In this document: one piece after another, positions 1 to 64,000 of the stretch
Numbering within the stretch: position 1 is the first letter of the stretch
Layout of the letters: each line of letters begins with the position of its first letter
NCBI RefSeq assembly: GCF_005490985.1
Contig: NZ_CP027869.1
Span: forward strand, 3,038,001-3,102,000
Length of the DNA stretch: 64,000 nt
Source of the DNA: Curtobacterium sp. SGAir0471
GTDB lineage: Bacteria; Actinomycetota; Actinomycetes; Actinomycetales; Microbacteriaceae
Direction of reading: 5' to 3'
The notes under the pieces: generated by a model
What the model was told of the DNA's origin: nothing
The model's input: the letters and a program-made list of their open reading frames with translations, nothing else
Databases searched by the model: none
Made by a program: the position numbers and the translations under genes

Positions 1-2968
<2,968 letters not shown>

Positions 2969-3496
2969 AAATTACCAACCCACCACCAAAAGCAGCAGGC
3001 CGAGTTGATCTTGACTGTAAAGACTGTCCACTGGACAATCAATCCAATCCAAAAGGAATTGTCTCCGACCCGGTCAGCAAGCCGACCAGGCACGGGGTCA
3101 AAATAATTGGCATTGACAATGTGCACGCTGTTGAGTTCTCAAGGACCAGACGCACCCCCCACTCGACTCCCAGAAGGAGCTCCGCCAGAGGGGCTTGGTG
3201 TTCTTGGTGTCACCGGCAACTCGTCGGACCGAGGTCCTGTGGCTCATCCCGTGGGAGAGGGCCGGTGGAGTAGTCATCCTAAGCGTCGAAGCGATCGAGC
3301 ACAAGGCTTGATCTGAACTTCGGTGGAGGATGGTCCCGCTTGAGGCCGGCAGGCTCTGGGCTCTCGCTCCAGCCGCTCCGCCGCACCTTTGGGGTGACGA
3401 GTAAGAACTCTACGCAGCGACGGCGGGGAGCGCCAACCGGGCTGTCGTCCGGGCGTGTCGCACTCTGCAACTCCAGCCGGTACCTCGCCGGACGCA
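2969..3496 (-). other. rRNA operon leader and promoter region
   Basis: This stretch of over 500 bases lies upstream of 16S. It contains the boxA-like motif at 3126-3143 and the AT-richer block just before 16S that is usual for processing sites. The rRNA promoters should lie in the distal half, but I cannot assign -35/-10 pairs with confidence. No protein gene is supported here. Confidence 0.6.
3126..3143 (-). promoter_or_regulatory. boxA-like motif in the rRNA leader
   Basis: The minus strand reads CTTGAGAACTCAACAGCG about 160 nt upstream of 16S. It shares TTGAGAACTnnACAG with the spacer copy at 1113-1127. This is the expected place for a NusB/NusE-binding antitermination signal in an rRNA operon. 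Confidence 0.6.
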
Positions 3497-3532
3497 ACGG
3501 TGCCCGGCCTCCGTCGGGAGACCGGGCACCGT
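3497..3532 (-). terminator. terminator of tyrS
   Basis: An 11-bp perfect stem (ACGGTGCCCGG / CCGGGCACCGT) with a 14-nt loop lies 20 nt after the tyrS stop codon. No U-tract follows, as is common in GC-rich actinobacteria. Confidence 0.75.
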
Positions 3533-3552
3533 GTGCACGACGGGTGGACGGG

Positions 3553-4866
3553 TCAGCCGAGCGTGACGCCGGCCAGGGTCTTCTTGCCGCGGCGGAGGAC
3601 GACGACTCCCCCGGGCAGCGCGAGGCCCGCGAGCTGCGCGGTCGTGTCGTCGGCGCGGACGTTGTTCACGTACACACCGCCCTGGTCGACCGCACGGCGC
3701 GCTTCGCCGAGCGACTTCACGAGGCCGGTGTCGACGAGGGCGCGAGCGACGTCGGCGTCGCCGGGGAGCGAGACCGTCCCGGGGAGCTCGGCGACCGCGG
3801 CACGCAGTGTCGCCGCATCGAGCGCGGCCAGGTCGCCGTTGCCGAACAGCGCCGCCGACGCGTCGATCGCCGCACGGGTCGCCGCCGCCCCGTGCACCAG
3901 CGAGGTGACTTCGGACGCCAGGGTGCGCTGGGCCTCGCGACGGAAGGGCTCGTCGGCCACCGCCTGCTCGAGCCGCCCGATCTCCGCGCGGTCGAGGAAC
4001 GTGAACTCCCGCAACCGGGCGATCACGTCTGCGTCCGCCGTGTTGAGCCAGAACTGGTAGAAGGCGTACGGCGAGGTCATCTCGGCGTCGAGCCAGATCG
4101 CGTTGCCCTCGCTCTTGCCGAACTTCGTGCCGTCCGAATTCGTGATGAGCGGGGTGCCGAGCGCGTGCACGGCGACACCCTCGGTGCGCCGGATGAGTTC
4201 CGTGCCCGAGGTCAGGTTTCCCCACTGGTCGGAACCACCGGTCTGCAGCGTGCAGCCGTACTGCCGGTACAGCTCGCGGTAGTCGAGACCCTGCAGGATC
4301 TGGTAGCTGAACTCCGTGTAGCTGATCCCCGCGTCCGAGTTCAGCCGTGCGGCGACGGCGTCCTTCTTCAGCATCGTGTTCACGCGGAAGTACTTGCCGA
4401 TGTCACGCAGGAAGTCGATGGCGGACAGCGGCGCCGTCCAGTCGAGGTTGTTGACGAGCCGGACGCCGTTCTCGCCGTCGGGGCTGAGGAACCGGGACAC
4501 CTGCGCCTGCAGCCGGCTCACCCACTCGGCAACGGTCTCCGGGGTGTTCAGGGTGCGCTCCGCGGTCGGTCGCGGGTCGCCGATGAGCCCGGTGGAGCCA
4601 CCGACGAGCGCGAGCGGCTTGTGCCCGGCGAGCTGCAGCCGTCGCATCGTGAGGAGCTGCAGCAGGTTGCCGCAGTGCAGCGACGGTGCGGTCGGGTCGA
4701 ACCCGCAGTAGTACGTGACCGTCCCGCCGTCGAGGGCCTCCTGGAGTGCCGTCTCGTCGGTGGAGACGTGCACCAGACCGCGCCAGCGCAGTTCGTCCCA
4801 CACCGAGGCGAAGGTGGGGTCGTTCTGCTGGCGTGTCAGGACATCGGGATCGGTTGCGCTGGACAC
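3553..4866 (-). CDS. tyrS: tyrosyl-tRNA synthetase
   Basis: A 437-residue class I aminoacyl-tRNA synthetase that charges tRNA-Tyr with tyrosine in the cytoplasm. The N-terminal catalytic domain has the HIGH-like block (PTAPSLHCGN, about residues 58-67) and a KMSKS-type loop reading KFGKS near 245. The C-terminal 60 residues form an S4 RNA-binding domain. Length is normal for bacterial TyrS. The start is a GTG with no Shine-Dalgarno; a TACGAT -10 element sits 6 nt upstream, which supports leaderless translation from exactly this codon. It follows the glycosylase gene by 59 bases but has its own promoter and ends in its own hairpin. Confidence 0.97.
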   Translation of the reverse strand: MSSATDPDVLTRQQNDPTFASVWDELRWRGLVHVSTDETALQEALDGGTVTYYCGFDPTAPSLHCGNLLQLLTMRRLQLAGHKPLALVGGSTGLIGDPRPTAERTLNTPETVAEWVSRLQAQVSRFLSPDGENGVRLVNNLDWTAPLSAIDFLRDIGKYFRVNTMLKKDAVAARLNSDAGISYTEFSYQILQGLDYRELYRQYGCTLQTGGSDQWGNLTSGTELIRRTEGVAVHALGTPLITNSDGTKFGKSEGNAIWLDAEMTSPYAFYQFWLNTADADVIARLREFTFLDRAEIGRLEQAVADEPFRREAQRTLASEVTSLVHGAAATRAAIDASAALFGNGDLAALDAATLRAAVAELPGTVSLPGDADVARALVDTGLVKSLGEARRAVDQGGVYVNNVRADDTTAQLAGLALPGGVVVLRRGKKTLAGVTLG

Positions 4867-4872
4867 CGGACC

Positions 4873-4878
4873 ATCGTA
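4873..4878 (-). promoter_or_regulatory. -10 element for leaderless tyrS mRNA
   Basis: TACGAT on the minus strand ends 6 nt before the GTG of tyrS. This spacing places transcription start at or next to the start codon. No Shine-Dalgarno is present. Confidence 0.6.
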
Positions 4879-4925
4879 GCGACCGGCGGGCCGGTGGCGA
4901 CGGCCGGGAGGCGCGGCCCACCCCG

Positions 4926-7174
<2,249 letters not shown>

Positions 7175-8278
7175 TCAGTTCGCGCGGTCTCGGCGCAGGG
7201 CCGTCCGCGTCGGTCGTGCCCGGGCGTCCGCGAACGACGGGCTCCCGGAGGTCGGGCCGCTCGCGAGCTCGAAGTCGAGCAGGCTCTGCTCCGACCGGCG
7301 CCCGGTGACGGCGGCGACCCCGCCGTGCAGCCGGAGCCGCACGTCGCCCGAGACGTGCCGCTGCGTCTGCTCGACGAAGGCGTCGAGCGCGCGGCGGAGC
7401 CCGCTCGCCCACCGACCGCCCTCGACCAGGTCCGCCCACTCGCGGTCCACGCCGTCCTTGACGCGTAGCACCTCGCGTTCGAGGGTGATGCGTTCGAGGT
7501 CCCGGTGTGCCGCCACGAGCGCGGTTGCCCCAGGGGTCTCGGCGAGGCGCCTGGCCTTGCGGCCGTCGAGCAGGTCGACGACGAGGTCGTGGCGACCGAT
7601 GCCGTGGCGGCCGGCGAGGGCGTCGAGCTCGCGCAGGAGGCGCAGGACCGGGAAGCGCTGCCCGTCGAGGGCGACCGGGACACCGTGCTCGAAGGTCACG
7701 GTGACCTCGTCGGGTTCGGGGTCCGGCTGCGCGGCCGGGTCCGCGGTCCGCGCCCAGGCCGCCGCGTCGACCGCAGCCCACGGGTCCTCGGGATCGGGTT
7801 CGGCGACCAGGCGGCCCCAGACGTCGTGCTCGGTACCGCCGACCGGCACGACCCTGGTCGGCACCGGGAGGACCCGGAGGTCGGGGTCGTACCCGGCGAC
7901 CGTCGTCGTGAGGGCCACCTCGTCCGGCGCGGACGTCAGGTGCGCGACCGCGACGGCACCGAGCTGCCGCGCCGTCCGGGCCAGGTGGTCGGCGACGACC
8001 GGCAGACGCAGCGCCGGCACCAGCGGTCGACCGGGACCGCCGGCGTTCGCCTGCACGGCGCCGACGACGTACCGGTCGGCGTACTCGGTCTTCGCGTCGA
8101 CCACCAGGGCGTCCACGGCGCCGGCGACCCGCGCGCGGTCGCGCACCGCGTCGACCTCGCGCGAGCGACCGCCGAGGTCGACCACGAGGGCCAGGACCTC
8201 GTGGTCGACGGCGAAGTGCTCGACGGCCGCCGCCGGGTCCACACCGGCGGAGCAGGCGACGACGATGCGGTCGGTCAC
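7175..8278 (-). CDS. argininosuccinate synthase-like protein, catalytic motifs lost (argG relic or pseudoenzyme)
   Basis: A 367-residue protein that aligns over its whole length with type 1 argininosuccinate synthases and sits at the classical argG position between argF and argH. Its C-terminal half is well conserved (FEHGVPVALDG, AGRHGIGRHD, TGRRSEQSLLDFELA). The active-site motifs are not. The ATP-binding SGGLDTS reads SAGVDPA at residues 10-16, the AHG-TGKGNDQVRFE block reads AHLTSAPDEVALTT, and about 25 residues around the YSxDxN segment are missing. The frame is open, with an AGGAG six bases before the GTG start, so the gene looks expressed. It probably cannot make argininosuccinate. A separate E. 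coli-type argG lies at 55.0-56.4 kb. It could be a regulatory or structural subunit, or a decaying relic. Confidence 0.85.
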   Translation of the reverse strand: MTDRIVVACSAGVDPAAAVEHFAVDHEVLALVVDLGGRSREVDAVRDRARVAGAVDALVVDAKTEYADRYVVGAVQANAGGPGRPLVPALRLPVVADHLARTARQLGAVAVAHLTSAPDEVALTTTVAGYDPDLRVLPVPTRVVPVGGTEHDVWGRLVAEPDPEDPWAAVDAAAWARTADPAAQPDPEPDEVTVTFEHGVPVALDGQRFPVLRLLRELDALAGRHGIGRHDLVVDLLDGRKARRLAETPGATALVAAHRDLERITLEREVLRVKDGVDREWADLVEGGRWASGLRRALDAFVEQTQRHVSGDVRLRLHGGVAAVTGRRSEQSLLDFELASGPTSGSPSFADARARPTRTALRRDRAN

Positions 8279-8298
8279 GGGACTCCTGTCGAGCGGGG

Positions 8299-9324
8299 TC
8301 AGGCGGTCGGGCTGGTCGCTGCGGTCGCGGTGGCCGGAGCGCTGGCGGTGGCCGGAGCGCTGGCGGTGGCCGGAGCGCTGGCGGTGGCCGGTCCGCCCGT
8401 CGCATTCGTGGCCAGGAGCCAGGCGAGCAGGGCCTTCTGCGCGTGCAGGCGGTTCTCTGCCTCGTCCCAGATGATGCTCCGCGGCCCGTCGATGACCTCG
8501 GCGGTCACCTCGAACCCGCGGTCCGCCGGCAGGCAGTGCATGAACACGGCGTCGTCGGCGGCGTGCCCCATCAGCTCGTCGTCGACGCGGTACCCCGCGA
8601 AGGTGTCGAGTCGCGCCTGCTTCTCGTCCTCCTTGCCCATCGACACCCACGTGTCCGTGACCACGACGTCAGCCCCGGCGACGGCGGCGACCGGATCGGT
8701 GACGACCAGGACGGACCCACCGGTCTCGGCGGCACGACGCTCGGCGTCGGCGACGACCCGGGGCTCGGGACTGAACGCAGCCGGCGCGGCGACCCGGACG
8801 TGCATGCCCGCGGTGGCGCCGGCCAGCAGGTACGAGTGCGCCATGTTGCACGCGCCGTCGCCGACGAAGGCGACGGTCTGCCCGGCGAGCGTGCCGCGGT
8901 GCTCACGGATGGTGAGCAGGTCCGCCAGGAGCTGGCACGGGTGGAAGTCGTCCGACAGCGCGTTGACGACCGGCACGCGGGTGCCCGCCGCCATCTCCTC
9001 GAGCCCGGACTGGGCGTAGGTGCGCCAGACGATCGCGGACACCATGCGCTCGAGTACCCGGGCGGTGTCGGACGGGGTCTCCTTGCCGCCGAGCTGGCTG
9101 TTCGCCGTCGTGATCACGAGGGGGCTCCCGCCGAGGTCGGAGATCCCGACGTGGAAGGACACCCGCGTGCGGGTCGACGACTTGTCGAAGATCACCGCGA
9201 CGGTCTGCGGGCCGGCCAGCGGCTTCTCGCCCCAGCGGTCACCCTTCATCCGAGCGGCCAGGTCGAGGATCGCGGACTGTTCGGCCTGGGTCAGGTCGTC
9301 GTCGCGGAGGAAGTGGCGGGTCAT
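8299..9324 (-). CDS. argF: ornithine carbamoyltransferase with an Ala/Thr/Pro-rich repeat tail
   Basis: A 341-residue enzyme that makes citrulline from ornithine and carbamoyl phosphate. The carbamoyl-phosphate motif SSTRTR is near residue 50, the HPCQLLADLLT segment near 125, and the HCLPA motif, with the catalytic Cys, near 260. The normal fold ends around residue 312; the last 29 residues are extra and encoded by an 18-bp tandem repeat. The start codon overlaps the argD stop by four bases (ATGA). The stop lies 20 bases before the argG-like start, so the two are probably cotranscribed. Confidence 0.97.
   Translation of the reverse strand: MTRHFLRDDDLTQAEQSAILDLAARMKGDRWGEKPLAGPQTVAVIFDKSSTRTRVSFHVGISDLGGSPLVITTANSQLGGKETPSDTARVLERMVSAIVWRTYAQSGLEEMAAGTRVPVVNALSDDFHPCQLLADLLTIREHRGTLAGQTVAFVGDGACNMAHSYLLAGATAGMHVRVAAPAAFSPEPRVVADAERRAAETGGSVLVVTDPVAAVAGADVVVTDTWVSMGKEDEKQARLDTFAGYRVDDELMGHAADDAVFMHCLPADRGFEVTAEVIDGPRSIIWDEAENRLHAQKALLAWLLATNATGGPATASAPATASAPATASAPATATAATSPTA
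8332..8394 (-). repeat. 18-bp tandem repeat inside the 3' end of argF
   Basis: Three perfect copies of an 18-bp unit lie at 8332-8349, 8350-8367 and 8368-8385, followed by a partial copy. Because 18 is a multiple of three, the repeat adds in-frame Ala-Thr-Ala-Ser-Ala-Pro units to the C-terminus of ornithine carbamoyltransferase. Copy number probably varies between strains. Confidence 0.9.
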
Positions 9325-10544
9325 GCGGAGGTCTCCTGCTCGGCGGCGACGGCCGCGAGGCTCTGGCCGAGGATCGACACGAACTCGTCGATCTCGGCGT
9401 CGGTCACGATGAGCGGCGGTGCGATGCGCAGGCTCGACTCGTTCGGGGCGTTGATGATGAGGCCGCGCTCGAGGGCGGCGGCGTTGACGGCCGGGCCGAC
9501 CGGGGCGGTCAGGCCGACGCCGACGAGCAGGCCCGTGCCGCGGACCTCGTGCACCAGCGGAGAGCCGAGGGCGGCGATGCCGGCACGGATCCGCTCGCCC
9601 TTGGTGACCGCGCCGGCGACCAGGTCGGCGCGTTCGATCTCCTCGAGCACCGCGTTCGCGACGCGGGTGCCGAGCGGGTTGCCGCCGAAGGTCGAGCCGT
9701 GCTGGCCGGCCGAGAACAGCTCGGATGCCCAGCCGAAGGTCACGAGGGCACCGATCGGGAACCCACCCGCGATGCCCTTCGCGATCGTCACGGCGTCCGG
9801 GGTGAAGCCGTGGCCCTGGAAGGTGAACCAGTTGCCGGTCCGACCGACACCGGTCTGGATCTCGTCGAGGATGAACAGCGCACCGTGCTCCTCGGTCAGG
9901 CGCCGCGCGGCGAGCAGGAAGCCCTCGGGCAGGTCGACCACGCCGGCCTCGCCCTTGATCGGTTCGAGGATCAGTGCGGCGACGGTGTCGTCGATCGCCG
10001 CCTCGAGCGACTCGACGGTCGAGTCGATGTGCTCGACACCGGGGACCATCGGCAGGAAGTCCTCCTGCAGCGCGGGCTTGCCGGTGAGTGCGAGCGCGCC
10101 CATCGTCCGGCCGTGGAAGCCCTGCTTGAGCGCGAGGATGCGGGTCTTCCGACCGTCCGCGCCCTTGTTCAGCCGCGCGAGCTTGAACGCGGCCTCGTTC
10201 GCCTCGGCGCCCGAGTTGCCGAAGTACACGCGGCCCGCGTCGCCGGCCCCGGTGATGCGCTTCAGGCGCTCGGCGAGCTCGAGCTGCGGCGGCGTCGCGA
10301 AGTAGTTCGACACGTGCACGAGCTTCGCGGCCTGGTCGGCGACGGCCTCGACGAGTGCCGGGTGGGCGTGCCCGAGGGAGTTCACGGCGATGCCCGCGAG
10401 GAAGTCGAGGTACTCGTTGCCGTCGACGTCCCACACCCGGCAGCCCTGGCCGTGGTCGAGCATGATCTTCGGCGGGGTCAGGGATCGCATGAGCGACGCC
10501 CCGAACCGGTCGTTCCAGGTCTGGGTCTGCGTCTCGGTGCTCAC
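9321..10544 (-). CDS. argD: acetylornithine aminotransferase
   Basis: A 407-residue class III PLP-dependent aminotransferase that converts N-acetylglutamate semialdehyde to N-acetylornithine. The PLP-contact block YFGNSGAEANEAA is near residue 105. The ILDEIQTGVGRTG motif and the Schiff-base lysine in TIAKGIAGG lie near 225 and 255. The start is a GTG whose last bases overlap the argB stop (GTGA, four bases). The next gene, argF, overlaps in the same way, so argB-argD-argF are translationally coupled. Confidence 0.97.
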   Translation of the reverse strand: MSTETQTQTWNDRFGASLMRSLTPPKIMLDHGQGCRVWDVDGNEYLDFLAGIAVNSLGHAHPALVEAVADQAAKLVHVSNYFATPPQLELAERLKRITGAGDAGRVYFGNSGAEANEAAFKLARLNKGADGRKTRILALKQGFHGRTMGALALTGKPALQEDFLPMVPGVEHIDSTVESLEAAIDDTVAALILEPIKGEAGVVDLPEGFLLAARRLTEEHGALFILDEIQTGVGRTGNWFTFQGHGFTPDAVTIAKGIAGGFPIGALVTFGWASELFSAGQHGSTFGGNPLGTRVANAVLEEIERADLVAGAVTKGERIRAGIAALGSPLVHEVRGTGLLVGVGLTAPVGPAVNAAALERGLIINAPNESSLRIAPPLIVTDAEIDEFVSILGQSLAAVAAEQETSA

Positions 10545-11578
10545 TGCTCGTTCCCCTTCTGCGTCGTGCTCGTGGCGTGGACCGCTTCGTGTCGGCCTGG
10601 GTCCGCTGCGGACTCGGGCACCCGTCGGCCGACCTCGGCGTGGGTGTTCTGGTTCTCGGTGCGGCGGCTCGGGTCCGGGATCACCTCGGTGCCAGCGCCC
10701 CGCAGGGTGAACACCTCGAGCAGGATCGAGTGCGGGATGCGGCCGTCGATGATGGTCGCGCCGCCCACCCCGCCGACCACGGCGTCGAGGCACGCGGTCA
10801 TCTTCGGGATCATCCCCGACTCGAGGCTCGGCAGCAGCTCGCGCAGCTCGTCGACCGCGATGAGGTCGATGATCGAGTCGCGGTCGGGCCAGTTGCGGTA
10901 CAGGCCGGGCACGTCGGTCAGCATCATGAGCTTCGCGGCGCCGAGTGCGATGGCCAGCGCACCGGCCGCGGCATCGGCGTTGACGTTCAGCGCCTGGTCC
11001 GGGTGGGCGTCGTCGATCGCGATGCTCGAGACGATCGGGATGCGTCCGGCCTCGATCGCGGCCAGGACACCGGACGGGTCGACGTGCGTGATGTCGCCGA
11101 CGTGCCCGAGGTCGAAGTGCTCGCCGTCGACGACGACGCCCTTCTTCTCACCGGTGAACAGCGAGCCCCCGTCGCCGAAGACGCCCACGGCCAGGCCGTC
11201 GCCGTGCTCGTTGACGAGGTCGACGATCTCGCGGTTGACCTCGCCGGCGAGCACGTCGCGCACGACCGTGATCGCCTCGGTCGTCGTCACGCGGTAGCCG
11301 CCGCGGAACTCGGACGCGATGCCCTGTTCCTTCAGCGCTGCCGAGATCTGCGGGCCGCCGCCGTGCACGACGACCGGGTGGAGCCCGGCGTAGCGCAGGT
11401 AGACCATGTCCTCGGCGAACGCGCGCTTCAGGTCGTCGTTCACCATCGCGTTGCCGCCGAACTTCACGACGACGGTCTTGCCCGAGAACCGCTTCAGCCA
11501 CGGCAGGGACTCGATGAGCGTCGCGGCCTTGACGGCGGCCAGCTCGTGCTCTTCTTCCTTGGTCAGGTCGTCACTCAT
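10541..11578 (-). CDS. argB: acetylglutamate kinase
   Basis: A 345-residue amino-acid kinase that phosphorylates N-acetylglutamate, normally the feedback-controlled step of the pathway. The conserved KFGGNAM (near 40) and VVVHGGGPQI (near 70) segments bind phosphates, and LNVNADAAAGALA is near 215. About 45 residues after the usual end (GTEVIP) form a polar, low-complexity tail rich in Arg, Glu and Thr. The ATG shares one base with the argJ stop (TGATG), and the stop overlaps argD by four bases. Confidence 0.96.
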   Translation of the reverse strand: MSDDLTKEEEHELAAVKAATLIESLPWLKRFSGKTVVVKFGGNAMVNDDLKRAFAEDMVYLRYAGLHPVVVHGGGPQISAALKEQGIASEFRGGYRVTTTEAITVVRDVLAGEVNREIVDLVNEHGDGLAVGVFGDGGSLFTGEKKGVVVDGEHFDLGHVGDITHVDPSGVLAAIEAGRIPIVSSIAIDDAHPDQALNVNADAAAGALAIALGAAKLMMLTDVPGLYRNWPDRDSIIDLIAVDELRELLPSLESGMIPKMTACLDAVVGGVGGATIIDGRIPHSILLEVFTLRGAGTEVIPDPSRRTENQNTHAEVGRRVPESAADPGRHEAVHATSTTQKGNEQ

Positions 11579-12777
11579 CAGCTGGAGTACGCGCTGTTCT
11601 CGTGGACGTAGTCGTGCGTCAGGTCGTTGGTCAGGATCGTCGCCGCGTGCACGCCGACCCCGAGCTCGATCAGGACGTGGGTGTCGCGCGGGGTCAGGTC
11701 GACCTCGTCGATCGGCCGGTCCGGGGCGCCGGCGTGGCAGACACGGACGCCGTTCATGCTGACGTCGACCGCGTACGGGTCGAACTCGGCGTCGGTGGTC
11801 CCGATCGCCGCGAGCACCCTGCCCCAGTTCGGGTCGTTGCCGAACACGGCGGCCTTGAACAGGTTGTTCCGGGCGACGCTGCGCCCCACCGTGACGGCCT
11901 CGTCCTCGGACACCGCGCCGGTGACCTCGATCGTGATGTCGTGGCTCGCGCCCTCGGCGTCCTGCTGGAGCTGGCGGGCGAGGTCGGCGCAGACCGCGGT
12001 CAGCGCCTCCTGGAAGTCGCCGACCTCGGGCGTGACCCCGCTGGCACCGGACGACAGCAGCACGACCGTGTCGTTCGTCGACATGCAGCCGTCCGAGTCG
12101 ACGCGGTCGAACGTCACCCGGGTCGCGGCGCGGAGTGCCTGGTCGAGCTGGTCGGGGGTCTGCACGGCGTCGGTCGTGATCACCACGAGCATCGTCGCGA
12201 GCCCCGGTGCCAGCATGCCGGCGCCCTTCGCCATGCCGCCGACCGTCCAGCCGTCCTCGGTCACGACGGACTGCTTCGGCGTCGTGTCCGTCGTCATGAT
12301 CGCGGTCGCTGCGTCCGGGCCGCCGTCCGCCGACAGCGCAGCGCTCGCGAGGTCGACGCCGCGCAGGACGCCGTCGCGGAACGTCTGGTCACCGCGGCCG
12401 ATCAGCCCGGTCGAGCAGACGACGACGTCACCGGCACCGATGCTGAGTGCATCGGCGACGGCCTCGGCCGTCATGTGCGTGGTCTGGAAGCCGAACGGTC
12501 CGGTGAAGCAGTTCGCGCCGCCGGAGTTGAGCACCACGGCACGGGCGACGCCGTCGCCGACGACCTGGCGCGACCAGATCACCGGGTGCGCCTGCGCGCG
12601 GTTGCTCGTGAAGACCGCCGCCACCGCGGCGTCCGGTCCGTCGTTCACCACGAGGGCGACGTCGGGCTTCCCGCTCGCCTTGAGTCCGGCGGTCACCCCG
12701 GCTGCGCGGAACCCCGCGGCCGCGGTCACGCCCTGGAGGCCCGCTGCGGCCTGGTCCGTCGAGGTCACGTCGGTCAC
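11578..12777 (-). CDS. argJ: bifunctional glutamate N-acetyltransferase / ornithine acetyltransferase
   Basis: A 399-residue enzyme of the ArgJ family. It recycles the acetyl group from N-acetylornithine to glutamate and so gives the cyclic arginine pathway. The family self-cleaves between Ala and Thr in the motif following KGAGM; here that is GLA-TML, putting the new N-terminal nucleophile at Thr195. ANCFTGP and the MTTDTTPK segment are also typical. The GTG start overlaps the argC stop by four bases. Since argJ is present, no separate argE is needed for ornithine release. Confidence 0.97.
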
Positions 12778-13871
12778 GGTGCGACTCCGTCCACGCTCAG
12801 GCCGAGGGTCTCCGGGAAGCCCAGGGCGATGTTGGCCGACTGCACGGCCGCGCCGGCGGTGCCCTTGGCCAGGTTGTCGAGGGCACTCACGGCCACCACG
12901 CGGCCGGCGGCCTCGTCGACGGCGATGCCGACGAGCGCCGTGTTCGCGCCGACGGTGTCCGCGGTGCGCGGGAACTCGCCCTCCGGGAGCAGGTGCACGA
13001 AGGGCTCGTCGGCGTAGGCCTGTTCCCAGGCGAGCCGCACGTCGCGGGCGCTGACCCCGGGCGAGAGTCGTGCCGTGGTGGTCGCGAGGATGCCGCGTGC
13101 CATCGGGACGAGGACGGGCGTGAACGAGATCCGGACGTCACCGGCCCCCGCAGCGACGAGGTTCTGCTGGATCTCCGGGATGTGCCGGTGCGTGCCCCCG
13201 ACCGCGTAGGCGCTGGCGGACCCCATGATCTCCGACGCCAGGTAGGTGGTCGCGAGCTTCTTGCCGGCGCCGCTCGGTCCGACGCTCAGCACCGCGACGA
13301 GGTCGTCCGTCTCGACGAGTCCGGCCTGGACCCCGGGCTGGATGCCGAGGGTCACGGCGGTCACGTTGCATCCCGGCACAGCGATGCGCTTCGTCGCGGC
13401 GAGCTCCGTGCGCTGCCGGCCGAGCCCCGTGATGTCGTCGACGTCACGCCACTCGTCGGCGGTGCCGGGAGTAGGAGCCGCGTGGAGCAGCTCGGGCAGC
13501 CCGTACGTCCACGCGCCGTGGTACTCGCCGCCGTAGAACGCGTCCCACGCCGCCGGGTCGGTGAGCCGGTGGTCCGCGCCGCAGTCGACGACCAGGGTGT
13601 CGTCGTCGAGCTCGGCCGTGATCGCGCCCGACTGTCCGTGCGGCAGCGCGAGGAACACCACGTCGTGCCCGCGCAGGTTCGCCGCCGTCGTCTCCACCAG
13701 CGTCAGGTGCGCCAGCGACCGCAGGTGCGGCTGCGTGGCGATGAGCGGCTGCCCGGCGTTCGAGAAGGCCGTCACCGTCCTGACGTCGAACTCTGGGTGG
13801 GCGGCGAGCACGCGCAGGAGCTCACCGCCCGCGTAGCCGGAGGCTCCCGCCACGGCGACGGATACGGACAT
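12774..13871 (-). CDS. argC: N-acetyl-gamma-glutamyl-phosphate reductase
   Basis: A 365-residue NADPH-dependent reductase giving N-acetylglutamate semialdehyde. The Rossmann motif [12 protein letters not shown] opens the protein and the catalytic Cys lies in AVPGCNVTA near residue 165. A GTG nine bases upstream is possible, but the ATG at 13871 has GGTGGA at the right distance and is preferred. It is the first gene of the arg run. Only 71 bases separate it from pheT, without a convincing terminator, so read-through from pheST is possible. I could not identify an ArgR operator with confidence. Confidence 0.96.
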
Positions 13872-13942
13872 GGGTTCCACCTTTGGTCGGACTGGTCGTC
13901 GAGAGAGTCGGAGGCGGCGGCCCCGGGCGGTGATCCGGTGGA

Positions 13943-16435
13943 TCAGTCGCGCAGGGTCGCCCCGAATCGCTCGCCGGCACGTCGGACGGCGCCGTCACGG
14001 GCCTCGGAGGCCTCGGCAGCGGTCAGCGTGCGGTCCGTGGCACGGAAGCGCAGGGCGAACGTCAGGGACTTCTGTCCCTCGTCCACGCCCGTGCCCCGGT
14101 AGTCGTCCACGAGCCGAGCATACTCCAGCAGCTCGCCGGCGCCAGCGCGGACGGCGTCGAGCACGTCGCCCGCCGGGACGTCGACCGCGACCACGAGGGA
14201 CAGGTCCTGCGTCGCCGCCGGGTAGGACACGATCGGGGCGACCGCGACGAGCTCCGGTGCCGCTGCGACCAGCGCGTCGAGGTCGAGCTCGACGACGGCG
14301 ACCACGCGCGGGAGCACCGCGGCCTCGGTCAGGACGGGGAGCAGCTCCCCGGCGACGCCGACGACGGTGTCGCCCACGAGCAGCGAAGCCGCACGCCCCG
14401 GGTGCAGGGACGGGTGGCCCGTCTGGGTGACCCGGAGCTCGACACCGACCGCCCATGCGACCTCGCGGGCGACGTCGAGCGCGTCCGCGATGCCGTACTG
14501 CTCCGGCTGCACCCCGGGCTGCTTCACGACCCGGTTGCCGGTCAGCAGCGCCGACACGTGGAACGGCTGGGGCGGGAGCGACGCGTCGAGGGCGGCGAGG
14601 GTCTCCTGGTCGGGACGAGCCGCGCCCGCCGGCACGGAGTCGGTCCCGAGCTGCGCGTCCGTCGTCGGCAGGAACACGCGCGACGTCTCGTACAGGGCGA
14701 CGTCGACGAGCCCGCGCGACACGTTGCGACGCGCGGCGTCGACCAGGGCGGGGATCCCGCTGCGACGGAGCAGCGACTGCTCGCTGTCCAGCGCGTTCGC
14801 CAGCACCACGCTGGGGCCGCCGTCGCCGTCGATGCCCGGGTACGCGTCCTGCGTCGACTGCGAGACGAACGGCGCGGTGACGACCTCGACCAGGCCCTGC
14901 GCCGCGAGGGCGGCGGACACGCGACGACGGGCCTGCTGGTGCCGGGTCAGCCCGCGCCCGGGCGGGGCGATCGGCAGGACGCTCGGGATGCGGTCGTACC
15001 CGACGATGCGGGCGACCTCTTCCACCAGCGTGGTGTCGTCGGTCAGGTCCGGCCGCCAGGACGGCGGCGTGACGACGAGCAGCTCGCCGTCGACGTCGAC
15101 CGTCGCACCGATCGCGCGGAGGGTGTCGATGACCTCGGCGTCGGTGTACTCGACACCGACGAGCTCGGCGGGTCGGGACGCACGCATCGTGATCGTCGGT
15201 CGGGGCTCGGAGTCGACGAGCGTCGACCCGAGGGCGTCGGCCGTCCCGCCCGCGAGCTCGACGAGGAGCTCGACGGCACGGTTCGCGGCGGCCTCGGCCA
15301 CGAGCGGGTCGACCCCGCGTTCGAAGCGCTTCGATGCCTCGCTCGGCAGCTTGTGCCGACGAGCGGTCCGGGCGATCGAGACCTGGTCGAACCCGGCGGC
15401 CTCGATCAGCACGTCGGTCGTCGTGGCGGAGATCTCCGTGCGGGCACCGCCCATCACGCCGGCGAGACCGACCGGGCCGTCGTCGTCGGTGATGACGAGG
15501 TCCTCGGGGTCGAGCGTGCGGGTGGCGTCGTCGAGCGTGTTCAGCGTCTCCCCCGCCGCCGCGCGACGCACACCGAGGCCGCCGCGGACCTTCGCGAGGT
15601 CGTAGCCGTGCAGCGGCTGGCCGAGCTCGAACATGACGTAGTTCGTGATGTCGACGGGCAGCGAGATCGACCGGACACCCGCCAACGCGAGGCGCGACAC
15701 CATCCACGCCGGTGTCTTCTGCGTCGGGTCGATGCCGCGGACGACGCGGGTGACGAACGTGTGTGCGCCGACGCGACCGCGGACGGGCGCCCGGTCGTCG
15801 ATCGTGACGCGGAAGCCCTCGCCCGAGCGGGGCGTCACGCGCTCGACCGGGTCGTGGAAGCTCGCGCCGGTGGCGTGCGCGTACTCGCGGGCGACACCGC
15901 GCATGCTCATCACGTAGCCGCGGTCCGGGGTCACGTTGATCTCGACCGCGGCGTCGTCGAGGCCGAGCAGTGCGATGGCGTCCGCCCCGACCTCGGGCTC
16001 CATGCCGAGGTCGGCGAAGCGCAGGATGCCGTCGTGCTCGTCGCCGAGCCCGAGCTCGCGTGCCGAGGCGATCATGCCGTCGGACACGTGGCCGTAGGTC
16101 TTGCGCGCCGCGATCGGGAACGGGCCGGGCAGCACGGCACCGGGCAGCGTGACGACGACGAGGTCACCGACGTCGAAGTTGTGCGCGCCGCAGACGATGC
16201 CGCGGGGCTCGCCCTCGCCGACGTCGACCTGGCACCAGTTGATCGTCTTGCCGTTCTTCTGCGGCTCGGGCTCACGCTCGAGCACGCGGCCGACGACGAT
16301 CGGTCCGGTCAGGTCGTAGGTGTGGACGTCCTCTTCCTCGAAGCCCACCGACACGAGTGCCGCGTGGACGTGCTCGAGGGAGACGTCGTCGGGCAGGTCG
16401 ACGGACTCGCCGAGCCAGCGGAGTGGGACGCGCAT
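13943..16435 (-). CDS. pheT: phenylalanyl-tRNA synthetase, beta subunit
   Basis: An 830-residue beta chain of the alpha2-beta2 PheRS. The N-terminal EMAP-like tRNA-binding domain spans roughly residues 40-155 ([10 protein letters not shown]). The B3/B4 editing region is central, a B5 domain follows around 410-480, and the C-terminal ferredoxin-fold anticodon-binding domain ends the protein. Length is normal. Its ATG shares one base with the pheS stop (TGATG), so the subunits are made together. Confidence 0.97.
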
Positions 16436-17475
16436 CAGACCACCGTTCCGAACTGCTGCGAGAAGCGGATGTCGCCCTCGAGGAAGTCACGCATGTCGTT
16501 CAGGCCGTTGCGGAACTGCAGGGTCCGCTCGATGCCCATCCCGAACGCGAAGCCCTGGTACTCGTCCGGGTCGATGCCGGCCGCACGCAGGACGTTGGGG
16601 TTCACCATGCCGCAGCCGCCCCACTCGACCCACCGCGGGCCGCCCTTGGCGTTCGGCTGCCAGACGTCCATCTCGGCGCTGGGCTCGGTGAACGGGAAGT
16701 AGTTGGGGCGGAGGCGGATCTGCGCCTCGGCGCCGAACACCTGGCGCGCGAAGTGCTCGAGCGTGCCGCGCAGGTGCGCCATCGTCAGGCCCTTGTCGAT
16801 CGCGATGCCCTCGACCTGGGTGAAGACCGGCAGGTGCGTGGCGTCGAGCTCGTCTGCTCGGTACACGCGGCCCGGGGCGATCACGTAGAGCGGCAGCTCG
16901 CGGGACAGCAGGGAGCGCACCTGCACCGGGGAGGTGTGCGTGCGCATGACCAGGTGCCGGTCGACCGGCTCGACGAAGATCGTGTCGGCCATCGCCCGCG
17001 CGGGGTGGTCCGGGTCGAAGTTCAGCGCGTCGAAGTTGAACCACTCGTGCTCGAGCTCGGGGCCCTCTGCCACCTCCCACCCCATGCCGACGAAGATGTC
17101 GGCGACGGTCTCGTTGAGGACCGAGAGCGGGTGACGGGAGCCCGGCGCACGGCGGACCGGCAGCGCGGTGACGTCGACCCGCTCGGCCTCGAGCCGGGCG
17201 CGCTCCTCGGCCTCGGCCAGGACGGACTCGTGCTCGGCGATCGCGGCGTTCACCTGACCGCGCGCCTGGCCGACGAGCTTGCCAGCCGCTGCCTTCTGCT
17301 CCTTCGGCACGCTGCGCATCGACGCGTTCATCCGCGCGAGCGCCGACTGCTCGCCGGTGTGCTCGGCCCGGGCCTGCTTCAGCTCGGCCACGGTCGTCGT
17401 CGCGCGGACCGCGGCGAGGGCCCGGTCGACCGCGTCGGCGACGGCCGCTTCGCTGATCTCGAGGTGTTCTGACAC
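16435..17475 (-). CDS. pheS: phenylalanyl-tRNA synthetase, alpha subunit
   Basis: A 346-residue class II synthetase subunit that carries the catalytic core and attaches phenylalanine to tRNA-Phe. An N-terminal coiled-coil (about residues 10-90) precedes motif 2 (the FTQVEG segment) and motif 3 (GFAFGMGIERT). The start is a GTG without Shine-Dalgarno, eight bases after a TAGGCT element. No Phe-rich leader peptide or attenuator is evident upstream, so expression is not obviously controlled by tRNA charging. Confidence 0.97.
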   Translation of the reverse strand: MSEHLEISEAAVADAVDRALAAVRATTTVAELKQARAEHTGEQSALARMNASMRSVPKEQKAAAGKLVGQARGQVNAAIAEHESVLAEAEERARLEAERVDVTALPVRRAPGSRHPLSVLNETVADIFVGMGWEVAEGPELEHEWFNFDALNFDPDHPARAMADTIFVEPVDRHLVMRTHTSPVQVRSLLSRELPLYVIAPGRVYRADELDATHLPVFTQVEGIAIDKGLTMAHLRGTLEHFARQVFGAEAQIRLRPNYFPFTEPSAEMDVWQPNAKGGPRWVEWGGCGMVNPNVLRAAGIDPDEYQGFAFGMGIERTLQFRNGLNDMRDFLEGDIRFSQQFGTVV

Positions 17476-17483
17476 GAGGCCCA

Positions 17484-17489
17484 AGCCTA
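17484..17489 (-). promoter_or_regulatory. possible -10 element of pheS
   Basis: TAGGCT lies eight bases before the GTG start of pheS on the minus strand. The spacing is one base longer than the 6-7 seen for other likely leaderless genes in the window. Confidence 0.35.
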
Positions 17490-17546
17490 CCGGCCCCCGG
17501 GATACCGCCGTCCTGCACTGCGCGGACGGTGGAGGAGCAGGACGGT

Positions 17547-18410
17547 TCAGGGCGCTGTGGAGGAGGAAGCCACCCGCTGCGCGAACGCCGACTCGTAGAG
17601 GCAGACCGAGGCGGCCGTCGCCAGGTTCATCGACTCCGCCCGGCCGTAGATCGGGACCTTCACGGCGCGGTCGACCAGCTCGAGGTCCTCCGTCGTCAGT
17701 CCGCGGGCCTCGTTGCCGAACACCCAGGCGGTCGGGCCGTCGAGCATGCCGTCGGCCCGCACGTCCGGCAGGTCGTCGCCGGAGACGTCGGCGGCGAGGA
17801 CCGTGTACCCGAGCGCCTCGGCCCGGGCGATCGTGTCGGCGAGCGTCACCCCGACCGAGACCGGCACGTGGAACAGCGACCCCGTGGTCGAGCGCACCAC
17901 CTTCGGGTTGTACGGGTCGACCGACCGCCCGGTGAGCACGACGGCGTCGGCACCCGCCGCGTCGGCGGCGCGGATGATCGTGCCCGCGTTCCCCGGGTCC
18001 CGCACCTGCTCGAGGATCGCGACCAGACCGGGCAGGGCGCCGTCCGTGGCGGACGCACCCCGTGCCTCCAGGCCGGGTCCGGCGTCCGGGAAGACCTCGC
18101 GCACCGACGTCGGGAACTGCTGGCACACCGCGACGACCCCCTGCGGGGTGACGGTGTCCGCCATCGTGTCGAGCACCTGCTCGGTGACGAACCACGTGTC
18201 GACCGGTGCGTCGTCGAGCCCGTAGCGGGCGGCTGCCGTCGGCGTGACGTACAGCTCCCGCAGGAGCTCGGGACGGTACTCGATCGCCTCGCGCACGGCC
18301 TGCGGCCCCTCGAGCAGGAAGAGCCCGGTGTCGGCACGGACGTCCTTCTTCGCCAGGGCCGCGACGGCCTTCACACGTCCGGCACGGGGGTTCTCGAGGA
18401 GCTCGCTCAC
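17547..18410 (-). CDS. TrmH/SpoU-family RNA 2'-O-methyltransferase
   Basis: A 287-residue SPOUT methyltransferase that probably methylates a ribose in 23S rRNA using S-adenosylmethionine. An N-terminal L30e-like substrate-binding domain (residues 1-100) is followed by the knotted catalytic domain with the three SpoU motifs: VRDPGNAGTIIRAADAAG, then VFGNEARGL, then VPIYGRAESMNLATAA. The position between pheS and rplT is typical for actinobacteria. The exact target nucleotide cannot be told from sequence. The GTG start lacks a good Shine-Dalgarno, so it may be a few codons off. Confidence 0.92.
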   Translation of the reverse strand: MSELLENPRAGRVKAVAALAKKDVRADTGLFLLEGPQAVREAIEYRPELLRELYVTPTAAARYGLDDAPVDTWFVTEQVLDTMADTVTPQGVVAVCQQFPTSVREVFPDAGPGLEARGASATDGALPGLVAILEQVRDPGNAGTIIRAADAAGADAVVLTGRSVDPYNPKVVRSTTGSLFHVPVSVGVTLADTIARAEALGYTVLAADVSGDDLPDVRADGMLDGPTAWVFGNEARGLTTEDLELVDRAVKVPIYGRAESMNLATAASVCLYESAFAQRVASSSTAP

Positions 18411-18433
18411 GGGTCCAGTCTCGCAGCATGCGC

Positions 18434-18467
18434 GAAGCCCCCGCTCCGAGGACGGAGCGGGGGCTTC
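18434..18467 (-). terminator. terminator of the infC-rpmI-rplT operon
   Basis: A perfect 15-bp stem (GAAGCCCCCGCTCCG paired with its complement) and a 4-nt loop lie 14 nt after the rplT stop codon. Confidence 0.9.
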
Positions 18468-18481
18468 GGGAGCTGGCGTGA

Positions 18482-18865
18482 CTACGCGGCCTTCGGGGCC
18501 GAGGTGTCGGCCGGCAGGGCCTTCTTGGCGGTCTCGACGAGCGCCGCGAACGTGTCGGGGTTGTTCACCGCGAGGTCCGCGAGGATGCGACGGTCGACCT
18601 CGACGCCGGCCAGGTTCAGACCCTGGATGAGGCGGTTGTAGGTCAGGCCGTTCGCACGCGACGCAGCGTTGATGCGCTGGATCCAGAGGCGACGGAACTC
18701 GCCCTTCTTGGCGTGGCGGTCCCGGTACGCGTAGACGAGGGAGTGGGTGACCTGCTCCTTGGCCTTGCGGTAGAGCCGCGAACGCTGGCCGCGGTAGCCC
18801 TCGGCGCGCTCGAGGATGACGCGGCGCTTCTTGGCGGCGTTGACCGCTCTCTTTACTCGTGCCAT
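18482..18865 (-). CDS. rplT: 50S ribosomal protein L20
   Basis: A 127-residue, strongly basic ribosomal protein needed for early 50S assembly. The family sequence is clear ([14 protein letters not shown] at the start and [19 protein letters not shown] in the centre). It ends with a short Ala/Pro tail. It is the last gene of the infC operon, 28 bases after rpmI, and is followed by a strong terminator. Confidence 0.98.
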
Positions 18866-18893
18866 TGATCTGTTCCTTTACGTTTCCGCCGGC

Positions 18894-19088
18894 TCAGTGG
18901 CCGAGAAGCTTCTTGACGTTCTTCGCGTCGGCCTTGGCGAGGACCTGGTCCTCGTTGAGGCGGGCCTTGCGCTTGGCGCTCTTGACCTCGAGGTTGTGAC
19001 GCATACCGGCCTGCTGCTTCATGATCTTGCCGCTGCCGGTGACCTTGAAGCGCTTCTTCGACCCGGAGTGGGTCTTCTGCTTGGGCAT
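18894..19088 (-). CDS. rpmI: 50S ribosomal protein L35
   Basis: A 64-residue basic protein with the L35 signature ([14 protein letters not shown], then KRKARLN) and a normal length. It lies between infC and rplT in the standard order. Confidence 0.98.
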
Positions 19089-19166
19089 CGTGGTGCCTTT
19101 CCGTGGGGTGGGTGGGTGGGCCGCGCCGTTGCGGTGGGAGCGCTGCGCGCGGTGGTCCGGAGGGAC

Positions 19167-19808
<642 letters not shown>

Positions 19809-19811
<3 letters not shown>

Positions 19812-19823
19812 GCGGAGCTCCTT
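19809..19823 (-). promoter_or_regulatory. Shine-Dalgarno and AUU start codon of infC
   Basis: The minus strand reads AAGGAGCTCCGCATT. The ribosome binding site is ideal and the only initiator-like codon at the right spacing is AUU. This points to IF-3 autoregulation by start-codon discrimination. Confidence 0.7.
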
Positions 19824-20083
19824 CAATCAGGTGGTGGCCGTCCGGGGCTGTTGCCCTGGACGACGGCACGAGAGAGGAGATCTGACGCACGGATCGGAAC
19901 CCGTTCGGCAGCCGCCCGACGCCGCCCCGTGCGGGACGACCGACCGGCGCGGACGCCGGTGGAGCGGTTGGGACCCGGTAGCCTGTGGTGCACGGCCGCG
20001 GGTGGGAGAGACTCCTCTTCTACGACGCCGTTCGAACACCTGGAACACGTTCCGGGGCACGCGGACAGCATCTGCCGCCGACG

Positions 20084-20089
20084 AGTCTA
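20084..20089 (-). promoter_or_regulatory. possible -10 element of the infC operon
   Basis: TAGACT on the minus strand lies about 270 bases before infC, just inside the gap between infC and the divergent DUF1844 gene. If used, it gives a leader RNA of about 260 nt with several GC-rich self-complementary segments, including GGAAC/GTTCC arms at 20043-20054. Leader-based control is an inference. Confidence 0.4.
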
Positions 20090-20102
20090 GCAGAGGAGCA
20101 CC

Positions 20103-20471
20103 GTGCCCGACACCCCCGAGACCGACACCCCGCAGGACGAGCCCACCGGGACCGACGAGGCCCGCGACATCGCCGAAGTCCCCGCGGTCGAGCTCATCAA
20201 CACCGTCGCGGTGCACCTGCTCAGCGCGGCCGCCGTGAAGGTGGGCCTGGCGGACGACCCGCAGGAGCAGACCGACCTGGACGAGGCGCGGAAGCTCATC
20301 ACCGCGCTGGCCGGGCTCGTCACGGCGGCCGCGACGGAGATCGGCGACCACCACGCCCGTCCGCTCCGCGACGGCCTGCGCTCGGTGCAGCTCGCCTTCC
20401 GCGAGGCGTCGAGCATCCCGGACGCGCCGGGCGGGGGACCGGGCGAGAAGTACACGGGACCCGTCAACTGA
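20103..20471 (+). CDS. DUF1844 family protein
   Basis: A 122-residue acidic protein of unknown function. A charged N-terminal stretch of about 25 residues precedes the helical core (VPAVELINTVAVHLLSAAAVKVGL, then a second helix AARKLI-type region). The DUF1844 family is typically found next to infC in actinobacteria, as here, where it is divergent from infC. No catalytic motif or membrane segment is visible. Confidence 0.8.
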   Translation: MPDTPETDTPQDEPTGTDEARDIAEVPAVELINTVAVHLLSAAAVKVGLADDPQEQTDLDEARKLITALAGLVTAAATEIGDHHARPLRDGLRSVQLAFREASSIPDAPGGGPGEKYTGPVN

Positions 20472-20496
20472 CGACGTCGGCCGACGTCACCACGTG

Positions 20497-20542
20497 ACGG
20501 ACGGGAGGCGCGGTGCCCGCCGGCACCGCGCCTCCCGTCCGT
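20497..20542. terminator. bidirectional terminator, member of a dispersed hairpin family
   Basis: A perfect 20-bp stem (left arm 20497-20516, right arm 20523-20542) with a 6-nt loop lies between two convergent genes. The arm core GACGGGAGGCGCGG recurs at 38.8, 51.8, 54.8 and 58.0 kb. Confidence 0.85.
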
Positions 20543-20563
20543 CGATGGGTCACGCCGGACGGA

Positions 20564-21826
20564 TCAGGCGGCGTCGGCGGCCAGGCGTGCGACCGCGGCC
20601 AGCGGGATGCCGGCCCAGTCCGGACGGTTCCGCGTCTCGTAGACCACCTCGTAGACGGCCTTGTCGAGCTCGAAGGCGTCGAGCAGCGCGCGGTGCTCGA
20701 CCAGGTCGCCCCCGGTGCCGCGGCGGTAGCCGTCGAGGAACGCCTCGCGGGCTCCCCGGGCCCAGACACCGGCGTCGACGAACTCGGCGTCGTGCGCGAG
20801 CGCGCCCGCGACGTAGTCGAAGGACCGGAGCATCCCCGCGACGTCACGGAGCGTCGAGTCGGGCAGCGACCGCTCGGCGAGCGGCCGGAGCGGCTCCCCC
20901 TCGAAGTCCAGGAACACCCACCCGCGGGGCTCCGGCGCAGCGAGCACCTGGCCGAGGTGCAGGTCGCCGTGGATGCGCTGCAGGTCCGGCCAGTGCGAGA
21001 CGGCCGCACGGTCGTACACCGCTCGGATCGCGTCGACGTGCGGTTCGACGGTCGGGGCCTCGCGGACGGCGGCGTCGAGACGGGCCCGCATCGTGGCGAT
21101 CGCGGCGTCGCGGCGGGACGCGACGGCGGGCTCGGTCGGCAGCGCGGTGGCGAGCGTGCGGTGCACCTCGGCGAGCGCCTCGCCGAGCGCGGCGGCCTGC
21201 TCGCCCCACGGGGTGCCGGTCCGGGCGTCGCGGAGGGCGACGCGCCAGGCGTCCTCGAGCCCGGGCAGGAACTCCTGCGCGAACGCGAGGTGTCCGGTGG
21301 CCGTGCCGTCGGGGCGGCCGGGGTCGGGCCACGTCGCGCGCTGCGCGCCGTACACCGTCGGGACGCGCGTGCTGCCCGCGGCGGAGAGTGCGAGCTGCGT
21401 GGTGACGTCGGGGTTGTCGCCGTGGTGCAGGACTCGGAAGACCTTGACGATGACCTGGTCGCCGGACGCGGTGTCGCAGATGACCGAGGTGTTGGACTGC
21501 TCGCCGGCGAGGACCCGGGACGCGGTGACCTCGCCGATCGGTCGGAGGCTCTCGGGGTCGGCGTCGATGCGCGCGGCGAGCTGCTGCACCCAGTCGGTGT
21601 CGGTGGTGGCGTCGACGGGATCGGCGCCCGGCGCGCCCCCGGCCGCGACGGGCACCTGGTAGAGCACGACACCGGTCGCGGCGTCGTCGAGCACGAGCCG
21701 GGTGCCGTCGGTCTCGGCGATGGTGCGCAGCGCCGGGGTCCCGCCCTTCGCGGCGTACCAGCGCTGGCGTGCGATCCAGCCCTCCAGCGTGCGGTCGTCG
21801 ACGTGCTCGGGTGCCTCGGCGCTCAT
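20564..21826 (-). CDS. maltokinase-like phosphotransferase
   Basis: A 420-residue kinase of the aminoglycoside-phosphotransferase superfamily, resembling actinobacterial maltokinase (Mak). Mak makes maltose 1-phosphate for alpha-glucan synthesis by GlgE. The N-terminal cap begins ARQRWYAAKG. The ATP-binding region is near residue 130, the catalytic loop HGDLHLGQVL near 295, and the metal-binding FLDFEGEP near 318. No glgE or treS lies in the window, so the pathway role is inferred from family only. The ATG is seven bases after TACCGT and has no Shine-Dalgarno, which suggests a leaderless mRNA. Confidence 0.85.
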   Translation of the reverse strand: MSAEAPEHVDDRTLEGWIARQRWYAAKGGTPALRTIAETDGTRLVLDDAATGVVLYQVPVAAGGAPGADPVDATTDTDWVQQLAARIDADPESLRPIGEVTASRVLAGEQSNTSVICDTASGDQVIVKVFRVLHHGDNPDVTTQLALSAAGSTRVPTVYGAQRATWPDPGRPDGTATGHLAFAQEFLPGLEDAWRVALRDARTGTPWGEQAAALGEALAEVHRTLATALPTEPAVASRRDAAIATMRARLDAAVREAPTVEPHVDAIRAVYDRAAVSHWPDLQRIHGDLHLGQVLAAPEPRGWVFLDFEGEPLRPLAERSLPDSTLRDVAGMLRSFDYVAGALAHDAEFVDAGVWARGAREAFLDGYRRGTGGDLVEHRALLDAFELDKAVYEVVYETRNRPDWAGIPLAAVARLAADAA

Positions 21827-21833
21827 GCAGCGA

Positions 21834-21839
21834 ACGGTA
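21834..21839 (-). promoter_or_regulatory. -10 element for the leaderless maltokinase-like gene
   Basis: TACCGT on the minus strand, seven bases before the ATG, with no Shine-Dalgarno. Confidence 0.6.
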
Positions 21840-21894
21840 CGCGCCGGTGCCGGGACGCGTCCCGGGACGGGCGAGCGGCGCTGCGCCGAGGGGC

Positions 21895-21910
21895 TTTACA
21901 ACGATGTACA
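21895..21910 (+). promoter_or_regulatory. LacI-family-type operator before the GH2 gene
   Basis: TTTACAACGATGTACA is a near-palindrome with half-sites TTTACA and TGTACA. It lies 20 bases before the GH2 start, where a bound repressor would block transcription. The half-sites resemble operators of LacI-family sugar repressors in actinobacteria. No regulator gene is nearby, so the repressor is encoded elsewhere. Confidence 0.55.
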
Positions 21911-21929
21911 GAACCACGAGCATGGTCGC

Positions 21930-23798
21930 ATGAGCACGCTCGACGGCATGGTCGCCGCCCCACTGTCCCCGCTCCGTCCGCCCTCGGGACTCCCCCGCGC
22001 GTCCGACCAGGACGGCACGTACCCGCGCCCGCAGATGCTCCGCGGGGCGTGGGCCGACCTCGACGGGACGTGGTCGTTCCGGAACACGGGCGACGACCCG
22101 GCGTGGCGCACCGGGTTCCCCGACGCGCGGGACATCGTGGTGCCGTTCCCGCCCGAGTCGCCGGCGTCGGGCATCGACGAGCCCGGGTTCCACCCCGTGG
22201 TCTGGTACGCCCGGACGATCACCCGGGCCGAGCTCGACGCCGCCGGGTACGGCGACGCGGCACCGCGGCTCCTGCTGCACTTCGGCGCCGTCGACCACCG
22301 CGCGCGGATCTGGGTGGACGGGCAGTTCATCGGCGAGCACGAGGGTGGACACACCCCCTTCACGCTCGACGTGACCGAGGCCCTCGGCGCCGACCCGGAC
22401 TCGGCGCACACCCTGGTCGTCCGTGCCGAGGACGACCCGCACGACGTCACCCAGCCGCGCGGCAAGCAGGACTGGCACGAGCACCCGCACGCGATCTGGT
22501 ACCGCCGGACCACCGGGATCTGGCAGACGGTGTGGCTCGAGGCCGTCCCGACGGCGTCGATCGCGGGCCTGCGCTGGACCAACGTCGACCACGCGACGAT
22601 GCGCCTCACCGTGCGGCTCTCCGGCGAGCGCCCCGCCGGCGCGCGCGTCCGGGTCGCCGCGCGCTGGCACGAGGGCGACGAGGACCTCGCCACGGTCGAG
22701 GCCGTCGTCCCGGTGCACGCGCACGAGGTCGAGGTCGTCGTGCCGGTCGCCCGGCAGCAGAACGGCCAGGCCGAGGACGAACTCGTCTGGTCGCCCGAGA
22801 CCCCGCGCCTGGTGGACGCCGTCGTCAGCCTGCTCCCCGCCGAGGGACCCGAGCCCATCGACGCCGTCTCGAGCTACTTCGGCGTCCGCACCGTGGGCAC
22901 CGACGGCGGGGCCTTCCTGCTGAACGGCCGCGCGTACGACGTCCGGAGCGTGCTCAACCAGGGCTACTGGCCGGAGTCGCACCTGGCGGCGCCGTCACGG
23001 CAGGCACTCCGCCGGGAGGTCGAGCTCATCAAGGAGCTCGGGTTCACCGCCGCACGGAACCACCAGAAGATCGAGGACCCGCGGTTCCTGTACTGGGCGG
23101 ACCGGCTCGGGCTGCTCGTCTGGGGCGAGGCACCCGGCGCGTACGCGTTCTCCCCGCTCGCCGTGCAGCGACTGGTGCGGGAGTGGATGGACGCCGTCGA
23201 GCGCGACGCCTCGCACCCGTCGATCGTCACCTGGGTGCCGGCGAACGAGAGCTGGGGCGTGCAGCACGTCGCGACCGACCCCGCGCAGCAGGCCTACGCC
23301 CGGTCGCTCGCCGACGTCACCCGGGCGCTCGACCCCACCCGTCCGGTGATCTCGAACGACGGGTGGGAGCACACGAACTCGGACATCGTCACCGTGCACG
23401 ACTACGAGGGCGACGGTGCCCGACTCGCAGCGACCTACGCCGACGACGCAGCACGCACGGCGCTGCTCGGCGGACGCGGTCCGGCCGACCGGCGGATCCT
23501 GGTCGGCGGCGCGGTGGACGAGGGCCAGCCGGTCATGCTCACGGAGTTCGGCGGCGTGGACTTCCAGCCCGGCGCGAAGCGCGAGGACGGGTGGGGCTAC
23601 ACCTCGGCGGTCGACGGCGACGACTGGGTGGCGCGCATCACGGCGCTCTACGACGGGGTCCGGGCGAGTGCGTTCCTGGCCGGCTCGTGCTGGACGCAGC
23701 TGACGGACACCGTGCAGGAGACGAACGGGCTGCTGCACGCCGATCGCACCCCGAAGGTCCCGATCGAGCGCATCCGCGCGGCGGTCACCGGGCGCTGA
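21930..23798 (+). CDS. glycoside hydrolase family 2 protein
   Basis: A 622-residue intracellular glycosidase (no signal peptide) of the beta-galactosidase/beta-glucuronidase family. An N-terminal jelly-roll sugar-binding domain (about 30-200) and an immunoglobulin-like domain (about 205-310) precede the TIM barrel. The acid/base Glu is in the WVPANESWG motif and the nucleophile Glu in MLTEFGG, so the active site looks complete. The substrate is unknown. The start at 21930 lacks a strong Shine-Dalgarno; an in-frame ATG 18 bases later is possible. The operator just upstream suggests induction by a sugar. Confidence 0.9.
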   Translation: MSTLDGMVAAPLSPLRPPSGLPRASDQDGTYPRPQMLRGAWADLDGTWSFRNTGDDPAWRTGFPDARDIVVPFPPESPASGIDEPGFHPVVWYARTITRAELDAAGYGDAAPRLLLHFGAVDHRARIWVDGQFIGEHEGGHTPFTLDVTEALGADPDSAHTLVVRAEDDPHDVTQPRGKQDWHEHPHAIWYRRTTGIWQTVWLEAVPTASIAGLRWTNVDHATMRLTVRLSGERPAGARVRVAARWHEGDEDLATVEAVVPVHAHEVEVVVPVARQQNGQAEDELVWSPETPRLVDAVVSLLPAEGPEPIDAVSSYFGVRTVGTDGGAFLLNGRAYDVRSVLNQGYWPESHLAAPSRQALRREVELIKELGFTAARNHQKIEDPRFLYWADRLGLLVWGEAPGAYAFSPLAVQRLVREWMDAVERDASHPSIVTWVPANESWGVQHVATDPAQQAYARSLADVTRALDPTRPVISNDGWEHTNSDIVTVHDYEGDGARLAATYADDAARTALLGGRGPADRRILVGGAVDEGQPVMLTEFGGVDFQPGAKREDGWGYTSAVDGDDWVARITALYDGVRASAFLAGSCWTQLTDTVQETNGLLHADRTPKVPIERIRAAVTGR

Positions 23799-23842
23799 GA
23801 CCCGGGCGCAGTCGCGGGCCCGGTCCCGGTCCCGGTCCCGCG

Positions 23843-23910
23843 GAACGCAACGTGGGCGACTCCGCGCAGCGCTGTACCGCTGCGAGGAGCCGCCGACGTT
23901 GCGTCGTGCG
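23843..23910. repeat. dispersed GCAACG hairpin element, copy 1 (terminator between convergent genes)
   Basis: A long imperfect hairpin with outer arms GCAACG/CGTTGC and inner arms CAGCG/CGCTG. It lies between the GH2 gene and the convergent hydrolase gene. A second copy at 62210-62279 has the same frame but different paired bases, so the structure is conserved by covariation. Confidence 0.8.
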
Positions 23911-23929
23911 AGAGACGGACGGGAAGAGG

Positions 23930-24769
23930 TCAGGACGCCAGGAAGCGCAGGACCGCCTCGTTCCACTCGTCCGTGTGCGAGGCCAGCACGCCGTGCGGCC
24001 CGCCCTCGATGACGTGGGTCTGCGCGTTCGGGATCGCCGCCGCAGTGCGCTTGCCGGACGCCTCGAAGGGCACGATGCCGTCCGAGTCGCCGTGGATGAC
24101 GAGCGTCGGGACGTCGACCTTCGTCAGGTCGTCGCGGAAGTCGGTCGTGGCGAACGCCACCGTGCAGTCGAGCGTGCCCTTCGGCGACGCGAGCTCGGCG
24201 ATCGCCAGGTCGTAGGCGCGCTGGTCGGCCGACACGATCGGCTCGCCGGACTCCCCCGGCGTGTAGAACATGTCGACGAACTGGTGCAGGAACGCCGGAC
24301 GGTCCCCCGTGATGCCGTTCGAGAACCAGTCGGCGAGGTCCTGGTCGACCGCGCCGTCGGGGTTGTCGTCCGACTTCCACAGGTACGGCGGGACGGCGCT
24401 CGCGAACACCAGCTTCTTGAGCTTGGAGGTGCCGTAGGTCGAGACGTAGCGCGCGAGCTCCCCGCCGCCCATCGAGAACCCGATCAGGGTGACGTTCGTC
24501 AGGTCGAGCTCGGTGATGAGCTTGTCGAGGTCCGCGGCGAAGGTGTCGTAGTCGTAGCCGCCCCACGGCTGCGAGGACTGGCCGAACCCACGGCGGTCGT
24601 ACGCGATGACGCGGTGGCCGGCCTCGACGAGCGCGGGGACCTGGCCCTCCCACGAGCGGCCGGAGAGCGGCCAGCCGTGGATCAGGACGACCGGGTCGCC
24701 GGAGCCGAGGTCGTCGTAGTGCAGGTCGATGTCGTGGCCGTTCTCGGCGCCGACGGTGATGAAGGGCAT
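23930..24769 (-). CDS. alpha/beta hydrolase, non-heme chloroperoxidase-like
   Basis: A 279-residue cytoplasmic alpha/beta hydrolase. The oxyanion motif HGWPLSGRSW is near residue 31 and the nucleophile elbow GFSMGGGE near 98. The acid Asp is in HGDSDGIVPF and the catalytic His in GGPHGVL near 255. The sequence resembles the cofactor-free haloperoxidase/esterase subgroup; natural substrate unknown. The ATG at 24769 is set by a strong AGGAGG four bases upstream, and longer readings have no ribosome binding site. It is convergent with the GH2 gene. Confidence 0.9.
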   Translation of the reverse strand: MPFITVGAENGHDIDLHYDDLGSGDPVVLIHGWPLSGRSWEGQVPALVEAGHRVIAYDRRGFGQSSQPWGGYDYDTFAADLDKLITELDLTNVTLIGFSMGGGELARYVSTYGTSKLKKLVFASAVPPYLWKSDDNPDGAVDQDLADWFSNGITGDRPAFLHQFVDMFYTPGESGEPIVSADQRAYDLAIAELASPKGTLDCTVAFATTDFRDDLTKVDVPTLVIHGDSDGIVPFEASGKRTAAAIPNAQTHVIEGGPHGVLASHTDEWNEAVLRFLAS

Positions 24770-24914
24770 ATTTCCTCCTGTCGATGGTTTCCAGGGAACG
24801 TGCCCGATGCAACGCTTCGCGACCTGACAGTTCCTGACCGGCGCGGCCCCCGTGCGGCGACCGGACAGGAGCGCACGGGCCGGCACCGCGCGGTGGAGGT
24901 GGGAGGATCGGTCG

Positions 24915-26150
24915 GTGACCGACCCGGCGGAGACGACCCGAGCCTCCCGGCCGGGGCTGCCGGCTCGCGTCCGTCACCTGCTCGCGGTCGGCCTGGAGGG
25001 ACGGCACCGCGGGTGGACGGCTCCCCTGACCGTGTGGCTGGCCTCCCGTGTGGTCAGCACGGTCCTGCTGCTCACGGTCTGGCTGCTCGCCCGGGCGAAC
25101 GGCTGGCCGTTCGCGTCGTACCGCCGCGAGGGGACCTTCCTGTCGTTCCTCGGGTCGTGGGACGCCTCGTTCTACCGGACCATCGCGGAGCACGGCTACC
25201 CGGCGACGCTGCCGACCGACGCCGACGGGCACGTGCTGCCGAACCCGTGGGCGTTCCTGCCGGTGTTCCCGGCGCTGGCCCGGGTGGTGCAACCGCTGGT
25301 CGGCGGGTCCTTCTGGGCGGCCGGTGTGCTCGTCGCCACCCTCGCCGGGGCGGGAGCGTGCGTCGTGCTCTGGCGGCTGGTGCGCGCGGTGTCCGACGAC
25401 CGCCGGGCGACGCGGGCGACCGCGCTGTTCGCGTTCGCGCCGACCGGGTTCCTGCTGCAGGTGGCGTACGCCGAGAGCACCTTCCTGCTCCTGCTGTTCG
25501 GCGCCCTGCTCGCCCTGGTGCACCGGCGGTACTGGTGCGTGCTGCCGCTCGGGCTCGTCGCGGCGTTCACGAAGCCGGGGGTGCTCGCGCTCGCGGTGGC
25601 GCTCGCGGTGCACCTGGTCGTGCGGCTCGTGCAGGAGCGTCTGGCGCTTCCGGTGCGGGACGCCGTGGCGATCGTCGTCGCGGGCCTCGGGATCGCGGTG
25701 GCGGGGCTGGCGTGGCCGGTCGTGGCCTCGGCGGTGACCGGGCGGCCGGACGCGTACCTCGACACCGAGCTGTCGTGGTGGGTCGGGTTCGTCGGTCGGC
25801 AGCACTTCGCGCCGCTCACGCCCTGGTTCACGATGGCGTCGACGTGGCTCGGGGCGGGCGGGGTCGTGCTCGTGGTGGTCGTGCTCGCGGGTGCGGTGTG
25901 GTTCTGGACCCGTCGGGGCGTCCGCGCACTCGGCTTCGACGTCGTCTCGTTCACGGCCGCGTACGCGCTCTACCTGGTGGCGGTGTTCCTGCCGCAGCAG
26001 AGCCTGCCGCGGTTGCTCATGCCGACGGCCCCGTTGCTCGGGGCGGACGTGTTCACGGGGACACGACGGCGGACCGTCGCGTGGCTGGTCGCCGGCGTGG
26101 GCCTGCAGGCCGTCGCGGTCGTGCTGCTCTGGTTCCTCGGCTACCCCTGA
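24915..26150 (+). CDS. polytopic membrane glycosyltransferase, PIG-V-like
   Basis: A 411-residue membrane protein with roughly nine to ten hydrophobic segments. After the first helix comes the loop WDASFYRTIAEHGYP, which matches the conserved WD..WY..IA..GY motif of PIG-V-like mannosyltransferases (GT-C fold). Such proteins use a polyprenyl-phosphate sugar on the outer face of the membrane; acceptor unknown. The GTG start follows GGGAGG by nine bases. It is a single gene, divergent from the hydrolase and convergent with the amidase-like lipoprotein gene 12 bases away. Confidence 0.8.
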   Translation: MTDPAETTRASRPGLPARVRHLLAVGLEGRHRGWTAPLTVWLASRVVSTVLLLTVWLLARANGWPFASYRREGTFLSFLGSWDASFYRTIAEHGYPATLPTDADGHVLPNPWAFLPVFPALARVVQPLVGGSFWAAGVLVATLAGAGACVVLWRLVRAVSDDRRATRATALFAFAPTGFLLQVAYAESTFLLLLFGALLALVHRRYWCVLPLGLVAAFTKPGVLALAVALAVHLVVRLVQERLALPVRDAVAIVVAGLGIAVAGLAWPVVASAVTGRPDAYLDTELSWWVGFVGRQHFAPLTPWFTMASTWLGAGGVVLVVVVLAGAVWFWTRRGVRALGFDVVSFTAAYALYLVAVFLPQQSLPRLLMPTAPLLGADVFTGTRRRTVAWLVAGVGLQAVAVVLLWFLGYP

Positions 26151-26162
26151 GCGGCCCGGGCG

Positions 26163-27215
26163 CTACGCGTCGAACGTGTGGAACCAGGCCGTGCCGCCGG
26201 GGTGCTGCACGGTGATCATCTCGTCGAGGTCGCGGTACGGCCCGTCCTGGTTGTGGCTCGCCGACTTGATGCGGACCGTGCCGTCCGGCTCGGTGAAGAC
26301 CTCGGACACGATGGTCACGTGGTCGGGCGACTGGTTGTCGTTCCAGTCGTAGAACACGATGTCGCCGACCTTGACCTTGCTGCGCTCGTCGAGGGACCGG
26401 CGGGTCAACCCGAACGTCGCGGCGTTCTTCGTCATCCACGGGTCCATGGCCGGGCAGTAGGTCCACGTCGCACTGTGCTGCGCGCCGGCGGACCGGCTGT
26501 ACCAGTCATCGCGCTGCTGCCACCCGCGGGCGATCAGCGTCTGGCTGACGTAGTTCGCGCAGTCCCCGCCGATCGGGTTCATCGTGCCGTACTCGGCGAG
26601 GTTGTAGTCCTTCCAGTACCGCATCGCGTACTCGAGCTGCCGGTCGACCGCGGTGAGCGCCGCGTACGCCACCGACGTCGTCGCGACCGCGGAGGAGGCG
26701 TCCGGCGTCGGTGCGGCGGTCGGCGTCGGGCTCGCGGTCGCCTGGTCCTGGGTGGCGCCGGCCTGCCCGTCGTTCGCCGCGCTGCCGTTGCCGTCCGACG
26801 ACTGGTTCGCCGACGGGCTCGGCTCGATCGTCGTCGTGAAGAGCGCGACGTCCGCCGACCCGGCCGTGTACATCGCCTGGTGCGGCGCCGTGAAGGTGAC
26901 CGTCGTGTCGGAGGCCTGCACGTCACGCGCCGCGATCCCCCCGACCGTGACGCCCCGCACCGCCGCGAGGCCGGATCCCGTGACCGTGACCGTCACACCG
27001 CCGGCGAGCGGCACCTGTGCGGGCTCGATCGAGGAAGCCACGGGGCGAGCGTCCGACGACGACCCGTTCGAGGGCGTCCCGCTGGACCCGGCACCGGCGC
27101 GACCGGTCGCACTCGGCGATGTGTCGTCGCCGCGGGAGCAGGCCGCGACGGCGACCCCGATGCCGGCGACGCCGGCGAGCGACAGCAGGGAACGGCGCGT
27201 GAACGAAGCAGTCAT
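26163..27215 (-). CDS. lipoprotein with IPT/TIG-like and amidase domains
   Basis: A 350-residue exported protein. The N-terminus has a twin-arginine-like TRRSLL and a lipobox VAAC near residue 25, so it is probably a membrane-anchored lipoprotein, possibly Tat-exported. Residues about 55-125 resemble an IPT/TIG beta-sandwich. A Ser/Ala/Thr/Pro linker follows, then a C-terminal amidase domain (residues about 190-350, amidase_6 type). That domain has a candidate catalytic Cys in GGDCANYVSQ and His in SPDHVTIV. A role in peptidoglycan turnover or toxin-like activity is possible but not shown. I chose the ATG at 27215; upstream residues do not look like a signal. Confidence 0.82.
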   Translation of the reverse strand: MTASFTRRSLLSLAGVAGIGVAVAACSRGDDTSPSATGRAGAGSSGTPSNGSSSDARPVASSIEPAQVPLAGGVTVTVTGSGLAAVRGVTVGGIAARDVQASDTTVTFTAPHQAMYTAGSADVALFTTTIEPSPSANQSSDGNGSAANDGQAGATQDQATASPTPTAAPTPDASSAVATTSVAYAALTAVDRQLEYAMRYWKDYNLAEYGTMNPIGGDCANYVSQTLIARGWQQRDDWYSRSAGAQHSATWTYCPAMDPWMTKNAATFGLTRRSLDERSKVKVGDIVFYDWNDNQSPDHVTIVSEVFTEPDGTVRIKSASHNQDGPYRDLDEMITVQHPGGTAWFHTFDA

Positions 27216-27289
27216 GACCCGACCAGGGTAGGCGACGGTACGGCAGGATCGCTGGCAGCACACCATCCACCGGAAGGATCAGACCGCAC

Positions 27290-27673
27290 ATGCCCGAGAG
27301 CCACGACTTCTTCGTCGCTGCCGACCCCGAGTCCACCCGAGCGACCGTCCGCGACGCCCTCGTCCGCGAGGGCTACACCGTCGCCGACGGCGACCAGGGA
27401 GCCCTGCTCGCCACCCGCGGCAGCCTCGGCCTCACCCTGCTCGTCGGCGGCCTGCTGAACGACCGGACGTTCCACACCCGCCTCGACGTGCAGCTCATGG
27501 TCGCGCCCGACGGACGAGCGGTCGCGCGACTGCTCCGCGGGTCGGGCCGGTCGGCGGTGAAGGGCGGTGCACTCGGCGTCGCTCGGGGGAACCGGGCGTT
27601 CGAGCAGGCCGCGAACGCGATCCACGCGTCGCTCGCGCAGGCGGGCGTCCTGACGGACAGCATCCCGAGCTGA
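27290..27673 (+). CDS. hypothetical protein
   Basis: A 127-residue soluble protein that I do not recognise. It has alternating hydrophobic strands (LGLTLLVGGLL, FHTRLDVQLMV), two basic segments and a C-terminal helix, with no Cys cluster, signal or membrane span. GGAAGG lies about 11 bases before the ATG. It is divergent from the lipoprotein gene and is followed by a strong terminator. Confidence 0.75.
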   Translation: MPESHDFFVAADPESTRATVRDALVREGYTVADGDQGALLATRGSLGLTLLVGGLLNDRTFHTRLDVQLMVAPDGRAVARLLRGSGRSAVKGGALGVARGNRAFEQAANAIHASLAQAGVLTDSIPS

Positions 27674-27695
27674 CGCGGTCGTCACCGGGAACGAC

Positions 27696-27723
27696 GAAGG
27701 GCCACCCGATCGGGTGGCCCTTC
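27696..27723. terminator. strong palindromic terminator
   Basis: A perfect 14-bp inverted repeat (GAAGGGCCACCCGA and its complement) without spacer. It lies between a plus-strand gene and the minus-strand tRNA-Ala gene, so it can serve both. Confidence 0.9.
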
Positions 27724-27732
27724 GATGCTGCT

Positions 27733-27808
27733 TGGTGGAGCTAAGGGGATTCGAACCCCTGACCTTCTCATTGCGAACGAGACGCGCTACCAACTGCGCC
27801 ATAGCCCC
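27733..27808 (-). tRNA. tRNA-Ala (anticodon CGC)
   Basis: The minus strand folds into a full cloverleaf. The acceptor stem is GGGGCTA/TAGCTCC with one G-U pair, the anticodon loop TTCGCAA gives anticodon CGC for codon GCG, and the T-loop is TTCGAAT. The 3' CCA is encoded. GCG is a frequent alanine codon in this GC-rich genome. Confidence 0.97.
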
Positions 27809-27902
27809 AAGTGCTCGACCACACTAGCACCACCGGGAGCGCGATCCGAAATCGGCTCGCCACGTCCGGGCGCGCCGCGACCCGGGACGCCGGGCGGTGG
27901 CG

Positions 27903-29042
27903 TCAGACCGCGCGGCGACGACGCATGATCGCGTCGAGGTCGGTCTGCTGGTAGACCTCGTCGTCGATGACGCCCATCCCGGCCCAGCGGCTCGGGGCCG
28001 CCGGCTGCTCGGGCTCGGGCTCGGGCTGCGCCGCGGACGCACGCTCCGGCGCAGACGCACGCTCCGGCGCATCGGCACTCTCCGAGCGCACCGCGGCGGC
28101 GGGCGCACGCAGGCCCAGACGCTCCGCCAGGCGGCCCTGGTCGTGCGCGGACAGCGACGCAGCGGCCTCCTCGACGTCGGAGCGCATCCGCGACACCCGC
28201 GCGAGCGTCGGGTCGGTCTCCCCCGCCCGGATCGCGGCCGCCTCGGCCTCGGCTTCGGCCTTCGCCTCGGCCACCCGCTCGCGCAGCCGCGCGGCCAGCT
28301 CGGCGGACGACTCCGGCGACGGCGCCGGCGCAGCCGGCCGCTCCACGTACAGCGGCTTCGGCACGCGGGCCGGGGTCCAGCTCCGATCGCGTGCGGGCTG
28401 CGTGGACTGCTCGGTGGACAGCGGCGGTGCGGGGTCCGTCCAGGTGGTCGCCGGCCGGGAGGCCCGGGTCGCCTCCGCCGCACCGGCCGCGGCACGCGCC
28501 TTCCGCGCCTGCGCCACCTGGTGCAGCTGCGCGAGGACGGCTGCGGAACCACCGGCCGCCACGAGCCCGGCCACGGCGACGAGCCAGGCACCGGGGGCAG
28601 CGACGAGCACGACGATCGCGACGACGACGCCGAGCGTGCCGAACAGGGTCGCCCCGAGCCGGGAACGACGCATCCGCATGGCGGTCAACGCGGGCACCGA
28701 GGACGCCCGCTCGAGCTTCGGCTGCTGCTCGGCGAGCCGTCGGGTGATCTCCCGCTGCCGGGCGGCCTCGTGCGCGCGGACGATCGCGGCGCGCTTCGCC
28801 TCCTCGGACCGGGCGACCCGCTGCGCCTCGGCCAGGGACTTCGCGTTCATCTCGACCCGGACCTCGTCGGGGAGCTCGGCGGTCTGCGCGAGGATGCGCA
28901 GGGTCTGCTGGAGCCGGATCGCGTTGCGTTCGGTGGCGAGGTACTGCCGGCGAGCCGCCCACGACGGCATGAGGTAGACGACCCAGAGCACGGCCGCGAT
29001 GAGCAGGACGATGCCGCCGCCCCAGGAGCCGATACCTGCCAT
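27903..29042 (-). CDS. membrane protein with long cytoplasmic coiled-coil/acidic region
   Basis: A 379-residue protein of unknown function. One membrane segment lies near residues 7-27. A charged helical stretch (about 30-125) follows, then a hydrophobic pair (about 135-180) and a long tail rich in Ala, Glu, Arg and Pro with repeated ERASAPERASA units. The start is the ATG at 29042, six bases after TACCGT and without Shine-Dalgarno, so probably leaderless. It lies downstream of the GNAT gene on the same strand. Confidence 0.7.
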   Translation of the reverse strand: MAGIGSWGGGIVLLIAAVLWVVYLMPSWAARRQYLATERNAIRLQQTLRILAQTAELPDEVRVEMNAKSLAEAQRVARSEEAKRAAIVRAHEAARQREITRRLAEQQPKLERASSVPALTAMRMRRSRLGATLFGTLGVVVAIVVLVAAPGAWLVAVAGLVAAGGSAAVLAQLHQVAQARKARAAAGAAEATRASRPATTWTDPAPPLSTEQSTQPARDRSWTPARVPKPLYVERPAAPAPSPESSAELAARLRERVAEAKAEAEAEAAAIRAGETDPTLARVSRMRSDVEEAAASLSAHDQGRLAERLGLRAPAAAVRSESADAPERASAPERASAAQPEPEPEQPAAPSRWAGMGVIDDEVYQQTDLDAIMRRRRAV

Positions 29043-29048
29043 GGGGAC

Positions 29049-29054
29049 ACGGTA
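29049..29054 (-). promoter_or_regulatory. -10 element for a leaderless membrane-protein gene
   Basis: TACCGT on the minus strand, six bases before the ATG at 29042. Confidence 0.55.
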
Positions 29055-29171
29055 GGGGTGCGCGTTCCCCGGACCGCCCATTGCCGGACGCGTGTTGCGC
29101 GAGTCGCGACGGAATCCGTGGGCGGTGGGTCGCGCCTCCCGGCCGATGGGTGGGCGTGACGGGGCGGACCG

Positions 29172-29831
29172 TCAGATGCGCGGCCGGGTGTCGAGCGGTG
29201 TCGCCGCCTCGTCGCGGGCGGAGGCGGGGACGCTGCCCGCGCCGGGCGGGACCCGCCCGGCGACCCAGCGGTCGAGGACGCCCTCGCGCACCTCCTCCGC
29301 CACCAGGGCGAAGCAGAAGTGGTCGCGCCAGTCGCCGTTGATGTGGATGTACCGGCGGCGCAGGCCCTCGAAGCGGAAGCCGAGCTTCTCGACCACGCGC
29401 AGGCTCGGCGCGTTCTCCGGACGGATGCAGATCTCGATGCGGTGGATGCCGACGACGCGGAAGCAGTGGTCGACCGCCATCGCGACCGCGATCGGGGTGA
29501 CGTTGTGGCCGGCGGCACCCTCGACCACCCAGTAGCCGATGGACGCACTCGCCAGCGACCCGTAGCTGATGCCGGACACGTTGAGCTGGCCGACGAAGCG
29601 GCCGTCGAGCTCCATGGCGAACGGCAGACCGAGCCCGGCGCGGGCGTTCGCCTGCAGCGCGCGGATGCTGCCCCGCACGTCGGTGGAGACGTGTCCGGAG
29701 GGGTTGGTGGCCTCCCACGTGCGCAGCCACGAGCGGTTCGTGGCGAGGGCGACGTCGAGGTCGCGGGTGTCCCGGAGCCGGAGGGGCCGGATGGTGACCC
29801 GCCCGTGGGACAGGGTCGGGATCGTCGTCAT
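29172..29831 (-). CDS. GNAT acetyltransferase, RimJ/RimL type
   Basis: A 219-residue N-acetyltransferase using acetyl-CoA. The acceptor-specific N-terminal part (VTIRPLRLRDTRDLD) is followed by the acetyl-CoA core with IGYWV and GIHRIEICIRPENAPSLRVVEKLGF, typical of enzymes that acetylate ribosomal or other protein N-termini. The C-terminal 35 residues are low complexity. The ATG at 29831 follows GGAGGA at a good distance. A terminator separates it from galU. Confidence 0.9.
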   Translation of the reverse strand: MTTIPTLSHGRVTIRPLRLRDTRDLDVALATNRSWLRTWEATNPSGHVSTDVRGSIRALQANARAGLGLPFAMELDGRFVGQLNVSGISYGSLASASIGYWVVEGAAGHNVTPIAVAMAVDHCFRVVGIHRIEICIRPENAPSLRVVEKLGFRFEGLRRRYIHINGDWRDHFCFALVAEEVREGVLDRWVAGRVPPGAGSVPASARDEAATPLDTRPRI

Positions 29832-29874
29832 CGCTGTGGTTCCTCCGGTGCCCGGTGGTCGGCCGGGTGGACGC

Positions 29875-29910
29875 ACGAACGGGCCCGGGGCGGACCCCGG
29901 ACCCGTTCGT
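29875..29910 (-). terminator. terminator of galU
   Basis: Inverted repeat with arms ACGAACGGG/CCCGTTCGT and CCGGGG/CCCCGG, one unpaired base, 11 bases after the galU stop. Confidence 0.85.
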
Positions 29911-29920
29911 GACGGGGTGG

Positions 29921-30811
29921 CTACTCTCCCGCGTTGAAGTCCTTCAGCCAGGCCTTGAGGTCCGGGCCGAGGTCGTCGCGGTCCGAGGCGAGCTGCACGA
30001 TCGCCTTGATGTAGTCCAGCTTGTCACCGGTGTCGTACCGGCGTCCACGGAACACGACGCCGTACACGCCGCCGGTCCACTCCTCGGCACCCGCCATCTT
30101 CATGAGCGCGTCGGTGAGCTGGATCTCGCCACCCTTGCCCGGCTCCTGCTTCTCGAGGACGTCGAAGACCTCGGGACGGATGACGTAGCGGCCGATGATG
30201 GCGAGGTTCGAGGGGGCTTCGCCCTGCGGGGGCTTCTCGACCAGGCCGGTGATCTTCACGACGTCGTCGGTGTCGGTCTCCTCGACCGTCGCGATGCCGT
30301 ACATGTGGGTCTGCGAGGCGGGGACCTCGAGCAGCGCGACGACCGTGGCGTTCTTCTCGCCCTGGACCTCGATCATGCGCTTGAGCAGCGGGTCGCGGGC
30401 GTCGATGATGTCGTCGCCGAGCAGCACGGCGAACGGCTCACGGCCGACGTGCATCTTCGCGCGGAGCACGGCGTGGCCGAGACCGAGCGGGTCGCCCTGG
30501 CGGACGTAGTGCATGTCGGCGAGGTCGGTCGACTGGTTGACCTTCTGGAGCTTCTCGTGGTCGCCCTTCTTGCGGAGGGTCTCCTCGAGCTCGGCCACGT
30601 GGTCGAAGTGGTTCTCGAGCGCGTTCTTGTTGCGCCCGGTGATCATCAGCACGTCGGTCAGGCCGGCGTTCACGGCCTCTTCGACCACGTACTGGATCGC
30701 CGGCTTGTCGACGACGGGGAGCATCTCCTTCGGCATCGCCTTGGTCGCGGGGAGGAAGCGCGTGCCCAGCCCTGCCGCCGGGATCACCGCCTTCGAGATC
30801 TGGAAACCCAT
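29921..30811 (-). CDS. galU: UTP-glucose-1-phosphate uridylyltransferase
   Basis: A 296-residue nucleotidyltransferase that makes UDP-glucose for envelope polysaccharides. The N-terminal KAVIPAAGLGTRFLPATKAMPKEMLP contains the nucleotide-binding loop and catalytic Arg/Lys. VVDKPAIQYVVEEA, LLGDDI and VEKPP are further family blocks. The length is standard. It is divergent from the 5-formyl-THF cyclo-ligase gene with 113 bases between the starts. Confidence 0.96.
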   Translation of the reverse strand: MGFQISKAVIPAAGLGTRFLPATKAMPKEMLPVVDKPAIQYVVEEAVNAGLTDVLMITGRNKNALENHFDHVAELEETLRKKGDHEKLQKVNQSTDLADMHYVRQGDPLGLGHAVLRAKMHVGREPFAVLLGDDIIDARDPLLKRMIEVQGEKNATVVALLEVPASQTHMYGIATVEETDTDDVVKITGLVEKPPQGEAPSNLAIIGRYVIRPEVFDVLEKQEPGKGGEIQLTDALMKMAGAEEWTGGVYGVVFRGRRYDTGDKLDYIKAIVQLASDRDDLGPDLKAWLKDFNAGE

Positions 30812-30911
30812 GTCAGCGAACGTACCGGAAGGTCACTGGGTCGCGGCATGGGCCTTTCGGAGGACACGGCAACCCGCTCCCCACGGCGGGAAGCCGCAAA
30901 CCCGCGCTCGG

Positions 30912-30917
30912 TAGACT
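30912..30917 (+). promoter_or_regulatory. -10 element for leaderless cyclo-ligase mRNA
   Basis: TAGACT ends seven bases before the ATG at 30925; no Shine-Dalgarno is present. Confidence 0.6.
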
Positions 30918-30924
30918 CCCGCCC

Positions 30925-31509
30925 ATGACCGCCGACCTCGGGAACGAGAAGCGCGCCCTGCGAGCCGAGCTCCGGCAGCGACGGCGCACCCGGACCACGA
31001 CGGAGCGCGACACCGACACGACCGCCCTGACGGCGACGCTGCAGCGGTTCGTCGAGGAACGGCAGGTCCGCTCGCTCGCGCTGTACCTGTCGGCGCCCGA
31101 CGAACCCGACGTCCGCCCCTTCCTCCGGTGGGCGCACGAGCAAGGGGTCCGGGTGCTCCTGCCGATCACCCGCGAGGACGGCCTGCTCGACTGGGCGGTC
31201 GGCGACGGAGTGTCCGAGCACGAGGGGCTGCACGGGATGCCCGAGGTCGTCGGCGAGGTGCTCTCACCGCTCGCGCTCGGGGACGTCGACGCGATCCTGA
31301 CCCCGGCGGCGGCGGTCGGCCACGACGGGTGCCGGATGGGCTGGGGCCGGGGCTACTACGACAAGACGCTCGGGTCGATGGCGAACCGGCCGCCCGTCTA
31401 TGCTGTGATCTTCGACGCGGAGTACCTCGACGAGGTCCCGCGCGAGGCCCACGACGAACCCGTCGACGGCATCATCACGCCGTCGCGCATCATCACCTTC
31501 CGGAGCTAG
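30925..31509 (+). CDS. 5-formyltetrahydrofolate cyclo-ligase
   Basis: A 194-residue ATP-dependent enzyme that converts 5-formyl-THF to 5,10-methenyl-THF in folate metabolism. The N-terminal KRALRAELRQRRR helix and the ATP/phosphate loop GWGRGYYDKTL (near residue 145) are diagnostic. The start is the ATG seven bases after the -10 element. The FmdB gene begins one base after its stop, so these two and probably mscL form an operon. Confidence 0.94.
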   Translation: MTADLGNEKRALRAELRQRRRTRTTTERDTDTTALTATLQRFVEERQVRSLALYLSAPDEPDVRPFLRWAHEQGVRVLLPITREDGLLDWAVGDGVSEHEGLHGMPEVVGEVLSPLALGDVDAILTPAAAVGHDGCRMGWGRGYYDKTLGSMANRPPVYAVIFDAEYLDEVPREAHDEPVDGIITPSRIITFRS

Positions 31510-31510
31510 G

Positions 31511-31807
31511 GTGCCCACCTACTCGTACCGCTGCACCGAGTGCGACAACGCCTTCGACGTCAAGCAGTCGTTCTCCGACGCCACCCTCACCGAGTGTCCC
31601 GTGTGCGGTGGCGCCCTGCGCAAGGTGTTCTCGCCGGTGGGCGTGACCTTCAACGGCGGCGGCTTCTACCGCACCGACTCGCGGTCGACCCCGAAGAGCG
31701 AGGGCTCGTCGTCGGCTTCCCCGTCGACGTCGTCCTCTTCGTCGTCCTCGTCCTCGAGCACGCCGGCGCCGTCCGCGTCGAAGCCGGCCGCGCCCAGCGC
31801 CTCCTGA
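31511..31807 (+). CDS. FmdB-family zinc ribbon protein with Ser-rich tail
   Basis: A 98-residue small protein. The N-terminal 50 residues form a zinc ribbon with two CxxC pairs (CTEC and CPVC), as in the FmdB regulator family. The tail includes a run of more than ten serines and then Ala/Pro/Ser. The GTG start is one base from the preceding stop, which indicates translational coupling. Molecular function is unknown. Confidence 0.88.
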   Translation: MPTYSYRCTECDNAFDVKQSFSDATLTECPVCGGALRKVFSPVGVTFNGGGFYRTDSRSTPKSEGSSSASPSTSSSSSSSSSSTPAPSASKPAAPSAS

Positions 31808-31863
31808 CGAGGGCTCGTCTCCGTCGGTACGGTGGGGTCTCCTCGACACGGAAGGAGGCTCAC

Positions 31864-32364
31864 GTGAAGGGCTTCAAGGAGTTCCTGCTGCGCGGGAACG
31901 TCATCGACCTGGCCGTCGCGGTCGTCATCGGTGCGGCGTTCACCGCGATCGTCACCGCGATCGTGAACTCGCTCATCAACCCGCTCATCGGCGCCGTCTT
32001 CAACGCGTCGAGCCTGGACAAGGCGCTGATCGTGTCGATCCCGACCGTCTCCGGCGGATCGGCCGACATCCTGTTCGGCGCGATCATCGGTGCCGTCCTG
32101 AACTTCGTCATCGTCGCGGCGGTCGTCTACTTCGCGCTCGTCGTCCCGGTCAACCGCCTCAAGAAGGTCGCCTTCGAGCGGGTGAAGCAGAACGAGGAGC
32201 AGACGCCGCAGGACGTCCCGCCGACGGACGTCGAGGTGCTGCTCGAGATCCGCGACCTGCTCCGCACCCAGAACGGCGCCGCGGCGACGTCGGGCGGCGG
32301 CGCGCACGTCGCCCCGTCCACCGCTCCCGAGGGACCGGGGATCAGCGGCTCGACGAAGCTCTAG
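31864..32364 (+). CDS. mscL: large-conductance mechanosensitive channel
   Basis: A 166-residue inner-membrane channel that opens under hypo-osmotic shock. The N-terminal amphipathic helix (KGFKEFLLRGNVIDLAVAVVIGAAF) runs into TM1, and TM2 is near residues 75-100. The tail is longer than the usual 130-150-residue family length and ends with Gly/Ala/Ser/Pro. The GTG start follows GAAGGAGG at ideal spacing. Confidence 0.95.
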   Translation: MKGFKEFLLRGNVIDLAVAVVIGAAFTAIVTAIVNSLINPLIGAVFNASSLDKALIVSIPTVSGGSADILFGAIIGAVLNFVIVAAVVYFALVVPVNRLKKVAFERVKQNEEQTPQDVPPTDVEVLLEIRDLLRTQNGAAATSGGGAHVAPSTAPEGPGISGSTKL

Positions 32365-32375
32365 CCGCGGTCGTA

Positions 32376-32440
32376 CCGAACCACGGAACCGACGTCGAAC
32401 CAGCCTCTGGAGTTGGTTCGATGTCGGTTTCCTGGTTCGA
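32376..32440. terminator. long imperfect hairpin between mscL and the convergent pgsA-like gene
   Basis: Nested arms, among them GTCGAACCA/TGGTTCGA and GGAACCGAC/GTCGGTTtCC, surround a 9-nt loop. It lies between convergent genes. Confidence 0.75.
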
Positions 32441-32485
32441 CGGGGCAGGAGGCCGCCGGCCGGTCGGGTCGGGCCTGGCGGGGGC

Positions 32486-33070
32486 TCAGGCGGTGCGGGC
32501 GACCGAACGGTGCTTCGCGGCGAGGGCCAGGGCGTACTGCACGCCGGCGACCACGTGGCCGATCGTGCCCGCCCAGACGAACACGAGCGCGAGCACCCGG
32601 ATCCAGTCGTGCTCGGACGCCCACGAGGTCGACGAGAACAGCAGCAGCGGCAGCCCGACGAAGAGCAGCGCCGAGCGGACCTTGCCGGTCCAGGTGACCT
32701 CGAGGTCCGGGTTGCCGCGGAACCACAGACCGGACAGCAGCGCGAGGACCGCGTCCACGAGGACGATGATCGCGACGCTCGGCCACGGCAGCAGTCCGAC
32801 GAGCACGAGCGACAGCACGATCGCGATGATCGCCAGTCGGTCGGCGATCGGGTCGAGGGCCTTGCCGAGCTTCGAGCCCTGGTCGAACCGACGTGCGATG
32901 AAGCCGTCCGCCCAGTCGCTGACGCCGAGGACGACGAGCGTGACGAGCGCCCACCCGGGGTGCCCGGACACGACGAAGCCGATGAACACCGGGATGAGCA
33001 GGAAGCGCACCAGCGTGATCAGGTTCGGCCACGTCTGCCAGTCGGGTCGCTGCCGCGTGGTGTCAGTCAT
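32486..33070 (-). CDS. CDP-alcohol phosphatidyltransferase
   Basis: A 194-residue polytopic membrane enzyme that transfers a phosphatidyl group from CDP-diacylglycerol to an alcohol. The family signature DG..AR...G..D...D is present as DWADGFIARRF...LGKALDPIADR near residues 58-82. PgsA (phosphatidylglycerophosphate) or cardiolipin-type activity is possible; sequence does not decide. The ATG at 33070 is seven bases after TAGCCT and lacks Shine-Dalgarno. Confidence 0.9.
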   Translation of the reverse strand: MTDTTRQRPDWQTWPNLITLVRFLLIPVFIGFVVSGHPGWALVTLVVLGVSDWADGFIARRFDQGSKLGKALDPIADRLAIIAIVLSLVLVGLLPWPSVAIIVLVDAVLALLSGLWFRGNPDLEVTWTGKVRSALLFVGLPLLLFSSTSWASEHDWIRVLALVFVWAGTIGHVVAGVQYALALAAKHRSVARTA

Positions 33071-33077
33071 CGCCCCC

Positions 33078-33083
33078 AGGCTA
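33078..33083 (-). promoter_or_regulatory. -10 element for the leaderless phosphatidyltransferase gene
   Basis: TAGCCT on the minus strand, seven bases before the ATG at 33070. Confidence 0.6.
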
Positions 33084-33087
33084 CCCG

Positions 33088-33423
33088 TCACCAGTGCGGG
33101 GGCACGTCGCGCAGGAGCTGGGCGTCGTTCTCGCCGTCGCGGTGGCGGGCCGGTTCCGGGGCCGGTGACGGGTCGCTGCCCGGCACCGGCTGGGTGGTGA
33201 CGCGCCTGCTGCGGCGAGCAGTGCCTCCCGGCCGGACCGCCGATCCGTCCGCCGATCCGTCCGGGCCCGTGTCCGCGTCAGTGGCTGCGTCCGGGGACGA
33301 GGCGGGCCGGACGGGAGGCACGACCGGCGCCGCGTCGTCGGCCCGCGTCCACGTGCCCACCAGCTGGTCCGTCTCCGGCGTCACCGGTCCGGCCGCGCGG
33401 GATGCGCGCCGGGACCCGCTCAC
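33088..33423 (-). CDS. small hydrophilic protein coupled to the helicase-like gene, ends in PPHW
   Basis: A 111-residue protein, easy to miss because it is an extension-free frame inside a longer shadow frame. The GTG start overlaps the stop of the helicase-like gene by four bases (GTGA), so it is translationally coupled to it. The body is disordered, rich in Pro, Asp, Ala and Arg. The last residues, QLLRDVPPHW, look like a conserved tail. I recall comparable short proteins with a terminal PPHW downstream of such helicases in actinobacteria, but cannot check this here. Function unknown. Confidence 0.75.
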   Translation of the reverse strand: MSGSRRASRAAGPVTPETDQLVGTWTRADDAAPVVPPVRPASSPDAATDADTGPDGSADGSAVRPGGTARRSRRVTTQPVPGSDPSPAPEPARHRDGENDAQLLRDVPPHW

Positions 33424-36400
33424 CGGCGCGCTGGGATCGGCGGGATCGAGATCTCCTGGGTCGCACCGCGGTCGACGCCGAGCACCGACGCCACCGTGTC
33501 CGCGACCCGGTCCGGGTCGGAGAACAGCTGGAAGGCGTGCACGCGCACGTAGTGCCACCCGAGGCGACGCAGCACCTCGGGGCGGAGCCGCAGCGACTCG
33601 CGCAACGAACCACGGACGAGCGACGCGTCGGTCTCGATCGTCACGCAGACGCCGCCGTGCGCCGCGACCAGGCCGAGCTTGCCGCGGTGCCCGAGCGCGA
33701 CCGGGATGCCGCGCATCTCGAGGCGTCGGGCGAGGTCGACGAGCAGCGGGTCGGAGTCGTCCGGCACGTACTCGGCGGTGGTGCGGGCACGGACCTCGGC
33801 GAGGATCTCGGCCAGCGCGACGGTGCCGTGGCCCATCCGCTCGGCCTCGATGTCCGACGGCTGGAAGCACGTGACGATGACCATCGAGCGACGGGCACGG
33901 GTCATCGCGACCGCGAGCAGGCGCTCCCCGCCCGGCTTGCCGAGCGGACCGAAGTCGCGCAGCACACGGCCGTGCGGGGTCCGGCCGTAGCCGATGGAGA
34001 ACACGACGCGGTCGCGGCTCTGCGCCACCGACTGCTCGAGCGTCGCGACGATGAACGGCTCGGCGCGGTCGCCGATGACGAACTCGGTCAGGTCCTTGTG
34101 GCCCTGCGCCGCGGTGAGGACGGCCTGCTCGACGCGGACCGCGTGCTTCGCCGAGGCCGTGATGACCATGAGCGACTCGGTCGGGCGGGTGCGGGCGTGC
34201 TCGGTGACGAGCCGGACGACGCGGTCCACCTCGGCGTCGACGCTCTCGACCGCTCCCGAGTCGGGGTCCGGCACGGCCTTGCCGTCGCTGACGTAGTCGA
34301 TCGCGATCGAGCCGTGCCCGAGGAACGAACCGGCCCACGGCAGCGACTCGATGCGGCCGCCGTAGAAGCGACGGTTGACGAGCTCGGCGAGGTCCTCGCC
34401 GCCGGCGCGGTACGACCGCGTGAGCGACAGGGTCGGCAGGAGCGTCGAGAGCTTCGCGAGTGCGGAGTCGGCGTGCAGCGCGTCGAGGGTGCCCTCGTCC
34501 ACCTGCAGCGCCCGGTGGTCGGGGTCGACCGCGGTCCGGAACGGCGACGGCGTCTGCGTCACCGGGTCCCCGAACACGACGGTCTGACGGGCACGACGGA
34601 CGGCGCCGACGGTCTCGGCGATGGTGACGGCCCCGGCGTCGACGAGGATCACCGTGTCGAACGGCATCGTGTCGGCGATCTCGGGGACCTCGTACGGCGA
34701 GGCAAGCCACACCGGCGCGATCGACCGCGACAGGTGCGGGGCGGAGTCCTGCAGCAGACGCGAGGTGATCGCGCCCTCCTTGAGCTGCGTCTTCAGTGCC
34801 GTGGCCTCGTCCGGCCAGTCGACGAGCCCGACCTTCCAGTTCTCGGCGAGCTGCCACGCGAGCCCCTGGGACACCCCGGCCGCGTGGGCGTCGTCGACGA
34901 GCCGGAAGTCGGCCTCGACCCGGTCGAGCATGTCGGTGTTCCCGCCGAGCAGCGCCCGGTCGGACTCGAGCATCGTCTCGAGCGCGGACTGCCACCAGGC
35001 GAGCTCGAGCTCGGCGGGCACCTGGGTGTCCGGCACGTGCCGGTTCGCCAGGTCGGTGATGAGCGGCTCGAGCTGCAGGTCGCGCAGGGTCTGCATGAGC
35101 TCGGTGCGCTCCTGCAGGTTGTGCAGGACGTCGGACTCCTCGGCCAGACGGGCGATCGTCGGCACGAGCTCGTCGATCGGCAGGTTCGCCAGCTGCTCGT
35201 CGCGTGCGGTCCGGCCGAGCGGCTCGTCGAGGCGTGCGAGGTCCTGCACGACGTTCGAGAAGAGCACCTGCACGTCGCCGATGCCCGTGGGCACCTCGGG
35301 GTTCACGCCGGCGGCGACGTAGCGCTGCCAGAGCACGCGCTGCTGCTGCACACGCGTGAGTGCCTCGTGCAGGTCGGAGACGTGCACGCCCGGGCGGACG
35401 TACTCGCGCGCGAGCTTCTTCAGCCGACGGCGGTTCGTCGACGACATCGGAGCGCCCTCGCCGCGCGGGGCGGTCGCGGCGACGAGCTCGGACACCGAGC
35501 GGTCGAACACGACGGGCAGGAAGCGGTCGAGGGTGTCCCGGATCTCGGTGAGCAGGCGGAGGTAGATGCCGAGCTCGTTGATCGTCGTGAACTGCCGCAT
35601 GTGCGTCGACGCCACGAGGTCGTGCGCGCGGCGCAGCAGCGTCGGCAGCCCGTCGGCGTCGAGGTCCTTCGCGGTCTTGTGCGCCCGCTGCGCGCCGTCG
35701 CTCGAACCGAACTTCGCGCCGTACCACGGCGAGTCGTCGGGGCCGTAGCGGAACTCGCCCAGGTTCGCGGCGCTGACCATCGTCTCGGCGACGCGCGAAC
35801 GCCCCTCGACCATGCTCGTCACGGACCGCTTCGACAGCCGCGCGGTCGTCGACGGCGGCACGGGGAGCAACGACAGGCGCGAGAGCTCGACCAGGCAGTC
35901 GAGCACCGAGACGCCGAAGTCCGGGTCGACGCGGGTCAGCGAGCCGCGGTAGTCGGTGAGGACCTTGCGGAGCCGGACCAGGGCGTCGTCGACCTCGCGC
36001 AGGTTCGGACGCGCGGCCTTCTCGTTCCGTGCGATGGCCCGGACGACGTCGCGGCGCAGGGTGCCCGGCGTCACGGCGACACCCGGCAGCTGGACCTCGG
36101 CGAAGCGTGCGGCGATGCCCCGCAGGGTCGCCCGGCGCGGGCTCACCACGAGCACGCGCTTGTTCGCGGCGACCAGGCCGCCGAGCGCGTTCACGATCGT
36201 CTGCGTGCCACCGGTACCCGGCAGGGTCTTGACCACGATCGAGTTGCCGGCCGTGATCTGCGCGATCACGTTCTCCTGCTCGTCGTCGGCGTCGAGCAGG
36301 AGCGTGTCGGTCTCCGGGCTGCGCTCGTCCGACGGCGTCTGCTCAACGGGGTGGTACGACTGCTCGACCTGCCACTTCGCGCTCGGGTTGCCGGCGAGGG

Positions 36401-37247
36401 CGTCGAGCACCGGGTGGGACAGGTCGCCGGTGTCCTCGACCATGCCGCTGGCGACCTCGGCGAAGGTCGAGACGACCAGGCGCGCGTGCACCGAGAAGCC
36501 GGGGATGTGCGCGGTGAGCCCGCGGAGCCGGTCGATGACGGGGTTCGGCGTGAACGAGCCGTCCTGCTGCGCGAGGGCGACGAACGACTGCGCGTCGAGG
36601 ATGACGCCGTACTGCTCGTGCAGGGCGTCCGCGAGCCCCGGGTTGAGCACGGGCTCGCCGAGCAGGCGGACCTCGAAGTCACGGCCGTGCCGACGGATCG
36701 CGAGCGGACGGAGCAGCACCGGACCGCGGAAGCGCTCGTCGCCGTGCTGCCAGTCGGCCATGCCGATGCCGAGCTTCACGGCGTCGATGCCCCGGACCGT
36801 CGCGAGCTCGGTGCCCTTCGCCTCGACCTGGGCGGCGGCGACACGCGCGGCGCGCAGTGCGACCTCGTCGCGGATCAGGCTCGACAGCAGGGTCGTCTTG
36901 CCGGTGATGAACTGCGCGAGTCCGCCCGGGTGCGTGGTCGACAGCTCGATCCGGGCGCGCGGGTGGTCGCTGAAGTGCGTGAGCGGGCTGGTGCCGCCGA
37001 CGCCGGTCAGCTGCGTCCGCCAGGCGTCCCACGTGGGCTCGGCGGCGTTGCCGGCCTGGAGGCGCGGGTCACCCAGGCTGATCGCCTGCGGGCTCGTGAG
37101 CTGCAGTTCCGGGCGCAGGGTGCGGTCCGGTTCGTCGGTCCGGTCGCCCTCCCGCTGGTCGCGCCCGCCCGTGGGCGCGTCGGCGCCCTGGACGGGGACG
37201 TCGTCATCCGCGTCGTCCGCGCCGTCGGTCACCCTGTCTCGCCACAC
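33420..37247 (-). CDS. giant SF1 (Upf1-like) helicase-related protein with degenerate ATPase motifs and a C-terminal nuclease-like domain
   Basis: A protein of about 1275 residues. The N-terminal part resembles DUF4011 (TTHPGGLAQF..TLLSSLIRDE). A split SF1 helicase core follows, then a C-terminal domain like Vsr/DUF559 endonucleases. Motif VI is kept (AMTRARRSM), as is the YGRTPHG segment. The Walker A loop reads LPGTGGTQT with Gly347 where Lys is expected. Walker B reads ILVDAGAV instead of DEA, and the following GDPxQ motif reads GDPVTQT. ATP hydrolysis in the usual way is therefore doubtful. I set the start at the GTG at 37247, because TACAGT lies exactly seven bases before it. Upstream GTG codons at 37256 and others lack signals. 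Confidence 0.8.
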   Translation of the reverse strand: MWRDRVTDGADDADDDVPVQGADAPTGGRDQREGDRTDEPDRTLRPELQLTSPQAISLGDPRLQAGNAAEPTWDAWRTQLTGVGGTSPLTHFSDHPRARIELSTTHPGGLAQFITGKTTLLSSLIRDEVALRAARVAAAQVEAKGTELATVRGIDAVKLGIGMADWQHGDERFRGPVLLRPLAIRRHGRDFEVRLLGEPVLNPGLADALHEQYGVILDAQSFVALAQQDGSFTPNPVIDRLRGLTAHIPGFSVHARLVVSTFAEVASGMVEDTGDLSHPVLDALAGNPSAKWQVEQSYHPVEQTPSDERSPETDTLLLDADDEQENVIAQITAGNSIVVKTLPGTGGTQTIVNALGGLVAANKRVLVVSPRRATLRGIAARFAEVQLPGVAVTPGTLRRDVVRAIARNEKAARPNLREVDDALVRLRKVLTDYRGSLTRVDPDFGVSVLDCLVELSRLSLLPVPPSTTARLSKRSVTSMVEGRSRVAETMVSAANLGEFRYGPDDSPWYGAKFGSSDGAQRAHKTAKDLDADGLPTLLRRAHDLVASTHMRQFTTINELGIYLRLLTEIRDTLDRFLPVVFDRSVSELVAATAPRGEGAPMSSTNRRRLKKLAREYVRPGVHVSDLHEALTRVQQQRVLWQRYVAAGVNPEVPTGIGDVQVLFSNVVQDLARLDEPLGRTARDEQLANLPIDELVPTIARLAEESDVLHNLQERTELMQTLRDLQLEPLITDLANRHVPDTQVPAELELAWWQSALETMLESDRALLGGNTDMLDRVEADFRLVDDAHAAGVSQGLAWQLAENWKVGLVDWPDEATALKTQLKEGAITSRLLQDSAPHLSRSIAPVWLASPYEVPEIADTMPFDTVILVDAGAVTIAETVGAVRRARQTVVFGDPVTQTPSPFRTAVDPDHRALQVDEGTLDALHADSALAKLSTLLPTLSLTRSYRAGGEDLAELVNRRFYGGRIESLPWAGSFLGHGSIAIDYVSDGKAVPDPDSGAVESVDAEVDRVVRLVTEHARTRPTESLMVITASAKHAVRVEQAVLTAAQGHKDLTEFVIGDRAEPFIVATLEQSVAQSRDRVVFSIGYGRTPHGRVLRDFGPLGKPGGERLLAVAMTRARRSMVIVTCFQPSDIEAERMGHGTVALAEILAEVRARTTAEYVPDDSDPLLVDLARRLEMRGIPVALGHRGKLGLVAAHGGVCVTIETDASLVRGSLRESLRLRPEVLRRLGWHYVRVHAFQLFSDPDRVADTVASVLGVDRGATQEISIPPIPARR

Positions 37248-37254
37248 ATCCGAC

Positions 37255-37260
37255 ACTGTA
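37255..37260 (-). promoter_or_regulatory. -10 element deciding the start of the helicase-like gene
   Basis: TACAGT on the minus strand, seven bases before the GTG at 37247, with no Shine-Dalgarno at any nearby start codon. Confidence 0.55.
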
Positions 37261-37360
37261 GGCGGAAGCGGGCAGCCTCCCTGGCAATGACCCGACGTTT
37301 CCGGCTTTCCGTGCGGGCCCGGCACCTCGTCCGACCAGCCGGTGTGGTACCAACGTGGAC

Positions 37361-38248
37361 ATGGCCATCGACGACCGCACCGCCCCGTCCGCCCCCGCAC
37401 CATCGTCGGCCCGGCCGGACCGGCGCCGGTCGGTCCCCGCCGAGATCTCCCGGTCGTGGCTCCTGGTCCCCGGCACGGCGGCCGACCGCTTCGAACGGGC
37501 CCAGCGGTCGCGCGCCGACCAGATCATCCTCGACGTCGAGGACGCCGTCGACCCCGCCGCGAAGCCGGGAGCCCGCACGACCGTCGCGTCGTGGCTGGCC
37601 GGCGGTGGTGAGGCCTGGGTGCGGATCAACGACGTCACGACGGAGTTCTGGGCGGACGACGTCGAGGAGCTCCGCGGGCTCCCGGGTCTGCAGGGCGTGA
37701 TGCTCGCGAAGACCGAGTCGCCGGCGCAGGTCACCGACACGTGGCACCGGCTCGGCGGCCACACCCCGGTGATCGCCCTGGTCGAGTCGGCGCTCGGCAT
37801 CGAGGAGGCGACGTCGATCGCGAGGGCCCAGGGCGCGTTCCGCCTGGCGTTCGGCTCGGGTGACTACCGCCGCGACACCGGCACCTCTGCCGACACGCTC
37901 GCGATGGCCTACCCGCGCTCGCGACTCGTCGTGGCCTCGCGGGTGGGCGACCTGCCCGGCCCGATCGACGGCCCCACGGTCGGTTCGGCGCACGCCATCC
38001 TGCGCGAGCAGTCCCAGGTGGCGGTTTCCCTCGGCCTGACCGGCAAGCTCTGCCTCGACACCGAGCAGTTGCCCGTGATCAACGAGGTCATCTCCCCCAC
38101 CCCGACCGACGTCGCGTGGGCGCAGGACTTCCTCGACGACTTCGAGGCCCGCGGGCAGGTCATCCGCGACGGCTCCGACCTGCCGCGTCTCGGCCGCGCG
38201 CAGAAGATCCAGCGGCTCGCTCAGGCGTTCGGCGTCGAGGCGCGGTAG
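37361..38248 (+). CDS. HpcH/HpaI aldolase / citrate lyase beta-subunit (CitE-like) protein
   Basis: A 295-residue TIM-barrel lyase of the CitE family, acting on CoA-thioesters such as malyl- or citramalyl-CoA. The loop SWLLVPGTAADRFERA and the Mg-binding ILDVEDAVDP are near residues 30-70, and VALVESALGI holds the second acidic ligand. No alpha or gamma citrate lyase subunits are nearby, so a true citrate lyase role is unlikely. The ATG at 37361 is preferred over a GTG six bases upstream. It is divergent from the helicase-like gene. Confidence 0.88.
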   Translation: MAIDDRTAPSAPAPSSARPDRRRSVPAEISRSWLLVPGTAADRFERAQRSRADQIILDVEDAVDPAAKPGARTTVASWLAGGGEAWVRINDVTTEFWADDVEELRGLPGLQGVMLAKTESPAQVTDTWHRLGGHTPVIALVESALGIEEATSIARAQGAFRLAFGSGDYRRDTGTSADTLAMAYPRSRLVVASRVGDLPGPIDGPTVGSAHAILREQSQVAVSLGLTGKLCLDTEQLPVINEVISPTPTDVAWAQDFLDDFEARGQVIRDGSDLPRLGRAQKIQRLAQAFGVEAR

Positions 38249-38257
38249 ACCGGTCGC

Positions 38258-38746
38258 ATGACCTGGTCGCACCCGTCTCCTCCGTCCGGCCCGTCGCGGT
38301 CCGGACCGTCGCAGTCCGGCCCGGGCAGCACCGAGCGCGCCGAGTGGGCCCGCGGCGGCACGACACTGTTCCCCGCGGGTCGCATCGCCGACCGGGTGTC
38401 GACCGTCCTGCTGCTCGCGGCGGGTGCCCTGCTGACGCTCCTCACCCTGGTGGTCGGGATCATCGCGGTCGTCTCGGCCACCGCGGGCTGCGACGCCGCC
38501 ACCGGGTGCTCACCCGGCCGGTTCCTCGGCGGAGCGGCGATCGCGGTCGGCGGCTCGTTCGTCGTCGGGGTCGCGACGGTCGTGCTCGCGATCGGCGCAT
38601 GGGTGCGCCGTCGCTCGTCGTGGTGGATCGCCGCGGTCGGCTTCGTCCTGGCGATCGTGGTCGTCACCTGGGGCGGTGTCGTCTTCGCGCAGGCGACCGA
38701 CACGTCGACCGGTGCCGGCCAGGTCTCCGCACTGCAGCTGCCCTAG
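38258..38746 (+). CDS. membrane protein, unknown function
   Basis: A 162-residue protein with a Pro/Ser/Gly N-terminal tail containing SGPSRSGPSQSGPG repeats and three hydrophobic segments at about 48-72, 90-112 and 120-142. A CDAATGC pair of cysteines lies in the first extracytoplasmic loop. It begins nine bases after the CitE-like gene, so cotranscription is likely. Confidence 0.72.
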   Translation: MTWSHPSPPSGPSRSGPSQSGPGSTERAEWARGGTTLFPAGRIADRVSTVLLLAAGALLTLLTLVVGIIAVVSATAGCDAATGCSPGRFLGGAAIAVGGSFVVGVATVVLAIGAWVRRRSSWWIAAVGFVLAIVVVTWGGVVFAQATDTSTGAGQVSALQLP

Positions 38747-38758
38747 CCGGGCGCCGGT

Positions 38759-38803
38759 CGGACGGGAGGCGCGGGGCGGGCCCGGCCACGCGCCTCCCGT
38801 CCG
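38759..38803. terminator. terminator, member of the GGACGGGAGGCGCG hairpin family
   Basis: A 15-bp perfect stem (arms 38759-38773 and 38789-38803) with additional GGGC/GCCC pairing inside. It follows the membrane-protein gene. Confidence 0.8.
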
Positions 38804-38870
38804 ATGCGTCCCACCGCACCGTCGTGCGCACACTGGGCGTCGCGCCGACCCGTCGGCGCATGCTGGGCGC

Positions 38871-39746
38871 ATGAAGCAACGAGTCATCGGAGACGTGTCG
38901 GTCAGCGCGATCGGACTGGGCGGCATGCCCATGTCCATCGAGGGGCGGCCCGACGAGCGGCAGTCGATCGCGACGATCCACGCGGCCCTCGAGGCCGGCG
39001 TGACGCTCATCGACACCGCGGACGCCTACCACCAGGCCGCGAAGGACGAGGTCGGGCACAACGAGGAACTCATCGCGAAGGCGATCCGCGAGTTCCACGG
39101 CGACACCGACGCGGTGCTCGTCGCCACCAAGGGCGGGCACCTGCGGCCGGAGCCCGGGCCGTGGGCGCAGGACGGCCGGCCGGAGTACCTCAAGGAGGCC
39201 GCGAAGGCGTCGGCGAAGCGGCTCGGTGTCGACGCCGTCGGCCTGTACCAGTTCCACCGTCCGGACCCGTCCGTGCCGTACGCCGACTCGGTCGGGGCGC
39301 TCGCGCAGCTCCTCGACGAGGGCGTCATCCGGATGGCCGGCATCTCGAACGCCGACCCCGACCAGATCCGCGAGGCGAACGAAGTCCTCGGCGGGCGTCT
39401 GGCGTCGGTGCAGAACCAGTTCTCGCCGGCGTTCCGGTCGAGCGAGCCGGAGCTCGAGCTCTGCGACGAGCTCGGCATCGCCTTCCTGCCGTGGAGCCCC
39501 CTCGGCGGCATCGCGAAGGCGGCCGACCTCGGGACCGCGTACGAGGACTTCGCCGTGATCGCCCGAGAGCGCGACGTGTCCCCGCAGGTCGTGGCGCTGG
39601 CGTGGGAGCTCCAGAAGAGCGACGTGGTGATCCCGATCCCGGGGGCGTCGCGGCCGCAGTCGATCCTGGACTCGGTCGTGGCGGCGACGGTGAAGCTGCG
39701 CGACGAGGACGTCGCCCGGCTGGATGCGGCGAAGCCGGCGGCCTGA
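38871..39746 (+). CDS. aldo/keto reductase
   Basis: A 291-residue NADPH-dependent TIM-barrel oxidoreductase. The catalytic tetrad can be seen: Asp and Tyr in LIDTADAYH near residues 45-53, Lys in VATKGGH near 85, and His in YQFHRPD near 125. The C-terminal cofactor site IPIPGASRPQSI is complete. Substrate unknown. The gene stands alone between two terminators. The start has no strong Shine-Dalgarno. Confidence 0.92.
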   Translation: MKQRVIGDVSVSAIGLGGMPMSIEGRPDERQSIATIHAALEAGVTLIDTADAYHQAAKDEVGHNEELIAKAIREFHGDTDAVLVATKGGHLRPEPGPWAQDGRPEYLKEAAKASAKRLGVDAVGLYQFHRPDPSVPYADSVGALAQLLDEGVIRMAGISNADPDQIREANEVLGGRLASVQNQFSPAFRSSEPELELCDELGIAFLPWSPLGGIAKAADLGTAYEDFAVIARERDVSPQVVALAWELQKSDVVIPIPGASRPQSILDSVVAATVKLRDEDVARLDAAKPAA

Positions 39747-39759
39747 TCCGCCCGTCGAC

Positions 39760-39788
39760 CCGTCCGCGGCCGAGTCGGCCGCGGACGG
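39760..39788. terminator. terminator between aldo/keto reductase and lipoprotein genes
   Basis: A perfect 12-bp stem (CCGTCCGCGGCC and complement) with a 5-nt loop between convergent genes. Confidence 0.88.
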
Positions 39789-39807
39789 GGCCTCCGGCGC
39801 GACCTGA

Positions 39808-40302
39808 TCAGTCCGCGCAGACCGTGTCGATGTCCTTGGCGGCCTGCTGGACCTGCTCCGCCGAGGTGCTGAAGCCGGAGACGTCGACCGACTGCGGGTC
39901 CTTCGCCATCCCCTGGATCTTCGCGACCATGTCCCGGTAGGCCGTCTGGAACGCCTCGGCCTTCGGCTTCACGTCAGCGTTCTGCACGGCGTCGATCCCC
40001 TCGGCGAGCGACCGGTCGAACTCCTCGAGCCGTGCCACGGCAGCCTGCGGGTCGGACTGCATGTCGGAGAGCGACTGCAGGCCCTTCGCCGAGTCCTCCA
40101 CCTTCGAGCGGAGCGTCGTGCACGCCTCGGCGCGGGTCTGCGCCGCGGCGGTCGGCGTCGAGGACGGGCTCGTCCCCGTCCCGCCCGACCCGGATCCGGA
40201 TCCGGACCGATCGGATGCCGGAGCGGCGCCACCCGAGGCACAGCCGGCAAGCAGCGCAGCGGCGAGCGCGGCGGTTGCGAGAGCGATGGTCTTCCTGGGC
40301 AT
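39808..40302 (-). CDS. small lipoprotein, unknown function
   Basis: A 164-residue secreted lipoprotein. A positively charged start, a hydrophobic helix and the lipobox LLAGC near residue 21 are clear. A Ser/Gly/Thr linker follows, and the rest is helical, with two cysteines (EACTTL near 62 and the terminal TVCAD) that may form a disulphide. AGGGGGA precedes the ATG. No domain is recognised. Confidence 0.8.
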   Translation of the reverse strand: MPRKTIALATAALAAALLAGCASGGAAPASDRSGSGSGSGGTGTSPSSTPTAAAQTRAEACTTLRSKVEDSAKGLQSLSDMQSDPQAAVARLEEFDRSLAEGIDAVQNADVKPKAEAFQTAYRDMVAKIQGMAKDPQSVDVSGFSTSAEQVQQAAKDIDTVCAD

Positions 40303-40395
40303 GTGTGTCCCCCTGTTCGTGTCCACGCACGACCTCCCGGCGCGGATCGAACCCGAGGCTACCGGGAGGCGTCCAGGGTGGCGCGGCCCCGGGCG

Positions 40396-40401
40396 TAGCG
40401 T
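40396..40401 (+). promoter_or_regulatory. -10 element for leaderless quinone oxidoreductase mRNA
   Basis: TAGCGT ends seven bases before the ATG at 40409. Confidence 0.6.
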
Positions 40402-40408
40402 CGGGGGC

Positions 40409-41374
40409 ATGCAGGCGATCACGGCACACGACGGCGGACTCCGACTCGACGAGCACCCGGACCCGGTGGCGGGCCCCGGCGAGGTCCTCGTCGAGGTGGC
40501 AGCTGCTGGAGTGAACAACGCCGACCTGCAGCAGGTCGCGGGCAACTACCCGCCCCCGCCCGGGGCGTCCGAGGTCCTGGGGCTCGAGGTCTCCGGCACC
40601 GTCCGCGCGCTCGGCGACGGCGTGGACGGGTTCGCAGTGGGCGACCGGGTGTGCGCGCTGCTCTCCGGTGGTGGCTACGCGACGCTCGTGGCGGTCCCGG
40701 CAGCCCAGGTGCTGCCCGTGCCCGACGGCGTGGACCTGGTCGAGGCCGCCGGGCTCCCCGAGGCAGCGTGCACGGTGTACTCGAACGTGGGGATGATCGC
40801 GGGGCTCCGTCCGGGGCAGACCCTGCTCGTGCACGGCGGCACCGGTGGCATGGGCTCGCACGCGGTCGTGTGGGCGAAGGCGCTCGGGGCCCGGGTGATC
40901 GCGACGAGCGGCGGTGAGCGGAAGGTGCGGGCGTCCGAGGAGCTCGGCGCGGACCTCGTGGTGGACCACCGCACCGAGGACTTCGTCGAGCGGGCGCTCG
41001 ACTTCACCGACGGCCGCGGCGTCGACGTCGTGCTGGACGTCGTCGGGGCGGACTACCTGGCGAAGCACCTCGAGGTCCTGGCCCCGAACGGCCACATCGC
41101 CGTGATCGCCGCGGGCAGCGGTGCGAAGGGCGAGCTCGACTTCGGCGCGATGATGCGGAAGCGCGCGACCATCAGCGCCACCACGCTCCGTGCCCGTCCG
41201 CTCGACGAGAAGGCCGCGATCGTGGCCGCCGTCCGCGAGCACGTCTGGCCGCTCGTCGCCGACGGCAGCGTCCGACCGATCGTCGACTCGGTGGTGCCGC
41301 TCGCCGAGGCAGCGGAAGCACACCGCCGGGTCCGCGACGGCGAGGTCATCGGCAAGGTGCTGCTCGCCGTGTAG
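40409..41374 (+). CDS. NAD(P)H-quinone oxidoreductase, zinc-free MDR family
   Basis: A 321-residue medium-chain dehydrogenase/reductase similar to quinone oxidoreductases (PIG3/QOR type). GEVLVEVAAAGVNNADLQQ and GLEVSGTV make up the GroES-like domain. The Rossmann motif LVHGGTGGMGSHA lies near residue 143. No structural-zinc Cys cluster is present, as expected for the QOR group. The ATG lies seven bases after TAGCGT. It is convergent with the ABC transporter operon. Confidence 0.92.
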   Translation: MQAITAHDGGLRLDEHPDPVAGPGEVLVEVAAAGVNNADLQQVAGNYPPPPGASEVLGLEVSGTVRALGDGVDGFAVGDRVCALLSGGGYATLVAVPAAQVLPVPDGVDLVEAAGLPEAACTVYSNVGMIAGLRPGQTLLVHGGTGGMGSHAVVWAKALGARVIATSGGERKVRASEELGADLVVDHRTEDFVERALDFTDGRGVDVVLDVVGADYLAKHLEVLAPNGHIAVIAAGSGAKGELDFGAMMRKRATISATTLRARPLDEKAAIVAAVREHVWPLVADGSVRPIVDSVVPLAEAAEAHRRVRDGEVIGKVLLAV

Positions 41375-41397
41375 CTCCCGGGAGGCACGGGCGTCGG

Positions 41398-42138
41398 TCA
41401 GGCGTGGACGCGGGAGAGGAACTCGACGAGCGCCGGGTGCTGCGGCCGGTCGAGCACGTCGGCCGGGGCGCCCTGCTCGGCGACCTCGCCGCGGTGCAGG
41501 AACACGATGCGGTCGGCCACGTTCCGCGCGAACGACATCTCGTGCGTCGTCATCAGGATCGTCGCGCCCTGCTCCTTGAGCTCACGGACGAGGTCGAGCA
41601 CCTCGCCGACGAGCTGCGGGTCGAGGGCACTCGTCACCTCGTCGAGCAGCAGCAGTTCCGGCGACGTCGCGATCGCCCGGACGACGGCGACGCGCTGCTG
41701 CTGCCCGCCGGAGAGCCGGTCCGGGTAGGCGTCGGCGAAGTCCGCCAGGCCGATGCGCTCGAGCAGTCGACGGGCGGTGGCCTCGGCCTCGGCCCGCGCG
41801 ATGCCGTGCACCCGTCGTGAGGCGAGCGTGACGTTGTCGAGCACCCGCATGTGCGGGAACAGGTTGAACTGCTGGAAGACCACGCCGATCCGGGCGCGGG
41901 TGGCGTCGACGTCGGTCCGCGGGTCGGCGATGTCCGTCCCCTGGAGCAGGATCTCGCCGTCGTCGATGCCCTCGAGCAGGTTCACCGTCTTGAGCAGCGT
42001 CGACTTGCCGGAGCCGGACGCCCCGATGACGCAGATGACCTCGTGGCGGTGCACGGTCAGGTCGATCCCGCGCAGGACCTCGTGCTCGCCGAACGTCTTG
42101 CGCAGTCCGCGCAGTTCCAGGACCACCGATTCGCTCAC
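41398..42138 (-). CDS. amino acid ABC transporter, ATP-binding protein
   Basis: A 246-residue ATPase of the polar amino acid uptake family. Walker A GASGSGKST is near residue 41, the signature LSGGQQQR near 142, and Walker B LLLLDEVTSALD with the H-loop TTHEM complete the site. Its GTG overlaps the permease stop by four bases. With the permease and binding protein it forms a complete importer, and the order binding protein, permease, ATPase matches transcription. Confidence 0.95.
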   Translation of the reverse strand: MSESVVLELRGLRKTFGEHEVLRGIDLTVHRHEVICVIGASGSGKSTLLKTVNLLEGIDDGEILLQGTDIADPRTDVDATRARIGVVFQQFNLFPHMRVLDNVTLASRRVHGIARAEAEATARRLLERIGLADFADAYPDRLSGGQQQRVAVVRAIATSPELLLLDEVTSALDPQLVGEVLDLVRELKEQGATILMTTHEMSFARNVADRIVFLHRGEVAEQGAPADVLDRPQHPALVEFLSRVHA

Positions 42139-43013
42139 ACCGTCCCCCCGATCTGTTCACGGCGCTGCTGCCGTCGTGCGACGGCGTCCGTCACCCGGAT
42201 GAGCGGGAGGCTGATCACGACGAAGAGCAGTCCGGCGACCAGGTACGGCGTGAAGTTGTAGGTCTCGGCCTGTGCGATCTGGGCGCTCCGCACCGCGTCG
42301 ACGGCACCGAGGATCGACACCAGACCGACGTCCTTCTGCATCGAGACGAAGTCGTTCATGAGTGCCGGGGTGACCTTGCGGATCGCCTGCGGCAGCACGA
42401 CCAGCCGCAGCGTCCCGGCGTGCGACAGGCCGAGCGACCGCGCGGCCAGGCGCTGGGACGGGTGCACGGCCTCCATGCCGGCCCGCAGCACCTCGGCGAC
42501 GTAGGACGAGTAGGTCAGCACGATCGCGATGGTGCCCCAGACCTCCGGGGGCTGCCGCGGGAAGATGCCGAGCCCGGGGATGCCGAAGCCGACCAGGTAC
42601 AGCACGATGATGAGCGGCAGCCCGCGGAACAGGTCGGTGTACGCGGTGGCGAGCACCCGGAGCGGGAAGAACACCGGGTTCCGCAGGCCGCGCACGACGG
42701 CCAGCAGGGTCCCGAGCACCGCGACCCCGATCGCGCTGAAGAACAGGATCCGGATGTTCAGCCAGAGTCCGAGCAGGACGGCCGGGAAGGTGTCGACCGC
42801 GGTCTGCGGGTCGAAGAACGACTGCTGCACCGCGGCCCAGCCAGGCGTGTTCACGACGCCGAGCCAGACCACGGCGATCACGACGAGCGTCGAGACGACC
42901 GACACGACGACCGAGCGCCGGCCGCGCTGCCGACGGTAGAGCCGTCGCTCCAGCTCGACCTGGCTCGGTGCGGGGGAGGTCACCGGAGCGCCGGCGCCTG
43001 CTGGGACGGTCAC
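42135..43013 (-). CDS. amino acid ABC transporter, permease
   Basis: A 292-residue inner-membrane protein of the HisM/GlnP type. A 40-residue cytoplasmic N-terminus and a first helix precede the core. The segment YTDLFRGLPLIIVLYLVGFG and the EAA-like coupling helix (AARSLGLSHAGTLRLVVLPQA) near residue 205 contact the ATPase. The GTG start lies four bases after the binding-protein stop. Confidence 0.94.
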   Translation of the reverse strand: MTVPAGAGAPVTSPAPSQVELERRLYRRQRGRRSVVVSVVSTLVVIAVVWLGVVNTPGWAAVQQSFFDPQTAVDTFPAVLLGLWLNIRILFFSAIGVAVLGTLLAVVRGLRNPVFFPLRVLATAYTDLFRGLPLIIVLYLVGFGIPGLGIFPRQPPEVWGTIAIVLTYSSYVAEVLRAGMEAVHPSQRLAARSLGLSHAGTLRLVVLPQAIRKVTPALMNDFVSMQKDVGLVSILGAVDAVRSAQIAQAETYNFTPYLVAGLLFVVISLPLIRVTDAVARRQQRREQIGGTV

Positions 43014-43017
43014 CGGG

Positions 43018-43842
43018 CTACTTCAGGACGGGGGTGTTCGTCGCCGAGGACAGCCACTTCGTCTGCAGGTCAGCGAGGGTGCCGTCCTGCTCGAGCTTCG
43101 CGAGCGCCTCGTCGACCTTGCTCGTCAGAGCGGAGCCCTTCGGCAGGACGAAGCCGAACTGGTCGCCGGAGCCGTCCTGGGGGAACTGCGCGGACACCGT
43201 GCCGTCGTCGAGCTGCGCTGCGGCCATGGTGAAGGCCGTCGGCAGGTCGGTGACGATCGCGTCGATCTGGCCGGACTTCAGCGCGAGGACGGCGTCGTCG
43301 TTCGAGTTGAAGACCTGCGGGGTGACGCCGAGCACGTCCTTCACCGAGGTGATGCTCGTCGAGCCGGCGGCGACGCCGATGGTGTCGCCCTTCAGCGCGG
43401 CGACCGTGGTGTCCTTCGCGGCCTTCGACCCCGACGTCGTCACGACGGCCTGCGTCGTCGTGTAGTACGGCGTGGACATGTCGACGGCCTTCTTGCGCCT
43501 CGCGTCGATCGAGAACTGCTGGACGTTGAGGTCCCAGTCCTTCGCGCCGGGGGCGATCGCGCTGTCGAAGGTGCTGCGCTTCCAGACGACGTCGCCCTTG
43601 GCGTAGCCCATCTCCTTCGCGACGGCGTACGCCACCGCGGACTCGAAGCCCTTGCCGGACTGCGGGTCGTCGTCCTCGACCCACGGCGAGTACGCCGGCT
43701 GACCGGTCGCGATCGTGAGCTTGCCGTCGGTGACGGTGCCGTCGCTCCCGGTGCTGCTGCCACCGGCGGAGCAGGCGGCGAGCGCGAGGGCGGCGACCGC
43801 GGCGGTGGCGACGGCGAGGGAGAGACGGCGGGTACGGGTCAC
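43018..43842 (-). CDS. amino acid ABC transporter, substrate-binding lipoprotein
   Basis: A 274-residue family 3 solute-binding protein. The signal sequence ends in a lipobox ALAAC near residue 23, so it is anchored outside the membrane. The two lobes contain GFESAVAYAVAKEMGY and AALKGDTIGVAAGSTS typical of this family. The start is the GTG at 43842. A TACACT -10-like element lies about 50 bases upstream. The ligand is probably a polar amino acid, not resolvable from sequence. Confidence 0.92.
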   Translation of the reverse strand: MTRTRRLSLAVATAAVAALALAACSAGGSSTGSDGTVTDGKLTIATGQPAYSPWVEDDDPQSGKGFESAVAYAVAKEMGYAKGDVVWKRSTFDSAIAPGAKDWDLNVQQFSIDARRKKAVDMSTPYYTTTQAVVTTSGSKAAKDTTVAALKGDTIGVAAGSTSITSVKDVLGVTPQVFNSNDDAVLALKSGQIDAIVTDLPTAFTMAAAQLDDGTVSAQFPQDGSGDQFGFVLPKGSALTSKVDEALAKLEQDGTLADLQTKWLSSATNTPVLK

Positions 43843-43948
43843 GGGAGGGCCTTCGTCAGCGGGACAGGACGGGTGGAGCGGGCAGGACGCAGTGTACCGG
43901 TGGCTGGGATACCAGCGCGATGCGGATGACCGCCCGCGACGCCGGTCG

Positions 43949-44443
43949 CTACGCCATCGTGAAGTCGTCGAACGAGAAGCCCGGCGAGACCATGCAGCTG
44001 AGGAGCACCTCGCCGTCACCGGGCAGGGTGCGCTGCCAGACGCCGCCGCGCACGAAGGCCTGCGCGTCGTGCAGCCGGTGCCGCCCGGCGTCCGGGCCGA
44101 GGGTGATCCGGTCCCCGGGCTCCGGACGGTCGCCGGACCCACCGAGTTCGAGCACGACCGTGTCCGGCCCGTGCCACATCCAGATCTCGTCGCTCGTCAC
44201 GCGGTGCCAGGCCGAGGCCTCGCCCGGGGGCAGCAGGAACTGGATCAGGGTCGCGGCGGGGCGTTCCCCCGCGGGGGTCTCGACGGTCGAGGGCGAGGTC
44301 CACGTACGGACGTACCAGCCGCCCTCCGGGTGCGGCTCCATGGCGAGGGCGGCAGCGCGCTGCGGGACGTCGAGCCACTCGATCAGCTCGCCGCCGACGG
44401 TGCGGCGGGCGACCATGCCGGGGCGGGGTGCGGTGTCGGTCAT
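43949..44443 (-). CDS. cupin superfamily protein, DUF985
   Basis: A 164-residue single-domain cupin. Typical blocks are PHPEGGWYVRTW, SAWHRVTSDEIWMWHGPD and the C-terminal SPGFSFDDF. The usual metal-binding His/Glu set is only partly present, as in other DUF985 members. The ATG overlaps the amidohydrolase stop (ATGA). It is the last gene of a three-gene coupled operon with the amidohydrolase and the SAHH-like protein. Function unknown. Confidence 0.88.
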   Translation of the reverse strand: MTDTAPRPGMVARRTVGGELIEWLDVPQRAAALAMEPHPEGGWYVRTWTSPSTVETPAGERPAATLIQFLLPPGEASAWHRVTSDEIWMWHGPDTVVLELGGSGDRPEPGDRITLGPDAGRHRLHDAQAFVRGGVWQRTLPGDGEVLLSCMVSPGFSFDDFTMA

Positions 44444-45903
44444 CGTTCCTCCTGGGGACGGGCGGGGGCGGGGTCGGGTGCGCGGACGGGCGCGGGGACG
44501 GGCTCGGGCGCGTCGACGGGGCCGGCAGCGGGCTCGGGCACCGGCGTGGATGCGGAGCGAGCATCGGGTCCGAACGGGTGCACGGTGCCGTCCGTCGCAC
44601 GCACGACACCCCGGACGACGGTCGCGACGGCACGGCCGGCCCCGTCCTCGACGAGTTCGGCGAGCGCGTCGGGCACGGTCCGGGCGTCGACGTCGAAGAC
44701 CGCCAGGTCGGCGCGTGCGCCCACGGCGAGGTGCCCGGTCCGGTCGGGGCCGACCGCGAGCCCCATGGCGTGCGCGCCGCCGAGGGTCGCCGCTGCGAGC
44801 AACCGCTCGTGCAGGTCACGGTGGCCGTACCCCTGCGAACGGGCGATCCGGTGCAGTGCGGTGACGTCGGCCATCGGGTCGAGGGAGGGCGACGACGACA
44901 GCGAGTCCGTGCCGATCGCGATCGGGCTGCCCTCGCGCAGGTAGTCCGCGACGGGCGGTGGGTCGAGGCCGATGACGGCGTTCGACCGCGGGCAGAGCGC
45001 GACCGCGGTGCCACGGGCGCGCAGCAACGCCCGGTCGGACGCCGTCACGTACACGCCGTGGGCGATGTGGCAGTCGGGTCCGAGCACGCCGAGCCGATCG
45101 ACGAAGGCCGTGGCACTCGCCCCGAACCCGAGGGCGCGCATGGCCCGGAAGGACGGCACGTTCGCCAGGTGCCAGTCCGCGGTGTGCCCGACTCCGTCGA
45201 CGCCCTCGAGCCCCGGGACCGGCCCGAGCGCGACCCGCTCCCCCTCGAACGCCGCCTCGCCGAGGTGCAGGTGCAGCCGGAGCCCGCGCTGCCGGACGAT
45301 GTCGGGCAGTTCGAGCAGTGGCGCGACGTCGAGGGAGTACGGCGCGTGCGGCGACAGTCCGGCCCCCGGCGTGGTCGGGATGCGGGCGAGCTCGTCGAGG
45401 ACCTGGGCGCGCCCGTGGGAGTCCCACGCCGCGTTCTCCCAGTCCATGACCTCCCAGTAGGCGATGCCGCCGAGGCCGTGCCGCTCCAGGACGTCCGCCG
45501 CCTCGATGTCGGTCACCACGTCCGCGATGCTCGTGACCCCCGCCGCGAGCGACGCGACCGCGCCCGCGGACGCCTCGGCTCGCCAGTCGTGCGGGAGCGC
45601 GTAGTCGTCGTTGAAGGCGGCAGCCCAGTCCTCGAAACCCGCGTACTGCCGCTGGCCGACACCGGACATGCCGGTGTACTGCAGATGCGTGTGCGCGTTG
45701 ACGAGGCCCGGCAGGAGCGCACCGCGCCAGCGACGCTCCGTCCACGTGCGCCCGACGGCGTCGAGCTGGTCGACGACCCAGGACCGGTCACCGACGTGCA
45801 GGATCCGCCCGTCCTGCACCGCGACCGCCCCGTCGGCGATCGGCGGCGCCGTCATCGGCACGACGACGCGCGCCGAGTGCACCACGACGGACGAGGCCGT
45901 CAC
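44440..45903 (-). CDS. amidohydrolase, SAH/MTA/5'-deoxyadenosine deaminase-like
   Basis: A 487-residue metal-dependent hydrolase of the TrzA/SsnA group. The metal ligands are HTH in NAHTHLQY near residue 65, the His in HLHLGEA, the His of HGVYV and the Asp of GTDSLSSSPSLD. Enzymes of this group deaminate adenosyl compounds such as S-adenosylhomocysteine, methylthioadenosine or aminofutalosine. Coupling to an SAHH-like gene (GTGA overlap) favours an adenosylhomocysteine-related substrate. The last 35 residues are a Pro/Ala tail. Confidence 0.85.
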   Translation of the reverse strand: MTASSVVVHSARVVVPMTAPPIADGAVAVQDGRILHVGDRSWVVDQLDAVGRTWTERRWRGALLPGLVNAHTHLQYTGMSGVGQRQYAGFEDWAAAFNDDYALPHDWRAEASAGAVASLAAGVTSIADVVTDIEAADVLERHGLGGIAYWEVMDWENAAWDSHGRAQVLDELARIPTTPGAGLSPHAPYSLDVAPLLELPDIVRQRGLRLHLHLGEAAFEGERVALGPVPGLEGVDGVGHTADWHLANVPSFRAMRALGFGASATAFVDRLGVLGPDCHIAHGVYVTASDRALLRARGTAVALCPRSNAVIGLDPPPVADYLREGSPIAIGTDSLSSSPSLDPMADVTALHRIARSQGYGHRDLHERLLAAATLGGAHAMGLAVGPDRTGHLAVGARADLAVFDVDARTVPDALAELVEDGAGRAVATVVRGVVRATDGTVHPFGPDARSASTPVPEPAAGPVDAPEPVPAPVRAPDPAPARPQEER

Positions 45904-47585
45904 CGGGGCGTCCCGAAGCGGTGGGTCCGGACGTCCGGCTCGCGGTCGGCGGGCTGCTCCGGCAGCTGGACGGGAGGCGCGACCCGGCTCCCCCAGGCGG
46001 CGAGCGCCACGCGGGCGGTCGCCTCGTCCACCGCCGGGTCGGCCGGCACGACGGCGCGCGGGAGCTCGTCCCCGCGTTCGAGCAGCATCCGCAGGGCGCC
46101 GAGCTGCACCGCGAAGGACAGGTCCATGATCTCGACCGGGTTGCCCTCGGCGGCGCTCGTGTTCACCCCGCTGCCCCCGGCGAGCACGAGCACGTGGTGG
46201 CCGTCCGGCCATGTCAGGCGCTCCACGTGCTGCGCCTCGGTCGTCCGGACCGCGCCGACGTCGGTCGCCGCGGTCAGGGCGACCTCGTCGTCGACACCGC
46301 CGGCGACGGACACCACCGCTCCGGCGGCGCAGGCCCGCAGCACCCCGTGGTCGATCGTGTCGCGCACGCCGGAGGCGCTCACCACGAGGTCGGCGTCGCG
46401 GACCGCGTCGACGAGCGGGGCGACCGCGTGCCCGGCGAAGCGCGCCTGCAGGGCGCGGACCGGGTCGACCTCGGCGACGGTGACCCGGAAGCCGAGCGCG
46501 ACGAGGACCTGGGCGACCCCCTCGCCGACGGGACCGAACCCGGCGACGACGGCCGCGCCTCCAGACCGGACGCGGTGCGCGCCGGACGGGAGCGCGTCGA
46601 CCAGGTCGAGGGTGGCGAACACCGTCGACTGGCCGGTGCCGAAGCGGTTGTCGAAGAGCGTCTTCGTGCGGGCGTCGTTCACCGCGATCACGGGGATGCC
46701 GAGCGAGCCGCGCTCGGCCATGACGCGCAGGGGCCGGAGGCCGCTCGTCGTCTCCTCCGCCGCGCCGAGCATCGTCGGGAGCAGGTCGGGCCGCTCCTGG
46801 TGCGCGAGGCGGATCAGGTGCGAGCCGTCGTCGAGGAGCACGTGCGGTCGGGTGTCGAGCATCGCGAGTGCCAGGCGGTGCTGCTCGGCGAGCGACGCGG
46901 TGCTGTCCGCATGGACCGGCAGACCGGCGCGGCGGAGCGCCTCGGCGACCGCGTCGTCGGTCTCGTCGGCGTGGGCGTACACGACGACCTCGGCGCCGGC
47001 GTCGCGCAGGAGCAGGCCGAGCACGGCGGTCTTCGGCTCGAGCACCATCGCGACGCCGACCCTGGTGCCGTGGAGCAGGCCGCCGTCGCGGAGCTCCGCG
47101 GCGACCGCGCGGGCGACCGGCATGTGCCGCCGGGCCCAGCGGACGCGTGCTCCGGCGGCCGGGTCGGCCTCGGGTTCGCGTCCCGTGGAGACGAGGAAGA
47201 CGTCGTCCGACAGCGTCGGCACCGCGAGCACCCCGGGCCGGGCCGGGGCGACCGGGCCGAAGGCGTCCTCGTCGACCGCGGGGGCGTACCGGCCGGCGTC
47301 CACGACGACGAGGGTGGCGCCGCGCGGGCGGTCAGCCTCGCGTTCGACGGCGGCCGTCGACTCGTCCGGGTCGCCGAGGCACCAGAGCTGGTCGATCGCT
47401 CCGACGTCCGCGGCTGCGCGTGCACCGAGCCCGGTGAGCAGCGCGACGAGCGCCGCGGCGTCGCGGGGATCGCCGCCGAGCACGCGGAAGGTGCGGCCGG
47501 CGACGAGCAGGTTCGTCGCCGCGGCGAATCGACGGACCGCGGCGGAGGCCCAGGCGGCCCGCTCGGGGTCGGGTCGCTGCGGCAT
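45900..47585 (-). CDS. S-adenosylhomocysteinase-like protein with N-terminal extension and altered active-site histidines
   Basis: A 561-residue protein. Residues from about 150 onward align with SAHH, closest in style to archaeal-type enzymes. Kept blocks are WARRHMPV, LLDDGSH, GAAEETTSG, VNDARTKTLFDNRFGTGQS and the NAD motif VVAGFGPVGEG. Three active-site His positions are changed: the LHMT-type His is Val in MVLEPKTA, the GHFD His is Gly in GGVDDE, and the GHP His is Asn in GNPVEIM. The first 150 residues are an extension with a possible Rossmann-like pattern. The C-terminal KPxHYRY tail is missing. It may act on S-inosylhomocysteine made by the coupled deaminase, which is inference. Confidence 0.82.
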   Translation of the reverse strand: MPQRPDPERAAWASAAVRRFAAATNLLVAGRTFRVLGGDPRDAAALVALLTGLGARAAADVGAIDQLWCLGDPDESTAAVEREADRPRGATLVVVDAGRYAPAVDEDAFGPVAPARPGVLAVPTLSDDVFLVSTGREPEADPAAGARVRWARRHMPVARAVAAELRDGGLLHGTRVGVAMVLEPKTAVLGLLLRDAGAEVVVYAHADETDDAVAEALRRAGLPVHADSTASLAEQHRLALAMLDTRPHVLLDDGSHLIRLAHQERPDLLPTMLGAAEETTSGLRPLRVMAERGSLGIPVIAVNDARTKTLFDNRFGTGQSTVFATLDLVDALPSGAHRVRSGGAAVVAGFGPVGEGVAQVLVALGFRVTVAEVDPVRALQARFAGHAVAPLVDAVRDADLVVSASGVRDTIDHGVLRACAAGAVVSVAGGVDDEVALTAATDVGAVRTTEAQHVERLTWPDGHHVLVLAGGSGVNTSAAEGNPVEIMDLSFAVQLGALRMLLERGDELPRAVVPADPAVDEATARVALAAWGSRVAPPVQLPEQPADREPDVRTHRFGTPR

Positions 47586-47591
47586 GGGGCC

Positions 47592-47597
47592 ATCGTA
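47592..47597 (-). promoter_or_regulatory. -10 element for the leaderless SAHH-like operon
   Basis: TACGAT on the minus strand, six bases before the ATG at 47585. Just upstream, a GCGCGGGCGTCTG unit is repeated at 47654 and 47669. Confidence 0.55.
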
Positions 47598-47706
47598 GGG
47601 GGCGCGGGAGTCCGGCCGGTGTCGCGCAGGTGGCCGGGTGTGCTGGGAGTCGCGCGCGGGCGTCTGGTGCGCGGGCGTCTGCGGTGCGCGGGCGGAGGGC
47701 GCTCGG

Positions 47707-48657
47707 TCAGAGCGCGTGCGGCGGCGGCGTCGTCGTCCACACCGGCACGGCGGCGTCACGGTCCTCGAGACCCCGCGCGCGCTCCGTGCGTCGGTGGTGC
47801 AGGAGCACCGCGACGAGCACGGTCACGCCGAGCGCGGTCACGACGGCCAGCCCCACCACGTACAGGGTCGTCGCGATGCCCGCGAGGCCCGGCGGCACCG
47901 TCCCCGCGGCCGCGGCGGAGAGCGGCGTGCCGGTGAGGACGAACGCGAGCAGCGTCGAGAGGGTCCCGTTGCTGTCCCACAGCCCGTGCAGCACCGCCGC
48001 GACGACGTAGGCTCCCGGGATCCACCACGACCAGCGGAACCGGACGCCGCCGCGGGCCGCGCCGAACAGCACCGCGCCGATGATCGCCGTCCAGAGCACG
48101 TGGCCGACCGGGGACAGGACGGCACGGACCACCTCGGTCTGCAGCAGCGAGTACAGGTCGATGCCGCGCTGGGTGATCGCCGCGTTGAAGGCGTAGCCCG
48201 CGGACTCGAAGGCCGCGAACCCCGCGCCGACCGTCGCACCGAGCAGGGCCCCCTGCCGCGCGGACTTCGGCCGCACCCGCCACCCGACGACGAGGAGCAG
48301 GACGGCCTTGACGAACTCCTCGACGAATCCGACGAGCACGAAGACGAACGCGTCCTGGCGCAGGTCGGCCTCGAGCAGCGAGGCGCCGAGCACACCGAGG
48401 ATCCCGCCGACGAAGAACGCCGTGACGAGCTGCATCGTGCTCACGGTGCCCGTCACCCGTTCGATGACGAAGAGCACGACGGTGAACGGGACGAGGAAGC
48501 TGCCGAGCAGGATGATCGTCGGCACGAGGTTCGTGTTGCTCGTCACGACGGTGACGACGATGGTGGCGGCCCAGAGCAGGAAGCCGGCGAGCAGGGTCTT
48601 CCACCACCAGCCGTGGCGGTGGTGCGGGTGGACGGCGCCGTCCGTCATCGCGGTCAT
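47707..48657 (-). CDS. PrsW-family intramembrane metalloprotease
   Basis: A 316-residue polytopic membrane protein. The PrsW family motif EE..K appears as VEEFVKA near residue 102; other conserved polar residues are in FAAFESAGYAF and the late H of AVLHGLWD. In Bacillus, PrsW cleaves an anti-sigma factor; no sigma/anti-sigma pair is nearby here. Start choice between two near ATGs is uncertain (48657 or 48648). Confidence 0.85.
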   Translation of the reverse strand: MTAMTDGAVHPHHRHGWWWKTLLAGFLLWAATIVVTVVTSNTNLVPTIILLGSFLVPFTVVLFVIERVTGTVSTMQLVTAFFVGGILGVLGASLLEADLRQDAFVFVLVGFVEEFVKAVLLLVVGWRVRPKSARQGALLGATVGAGFAAFESAGYAFNAAITQRGIDLYSLLQTEVVRAVLSPVGHVLWTAIIGAVLFGAARGGVRFRWSWWIPGAYVVAAVLHGLWDSNGTLSTLLAFVLTGTPLSAAAAGTVPPGLAGIATTLYVVGLAVVTALGVTVLVAVLLHHRRTERARGLEDRDAAVPVWTTTPPPHAL

Positions 48658-48718
48658 GACGTCATCGTGCTCCCCGGCGCGGCAGTCGGTCGCGGGAATG
48701 TCCGGCCGCCGTCCGACG

Positions 48719-48724
48719 TACTGT
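48719..48724 (+). promoter_or_regulatory. -10 element for leaderless mycoredoxin mRNA
   Basis: TACTGT ends six bases before the ATG at 48731. Confidence 0.6.
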
Positions 48725-48730
48725 ACGGAC

Positions 48731-48994
48731 ATGACTGATGCGACGTTCGACAAGGTGACCATGTTCGGCGCGGACTGGTGCCGCGACTGCCGACGGTCGA
48801 AGGCGCTCCTCGACCGGCTCGGCGTCGACTACGACTACGTGGACGTCGAGGCCGACCTGTCCGCCGCCGACCGCGCCGAGGCGATCAGCGGTCGGAAGAA
48901 CATCCCCGTCGTGGTGCTGCCGAACGGCAAGCACTTCGTGGAGCCCTCGGACGCCGAGCTGCAGGCCGAACTCGAGGCCACCGGCGCGGTCTGA
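48731..48994 (+). CDS. mycoredoxin-like glutaredoxin
   Basis: An 87-residue thioredoxin-fold protein. The redox motif is CRDC in FGADWCRDCRRSK. NIPVVVLPNG contains the cis-proline and matches actinobacterial mycoredoxins, which use mycothiol to reduce mixed disulphides. The ATG six bases after TACTGT suggests a leaderless message. Confidence 0.9.
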   Translation: MTDATFDKVTMFGADWCRDCRRSKALLDRLGVDYDYVDVEADLSAADRAEAISGRKNIPVVVLPNGKHFVEPSDAELQAELEATGAV

Positions 48995-49119
48995 CCGTCG
49001 CCCGGGCCTGTACCTCCGCGCAGGCTGTGAGCACGCTGGGGGCGACCGGAGTTCAATCGGGGCCGACCACGACCGCGGACACCCCCGGACCGCGGCGGGT
49101 CTGACCCAAGGAGGACCCC

Positions 49120-49395
49120 GTGCTCGGTCTCATCATCAGCCTCATCATCATCGGCCTCATCGCCGGCGCCCTCGCCCGGCTCATCATCCCCGGCAAGCAG
49201 CAGATGTCGATCCTCATGACGATCGTGCTCGGCATCATCGGGTCGTTCGTCGGCGGGTTCCTCGGGTTCCTGATCTTCCAGCACGACCCGATGGACGGCT
49301 TCTTCCAGCCCGCCGGCATCATCGGCTCGATCATCGGCGCCGTCATCGTGCTCTTCCTCTACACGCGCTTCGCCGGTCGGGGTGCACGCCGCTGA
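49120..49395 (+). CDS. GlsB/YeaQ/YmgE family membrane protein
   Basis: A 91-residue small membrane protein with three hydrophobic segments. The pattern GLIAGALARLIIPGKQQMSI..T..LGIIGSFVGGFLG is characteristic of the transglycosylase-associated/GlsB family, linked to stress in other bacteria. The GTG start has AAGGAGG nine bases upstream. It is followed by a strong terminator. Confidence 0.9.
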   Translation: MLGLIISLIIIGLIAGALARLIIPGKQQMSILMTIVLGIIGSFVGGFLGFLIFQHDPMDGFFQPAGIIGSIIGAVIVLFLYTRFAGRGARR

Positions 49396-49445
49396 TCGGC
49401 TGCACACACCGCTGACCGACGTGGGGGCGTCGGACACGCACGACC

Positions 49446-49480
49446 GAGGACCCCGGACCGTCACAAGGTCCGGGGTCCTC
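49446..49480 (+). terminator. terminator of the GlsB-like gene
   Basis: A perfect 14-bp stem (GAGGACCCCGGACC and complement) with a 7-nt loop, 50 bases after the stop. Confidence 0.88.
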
Positions 49481-49510
49481 CGTCGTTCCCGGGCACGGCC
49501 ACGCGCGCGG

Positions 49511-49603
49511 GCGCGGCGTCGACCACGCGGCGGGCGCGGCGTCGACCAAGCGGCGGGCGCGGCGTCGGCCCCGCGCGCGGGCACGGCGTCGGCCAGGCGG
49601 CGA
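49511..49603. repeat. 23-bp intergenic minisatellite
   Basis: Four tandem units of 23-24 bp starting GCGCGGCGTCG lie at 49511, 49534, 49557 and 49581, with a decayed fifth after 49604. The first two differ at one base; the later ones drift. The array lies in the roughly 220-base gap between a terminator and the promoter of the next gene, where I see no protein gene. Confidence 0.85.
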
Positions 49604-49685
49604 GCGCGGCTGCGCACGGGCGGGGCGGCTGCGCTTGGGTGGGCGGGGGGGACAGCGGGCTGACGGCCGCACATCACCCGGGGCG

Positions 49686-49691
49686 TAGCGT
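49686..49691 (+). promoter_or_regulatory. -10 element for a leaderless hypothetical gene
   Basis: TAGCGT ends seven bases before the ATG at 49699. Confidence 0.6.
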
Positions 49692-49698
49692 CCCCGCC

Positions 49699-50166
49699 AT
49701 GACCGACGAGAACGAACGCCCCCGTGCCGAGGACGACGCCGCACGGCTCGGACTCGTCGTCGTCGGCGAAGCCGCCGCCCTGCACGCCGGGGACGACGCC
49801 TCGCTCGACGCCAGCGAGGAGAACATCCGCGAGACCGTGGACAGCATGGTCGACGAACCGCTGACGCCCCGGCAGGAGGAGGTCGTCGAGCGACTGGCAT
49901 CGGCCGGCGGCACACTCACGGCCGGACTGAGCGGCGCACTCGCGGCCAAGACCGGCGGCAACGTCGAGGACGTGCTCGAGGGTGCCGCGCGCAGTGTCGT
50001 GTGGCAGCAGCGTCTGGCCGAGCGGGACGCGCTGCAGGGTCAGCCGCAGGAGTCGTTCGAGGACGGGCCGACCGACGACCCTCGCGACGACGCCCGCATC
50101 GACCCCCGCGAGGACGCCGGCGCCCAGCAGCGACGCCGAGACGACGACGGGCGCGACCGGGGCTGA
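49699..50166 (+). CDS. acidic hypothetical protein
   Basis: A 155-residue, highly acidic soluble protein not recognised. A central region (ENIRETVDSMVDEPLTPRQEEVVERLAS) is predicted helical, a Gly/Ala-rich stretch follows, and the last 40 residues are Asp/Arg-rich and probably disordered. There is no signal or membrane segment. It is convergent with the flotillin gene 33 bases away. Confidence 0.65.
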   Translation: MTDENERPRAEDDAARLGLVVVGEAAALHAGDDASLDASEENIRETVDSMVDEPLTPRQEEVVERLASAGGTLTAGLSGALAAKTGGNVEDVLEGAARSVVWQQRLAERDALQGQPQESFEDGPTDDPRDDARIDPREDAGAQQRRRDDDGRDRG

Positions 50167-50199
50167 TCCCGACCGCGCCCGCGGGCACGAGGCCGCCTG

Positions 50200-51648
50200 T
50201 CAGTCGACCGGTGCGGCGTCCTGCTCGCGCGCGACCGCCCGGGCAGCGGCCTGACCGGTCGCCGTGCTCCGGACGATGTCGCTCAGCGTGAAGCCGGCGG
50301 TGGTCCCGAGCAGCGCGTCGACCTCGCTGAACTGGCTCACCACGTTCTTCGACAGGGCGCCGGCACCGTCCGAGGACACCACGGTGAGCTTGTCGATGTT
50401 GCTCATCGGGGCGGCGAGCTCGCGGGCGATGCTCGGCAGGGTCTCGATCGCCTTGACCCGCAGCACCGCCTCGGAGTGCTGCGCGAGGGCGTCGGCCTGC
50501 GCCTTGGTGGCGTCGGCCTCGGCCTGACCCTTCGCACGGATGGCGTCAGCGGCCGCCTCGCCCTCGGCACGCGAGGCGTCGGCGGCGAGCTTGCGGGCCT
50601 CGGACTCGGCCTGCGCCTCGGCCGCGACCGCCTCGGCCGAGATGCGACGCGCCTCGGCTTGGGCACGAGCCGTCTCCACCTGTGCCGCCGCAGCCGCCTC
50701 GGCCTCGACGCGGGTCTTCCGCGCGTTCGCCTCGGCGACCGCGGTGACCTCGGACTCGAGCTCGGCGCGGCGGAGCTCGGCGCGCTTCTGCGCGGTGATC
50801 TGCTCCTGCTCGACCACGCCCTGCGACGCCCGCGCCTGGGCGAGCGGACCCGCCGCAGCCGCCTCGGCCGATGCTCGGTCGGCGTCGAGCTGCAGCGCCG
50901 CACGACGGATGGCCAGGGTGTTCTCGGCCTCGGCGATCGCCTGGTCCGCGGTCGCCCGGGCCTCGCGCGCCTCACGGTCGGCCTGCGCCTCGGCGTTCTC
51001 GGCCTCGAGCCGGACGCGGGCGCGCTCGGCACGACCGAGGTCGCTGATGTAGTCGTTGCGGTCCGAGATGCCCTTGATCTCGAAGGAGTCCACGTCGAGG
51101 CCCTGGCTGTGCAGGGCGTCCTTCGCGACGTCGAGCACCGCGACGGTCAGCTGGTCGCGGTTGCGGATGATGGTCGACACGTCCGTCGCACCGATCGAGG
51201 CGCGGAGGGACCCGGACAGGACCTCGCGGGCGAAGTCGTCGATCTTCTTCTCCTGGCCGAGGAAGCGCTGCGCCGCGGCACGGATGGAGGCGTCGGCCTC
51301 GCCCACCTTGACGAGCGCCACCGCCTCGACGTCGATCGTGACACCACGGGAGTCCTGCGCGTTCACGTTGATGTCGATGGCCCGCGACGACAGCGAGATC
51401 TTCGCCACCCGCTCGAAGAAGGGACGGACGAGCACGCCGGCGCCGAGCACGACCTTGATGCCCGACTCGACGGTCTCGGTGCCGTCCGGGTTCCGCACCT
51501 TGCGCGAGCGCTTGCCGGTGATGATGAGCGCTTCGTCGGCACCGGCGTTCCGGTAGACGAGCTTGGCGTACACGAGCGCGATCACGGCGAGGACGATGAT
51601 CCCCACGATGACCAGCGGGACAGCACCGAGCGCGAGCAGGACTTCCAT
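50200..51648 (-). CDS. flotillin-like SPFH-domain membrane protein
   Basis: A 482-residue protein. One N-terminal membrane segment (about residues 5-28) precedes the SPFH/band-7 domain (about 35-200). A long Ala/Glu/Arg-rich coiled coil spans about 205-400, with the repeated AEA/EAR pattern of flotillins. Such proteins form oligomeric scaffolds in the membrane. NfeD, the usual partner, is not adjacent. The ATG at 51648 follows a GGGGGGAA stretch. Confidence 0.9.
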   Translation of the reverse strand: MEVLLALGAVPLVIVGIIVLAVIALVYAKLVYRNAGADEALIITGKRSRKVRNPDGTETVESGIKVVLGAGVLVRPFFERVAKISLSSRAIDINVNAQDSRGVTIDVEAVALVKVGEADASIRAAAQRFLGQEKKIDDFAREVLSGSLRASIGATDVSTIIRNRDQLTVAVLDVAKDALHSQGLDVDSFEIKGISDRNDYISDLGRAERARVRLEAENAEAQADREAREARATADQAIAEAENTLAIRRAALQLDADRASAEAAAAGPLAQARASQGVVEQEQITAQKRAELRRAELESEVTAVAEANARKTRVEAEAAAAAQVETARAQAEARRISAEAVAAEAQAESEARKLAADASRAEGEAAADAIRAKGQAEADATKAQADALAQHSEAVLRVKAIETLPSIARELAAPMSNIDKLTVVSSDGAGALSKNVVSQFSEVDALLGTTAGFTLSDIVRSTATGQAAARAVAREQDAAPVD

Positions 51649-51805
51649 GATTCCCCCCAGCGGACCCGTCACGGTCGGTCGCGACCGGGATTCCGCATCT
51701 GTTGTTCCGTTGCGACCATCCTAGGAGCGACGGGGGTCGGACCGGCCGCGCCTCGACCGGGGCTGTGGAGAACGGAGCGACCACACGCTCCTGCCGCAGA
51801 CGAGA

Positions 51806-51846
51806 CGGGAGGCGCGGTGCAGGTCGGACCTGCACCGCGCCTCCCG
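51806..51846. terminator. terminator of nadE, member of the GACGGGAGGCGCGG hairpin family
   Basis: An 18-bp perfect stem (arms 51806-51823 and 51829-51846) with a 5-nt loop, just after the nadE stop. Confidence 0.85.
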
Positions 51847-51868
51847 GCCGGATCGTGTGCGGACGCGC

Positions 51869-52696
51869 CTACGCGCCCTGCTGCCACCAGCTGTCGAAGG
51901 GGGTGGCGGGCACGCGGCGCTTGTGCTCGGTCGCGCGGTAGCGCGTCTCGATCGCCTCGGCGACCTCGTCCGGCACGTCGTGCCCCTGCAGGTACGCGTC
52001 GATCTCGGCGTAGGTCAGCCCGAGGTTCGCCTCGTCGGTCTGTCCGGGCAGGTCGTCGAGCAGGTCGGCGGTCGGGGCCTTCTCGTACAGCCGCGCCGGC
52101 GCTCCGAGGTGCTCGAGGAGCTGGCGACCCTGGGTCTTGGTGAGCCCGGTCAGGGGCGTGAGGTCGACACCACCATCGCCGTACTTCGTGAAGAAGCCCG
52201 TCACGGCCTCGGCCGCGTGGTCGGTGCCGACCACCAGCAGGCCGCGCTGACCCGCGACGGCGTACTGCGCGACCATCCGGGTGCGCGCCTTGACGTTGCC
52301 CTTGACGAAGTCGCTCAGCGGCACGCCCGCCTCGGTCGTGTCCTGCACGACGCCGTCGACACCGTGCTCGATGTTGACGACGATGCCCGGGTCGGCCGCG
52401 ATGAACCGCAGCGCGAGCTGGGCGTCCTCCTCGTCGGCCTGCACCCGGTACGGCATGCGGACGGTGACGAACTCGGCCTCGCGTCCCTCGGCGCGGAGGG
52501 ACTCGACGGCGAGCTGGGTGAGTCGACCGGCCAGTGTCGAGTCCTGCCCACCACTGACGGCGAGGACGTAGCCCTTCGCGCCGGTGGTGGTCAGGTAGTC
52601 GCGGAGGAACCCGACGCGTCGGGCGACCTCCTGCTCGGGGTCGATGGTCGGCTGGACGTCGAGGTCCGCGGCGATGGTGGCTTGGAGTTCACGCAC
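51869..52696 (-). CDS. nadE: NAD synthetase, ammonia-dependent type
   Basis: A 275-residue ATP pyrophosphatase that makes NAD from nicotinic acid adenine dinucleotide. The P-loop SGGQDST is near residue 49. [21 protein letters not shown] and PTADLLDD are further family blocks. There is no glutaminase domain, so ammonia or a partner supplies nitrogen. The GTG start is six bases after GATACT and has no clear Shine-Dalgarno. It lies downstream of three tiny genes on the same strand. Confidence 0.95.
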
Positions 52697-52772
52697 GGTC
52701 TCAGTATCCCGCTGCTCGCGCGCACTCGTCCGGATTCACCGGGAGCACCCGGCTCGCGTTCACCCGCTCGAC

Positions 52773-52940
52773 TCAGCCGATCGTGGGGGCGGTGGGGTGC
52801 CGGATGGTGTTGTCGTGGTCGGTGCCGATCGCGCACGTGCAGACCACGCGCAGCGTCTCGTCGGTCCGCGTGAGCCGGAAGCGCTCGATGTGCGGCGGGC
52901 CGATGTGGCGGTCGAACGGATGGGTGTCGAGATCGTGCAC
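52773..52940 (-). CDS. 55-residue small protein with a CxC pair
   Basis: A short gene supported by an AGGAGG 7 nt before its GTG. The product begins MHDLDTHPFDRHIGPPHIE and contains a CTC dithiol (VVCTCAIGTDHD). It is His/Asp/Thr-rich and could bind metal. It lies 76 bases before nadE and follows two other tiny genes on the same strand. No family recognised. Confidence 0.6.
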   Translation of the reverse strand: MHDLDTHPFDRHIGPPHIERFRLTRTDETLRVVCTCAIGTDHDNTIRHPTAPTIG

Positions 52941-53021
52941 GTCGGGTCCTCCTGATCCAGGGTCCCGCTGGTGAGACGGGACGGGGCGCGTGGCCCTTGT
53001 CGAGGATCATTCACGCACGGC

Positions 53022-53044
53022 GACGGGGGGCACGAGCCCCCGTC
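53022..53044 (-). terminator. hairpin between two tiny genes
   Basis: An 8-bp stem GACGGGGG/CCCCCGTC with a 7-nt loop lies after the 53089 gene. A 15-bp direct repeat (GGCCACCTCGAACGG) occurs twice at about 53057-53086. Confidence 0.6.
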
Positions 53045-53088
53045 CGGGGGCCACCTCGAACGGGGCCACCTCGAACGGGGGCGCCGCG

Positions 53089-53256
53089 TCAGAGCTGGTC
53101 GCCGAGGAAGTCCGCGTACGAGGGCTCGTCGTGCTCCGGCCCCGCGGGCACGGCGGCGTCCGAGGTGCCGCCGACGCGGTCGGCGATCAGCTCGGCGACC
53201 TCCTCCGGCGAGCGCATGCCGTGACGGTGCCAGTCCTCGGTGGGGCGGGGCGTCAC
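53089..53256 (-). CDS. 55-residue small acidic protein
   Basis: The product has the helix RSPEEVAELIADRVGG and an acidic tail ending EPSYADFLGDQL. Its GTG overlaps the stop of the preceding 34-residue gene by four bases (GTGA), evidence that both are translated. No family recognised. Confidence 0.55.
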   Translation of the reverse strand: MTPRPTEDWHRHGMRSPEEVAELIADRVGGTSDAAVPAGPEHDEPSYADFLGDQL

Positions 53257-53357
53257 GAGAGCACCTGCAGGGTCGTGGCGGCGAAGGTTGAGGCGGCGGT
53301 GCGGGTGTGACCCGCCGAGAAGTCGAGGTGCGTGGAGCACGGGTACGTGGCGGCCAT
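53253..53357 (-). CDS. 34-residue small protein
   Basis: A very short frame, rich in Thr, Ala and Ser with one Cys. Its stop overlaps the next gene (GTGA). GAAGGG lies nine bases before the ATG. A 7-bp stem hairpin (CGAGGTG/CACCTCG, 53375-53393) lies just upstream. It may be a leader peptide or a genuine small protein. Confidence 0.4.
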   Translation of the reverse strand: MAATYPCSTHLDFSAGHTRTAASTFAATTLQVLS

Positions 53358-53568
53358 GAGGACCAGCCCTTCATCGAGGTGTTGCTCACCTCGGATCCGA
53401 CCGGGCCGCCCCGCTGTGCCAGACCTCGCAGTCCGCGAGGGCATCGTGACGACGGGACCCTGTGAGTGAACCCGGTGACCCCAGCGTAAGAGCGGGTGTG
53501 GAGCGCGTCCAGGGCGATGCGCTTAGCGGCGTCCCCGGACGTCATCGGCCGCGGGTCGGCTGCGTCGG

Positions 53569-53574
53569 TAGCGT
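53569..53574 (+). promoter_or_regulatory. -10 element of the AI-2E-family transporter gene
   Basis: TAGCGT lies 30 bases before the ATG. A GAGGAG ribosome binding site precedes the start, so this gene has a short normal leader. Confidence 0.45.
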
Positions 53575-53604
53575 GGAGGCTCCGTACCACCCTCGAGGAG
53601 CCCC

Positions 53605-54741
53605 ATGCCCCTGTTCGGCAGCCCGCACACCGACCCCGACCGACAGCCCGGTCCGCTCGCCCGCAAGTGGACCGACGGGTTCGGGAGCCTCGCCACCCGG
53701 TGCCTGCAGGTGATCATCGTGCTCGTGATCGCGAGCGGCATCGTCTACGCCGCCGCGACCCTGAGCGTCGTGACGATCCCGGTGCTCCTCGCCCTGATCA
53801 TCGCCTCCTCCATGCACCCGGTCGTCTCGTGGCTCCGCCGGCACAAGGTGCCCTCGGTGCTCGCGACCCTCGCGGTGCTGCTCGGTGTCCTCGTGGTCCT
53901 CGGCCTGGTCGGGTGGCTCATCGTCGTCGCCGTGATCGCCCAGTGGCCCGACCTGCAGAAGTCCGCGATCAGCGGGTTCCAGCAGCTGCAGGACGCCGTC
54001 GACCACCTGCCGTTCTCGATCTCCGACCAGCAGGTCGACCAGGTCGTCGACGGGGTGCAGGGCTTCCTGACCAGCTCGCAGTTCGGGTCCGGCGCCCTGG
54101 CCGGCGCATCGGCCACGGCGAACTTCCTGACCGGGCTCGTCCTGATGATCGTGGTGCTGTTCTTCTTCCTCAAGGACGGGCCGGCGATCTGGGAGTTCCT
54201 CCTCCGTCCCTTCACCGGCGCCCGCTACGACCGCGCCCGTCGTGTCGGCGACCGCGTCGTCCAGACCCTCGGCGGGTACGTGCGCGGTACGGCGAGCGTC
54301 GCAGCGGTGGACGCGATCGGCATCGGCGTCGGCCTGGCGATCGTCGGCGTCCCGCTCGCACTCCCCCTCGCCGTCGTCGTGTTCATCACCGCGTTCATCC
54401 CGATCGTGGGCGCCACCGCCGCGGGCATCCTCGCCGCGCTCGTCGCCCTCGTCGCGAACGGTCCCGTCGCCGCGCTCATCGTCGTCGGCATCGTGGTGCT
54501 CGTGAACCAGCTCGAGGGCAACCTGCTCCAGCCGGTGCTGATGGGCAAGACGCTGAAGCTGCACGGGCTGGTCATCCTGATCGGTCTGACGGCGGGCACG
54601 GTGCTCGCTGGCATCACCGGCGCGATCATCTCGGTGCCGCTCCTGGCAGCCGCGTGGGGTGCCGTGCAGGTCTGGGGCGGCCCGGACCAGCCTGCGGAGC
54701 CGTGGCGGCAGAAGCGTCCGGAGACCGCCGAGCGGCGGTAG
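53605..54741 (+). CDS. AI-2E family transporter (TqsA/PerM type)
   Basis: A 378-residue membrane protein with about eight hydrophobic segments and a central soluble stretch (about 120-165). The C-terminal QLEGNLLQPVLMGKTLKLHGL motif is typical of the family. Members have been linked to autoinducer-2 export or to Na+/H+ exchange; substrate cannot be told. The ATG follows GAGGAG by four bases. Confidence 0.9.
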   Translation: MPLFGSPHTDPDRQPGPLARKWTDGFGSLATRCLQVIIVLVIASGIVYAAATLSVVTIPVLLALIIASSMHPVVSWLRRHKVPSVLATLAVLLGVLVVLGLVGWLIVVAVIAQWPDLQKSAISGFQQLQDAVDHLPFSISDQQVDQVVDGVQGFLTSSQFGSGALAGASATANFLTGLVLMIVVLFFFLKDGPAIWEFLLRPFTGARYDRARRVGDRVVQTLGGYVRGTASVAAVDAIGIGVGLAIVGVPLALPLAVVVFITAFIPIVGATAAGILAALVALVANGPVAALIVVGIVVLVNQLEGNLLQPVLMGKTLKLHGLVILIGLTAGTVLAGITGAIISVPLLAAAWGAVQVWGGPDQPAEPWRQKRPETAERR

Positions 54742-54754
54742 ACGCCCGCACGGG

Positions 54755-54771
54755 ACGGACGGGAGGCGCGG
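54755..54771. repeat. half of a GGACGGGAGGCGCGG hairpin element (right arm lost)
   Basis: ACGGACGGGAGGCGCGG matches the left arm of the hairpin family found at 20.5, 38.8, 51.8 and 58.0 kb, but no matching right arm follows. It lies just after the transporter gene and looks like a truncated or rearranged terminator. Confidence 0.7.
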
Positions 54772-54795
54772 CAGCTCCGTCGACACGCCTTCCTC

Positions 54796-54901
54796 GACGT
54801 CCCACGTGTCGATCGACGCGCGCGATGTCGCACCATGCAGACGCATCCGATGCGCACGCACAGGACGACATCACACCTGTCGATCGACGCGCGCATTGTC
54901 G
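54796..54901. repeat. 35-bp direct repeats with 71-bp period
   Basis: Copies at 54796-54830 and 54867-54901 share 29 of 35 bases around the core TGTCGATCGACGCGCGC, which contains a 10-bp palindrome. The end of copy 1 (GATGTCG) and the start of copy 2 (CGACATC) are complementary. The array lies in the 258-base gap between the transporter and argG; no gene is seen there. Confidence 0.75.
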
Positions 54902-54942
54902 GACGGCGCGCCCGACACGGACGTCCGGCGCCCGCCGGTACG

Positions 54943-54983
54943 ACGAACGGGAGCCCCTGCGCATGGCAGGGACTCCCGTTCGT
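54943..54983 (-). terminator. terminator of argG
   Basis: Arms ACGAACGGGAGcCCCTGC and GCAGGGaCTCCCGTTCGT with one mismatch and a 5-nt loop, 17 bases after the argG stop. Confidence 0.88.
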
Positions 54984-54999
54984 GTCGACGCGGTGCGCG

Positions 55000-56625
<1,626 letters not shown>

Positions 56626-56628
<3 letters not shown>

Positions 56629-56700
56629 TGCCCCTGGAGGGACTCGAACCCCCAACCGTTTCCTTAGGACGGAACTGCTCTTCCATTGAGCTACAGAGGC
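56626..56700 (-). tRNA. tRNA-Arg (anticodon CCT)
   Basis: The acceptor stem is GCCTCTG/CAGGGGC, the anticodon loop GTCCTAA gives anticodon CCT for the AGG codon, and the T-loop is TTCGAGT. The CCA end is encoded. tRNA-Arg genes of this type are common integration targets, and its 3' end is duplicated downstream. Confidence 0.95.
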
Positions 56701-56713
56701 TGGCCCGTCCACT

Positions 56714-57817
56714 CTAGCGGCGGTACGGCTCCAGGAACGCGCAGACCTCGTCCACGAACAGCTGCGGCTGCTCGAACGGCGCGAAGTGCCCGCCCCGGTC
56801 GAGCTCGTGGTGGTACACGAGGTTCGTCGTCCGCTCGAGCCACTCCCGCGGCGCCCGGACGATGTCACCGGGGAACACCGAGAAGCCCGACGGCACCTCC
56901 ACCCGCCGGCTCAACTGCTCGGCGGGGATCGCAGCGTTCGCGTGGTACATCCGTATCGAGGACCCGATCGTCGCCGTGGCCCAGTACTCGGTCAGCAGCG
57001 CGAGGACCTCGTCCCGCGTGTACACCGACCAGAGGTCCCCGCCGCAGTCGCTCCACGACCGGAGCTTCTCGACGATCCACGCGGCGAGCCCGGCGGGCGA
57101 GTCGGTCAGTCCGACGGCCGCGGTCTGCGGCTTGGTGCGGTGCATCATCGCGTAGGCACCCTCGGCGACCCGCCACCGCTCGGTCTCCTGCACGAAGGCC
57201 CGTTCGGCCGACGACAGGGACGCGGTGTCGATCCCGGGCCAGGCCAGCCCGCCGTCGATCCGGTGCACGGCGACGACTCCGTCGGGGTGGTCGAGCGCGA
57301 GGTACCGGACGACGTGCGTGCCGATGTCCCCGCCGGACGCCGCGAACCGCTCGTACCCGAGTTCGGTCATCAGCGACGCCCACATGCCGGCGACCTCGCG
57401 GGCGTCGAGCACCCGCGGCGGCGCTGCCGAGAACCCGTACCCGGGCATGTCCGGCACGACGACGTCGAACCCGGCCTCGACGAGCATCGGCAGGACCTTG
57501 CGGTACCGCCACCCCGAGTCCGGCCAGCCGTGCGCGAGCAGCAGCGGGAGCGCATCGGGGCGGCCGGACCGTGCGTGCAGCACGTGCACCCGGATGCCGT
57601 CGACGACGTGCCGCTCGGAGGGCAGCGCGGCGAGCTGCTCCTGGTGCGCGTCGAAGTCGAACCCGTCCGCCCAGTACTCGACCAGCGGCCGGAGCTCGTC
57701 GACGTCGACGCCGAGTGACCACCCGGTGCCGACGGGCACGTCGGGCCACCGCGTGGCGCGCAGCCGGGCCCGGAGGTCGTCGATCACGGCGTCGTCGATC
57801 GCGGGCGTCTCGCTCAT
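56714..57817 (-). CDS. epoxide hydrolase-family alpha/beta hydrolase
   Basis: A 367-residue protein with an N-terminal EHN cap (about 1-100, DLRARLRATRWPD) and an alpha/beta hydrolase core. The oxyanion motif HGWPDSGW is near residue 115, the nucleophile is Asp in ASGGDIGTHV near 180, and the catalytic His is in RGGHFAPFE near 345. An Asp nucleophile is typical of epoxide hydrolases. The ATG lies seven bases after TAGCGT without Shine-Dalgarno. Upstream sits a 19-bp minisatellite. Confidence 0.9.
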   Translation of the reverse strand: MSETPAIDDAVIDDLRARLRATRWPDVPVGTGWSLGVDVDELRPLVEYWADGFDFDAHQEQLAALPSERHVVDGIRVHVLHARSGRPDALPLLLAHGWPDSGWRYRKVLPMLVEAGFDVVVPDMPGYGFSAAPPRVLDAREVAGMWASLMTELGYERFAASGGDIGTHVVRYLALDHPDGVVAVHRIDGGLAWPGIDTASLSSAERAFVQETERWRVAEGAYAMMHRTKPQTAAVGLTDSPAGLAAWIVEKLRSWSDCGGDLWSVYTRDEVLALLTEYWATATIGSSIRMYHANAAIPAEQLSRRVEVPSGFSVFPGDIVRAPREWLERTTNLVYHHELDRGGHFAPFEQPQLFVDEVCAFLEPYRR

Positions 57818-57824
57818 GGCTCGC

Positions 57825-57830
57825 ACGCTA
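57825..57830 (-). promoter_or_regulatory. -10 element for leaderless epoxide hydrolase mRNA
   Basis: TAGCGT on the minus strand, seven bases before the ATG at 57817. Confidence 0.6.
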
Positions 57831-57901
57831 CGCCTGCCCGTTCCTTCCCAGGACACGCGAGATGGAAAGCGGAATGGAGCGTACCGGGTCGTTCTCGACC
57901 G

Positions 57902-57995
57902 CCAGGTACGCCCGATCCCGCCAGGCACGCCCGATCCGACCAGGTAGCCGGATCCCACCAGGTACGCCCGATCCGACCAGGTACGCCCGATCCGA
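57902..57995. repeat. 19-bp minisatellite upstream of the epoxide hydrolase gene
   Basis: Five tandem units of CCAGGTACGCCCGATCCGA: 57902, 57921, 57940 (18 bp, most diverged), 57958 and 57977. The last two are identical. The array starts about 72 bases upstream of the -10 element, a position where repeated protein-binding sites could act. Confidence 0.88.
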
Positions 57996-58029
57996 CCAAG
58001 CGACCACGCGCGCCCGACGCGACCAGGGG

Positions 58030-58075
58030 ACGGACGGGAGGCGCGGGGCGGGCCCGCCACGCGCCTCCCGTCCGT
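58030..58075. terminator. terminator of the HNH gene, GACGGGAGGCGCG hairpin family
   Basis: A 16-bp perfect stem (arms 58030-58045 and 58060-58075) lies 18 bases after the HNH stop. Arm sequence is shared with hairpins at 20.5, 38.8 and 51.8 kb. Confidence 0.85.
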
Positions 58076-58093
58076 CGACGGCGACAGCCGCAG

Positions 58094-58588
58094 CTACGCG
58101 GCCACCAGGTACTCGTCCCACTCCGACTGCGGACGCTCGATCCCGCGGACCACCCACGACGCCCCGTGGGGTGCCTTCGGCCGGAACCGCAGCCGCCACC
58201 CCATCTCCTGCGGGGTGCGGTCGCCCTTCGTGTTGTTGCACGCCAGGCAGCACGCGACGAGGTTCTCCCACGAGTCCTGCCCACCGCGCGACCGCGGCTG
58301 CACGTGGTCGATCGTGGTGGCGTGCCGGTCGCAGTAGGCGCAGCGGTTGGCGTCCCGCCGCAGGACCCCGCGGCGCGAGACGGGCACGAGCCTCGCGTGC
58401 GGGATGCGCACGTAGCGGGTGAGGATGATGACGGACGGACGATCGAAGCTCGCGGTCGACCCGATGACCGGGTGGTCGATGTCGGCGGCGATGACGGCGG
58501 CCTTCTGGTTCATGACCAGCACGAGGGCCCGTCGGTCCGAGATCACCGCGAGGGGCTCGTAACCGGCGTTGAGGACGAGAGTGCGCAT
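58094..58588 (-). CDS. HNH endonuclease
   Basis: A 164-residue nuclease-like protein. A beta-rich N-terminus (TLVLNAGYEPLAVI) precedes the HNH site with CAYC, then DHVQPRSRGGQDSWENLVACCLACNNTKGD. The two CxxC pairs bind a structural zinc and the His-Asn-His/Asn set binds the catalytic metal. This form is very common and chromosomal in actinobacteria; its cellular role is unknown. GGAAGGGAA precedes the ATG. Confidence 0.92.
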   Translation of the reverse strand: MRTLVLNAGYEPLAVISDRRALVLVMNQKAAVIAADIDHPVIGSTASFDRPSVIILTRYVRIPHARLVPVSRRGVLRRDANRCAYCDRHATTIDHVQPRSRGGQDSWENLVACCLACNNTKGDRTPQEMGWRLRFRPKAPHGASWVVRGIERPQSEWDEYLVAA

Positions 58589-58871
58589 GGGTTCCCTTCC
58601 GACGGTGCCTGGACGGCTTCCAGGCGCTGCGGGTGCGTCGGGTCGATCGACGTCGACAGGGGACCGCGACCTGCGACCACGCCCTGAACCACGAAGAGCA
58701 CCACCCGGATGGGCAGTGCTCTCGTCATGCAGGTGCGTGATGGTGCACGCAGGGGGCGGTCGACCGTATGTCCACGAGCGCGCGCCGACCCGTGGTGCGG
58801 GTCGTGCGGAACGCTGACATGAGGTCTCCCGTGTTCGGGCCGGATCGGACCGGTGCAACACCAGGCTACGT
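58589..58871. other. gene-free stretch upstream of the HNH gene
   Basis: I see no convincing gene here. It contains an inverted repeat GAGCAC/GTGCTC around 58695-58722. The HNH promoter must lie in this region, but I cannot place it. Confidence 0.4.
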
Positions 58872-58912
58872 CGGAAACCGGCCCGGCACGAGGGTGTGCG
58901 GGCCGGTTTCCG
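58872..58912 (-). terminator. terminator of the NlpC/P60 gene
   Basis: A perfect 14-bp stem CGGAAACCGGCCCG / CGGGCCGGTTTCCG with a 13-nt loop, 55 bases after the NlpC/P60 stop. Confidence 0.88.
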
Positions 58913-58966
58913 GGAGTGTTCACGGGAACGACACACTCGTCGTCACCGCTGCGCGGGCGTGCGGGG

Positions 58967-59989
58967 TCAGATCCCGAAGCGCACGATGTGGTAGTTGCTC
59001 GTCCAGATCGGGCGGATCGAGACGGAACCGCCGGGCTTCGGCGCGTCCATGATCATGCCGTTGCCCATGTAGAAGCCGTCGTGCGACCCGTCGTTGAAGA
59101 TGACGACGTCGCCCGGCTGCGCCTGGGACTCGGGGATGGTGGTGCCCGCAGCGTCCTGCAGCGGCACCGAGTGCGGCAGGCTGATGCCGTACTGCGCGTA
59201 GACGTACATGATGTAGCCCGAGCAGTCGAAGCCGGACGGGTCCGCACCACCGAAGACGTACGGCGTGCCGATGTACTGCTTCGCGGTCGCGACGACGGCC
59301 GGCAGCGAGAACGGGGTGTTCGCGGCGGCCGCGGTCGTCGCGATCTCGTTCGCGGACGGGCCGCTGTACGACGAGTACTGCTTCGCGGTCTGCGCACGCG
59401 CCGCCTGGGTCGCCGCTGCCTGCGCCTGCGCGGCAGCGGCCTGCTCGGCGGCGGCCTTCTGCGCGGCCTCGGCGTCGAGCGTGGACTGCGAGGTGGCACC
59501 GAAGCCGTCACGCGAGGTCCCGGCGAGGGCGACCGCGTCGGAGACCGAGAACTGCTGCGCCTGGGTCGCGCGCACCTGGCGCTGCGCTTCGGCGGCGGAG
59601 GTGCCGTTCTGCTGCGTGGCGGCGACGGCCGGGGCGACCGCGACCGTACCGAACATGCCGACGGCGACCGTCAGCACGACGGGGGCCAGGAAGCGGCGCT
59701 TGCGGGCCGAGCTGCTCGCCTTGGCGGCCTCGGCGGCGCGGGCGGCCTGGGCGGCACGGCGGCCGCCGGGGAGCGGGGCGTCGCGGACGGGGGTGACGCG
59801 ACGGGCGGGGGCTTCGTTCTGGCGCGCGGCCCGCCGGGTGAGCGGGGCGTCGTTCGCGGTGTTCGTCGGGTTCGCGGGCGTCTGGTCGTCCGCGGCGGAA
59901 CCGGTCTGCGTCAAGGGTGCTGTCTCCGGCGTCTCGTCACCGTCTCCGCCTGGGTCAGGGCGGAGGGGCGGACCCCATCCGTTCGTCAT
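58967..59989 (-). CDS. NlpC/P60-family cell wall hydrolase
   Basis: A 340-residue secreted or membrane-anchored peptidase that cuts peptidoglycan stem peptides. About 95 cytoplasmic residues, rich in Arg, Ala and Pro, precede the membrane segment (about 99-123, ending in an AxA site). A coiled-coil Ala/Gln region follows. The NlpC/P60 domain (about 225-340) has the catalytic Cys in GFDCSGY and His in SHDGFY; the third residue position is Asp in MDAPKPG where His is usual. The long N-terminal cytoplasmic part is unusual for a plain signal peptide. Confidence 0.9.
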   Translation of the reverse strand: MTNGWGPPLRPDPGGDGDETPETAPLTQTGSAADDQTPANPTNTANDAPLTRRAARQNEAPARRVTPVRDAPLPGGRRAAQAARAAEAAKASSSARKRRFLAPVVLTVAVGMFGTVAVAPAVAATQQNGTSAAEAQRQVRATQAQQFSVSDAVALAGTSRDGFGATSQSTLDAEAAQKAAAEQAAAAQAQAAATQAARAQTAKQYSSYSGPSANEIATTAAAANTPFSLPAVVATAKQYIGTPYVFGGADPSGFDCSGYIMYVYAQYGISLPHSVPLQDAAGTTIPESQAQPGDVVIFNDGSHDGFYMGNGMIMDAPKPGGSVSIRPIWTSNYHIVRFGI

Positions 59990-60085
59990 CGTTTCCGATC
60001 GAGGCAGGAGACGGGTTCGAGACGTCCTGCCACGGGTCCAGGGCCTCGTGGGCGGCCCGGGGACTCGACGAGTGTACGTGGGGGT

Positions 60086-60122
60086 CGTTACCTTGTCGAG
60101 ATGAAACGACGGTTCGGTAACG
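60086..60122. promoter_or_regulatory. inverted repeat upstream of the NlpC/P60 gene
   Basis: CGTTACC at 60086-60092 and GGTAACG at 60116-60122 form a perfect 7-bp inverted repeat with a 23-bp spacer, about 100 bases before the NlpC/P60 start. It could be a two-site operator. I did not find the c-di-AMP riboswitch consensus sometimes seen before such genes. Confidence 0.3.
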
Positions 60123-60205
60123 GAACGATCACGAACCCCTGATCAGCAGCGGTCAGCGCTCGTGACCTTGTGCCGATTCTCAGGCTCGGGGCGCGCTCCG
60201 GGCCG

Positions 60206-60901
60206 TCAGTCCCGCTCGATGTAGACGTGTTGCGCGACCTCGGTCGGGAGCTCGATACCGGCGTCCTCACCGTCGATCCGCACGGCGACGTAGGCACCGG
60301 CCCGCTGGACCCGCGCGACCCGGCCGGGCATGACCCCGGCGGTGCGCAGCTGGTGCAGCAGCTCCGGCTCGAACTGCACGGGCTCCCCCAGCCGCCGGAC
60401 GACACCGGACGCGACGGCGTCCGTGCCGTCGGTCGCCGCGACGATGTTCTGCACGCCGTCGAGGAACTGCTCCGCCGCCGGGCCGCCGATCTCCGCCAGG
60501 CCCGGGATCGGGTTGCCGTAGGGCGACTCCGTCGGGTTGCCGAGCATCTCGAGCAGGCGCACCTCGACCTGCTCGCTCATCACGTGCTCCCACCGGCAGG
60601 CCTCGTCGTGCACGAACGCCCAGTCGAGGCCGATGACGTCGGCGAGGAGTCGCTCGGCCAACCGGTGCTTGCGCATCACGTGCGTGGCACGCGAGCGGCC
60701 CTCGCCGGTGAGTTCGAGGTGGCGGTCACCGGAGACGACGACCAGGCCATCGCGCTCCATCCGCGCGATGGTCTGCGAGACGGTGGGACCGGAGTGCCCG
60801 AGCCGCTCGGAGATGCGCGCGCGCAGCGGCACGATCCCCTCTTCCTCGAGGTCGAGGATCGTCCGCAGGTACATCTCCGTGGTGTCGACGAGATCGGTCA
60901 C
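60206..60901 (-). CDS. DtxR/IdeR-family metal-dependent regulator
   Basis: A 231-residue repressor activated by Fe2+ or Mn2+. The winged-helix DNA-binding domain (1-75) contains HSGPTVSQTIARMERDGLV. The metal-binding dimer domain has HRLAERLL and DEACRWEHVMSEQVE, including the Cys, Glu and His ligands of the DtxR primary site. The C-terminal 75 residues form an SH3-like domain. The presence of the Cys ligand favours iron. The GTG start follows GAGAGGCGG. It is divergent from serC. Confidence 0.92.
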   Translation of the reverse strand: MTDLVDTTEMYLRTILDLEEEGIVPLRARISERLGHSGPTVSQTIARMERDGLVVVSGDRHLELTGEGRSRATHVMRKHRLAERLLADVIGLDWAFVHDEACRWEHVMSEQVEVRLLEMLGNPTESPYGNPIPGLAEIGGPAAEQFLDGVQNIVAATDGTDAVASGVVRRLGEPVQFEPELLHQLRTAGVMPGRVARVQRAGAYVAVRIDGEDAGIELPTEVAQHVYIERD

Positions 60902-61054
60902 GGTCCGCCTCTCATGTCTGGGCCCAGCCCGATCCACCCTACTTGAGCGGTGCGACGAAACCGCACCGCGGGGCGCGTTCACCGGCCTGGAGGCGCGGCG
61001 CGACTCCGCCCCGTCCGGCCGGTGCAGGGTCGGTGGCGCTGGGATACCGCTGGC

Positions 61055-61060
61055 TAGGAT
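61055..61060 (+). promoter_or_regulatory. -10 element for leaderless serC mRNA
   Basis: TAGGAT ends six bases before the ATG at 61067, with no Shine-Dalgarno. Confidence 0.65.
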
Positions 61061-61066
61061 CGGCAC

Positions 61067-62185
61067 ATGGCAGACATCGTCATCCCCGCCGAACTCCTCC
61101 CGACCGACGGACGCTTCGGCTGCGGTCCGTCCAAGATCCGCGGCGCGCAGCTCGAGTCGCTCGTGACCCGAGGGGCGACGATCCTCGGCACGTCCCACCG
61201 CCAGAAGCCCGTCAAGGACCTGGTCGGCAGCGTCCGCCGCGGCCTCGCCGACCTCTTCCAGCTCCCCGACGGCTACGAGGTCGTCCTCGGCAACGGCGGC
61301 TCGACCGCGTTCTGGGACGCCGCGGCCTTCGGGCTCGTCGAGCGTCGGGCCGAGAACCTGTCGTTCGGCGAGTTCGGCTCGAAGTTCGCCAAGGCCACGA
61401 ACACCCCGTGGCTCGAGGCCCCGCACGTCGTCGAGGCCCCGGGCGGCTCGCTCGCCGCCCTCGAGCCCGTGGAGGGCGTCGACGTCTACGCCTACCCGCA
61501 CAACGAGACCTCGACGGGCGTCATGGCCCCGGTCGTCCGCGCCACGGGTGACGAGGGCGCGCTGACGGTCGTCGACGCCACGAGCGCCGCCGGCGGTGCC
61601 GCGTTCGACGTCTCCGCGACCGACGTCTACTACTTCGCGCCGCAGAAGAACTTCGCCTCGGACGGCGGCCTGTGGCTGGCGCTGTTCTCCCCCGCCGCGA
61701 TCGAGCGGGTCGAGCGCATCGCCGCGTCGGACCGGTACATCCCGGAGTTCCTCTCCCTCAAGAACGCCGTGGACAACTCGCGGCTCGACCAGACGCTGAA
61801 CACCCCGGCGCTCGCGACCCTGCTGCTGCTCGACGACCAGGTCAGCTGGATCAACCAGTCGGGCGGTCTCGCCTGGGCGGACACCCGGACGCGCACGTCG
61901 TCGTCGACGATCTACGACTGGGCCGAGGCCTCCGAGCACGCCAGCCCGTTCGTCACCGACCCCGCGCACCGGTCGCAGGTCGTCGCGACGATCGACCTCG
62001 ACGACGCGATCGACGCGAAGGCCGTGGCCGCGACGCTCCGTGCGAACGGCATCGTCGACACCGAGCCGTACCGGAAGCTCGGCCGCAACCAGCTGCGCGT
62101 CGCGACGTTCACCGCGATCGACCCGGACGACGTCGCGAAGCTCGTGCGGGCGATCGACTTCGTCGTCGGCGAGCTGCGCGGCTGA
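61067..62185 (+). CDS. serC: phosphoserine aminotransferase
   Basis: A 372-residue class V PLP aminotransferase in serine (and possibly pyridoxine) synthesis. GPSKIRGAQL opens the actinobacterial form. The lysine in YYFAPQKNFASDGG near residue 195 binds PLP, and HNETSTGV is also typical. The ATG six bases after TAGGAT points to leaderless translation. A hairpin shared with the 23.8 kb intergenic region follows. Confidence 0.95.
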   Translation: MADIVIPAELLPTDGRFGCGPSKIRGAQLESLVTRGATILGTSHRQKPVKDLVGSVRRGLADLFQLPDGYEVVLGNGGSTAFWDAAAFGLVERRAENLSFGEFGSKFAKATNTPWLEAPHVVEAPGGSLAALEPVEGVDVYAYPHNETSTGVMAPVVRATGDEGALTVVDATSAAGGAAFDVSATDVYYFAPQKNFASDGGLWLALFSPAAIERVERIAASDRYIPEFLSLKNAVDNSRLDQTLNTPALATLLLLDDQVSWINQSGGLAWADTRTRTSSSTIYDWAEASEHASPFVTDPAHRSQVVATIDLDDAIDAKAVAATLRANGIVDTEPYRKLGRNQLRVATFTAIDPDDVAKLVRAIDFVVGELRG

Positions 62186-62209
62186 GGTCGCCCCGGGTCG
62201 GATCCCGCG

Positions 62210-62279
62210 AAACGCAACGAAGGCGGTTCCTCACAGCGTCGTACCGCTGCGGGGAACCGCCTTCGTTGCGTCTTGCGAG
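62210..62279. repeat. dispersed GCAACG hairpin element, copy 2 (terminator between convergent genes)
   Basis: An almost perfect hairpin: GCAACGAAGGCGGTTCC pairs with its complement around CAGCG/CGCTG inner arms. It shares outer and inner arms with the copy at 23843-23910 but has compensating base changes. It separates serC from the convergent DUF3027 gene. Confidence 0.85.
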
Positions 62280-62285
62280 GAGAGG

Positions 62286-62978
62286 TCAGGCGCCGTGGCG
62301 CTCCGGGTCCGTCTCGGACGGGTCGAGCCGGTCGAGCTCGAGGTCGTCGTCGGGGTCGGTCGGCCGGACGCGGGACGCCCGTCGGCGCGAGCCACGGGAG
62401 CGCGCCGGAGCGGACACCTCGGCGACCTCGTCATCGTCCTCGTCTGCGCCGTCGTCGTCGGCGGCGGCCGCGTCGACGTCGACCCCGTCCAGCTCGTCGT
62501 CGTCGGACTCGGCGAGGTCGTCCTCGTCGTCCTCGAACTCGTCGTCGTCGTCCGCGGCGTCGTCGTCGGCCTCGTCGTCGTCCGGGTCCTCGTAGTCCGC
62601 TTCCTCGGCGTCGTCGAGGTCGTCGTCCTCGTCCGACTCGTCGTCGTCGTCCGCCTCGTCGTCCTCGTCCGACTCGTCGTCCTCGTCCGTCTGGCCGGCG
62701 CGGTACTCCGCCATCCGGTCCGCCCACGGCACCCAGTCCGGGGCGACCAGCGAGCCGTCGCCCGGCATGAGCTCGACCTCGAGCACGGTGGGCTCGTCGC
62801 CCTCGACCTGCGCGACCGAGACCGTCCAGCGCCAGCCCGGGTAGCCCGGCATCCGGTTCGAGAAGAGGACCGAGACGACGCCGTCGCCCTCGTCCACGGT
62901 GCCGACCGGCTGACCGATGGTCGACTCCGGCGTGACCTCGAGCAGCGCCTTCCGCGCGAGCTCGGTGTGGTCGGCCAT
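62286..62978 (-). CDS. DUF3027-like protein with a long acidic tract
   Basis: A 230-residue protein. The first 95 residues form the conserved DUF3027-type domain (GQPVGTVDEGDGVVSVLFSNRMPGYPGWRWTVSVAQ). Residues about 96-185 are almost entirely Asp, Glu and Ala with scattered Ser, encoded by GTC/CTC-rich triplet repeats. A basic patch (RSRGSRRRASRVR) follows. Function unknown. The ATG shares one base with the cold-shock protein stop, so the two are coupled. Confidence 0.85.
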   Translation of the reverse strand: MADHTELARKALLEVTPESTIGQPVGTVDEGDGVVSVLFSNRMPGYPGWRWTVSVAQVEGDEPTVLEVELMPGDGSLVAPDWVPWADRMAEYRAGQTDEDDESDEDDEADDDDESDEDDDLDDAEEADYEDPDDDEADDDAADDDDEFEDDEDDLAESDDDELDGVDVDAAAADDDGADEDDDEVAEVSAPARSRGSRRRASRVRPTDPDDDLELDRLDPSETDPERHGA

Positions 62979-63355
62979 CAGGCGTCCAGCTGGTCTGCGA
63001 CGTGGCGCAGGATCGCGGCGATGCGCTCGCCGTTCTTCGGGTAGCGACCGTGGCGCAGGTCACCGCTGATCCGGTCGAGCTCCTTCACGAGGTCCTCGAC
63101 GATCACCGCCATGTCGTCGGCGGAGCGGCGGGACATCTTCGCGAGCGAGGGCGCGGGCTCGAGCAGCCGCACCGACAGCGCCTGCGAGCCCTTCTTGCCC
63201 TGGACGACGCCGTACTCCAGGCGGGTCCCGGCCTTGACCGAGGTGACACCGTCCGGCAGCGAGGACGCGTGCAGGAAGACCGGCTCACCGTCGTCGCCGG
63301 TGATGAACCCGAACCCCTTCTGGTCGTCGTAGAACTTGACCTTGCCGGTGGGCAT
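62978..63355 (-). CDS. cold-shock domain protein with C-terminal extension
   Basis: A 125-residue RNA/DNA-binding protein. Residues 1-67 form the cold-shock domain with RNP-1 KGFGFITGDD and RNP-2 VFLHASSL. The remaining 58 residues are a helical extension (SADDMAVIVEDLVKELDRIS) absent from short Csp proteins. GAGGAG precedes the ATG. It is translated together with the DUF3027 protein. Confidence 0.93.
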   Translation of the reverse strand: MPTGKVKFYDDQKGFGFITGDDGEPVFLHASSLPDGVTSVKAGTRLEYGVVQGKKGSQALSVRLLEPAPSLAKMSRRSADDMAVIVEDLVKELDRISGDLRHGRYPKNGERIAAILRHVADQLDA

Positions 63356-63396
63356 GCTGGACTCCTCGTGGTCTGGAACGGCCGTGGTGCGTCGGA

Positions 63397-63402
63397 TATC
63401 CT
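63397..63402 (+). promoter_or_regulatory. -10 element for a leaderless small membrane protein
   Basis: TATCCT ends six bases before the ATG at 63409. Confidence 0.6.
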
Positions 63403-63408
63403 GGGCCG

Positions 63409-63708
63409 ATGGCCAAGCCGACCCGATCCACCGGGCACACGCGCGAACCCGCGGACACCCCGGTGACGTTCAATCGTACCGAACGCGTCCTCGGGTTCAT
63501 GATCGGCGGCATCTTCATCGCCGCCTTCCTCTGCATCGCCGCGATGATCGTGATGTGGCTGACCGTCCCGAGCGCGCAGGGCTCCATGCCCTGGCCGGTG
63601 GTCATGGCGATCCCGCTGGTCGGGCTGCCCATCGGCATGGTGCTCGTCTTCGTGCTGCTCGGCCTCACCTGGACCAAGCGCGCCCGCGAGAACCGGTCGG
63701 CACGCTGA
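63409..63708 (+). CDS. small membrane protein, two hydrophobic segments
   Basis: A 99-residue protein with a polar N-terminus and two membrane segments (about 28-52 and 62-86), and a basic C-terminus. It is not an ABC ATPase despite occasional annotation of similar proteins as transport-related. It lies 19 bases before the next gene. Confidence 0.75.
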   Translation: MAKPTRSTGHTREPADTPVTFNRTERVLGFMIGGIFIAAFLCIAAMIVMWLTVPSAQGSMPWPVVMAIPLVGLPIGMVLVFVLLGLTWTKRARENRSAR

Positions 63709-63727
63709 GGACCGGGAGCGGCGGACG

Positions 63728-64000
63728 ATGACGACCACCGCCGACCTCGCCGCCCGCCTGCGTGCGATGCCGGACGACGACCTGGAACGGCTCGTCGTCG
63801 CCCGTCGCCTGCCCGCGGCGGTCCTCGCCGAGTCCGGCCCGCAGCACGCTGCGGACTTCTTCGACCTCGCCGAGGCCCTCCGGACCGACGAAGCGGTCGA
63901 CGCAGCACTCGAGCACCTGCCCCGGGCCACGCTGCTCGCGCTCCGCGACGGGTCGACCGCCGCCGACGCGCTCGCTCCCGCGGTCGCGCTGGGCCTGGCC
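63728..64000 (+). CDS. helicase-associated-domain protein, N-terminal part (runs off the window end)
   Basis: The first 91 residues are visible. They resemble the N-terminus of actinobacterial helicase-associated (XPB/Ssl2-like) proteins: LAARLRAMPDDDLERLVVARR followed by Asp/Ala-rich helices. The position after the cold-shock and DUF3027 genes matches that assignment. Most of the gene is outside the window. Confidence 0.6.
   Translation, partial: MTTTADLAARLRAMPDDDLERLVVARRLPAAVLAESGPQHAADFFDLAEALRTDEAVDAALEHLPRATLLALRDGSTAADALAPAVALGLA

Follow-up and report, generated by a model that had tools for sequence, protein, structure and literature searches.

Pseudoenzymes are usually viewed as finished products. 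The trypanosome prozyme, a catalytically dead paralogue of AdoMetDC, performs a non-catalytic job by activating its partner (PMC5201418). Among the relatives of argininosuccinate synthase (ArgG), the closest described systems are type 1 ArgG, exemplified by the protein of Mycolicibacterium thermoresistibile (4XFJ), the E. coli-type ArgG (PRK05370 / NF003779), the NCBIfam family argG_rel (NF038212), which collects non-equivalog relatives of ArgG under a name of their own, and the nitrile synthetase ArtA (9LEH, 9LEI), in which the ArgG fold serves a new reaction (PMC13060819). Among the matches listed for ArgG pseudoenzymes, argG paralogues or transfer, and arginine biosynthesis in Microbacteriaceae, there was no paper on a dead argG of Curtobacterium.

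Here, we describe such a gene in a window of 64,000 nt of Curtobacterium sp. SGAir0471 (NZ_CP027869.1, positions 3,038,001-3,102,000). The operon-type argG is referred to as T1 and the E. coli-type argG as T2, while the T1 product of this strain is termed pseudo-ArgG. We hold it moderately probable that the product of this T1 gene is a pseudoenzyme descended from type 1 ArgG, that T2 took over, and that T1 has since been kept as a non-catalytic protein. At the level of sequence, we show that T2 accompanies every loss of the ATP loop, that this loss is recurrent, and that the T1 protein is retained and constrained.

An ArgG relative within the arginine operon

The pseudo-argG gene (7175..8278 of the window, (-) strand) comprises 367 codons plus stop, starts with GTG and gives a stop-free translation of 367 aa. 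It is preceded by an AGGAG ribosome-binding site (8283..8287, (-)) 4 bases before the start, and GGAG occurs at a similar place in 10/11 genomes of the dead clade introduced below, being absent there in G006. Upstream, at a distance of 20 bases, lies argF, encoding ornithine carbamoyltransferase (8299..9324, (-)), and argH, encoding argininosuccinate lyase (5618..7108, (-); PF00206, PF14698), follows directly downstream. The original prediction of an intact frame with a good ribosome-binding site between argF and argH is thus borne out. The C-terminus of argF (window 8299-8400) forms a low-complexity tail with ATASAP repeats, and in the 20 Curtobacterium genomes compared these tails vary in length and repeat, some argF copies being tail-less.

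Both ArgG domains of Pfam were recovered over their cut-offs of 27, namely the HUP N-terminal domain (PF00764, 71 bits) and the ArgG C-terminal domain (PF20979, 185 bits), in agreement with the earlier assignment of the frame as an ArgG relative. For each of the five curated equivalog models of argG that were listed, the protein stays under the cut-off: NF001770 (244 bits, cut-off 334), TIGR00032 (211, cut-off 268), NF010392 (208, cut-off 512), NF003385 (121, cut-off 603) and NF003779 (57, cut-off 657). The catalytic form of Curtobacterium usually has 398 aa, 31 more than this protein; relative to P0031, 22 residues are missing before the YSxDxN segment and 6 from a loop near the C-terminus. 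The shortening around YSxDxN had been noted, its size being 22 residues in the comparison with P0031 rather than the roughly 25 first estimated. The C-terminal tail, RTALRRDRAN (residues 358-367; 7178..7207, (-)), forms the end of a predicted helix and is kept despite the shortened loop before it, and the protein as a whole is predicted to retain the parent ArgG fold.

Loss of catalytic motifs and ligand residues

Alignment with catalytic Curtobacterium ArgG turns AYSGGLDTS into ACSAGVDPA, the change from SGGLDTS to SAGVDPA that had been read from the window. The former ATP loop SGGLDT is accordingly broken and now reads SAGVDP (residues 10-15; 8234..8251, (-)); SAGVDP is found in 11/11 dead-clade genomes and SAG(V/I)DP in 16/16 proteins (the window's plus 15 database proteins). 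Moreover, pseudo-ArgG is devoid of the TGKGNDQVRFE aspartate/citrulline block and of YSxDxN. The former, already described as scrambled, is AHLTSAPDEVALT where the catalytic form has AHGCTGKGNDQVRFE (residues 112-124; 7907..7945, (-)), and YSxDxNxWGR has become GGTEHDVWGR (residues 147-156; 7811..7840, (-)), with the 22-residue gap located after residue 137. In addition, the former DRLVGIK is now DLLDGRK (residues 235-241; 7556..7576, (-)), of which D235, L236, D238, G239, R240 and K241 are invariant among dead-type proteins.

Nineteen positions, which we take from general annotation to be those for ATP, aspartate and citrulline, were mapped by alignment; on this site list, 13-14/19 are changed in each of the 11 dead-clade proteins, and 2-7 in six further proteins with a broken loop. 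Six residues of the citrulline site were checked: 11/11 dead-clade proteins carry replacements at five of them (one being Ser91, the assignment of which is uncertain) and 9/11 at the sixth. Since most citrulline residues are gone, the suggestion that the protein senses citrulline in the ancestral pocket is disfavoured.

A second ArgG in the same genome

An E. coli-type argG had been anticipated in this genome and is found at 55000..56442 (-), about 47 kb from the operon copy. This T2, the presumed working argininosuccinate synthase, reaches 840 bits with NF003779 (cut-off 657) and retains SGGLDTS as well as a second, 12-residue motif. Among the 28 Curtobacterium T2 genes compared, the window's included, 27 are full length and 94-100% identical to that of the window, and the 28th, of G010, is fragmentary. 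Some flanking sequence is shared with the window locus in 25/28 loci (the window's counted), amounting to only 58-97 bases in five of these, and an epoxide-hydrolase gene beside T2 is common to 16/28. The loci of G051, G062 and G011 have no flank in common with the window locus within the stretch compared. An HNH endonuclease-domain protein (window 58094-58936) adjoins the epoxide-hydrolase gene next to T2. Within the genus, T2 is over cut-off in 37/66 genomes and fragmentary in G010 and G022, and parsimony yields one T2 gain and three T2 losses.

Distribution of the dead type in Curtobacterium

T1 is complete and stop-free in 66/66 Curtobacterium genomes, and five motif blocks were read in all of these proteins. 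Conservative changes aside, the motifs are intact in 27/27 genomes without T2. The 39 genomes with T2 comprise 11 of the dead type (SAGVDP), six with a broken ATP loop (G051, G056, G019, G063 and the pair G031/G032) and 22 in which the loop is kept or nearly so. Among the latter, G061 shows Ser to Cys at the loop end, while G062, G011, G038, G009, G034 and G010 each have one listed ligand position changed. Hence, all 17/17 genomes with a broken ATP loop possess T2, which agrees with the original proposal that relief from catalysis is tied to the second enzyme. Four of the 66 genomes (G010, G037, G057 and G065) are less than 90% complete, so the absence of T2 from G037 and G057 is less sure.

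In a tree of argF plus argH, whose deep nodes are weak and which holds G035 and G037 without argH, the 11 dead genomes form one clade (support 92) and the six other broken-loop genomes occupy five places. In the T2 gene tree, G027/G028 stand apart from the remaining dead genomes at supports of 13-17. A protein search retrieved, among the best 120 of 368 matches, a clade of P0002-P0016 that is 66-94% identical to pseudo-ArgG and has the same motif losses, all six proteins with a source name being from Curtobacterium; below it, in the same 120, come catalytic-looking Curtobacterium ArgG at about 50% and the intermediates P0017, P0018 and P0036. A pattern-based scan of named genomes likewise found the close type at six loci (68-94%), all in Curtobacterium. 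Matches elsewhere in that scan reach 49% at most and, judged by identity, were rejected as further members of the dead type.

Loss and retention of the operon copy in Microbacteriaceae

Of 160 genomes of the family, 3 of them from Curtobacterium, 92 have T2 and 65 have T1 over cut-off. For the 157 non-Curtobacterium genomes the counts are 89 and 63, with both enzymes over cut-off only in G104 and G179, i.e., in 2/157; T1 and T2 are thus almost mutually exclusive outside Curtobacterium. Both exceptions were rejected as a second dead case: the operon T1 of G104 has intact motifs, and so has the T1 of G179, which belongs to a second, diverged argG-argH pair. The latter pair (L128 2640-5251) lies outside the arginine operon and may serve a secondary pathway, its T1 being 49% identical to motif-intact Curtobacterium T1 and its argH 43%. 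In G094 (C48:6289-7737, L112), the argH match contains one in-frame TGA, possibly a sequencing error.

T1 is not over cut-off beside T2 in 87/89 non-Curtobacterium genomes, whereas it has been lost in 0/39 T2-bearing Curtobacterium. In 16/16 T2-only genomes examined out of these 87, no T1 match was present less than 1.5 kb from argH; the view included argF in 15/16, and this gene lies several hundred bases away in G086, G197 and G096 but nearby in the other 12. Total loss of T1 is therefore ordinary, and its retention in Curtobacterium needs a reason. ArgR (PF01316), ordinarily the repressor of arginine genes, was found in 0/66 genomes of the genus and 0/160 of the family, with 9/14 control genomes positive. 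Since ArgR is absent family-wide, its loss is unlinked to the dead clade and was dismissed as a cause of a regulatory pseudo-ArgG.

Selection on a probably non-catalytic protein

Codon models were fitted by maximum likelihood (ML) with custom code. In the branch-class and halves fits, which cover 39 and 32 of the 66 taxa and, argF excepted, ended at the iteration limit, omega of T1 is 0.018 without T2, 0.041 with T2 and an intact loop, 0.079 with a broken loop and 0.068 in the dead clade. On the stem of the dead clade, omega amounts to 0.40 for argG, 0.13 for argF and 0.18 for argH, the stem branches of argF and argH being very short; inside the clade, argF and argH show 0.026 and 0.017. The two halves of dead-clade argG give 0.061 and 0.072, and fixing omega = 1 costs 288 and 457 lnL units, respectively. 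Thus, the C-terminal half is well kept, as had been noted, but the N-terminal half is equally constrained within the dead clade. For the dead clade alone (10/11 genomes), omega is 0.075, with a 2 delta-lnL of 1333 against omega = 1; when sites are divided into three classes, these have values of 0.0008, 0.057 and 0.28.

Pairwise NG86 estimates are 0.16-0.33 for dead-clade pairs, 0.03-0.14 for five pairs with T2 and an intact loop, 0.12 for G031/G032 and 0 for the four no-T2 pairs where it is defined, all of low dS. ML (F3x4) and NG86 differ two- to four-fold, a discrepancy that probably stems from a GC content of about 93% at third positions. The dead protein is under purifying selection, less than the enzyme was: constraint is several-fold weaker, with omega of about 0.07 compared with 0.015-0.018 in catalytic T1. 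Selection does retain the protein, as originally supposed. Neither frameshifted nor neutrally evolving homologues came to light; a decaying pseudogene is at odds with 0/66 broken frames and the rejection of omega = 1.

The main rival to a pseudoenzyme acting by contacts, unlikely in our view and yet a serious contender, is a slowly decaying relic under weak selection, i.e., a low-level product without a job from which only harmful changes (misfolding, toxic or polar) are purged. Constraint below that on catalytic T1 would suit such a relic, as would partial losses visible at several stages and a graded rise in GC at the first and second codon positions (GC1/GC2), from 0.694/0.418 without T2 through 0.736/0.442 (T2, loop intact) and 0.761/0.471 (broken loop) to 0.842/0.520 (dead), while argF, argH and T2 remain nearly flat over the same genome classes. 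The amino-acid composition of T1 has drifted along with GC pressure, FYMINK residues ranging from 17.8% (G041) down to 4.6% (G000). Furthermore, the start codon, assigned via a pattern at the conserved N-terminus, is ATG in 27/27 no-T2 genomes and GTG in 32/39 with T2; this shift, which the relic would likewise explain, means that T1 expression is probably lower. A relic is less easily reconciled with the intact frame in all 66 genomes, with omega far below 1 in both halves, and with the loss of T1 in 0/39 T2-bearing Curtobacterium where 87/89 T2 genomes outside the genus lack it. Simulated under a simple neutral model, the frame would stay free of stops with a probability of about 0.003 over the G000-G005 distance and of 0.17 over the short G000-G065 distance.

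Improbable, but deserving consideration, is a new enzyme with a pocket rebuilt for another substrate, for which ArtA, an ArgG fold with a new reaction (PMC13060819), provides a model. Residues specific to the group are present: next to 121 positions that are invariant within the dead clade and common to the catalytic form, 50 positions (start codon included) are fixed throughout the dead clade for a residue unseen in the 27 no-T2 copies, some of them radical (G38R, E40R, S91R, I230H, V238D, I240R), and residues 1-20, including the former ATP loop, rank among the most constrained stretches of the dead-clade protein. However, 31 of the 50 replacements increase GC at the first two codon positions, as expected from drift under GC pressure, 15 leave it unchanged and 4 lower it, and the set was therefore dropped as proof of a new function. 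Within the ATP loop, Thr15 is lost in 11/11 dead-clade proteins, the hydroxyl of residue 16 in 8/11 and the substrate Asn in 11/11, and the gene still sits between argF and argH, all of which speaks against a rebuilt enzyme.

An operon spacer, the frame of which would be kept solely for translational coupling from argF to argH, is already largely refuted and very improbable: the argF stop and argG start are 10-20 bases apart in 14/20 Curtobacterium genomes compared and the frame is lost in 0/66, yet amino acids should then not matter while nonsynonymous change is strongly suppressed, and the T2-only genomes examined mostly have argF near argH without T1. Scarcely credible, too, is an argininosuccinate synthase with unusual motifs, for although Ser10, Gly12 and Asp14 of the loop as well as Asp119 persist in 11/11 dead-clade proteins and the fold is predicted to be intact, 13-14/19 ligand positions are changed in each, and the loop is lost only where T2 is present.

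A possible role in the arginine pathway

Returning to the proposed pseudoenzyme, the comparison shows the following history. T2 is present in each genome examined whose operon copy is without its ATP loop, and in one clade the operon copy then shed the majority of its ligand residues and became about 30 residues shorter. Purifying selection has kept both domains and the reading frame, and by prediction the fold. Presumably, argininosuccinate is now supplied by T2 and no longer by the operon protein, the latter probably being expressed at a lower level than the ancestral enzyme. As to its function, we tentatively favour, as the likeliest single role though at less than even odds, a non-catalytic oligomer that folds and assembles like ArgG and works by protein contacts in the arginine pathway; partners may include ArgH, ArgF or T2, for example. 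It is rather doubtful whether the whole sequence of events holds, namely that T1, having lost its ATP loop on six lineages, was kept throughout for contacts in the arginine pathway, and that the dead clade is the end point, a non-catalytic subunit or regulator. Co-evolution of dead T1 with T2 was rejected, as the 27 T2 genes compared (fragmentary G010 left out) offer no residue that all dead-clade genomes share and all others lack; together with an argH omega that is not raised within the dead clade, there is therefore no sign of a co-evolving partner.

Comparison with known systems

At this locus, an essential enzyme has in the course of natural evolution become a protein that seems to lack catalysis. 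One genus contains the whole series, from catalytic-looking copies without T2, through motif-intact copies under weaker constraint beside T2 and single broken loops, to the dead clade, and all stages are in the same operon slot and in frame. Close relatives thus allow one to ask why an essential enzyme persists when another performs its reaction. If the proposed reading is correct, a resident enzyme need not vanish once an enzyme of a second type takes over an essential step. Caution in annotation is also warranted, given that, of the six dead-type proteins whose database entry names a source, two bear the unqualified name argininosuccinate synthase.

Compared with type 1 ArgG such as 4XFJ, pseudo-ArgG has lost the ATP loop, the aspartate/citrulline block and YSxDxN, and is both shortened and under the curated cut-offs. 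The E. coli-type ArgG, of the same superfamily and in the same genome, presumably performs the ancestral reaction and is not the source of pseudo-ArgG, the identity being only about 30% over part of the C-terminal domain. Nor does the protein belong to argG_rel (NF038212), because its partial match of 131 bits is far under the cut-off of 425. ArtA is an active, ATP-dependent enzyme (PMC13060819), whereas the ATP loop of pseudo-ArgG is broken. The prozyme is likewise a dead relative of a pathway enzyme, and its activation of a partner is proven (PMC5201418), the partners of pseudo-ArgG being putative; the two also differ in that the presumed working enzyme beside pseudo-ArgG is of a distant type and not a close duplicate.
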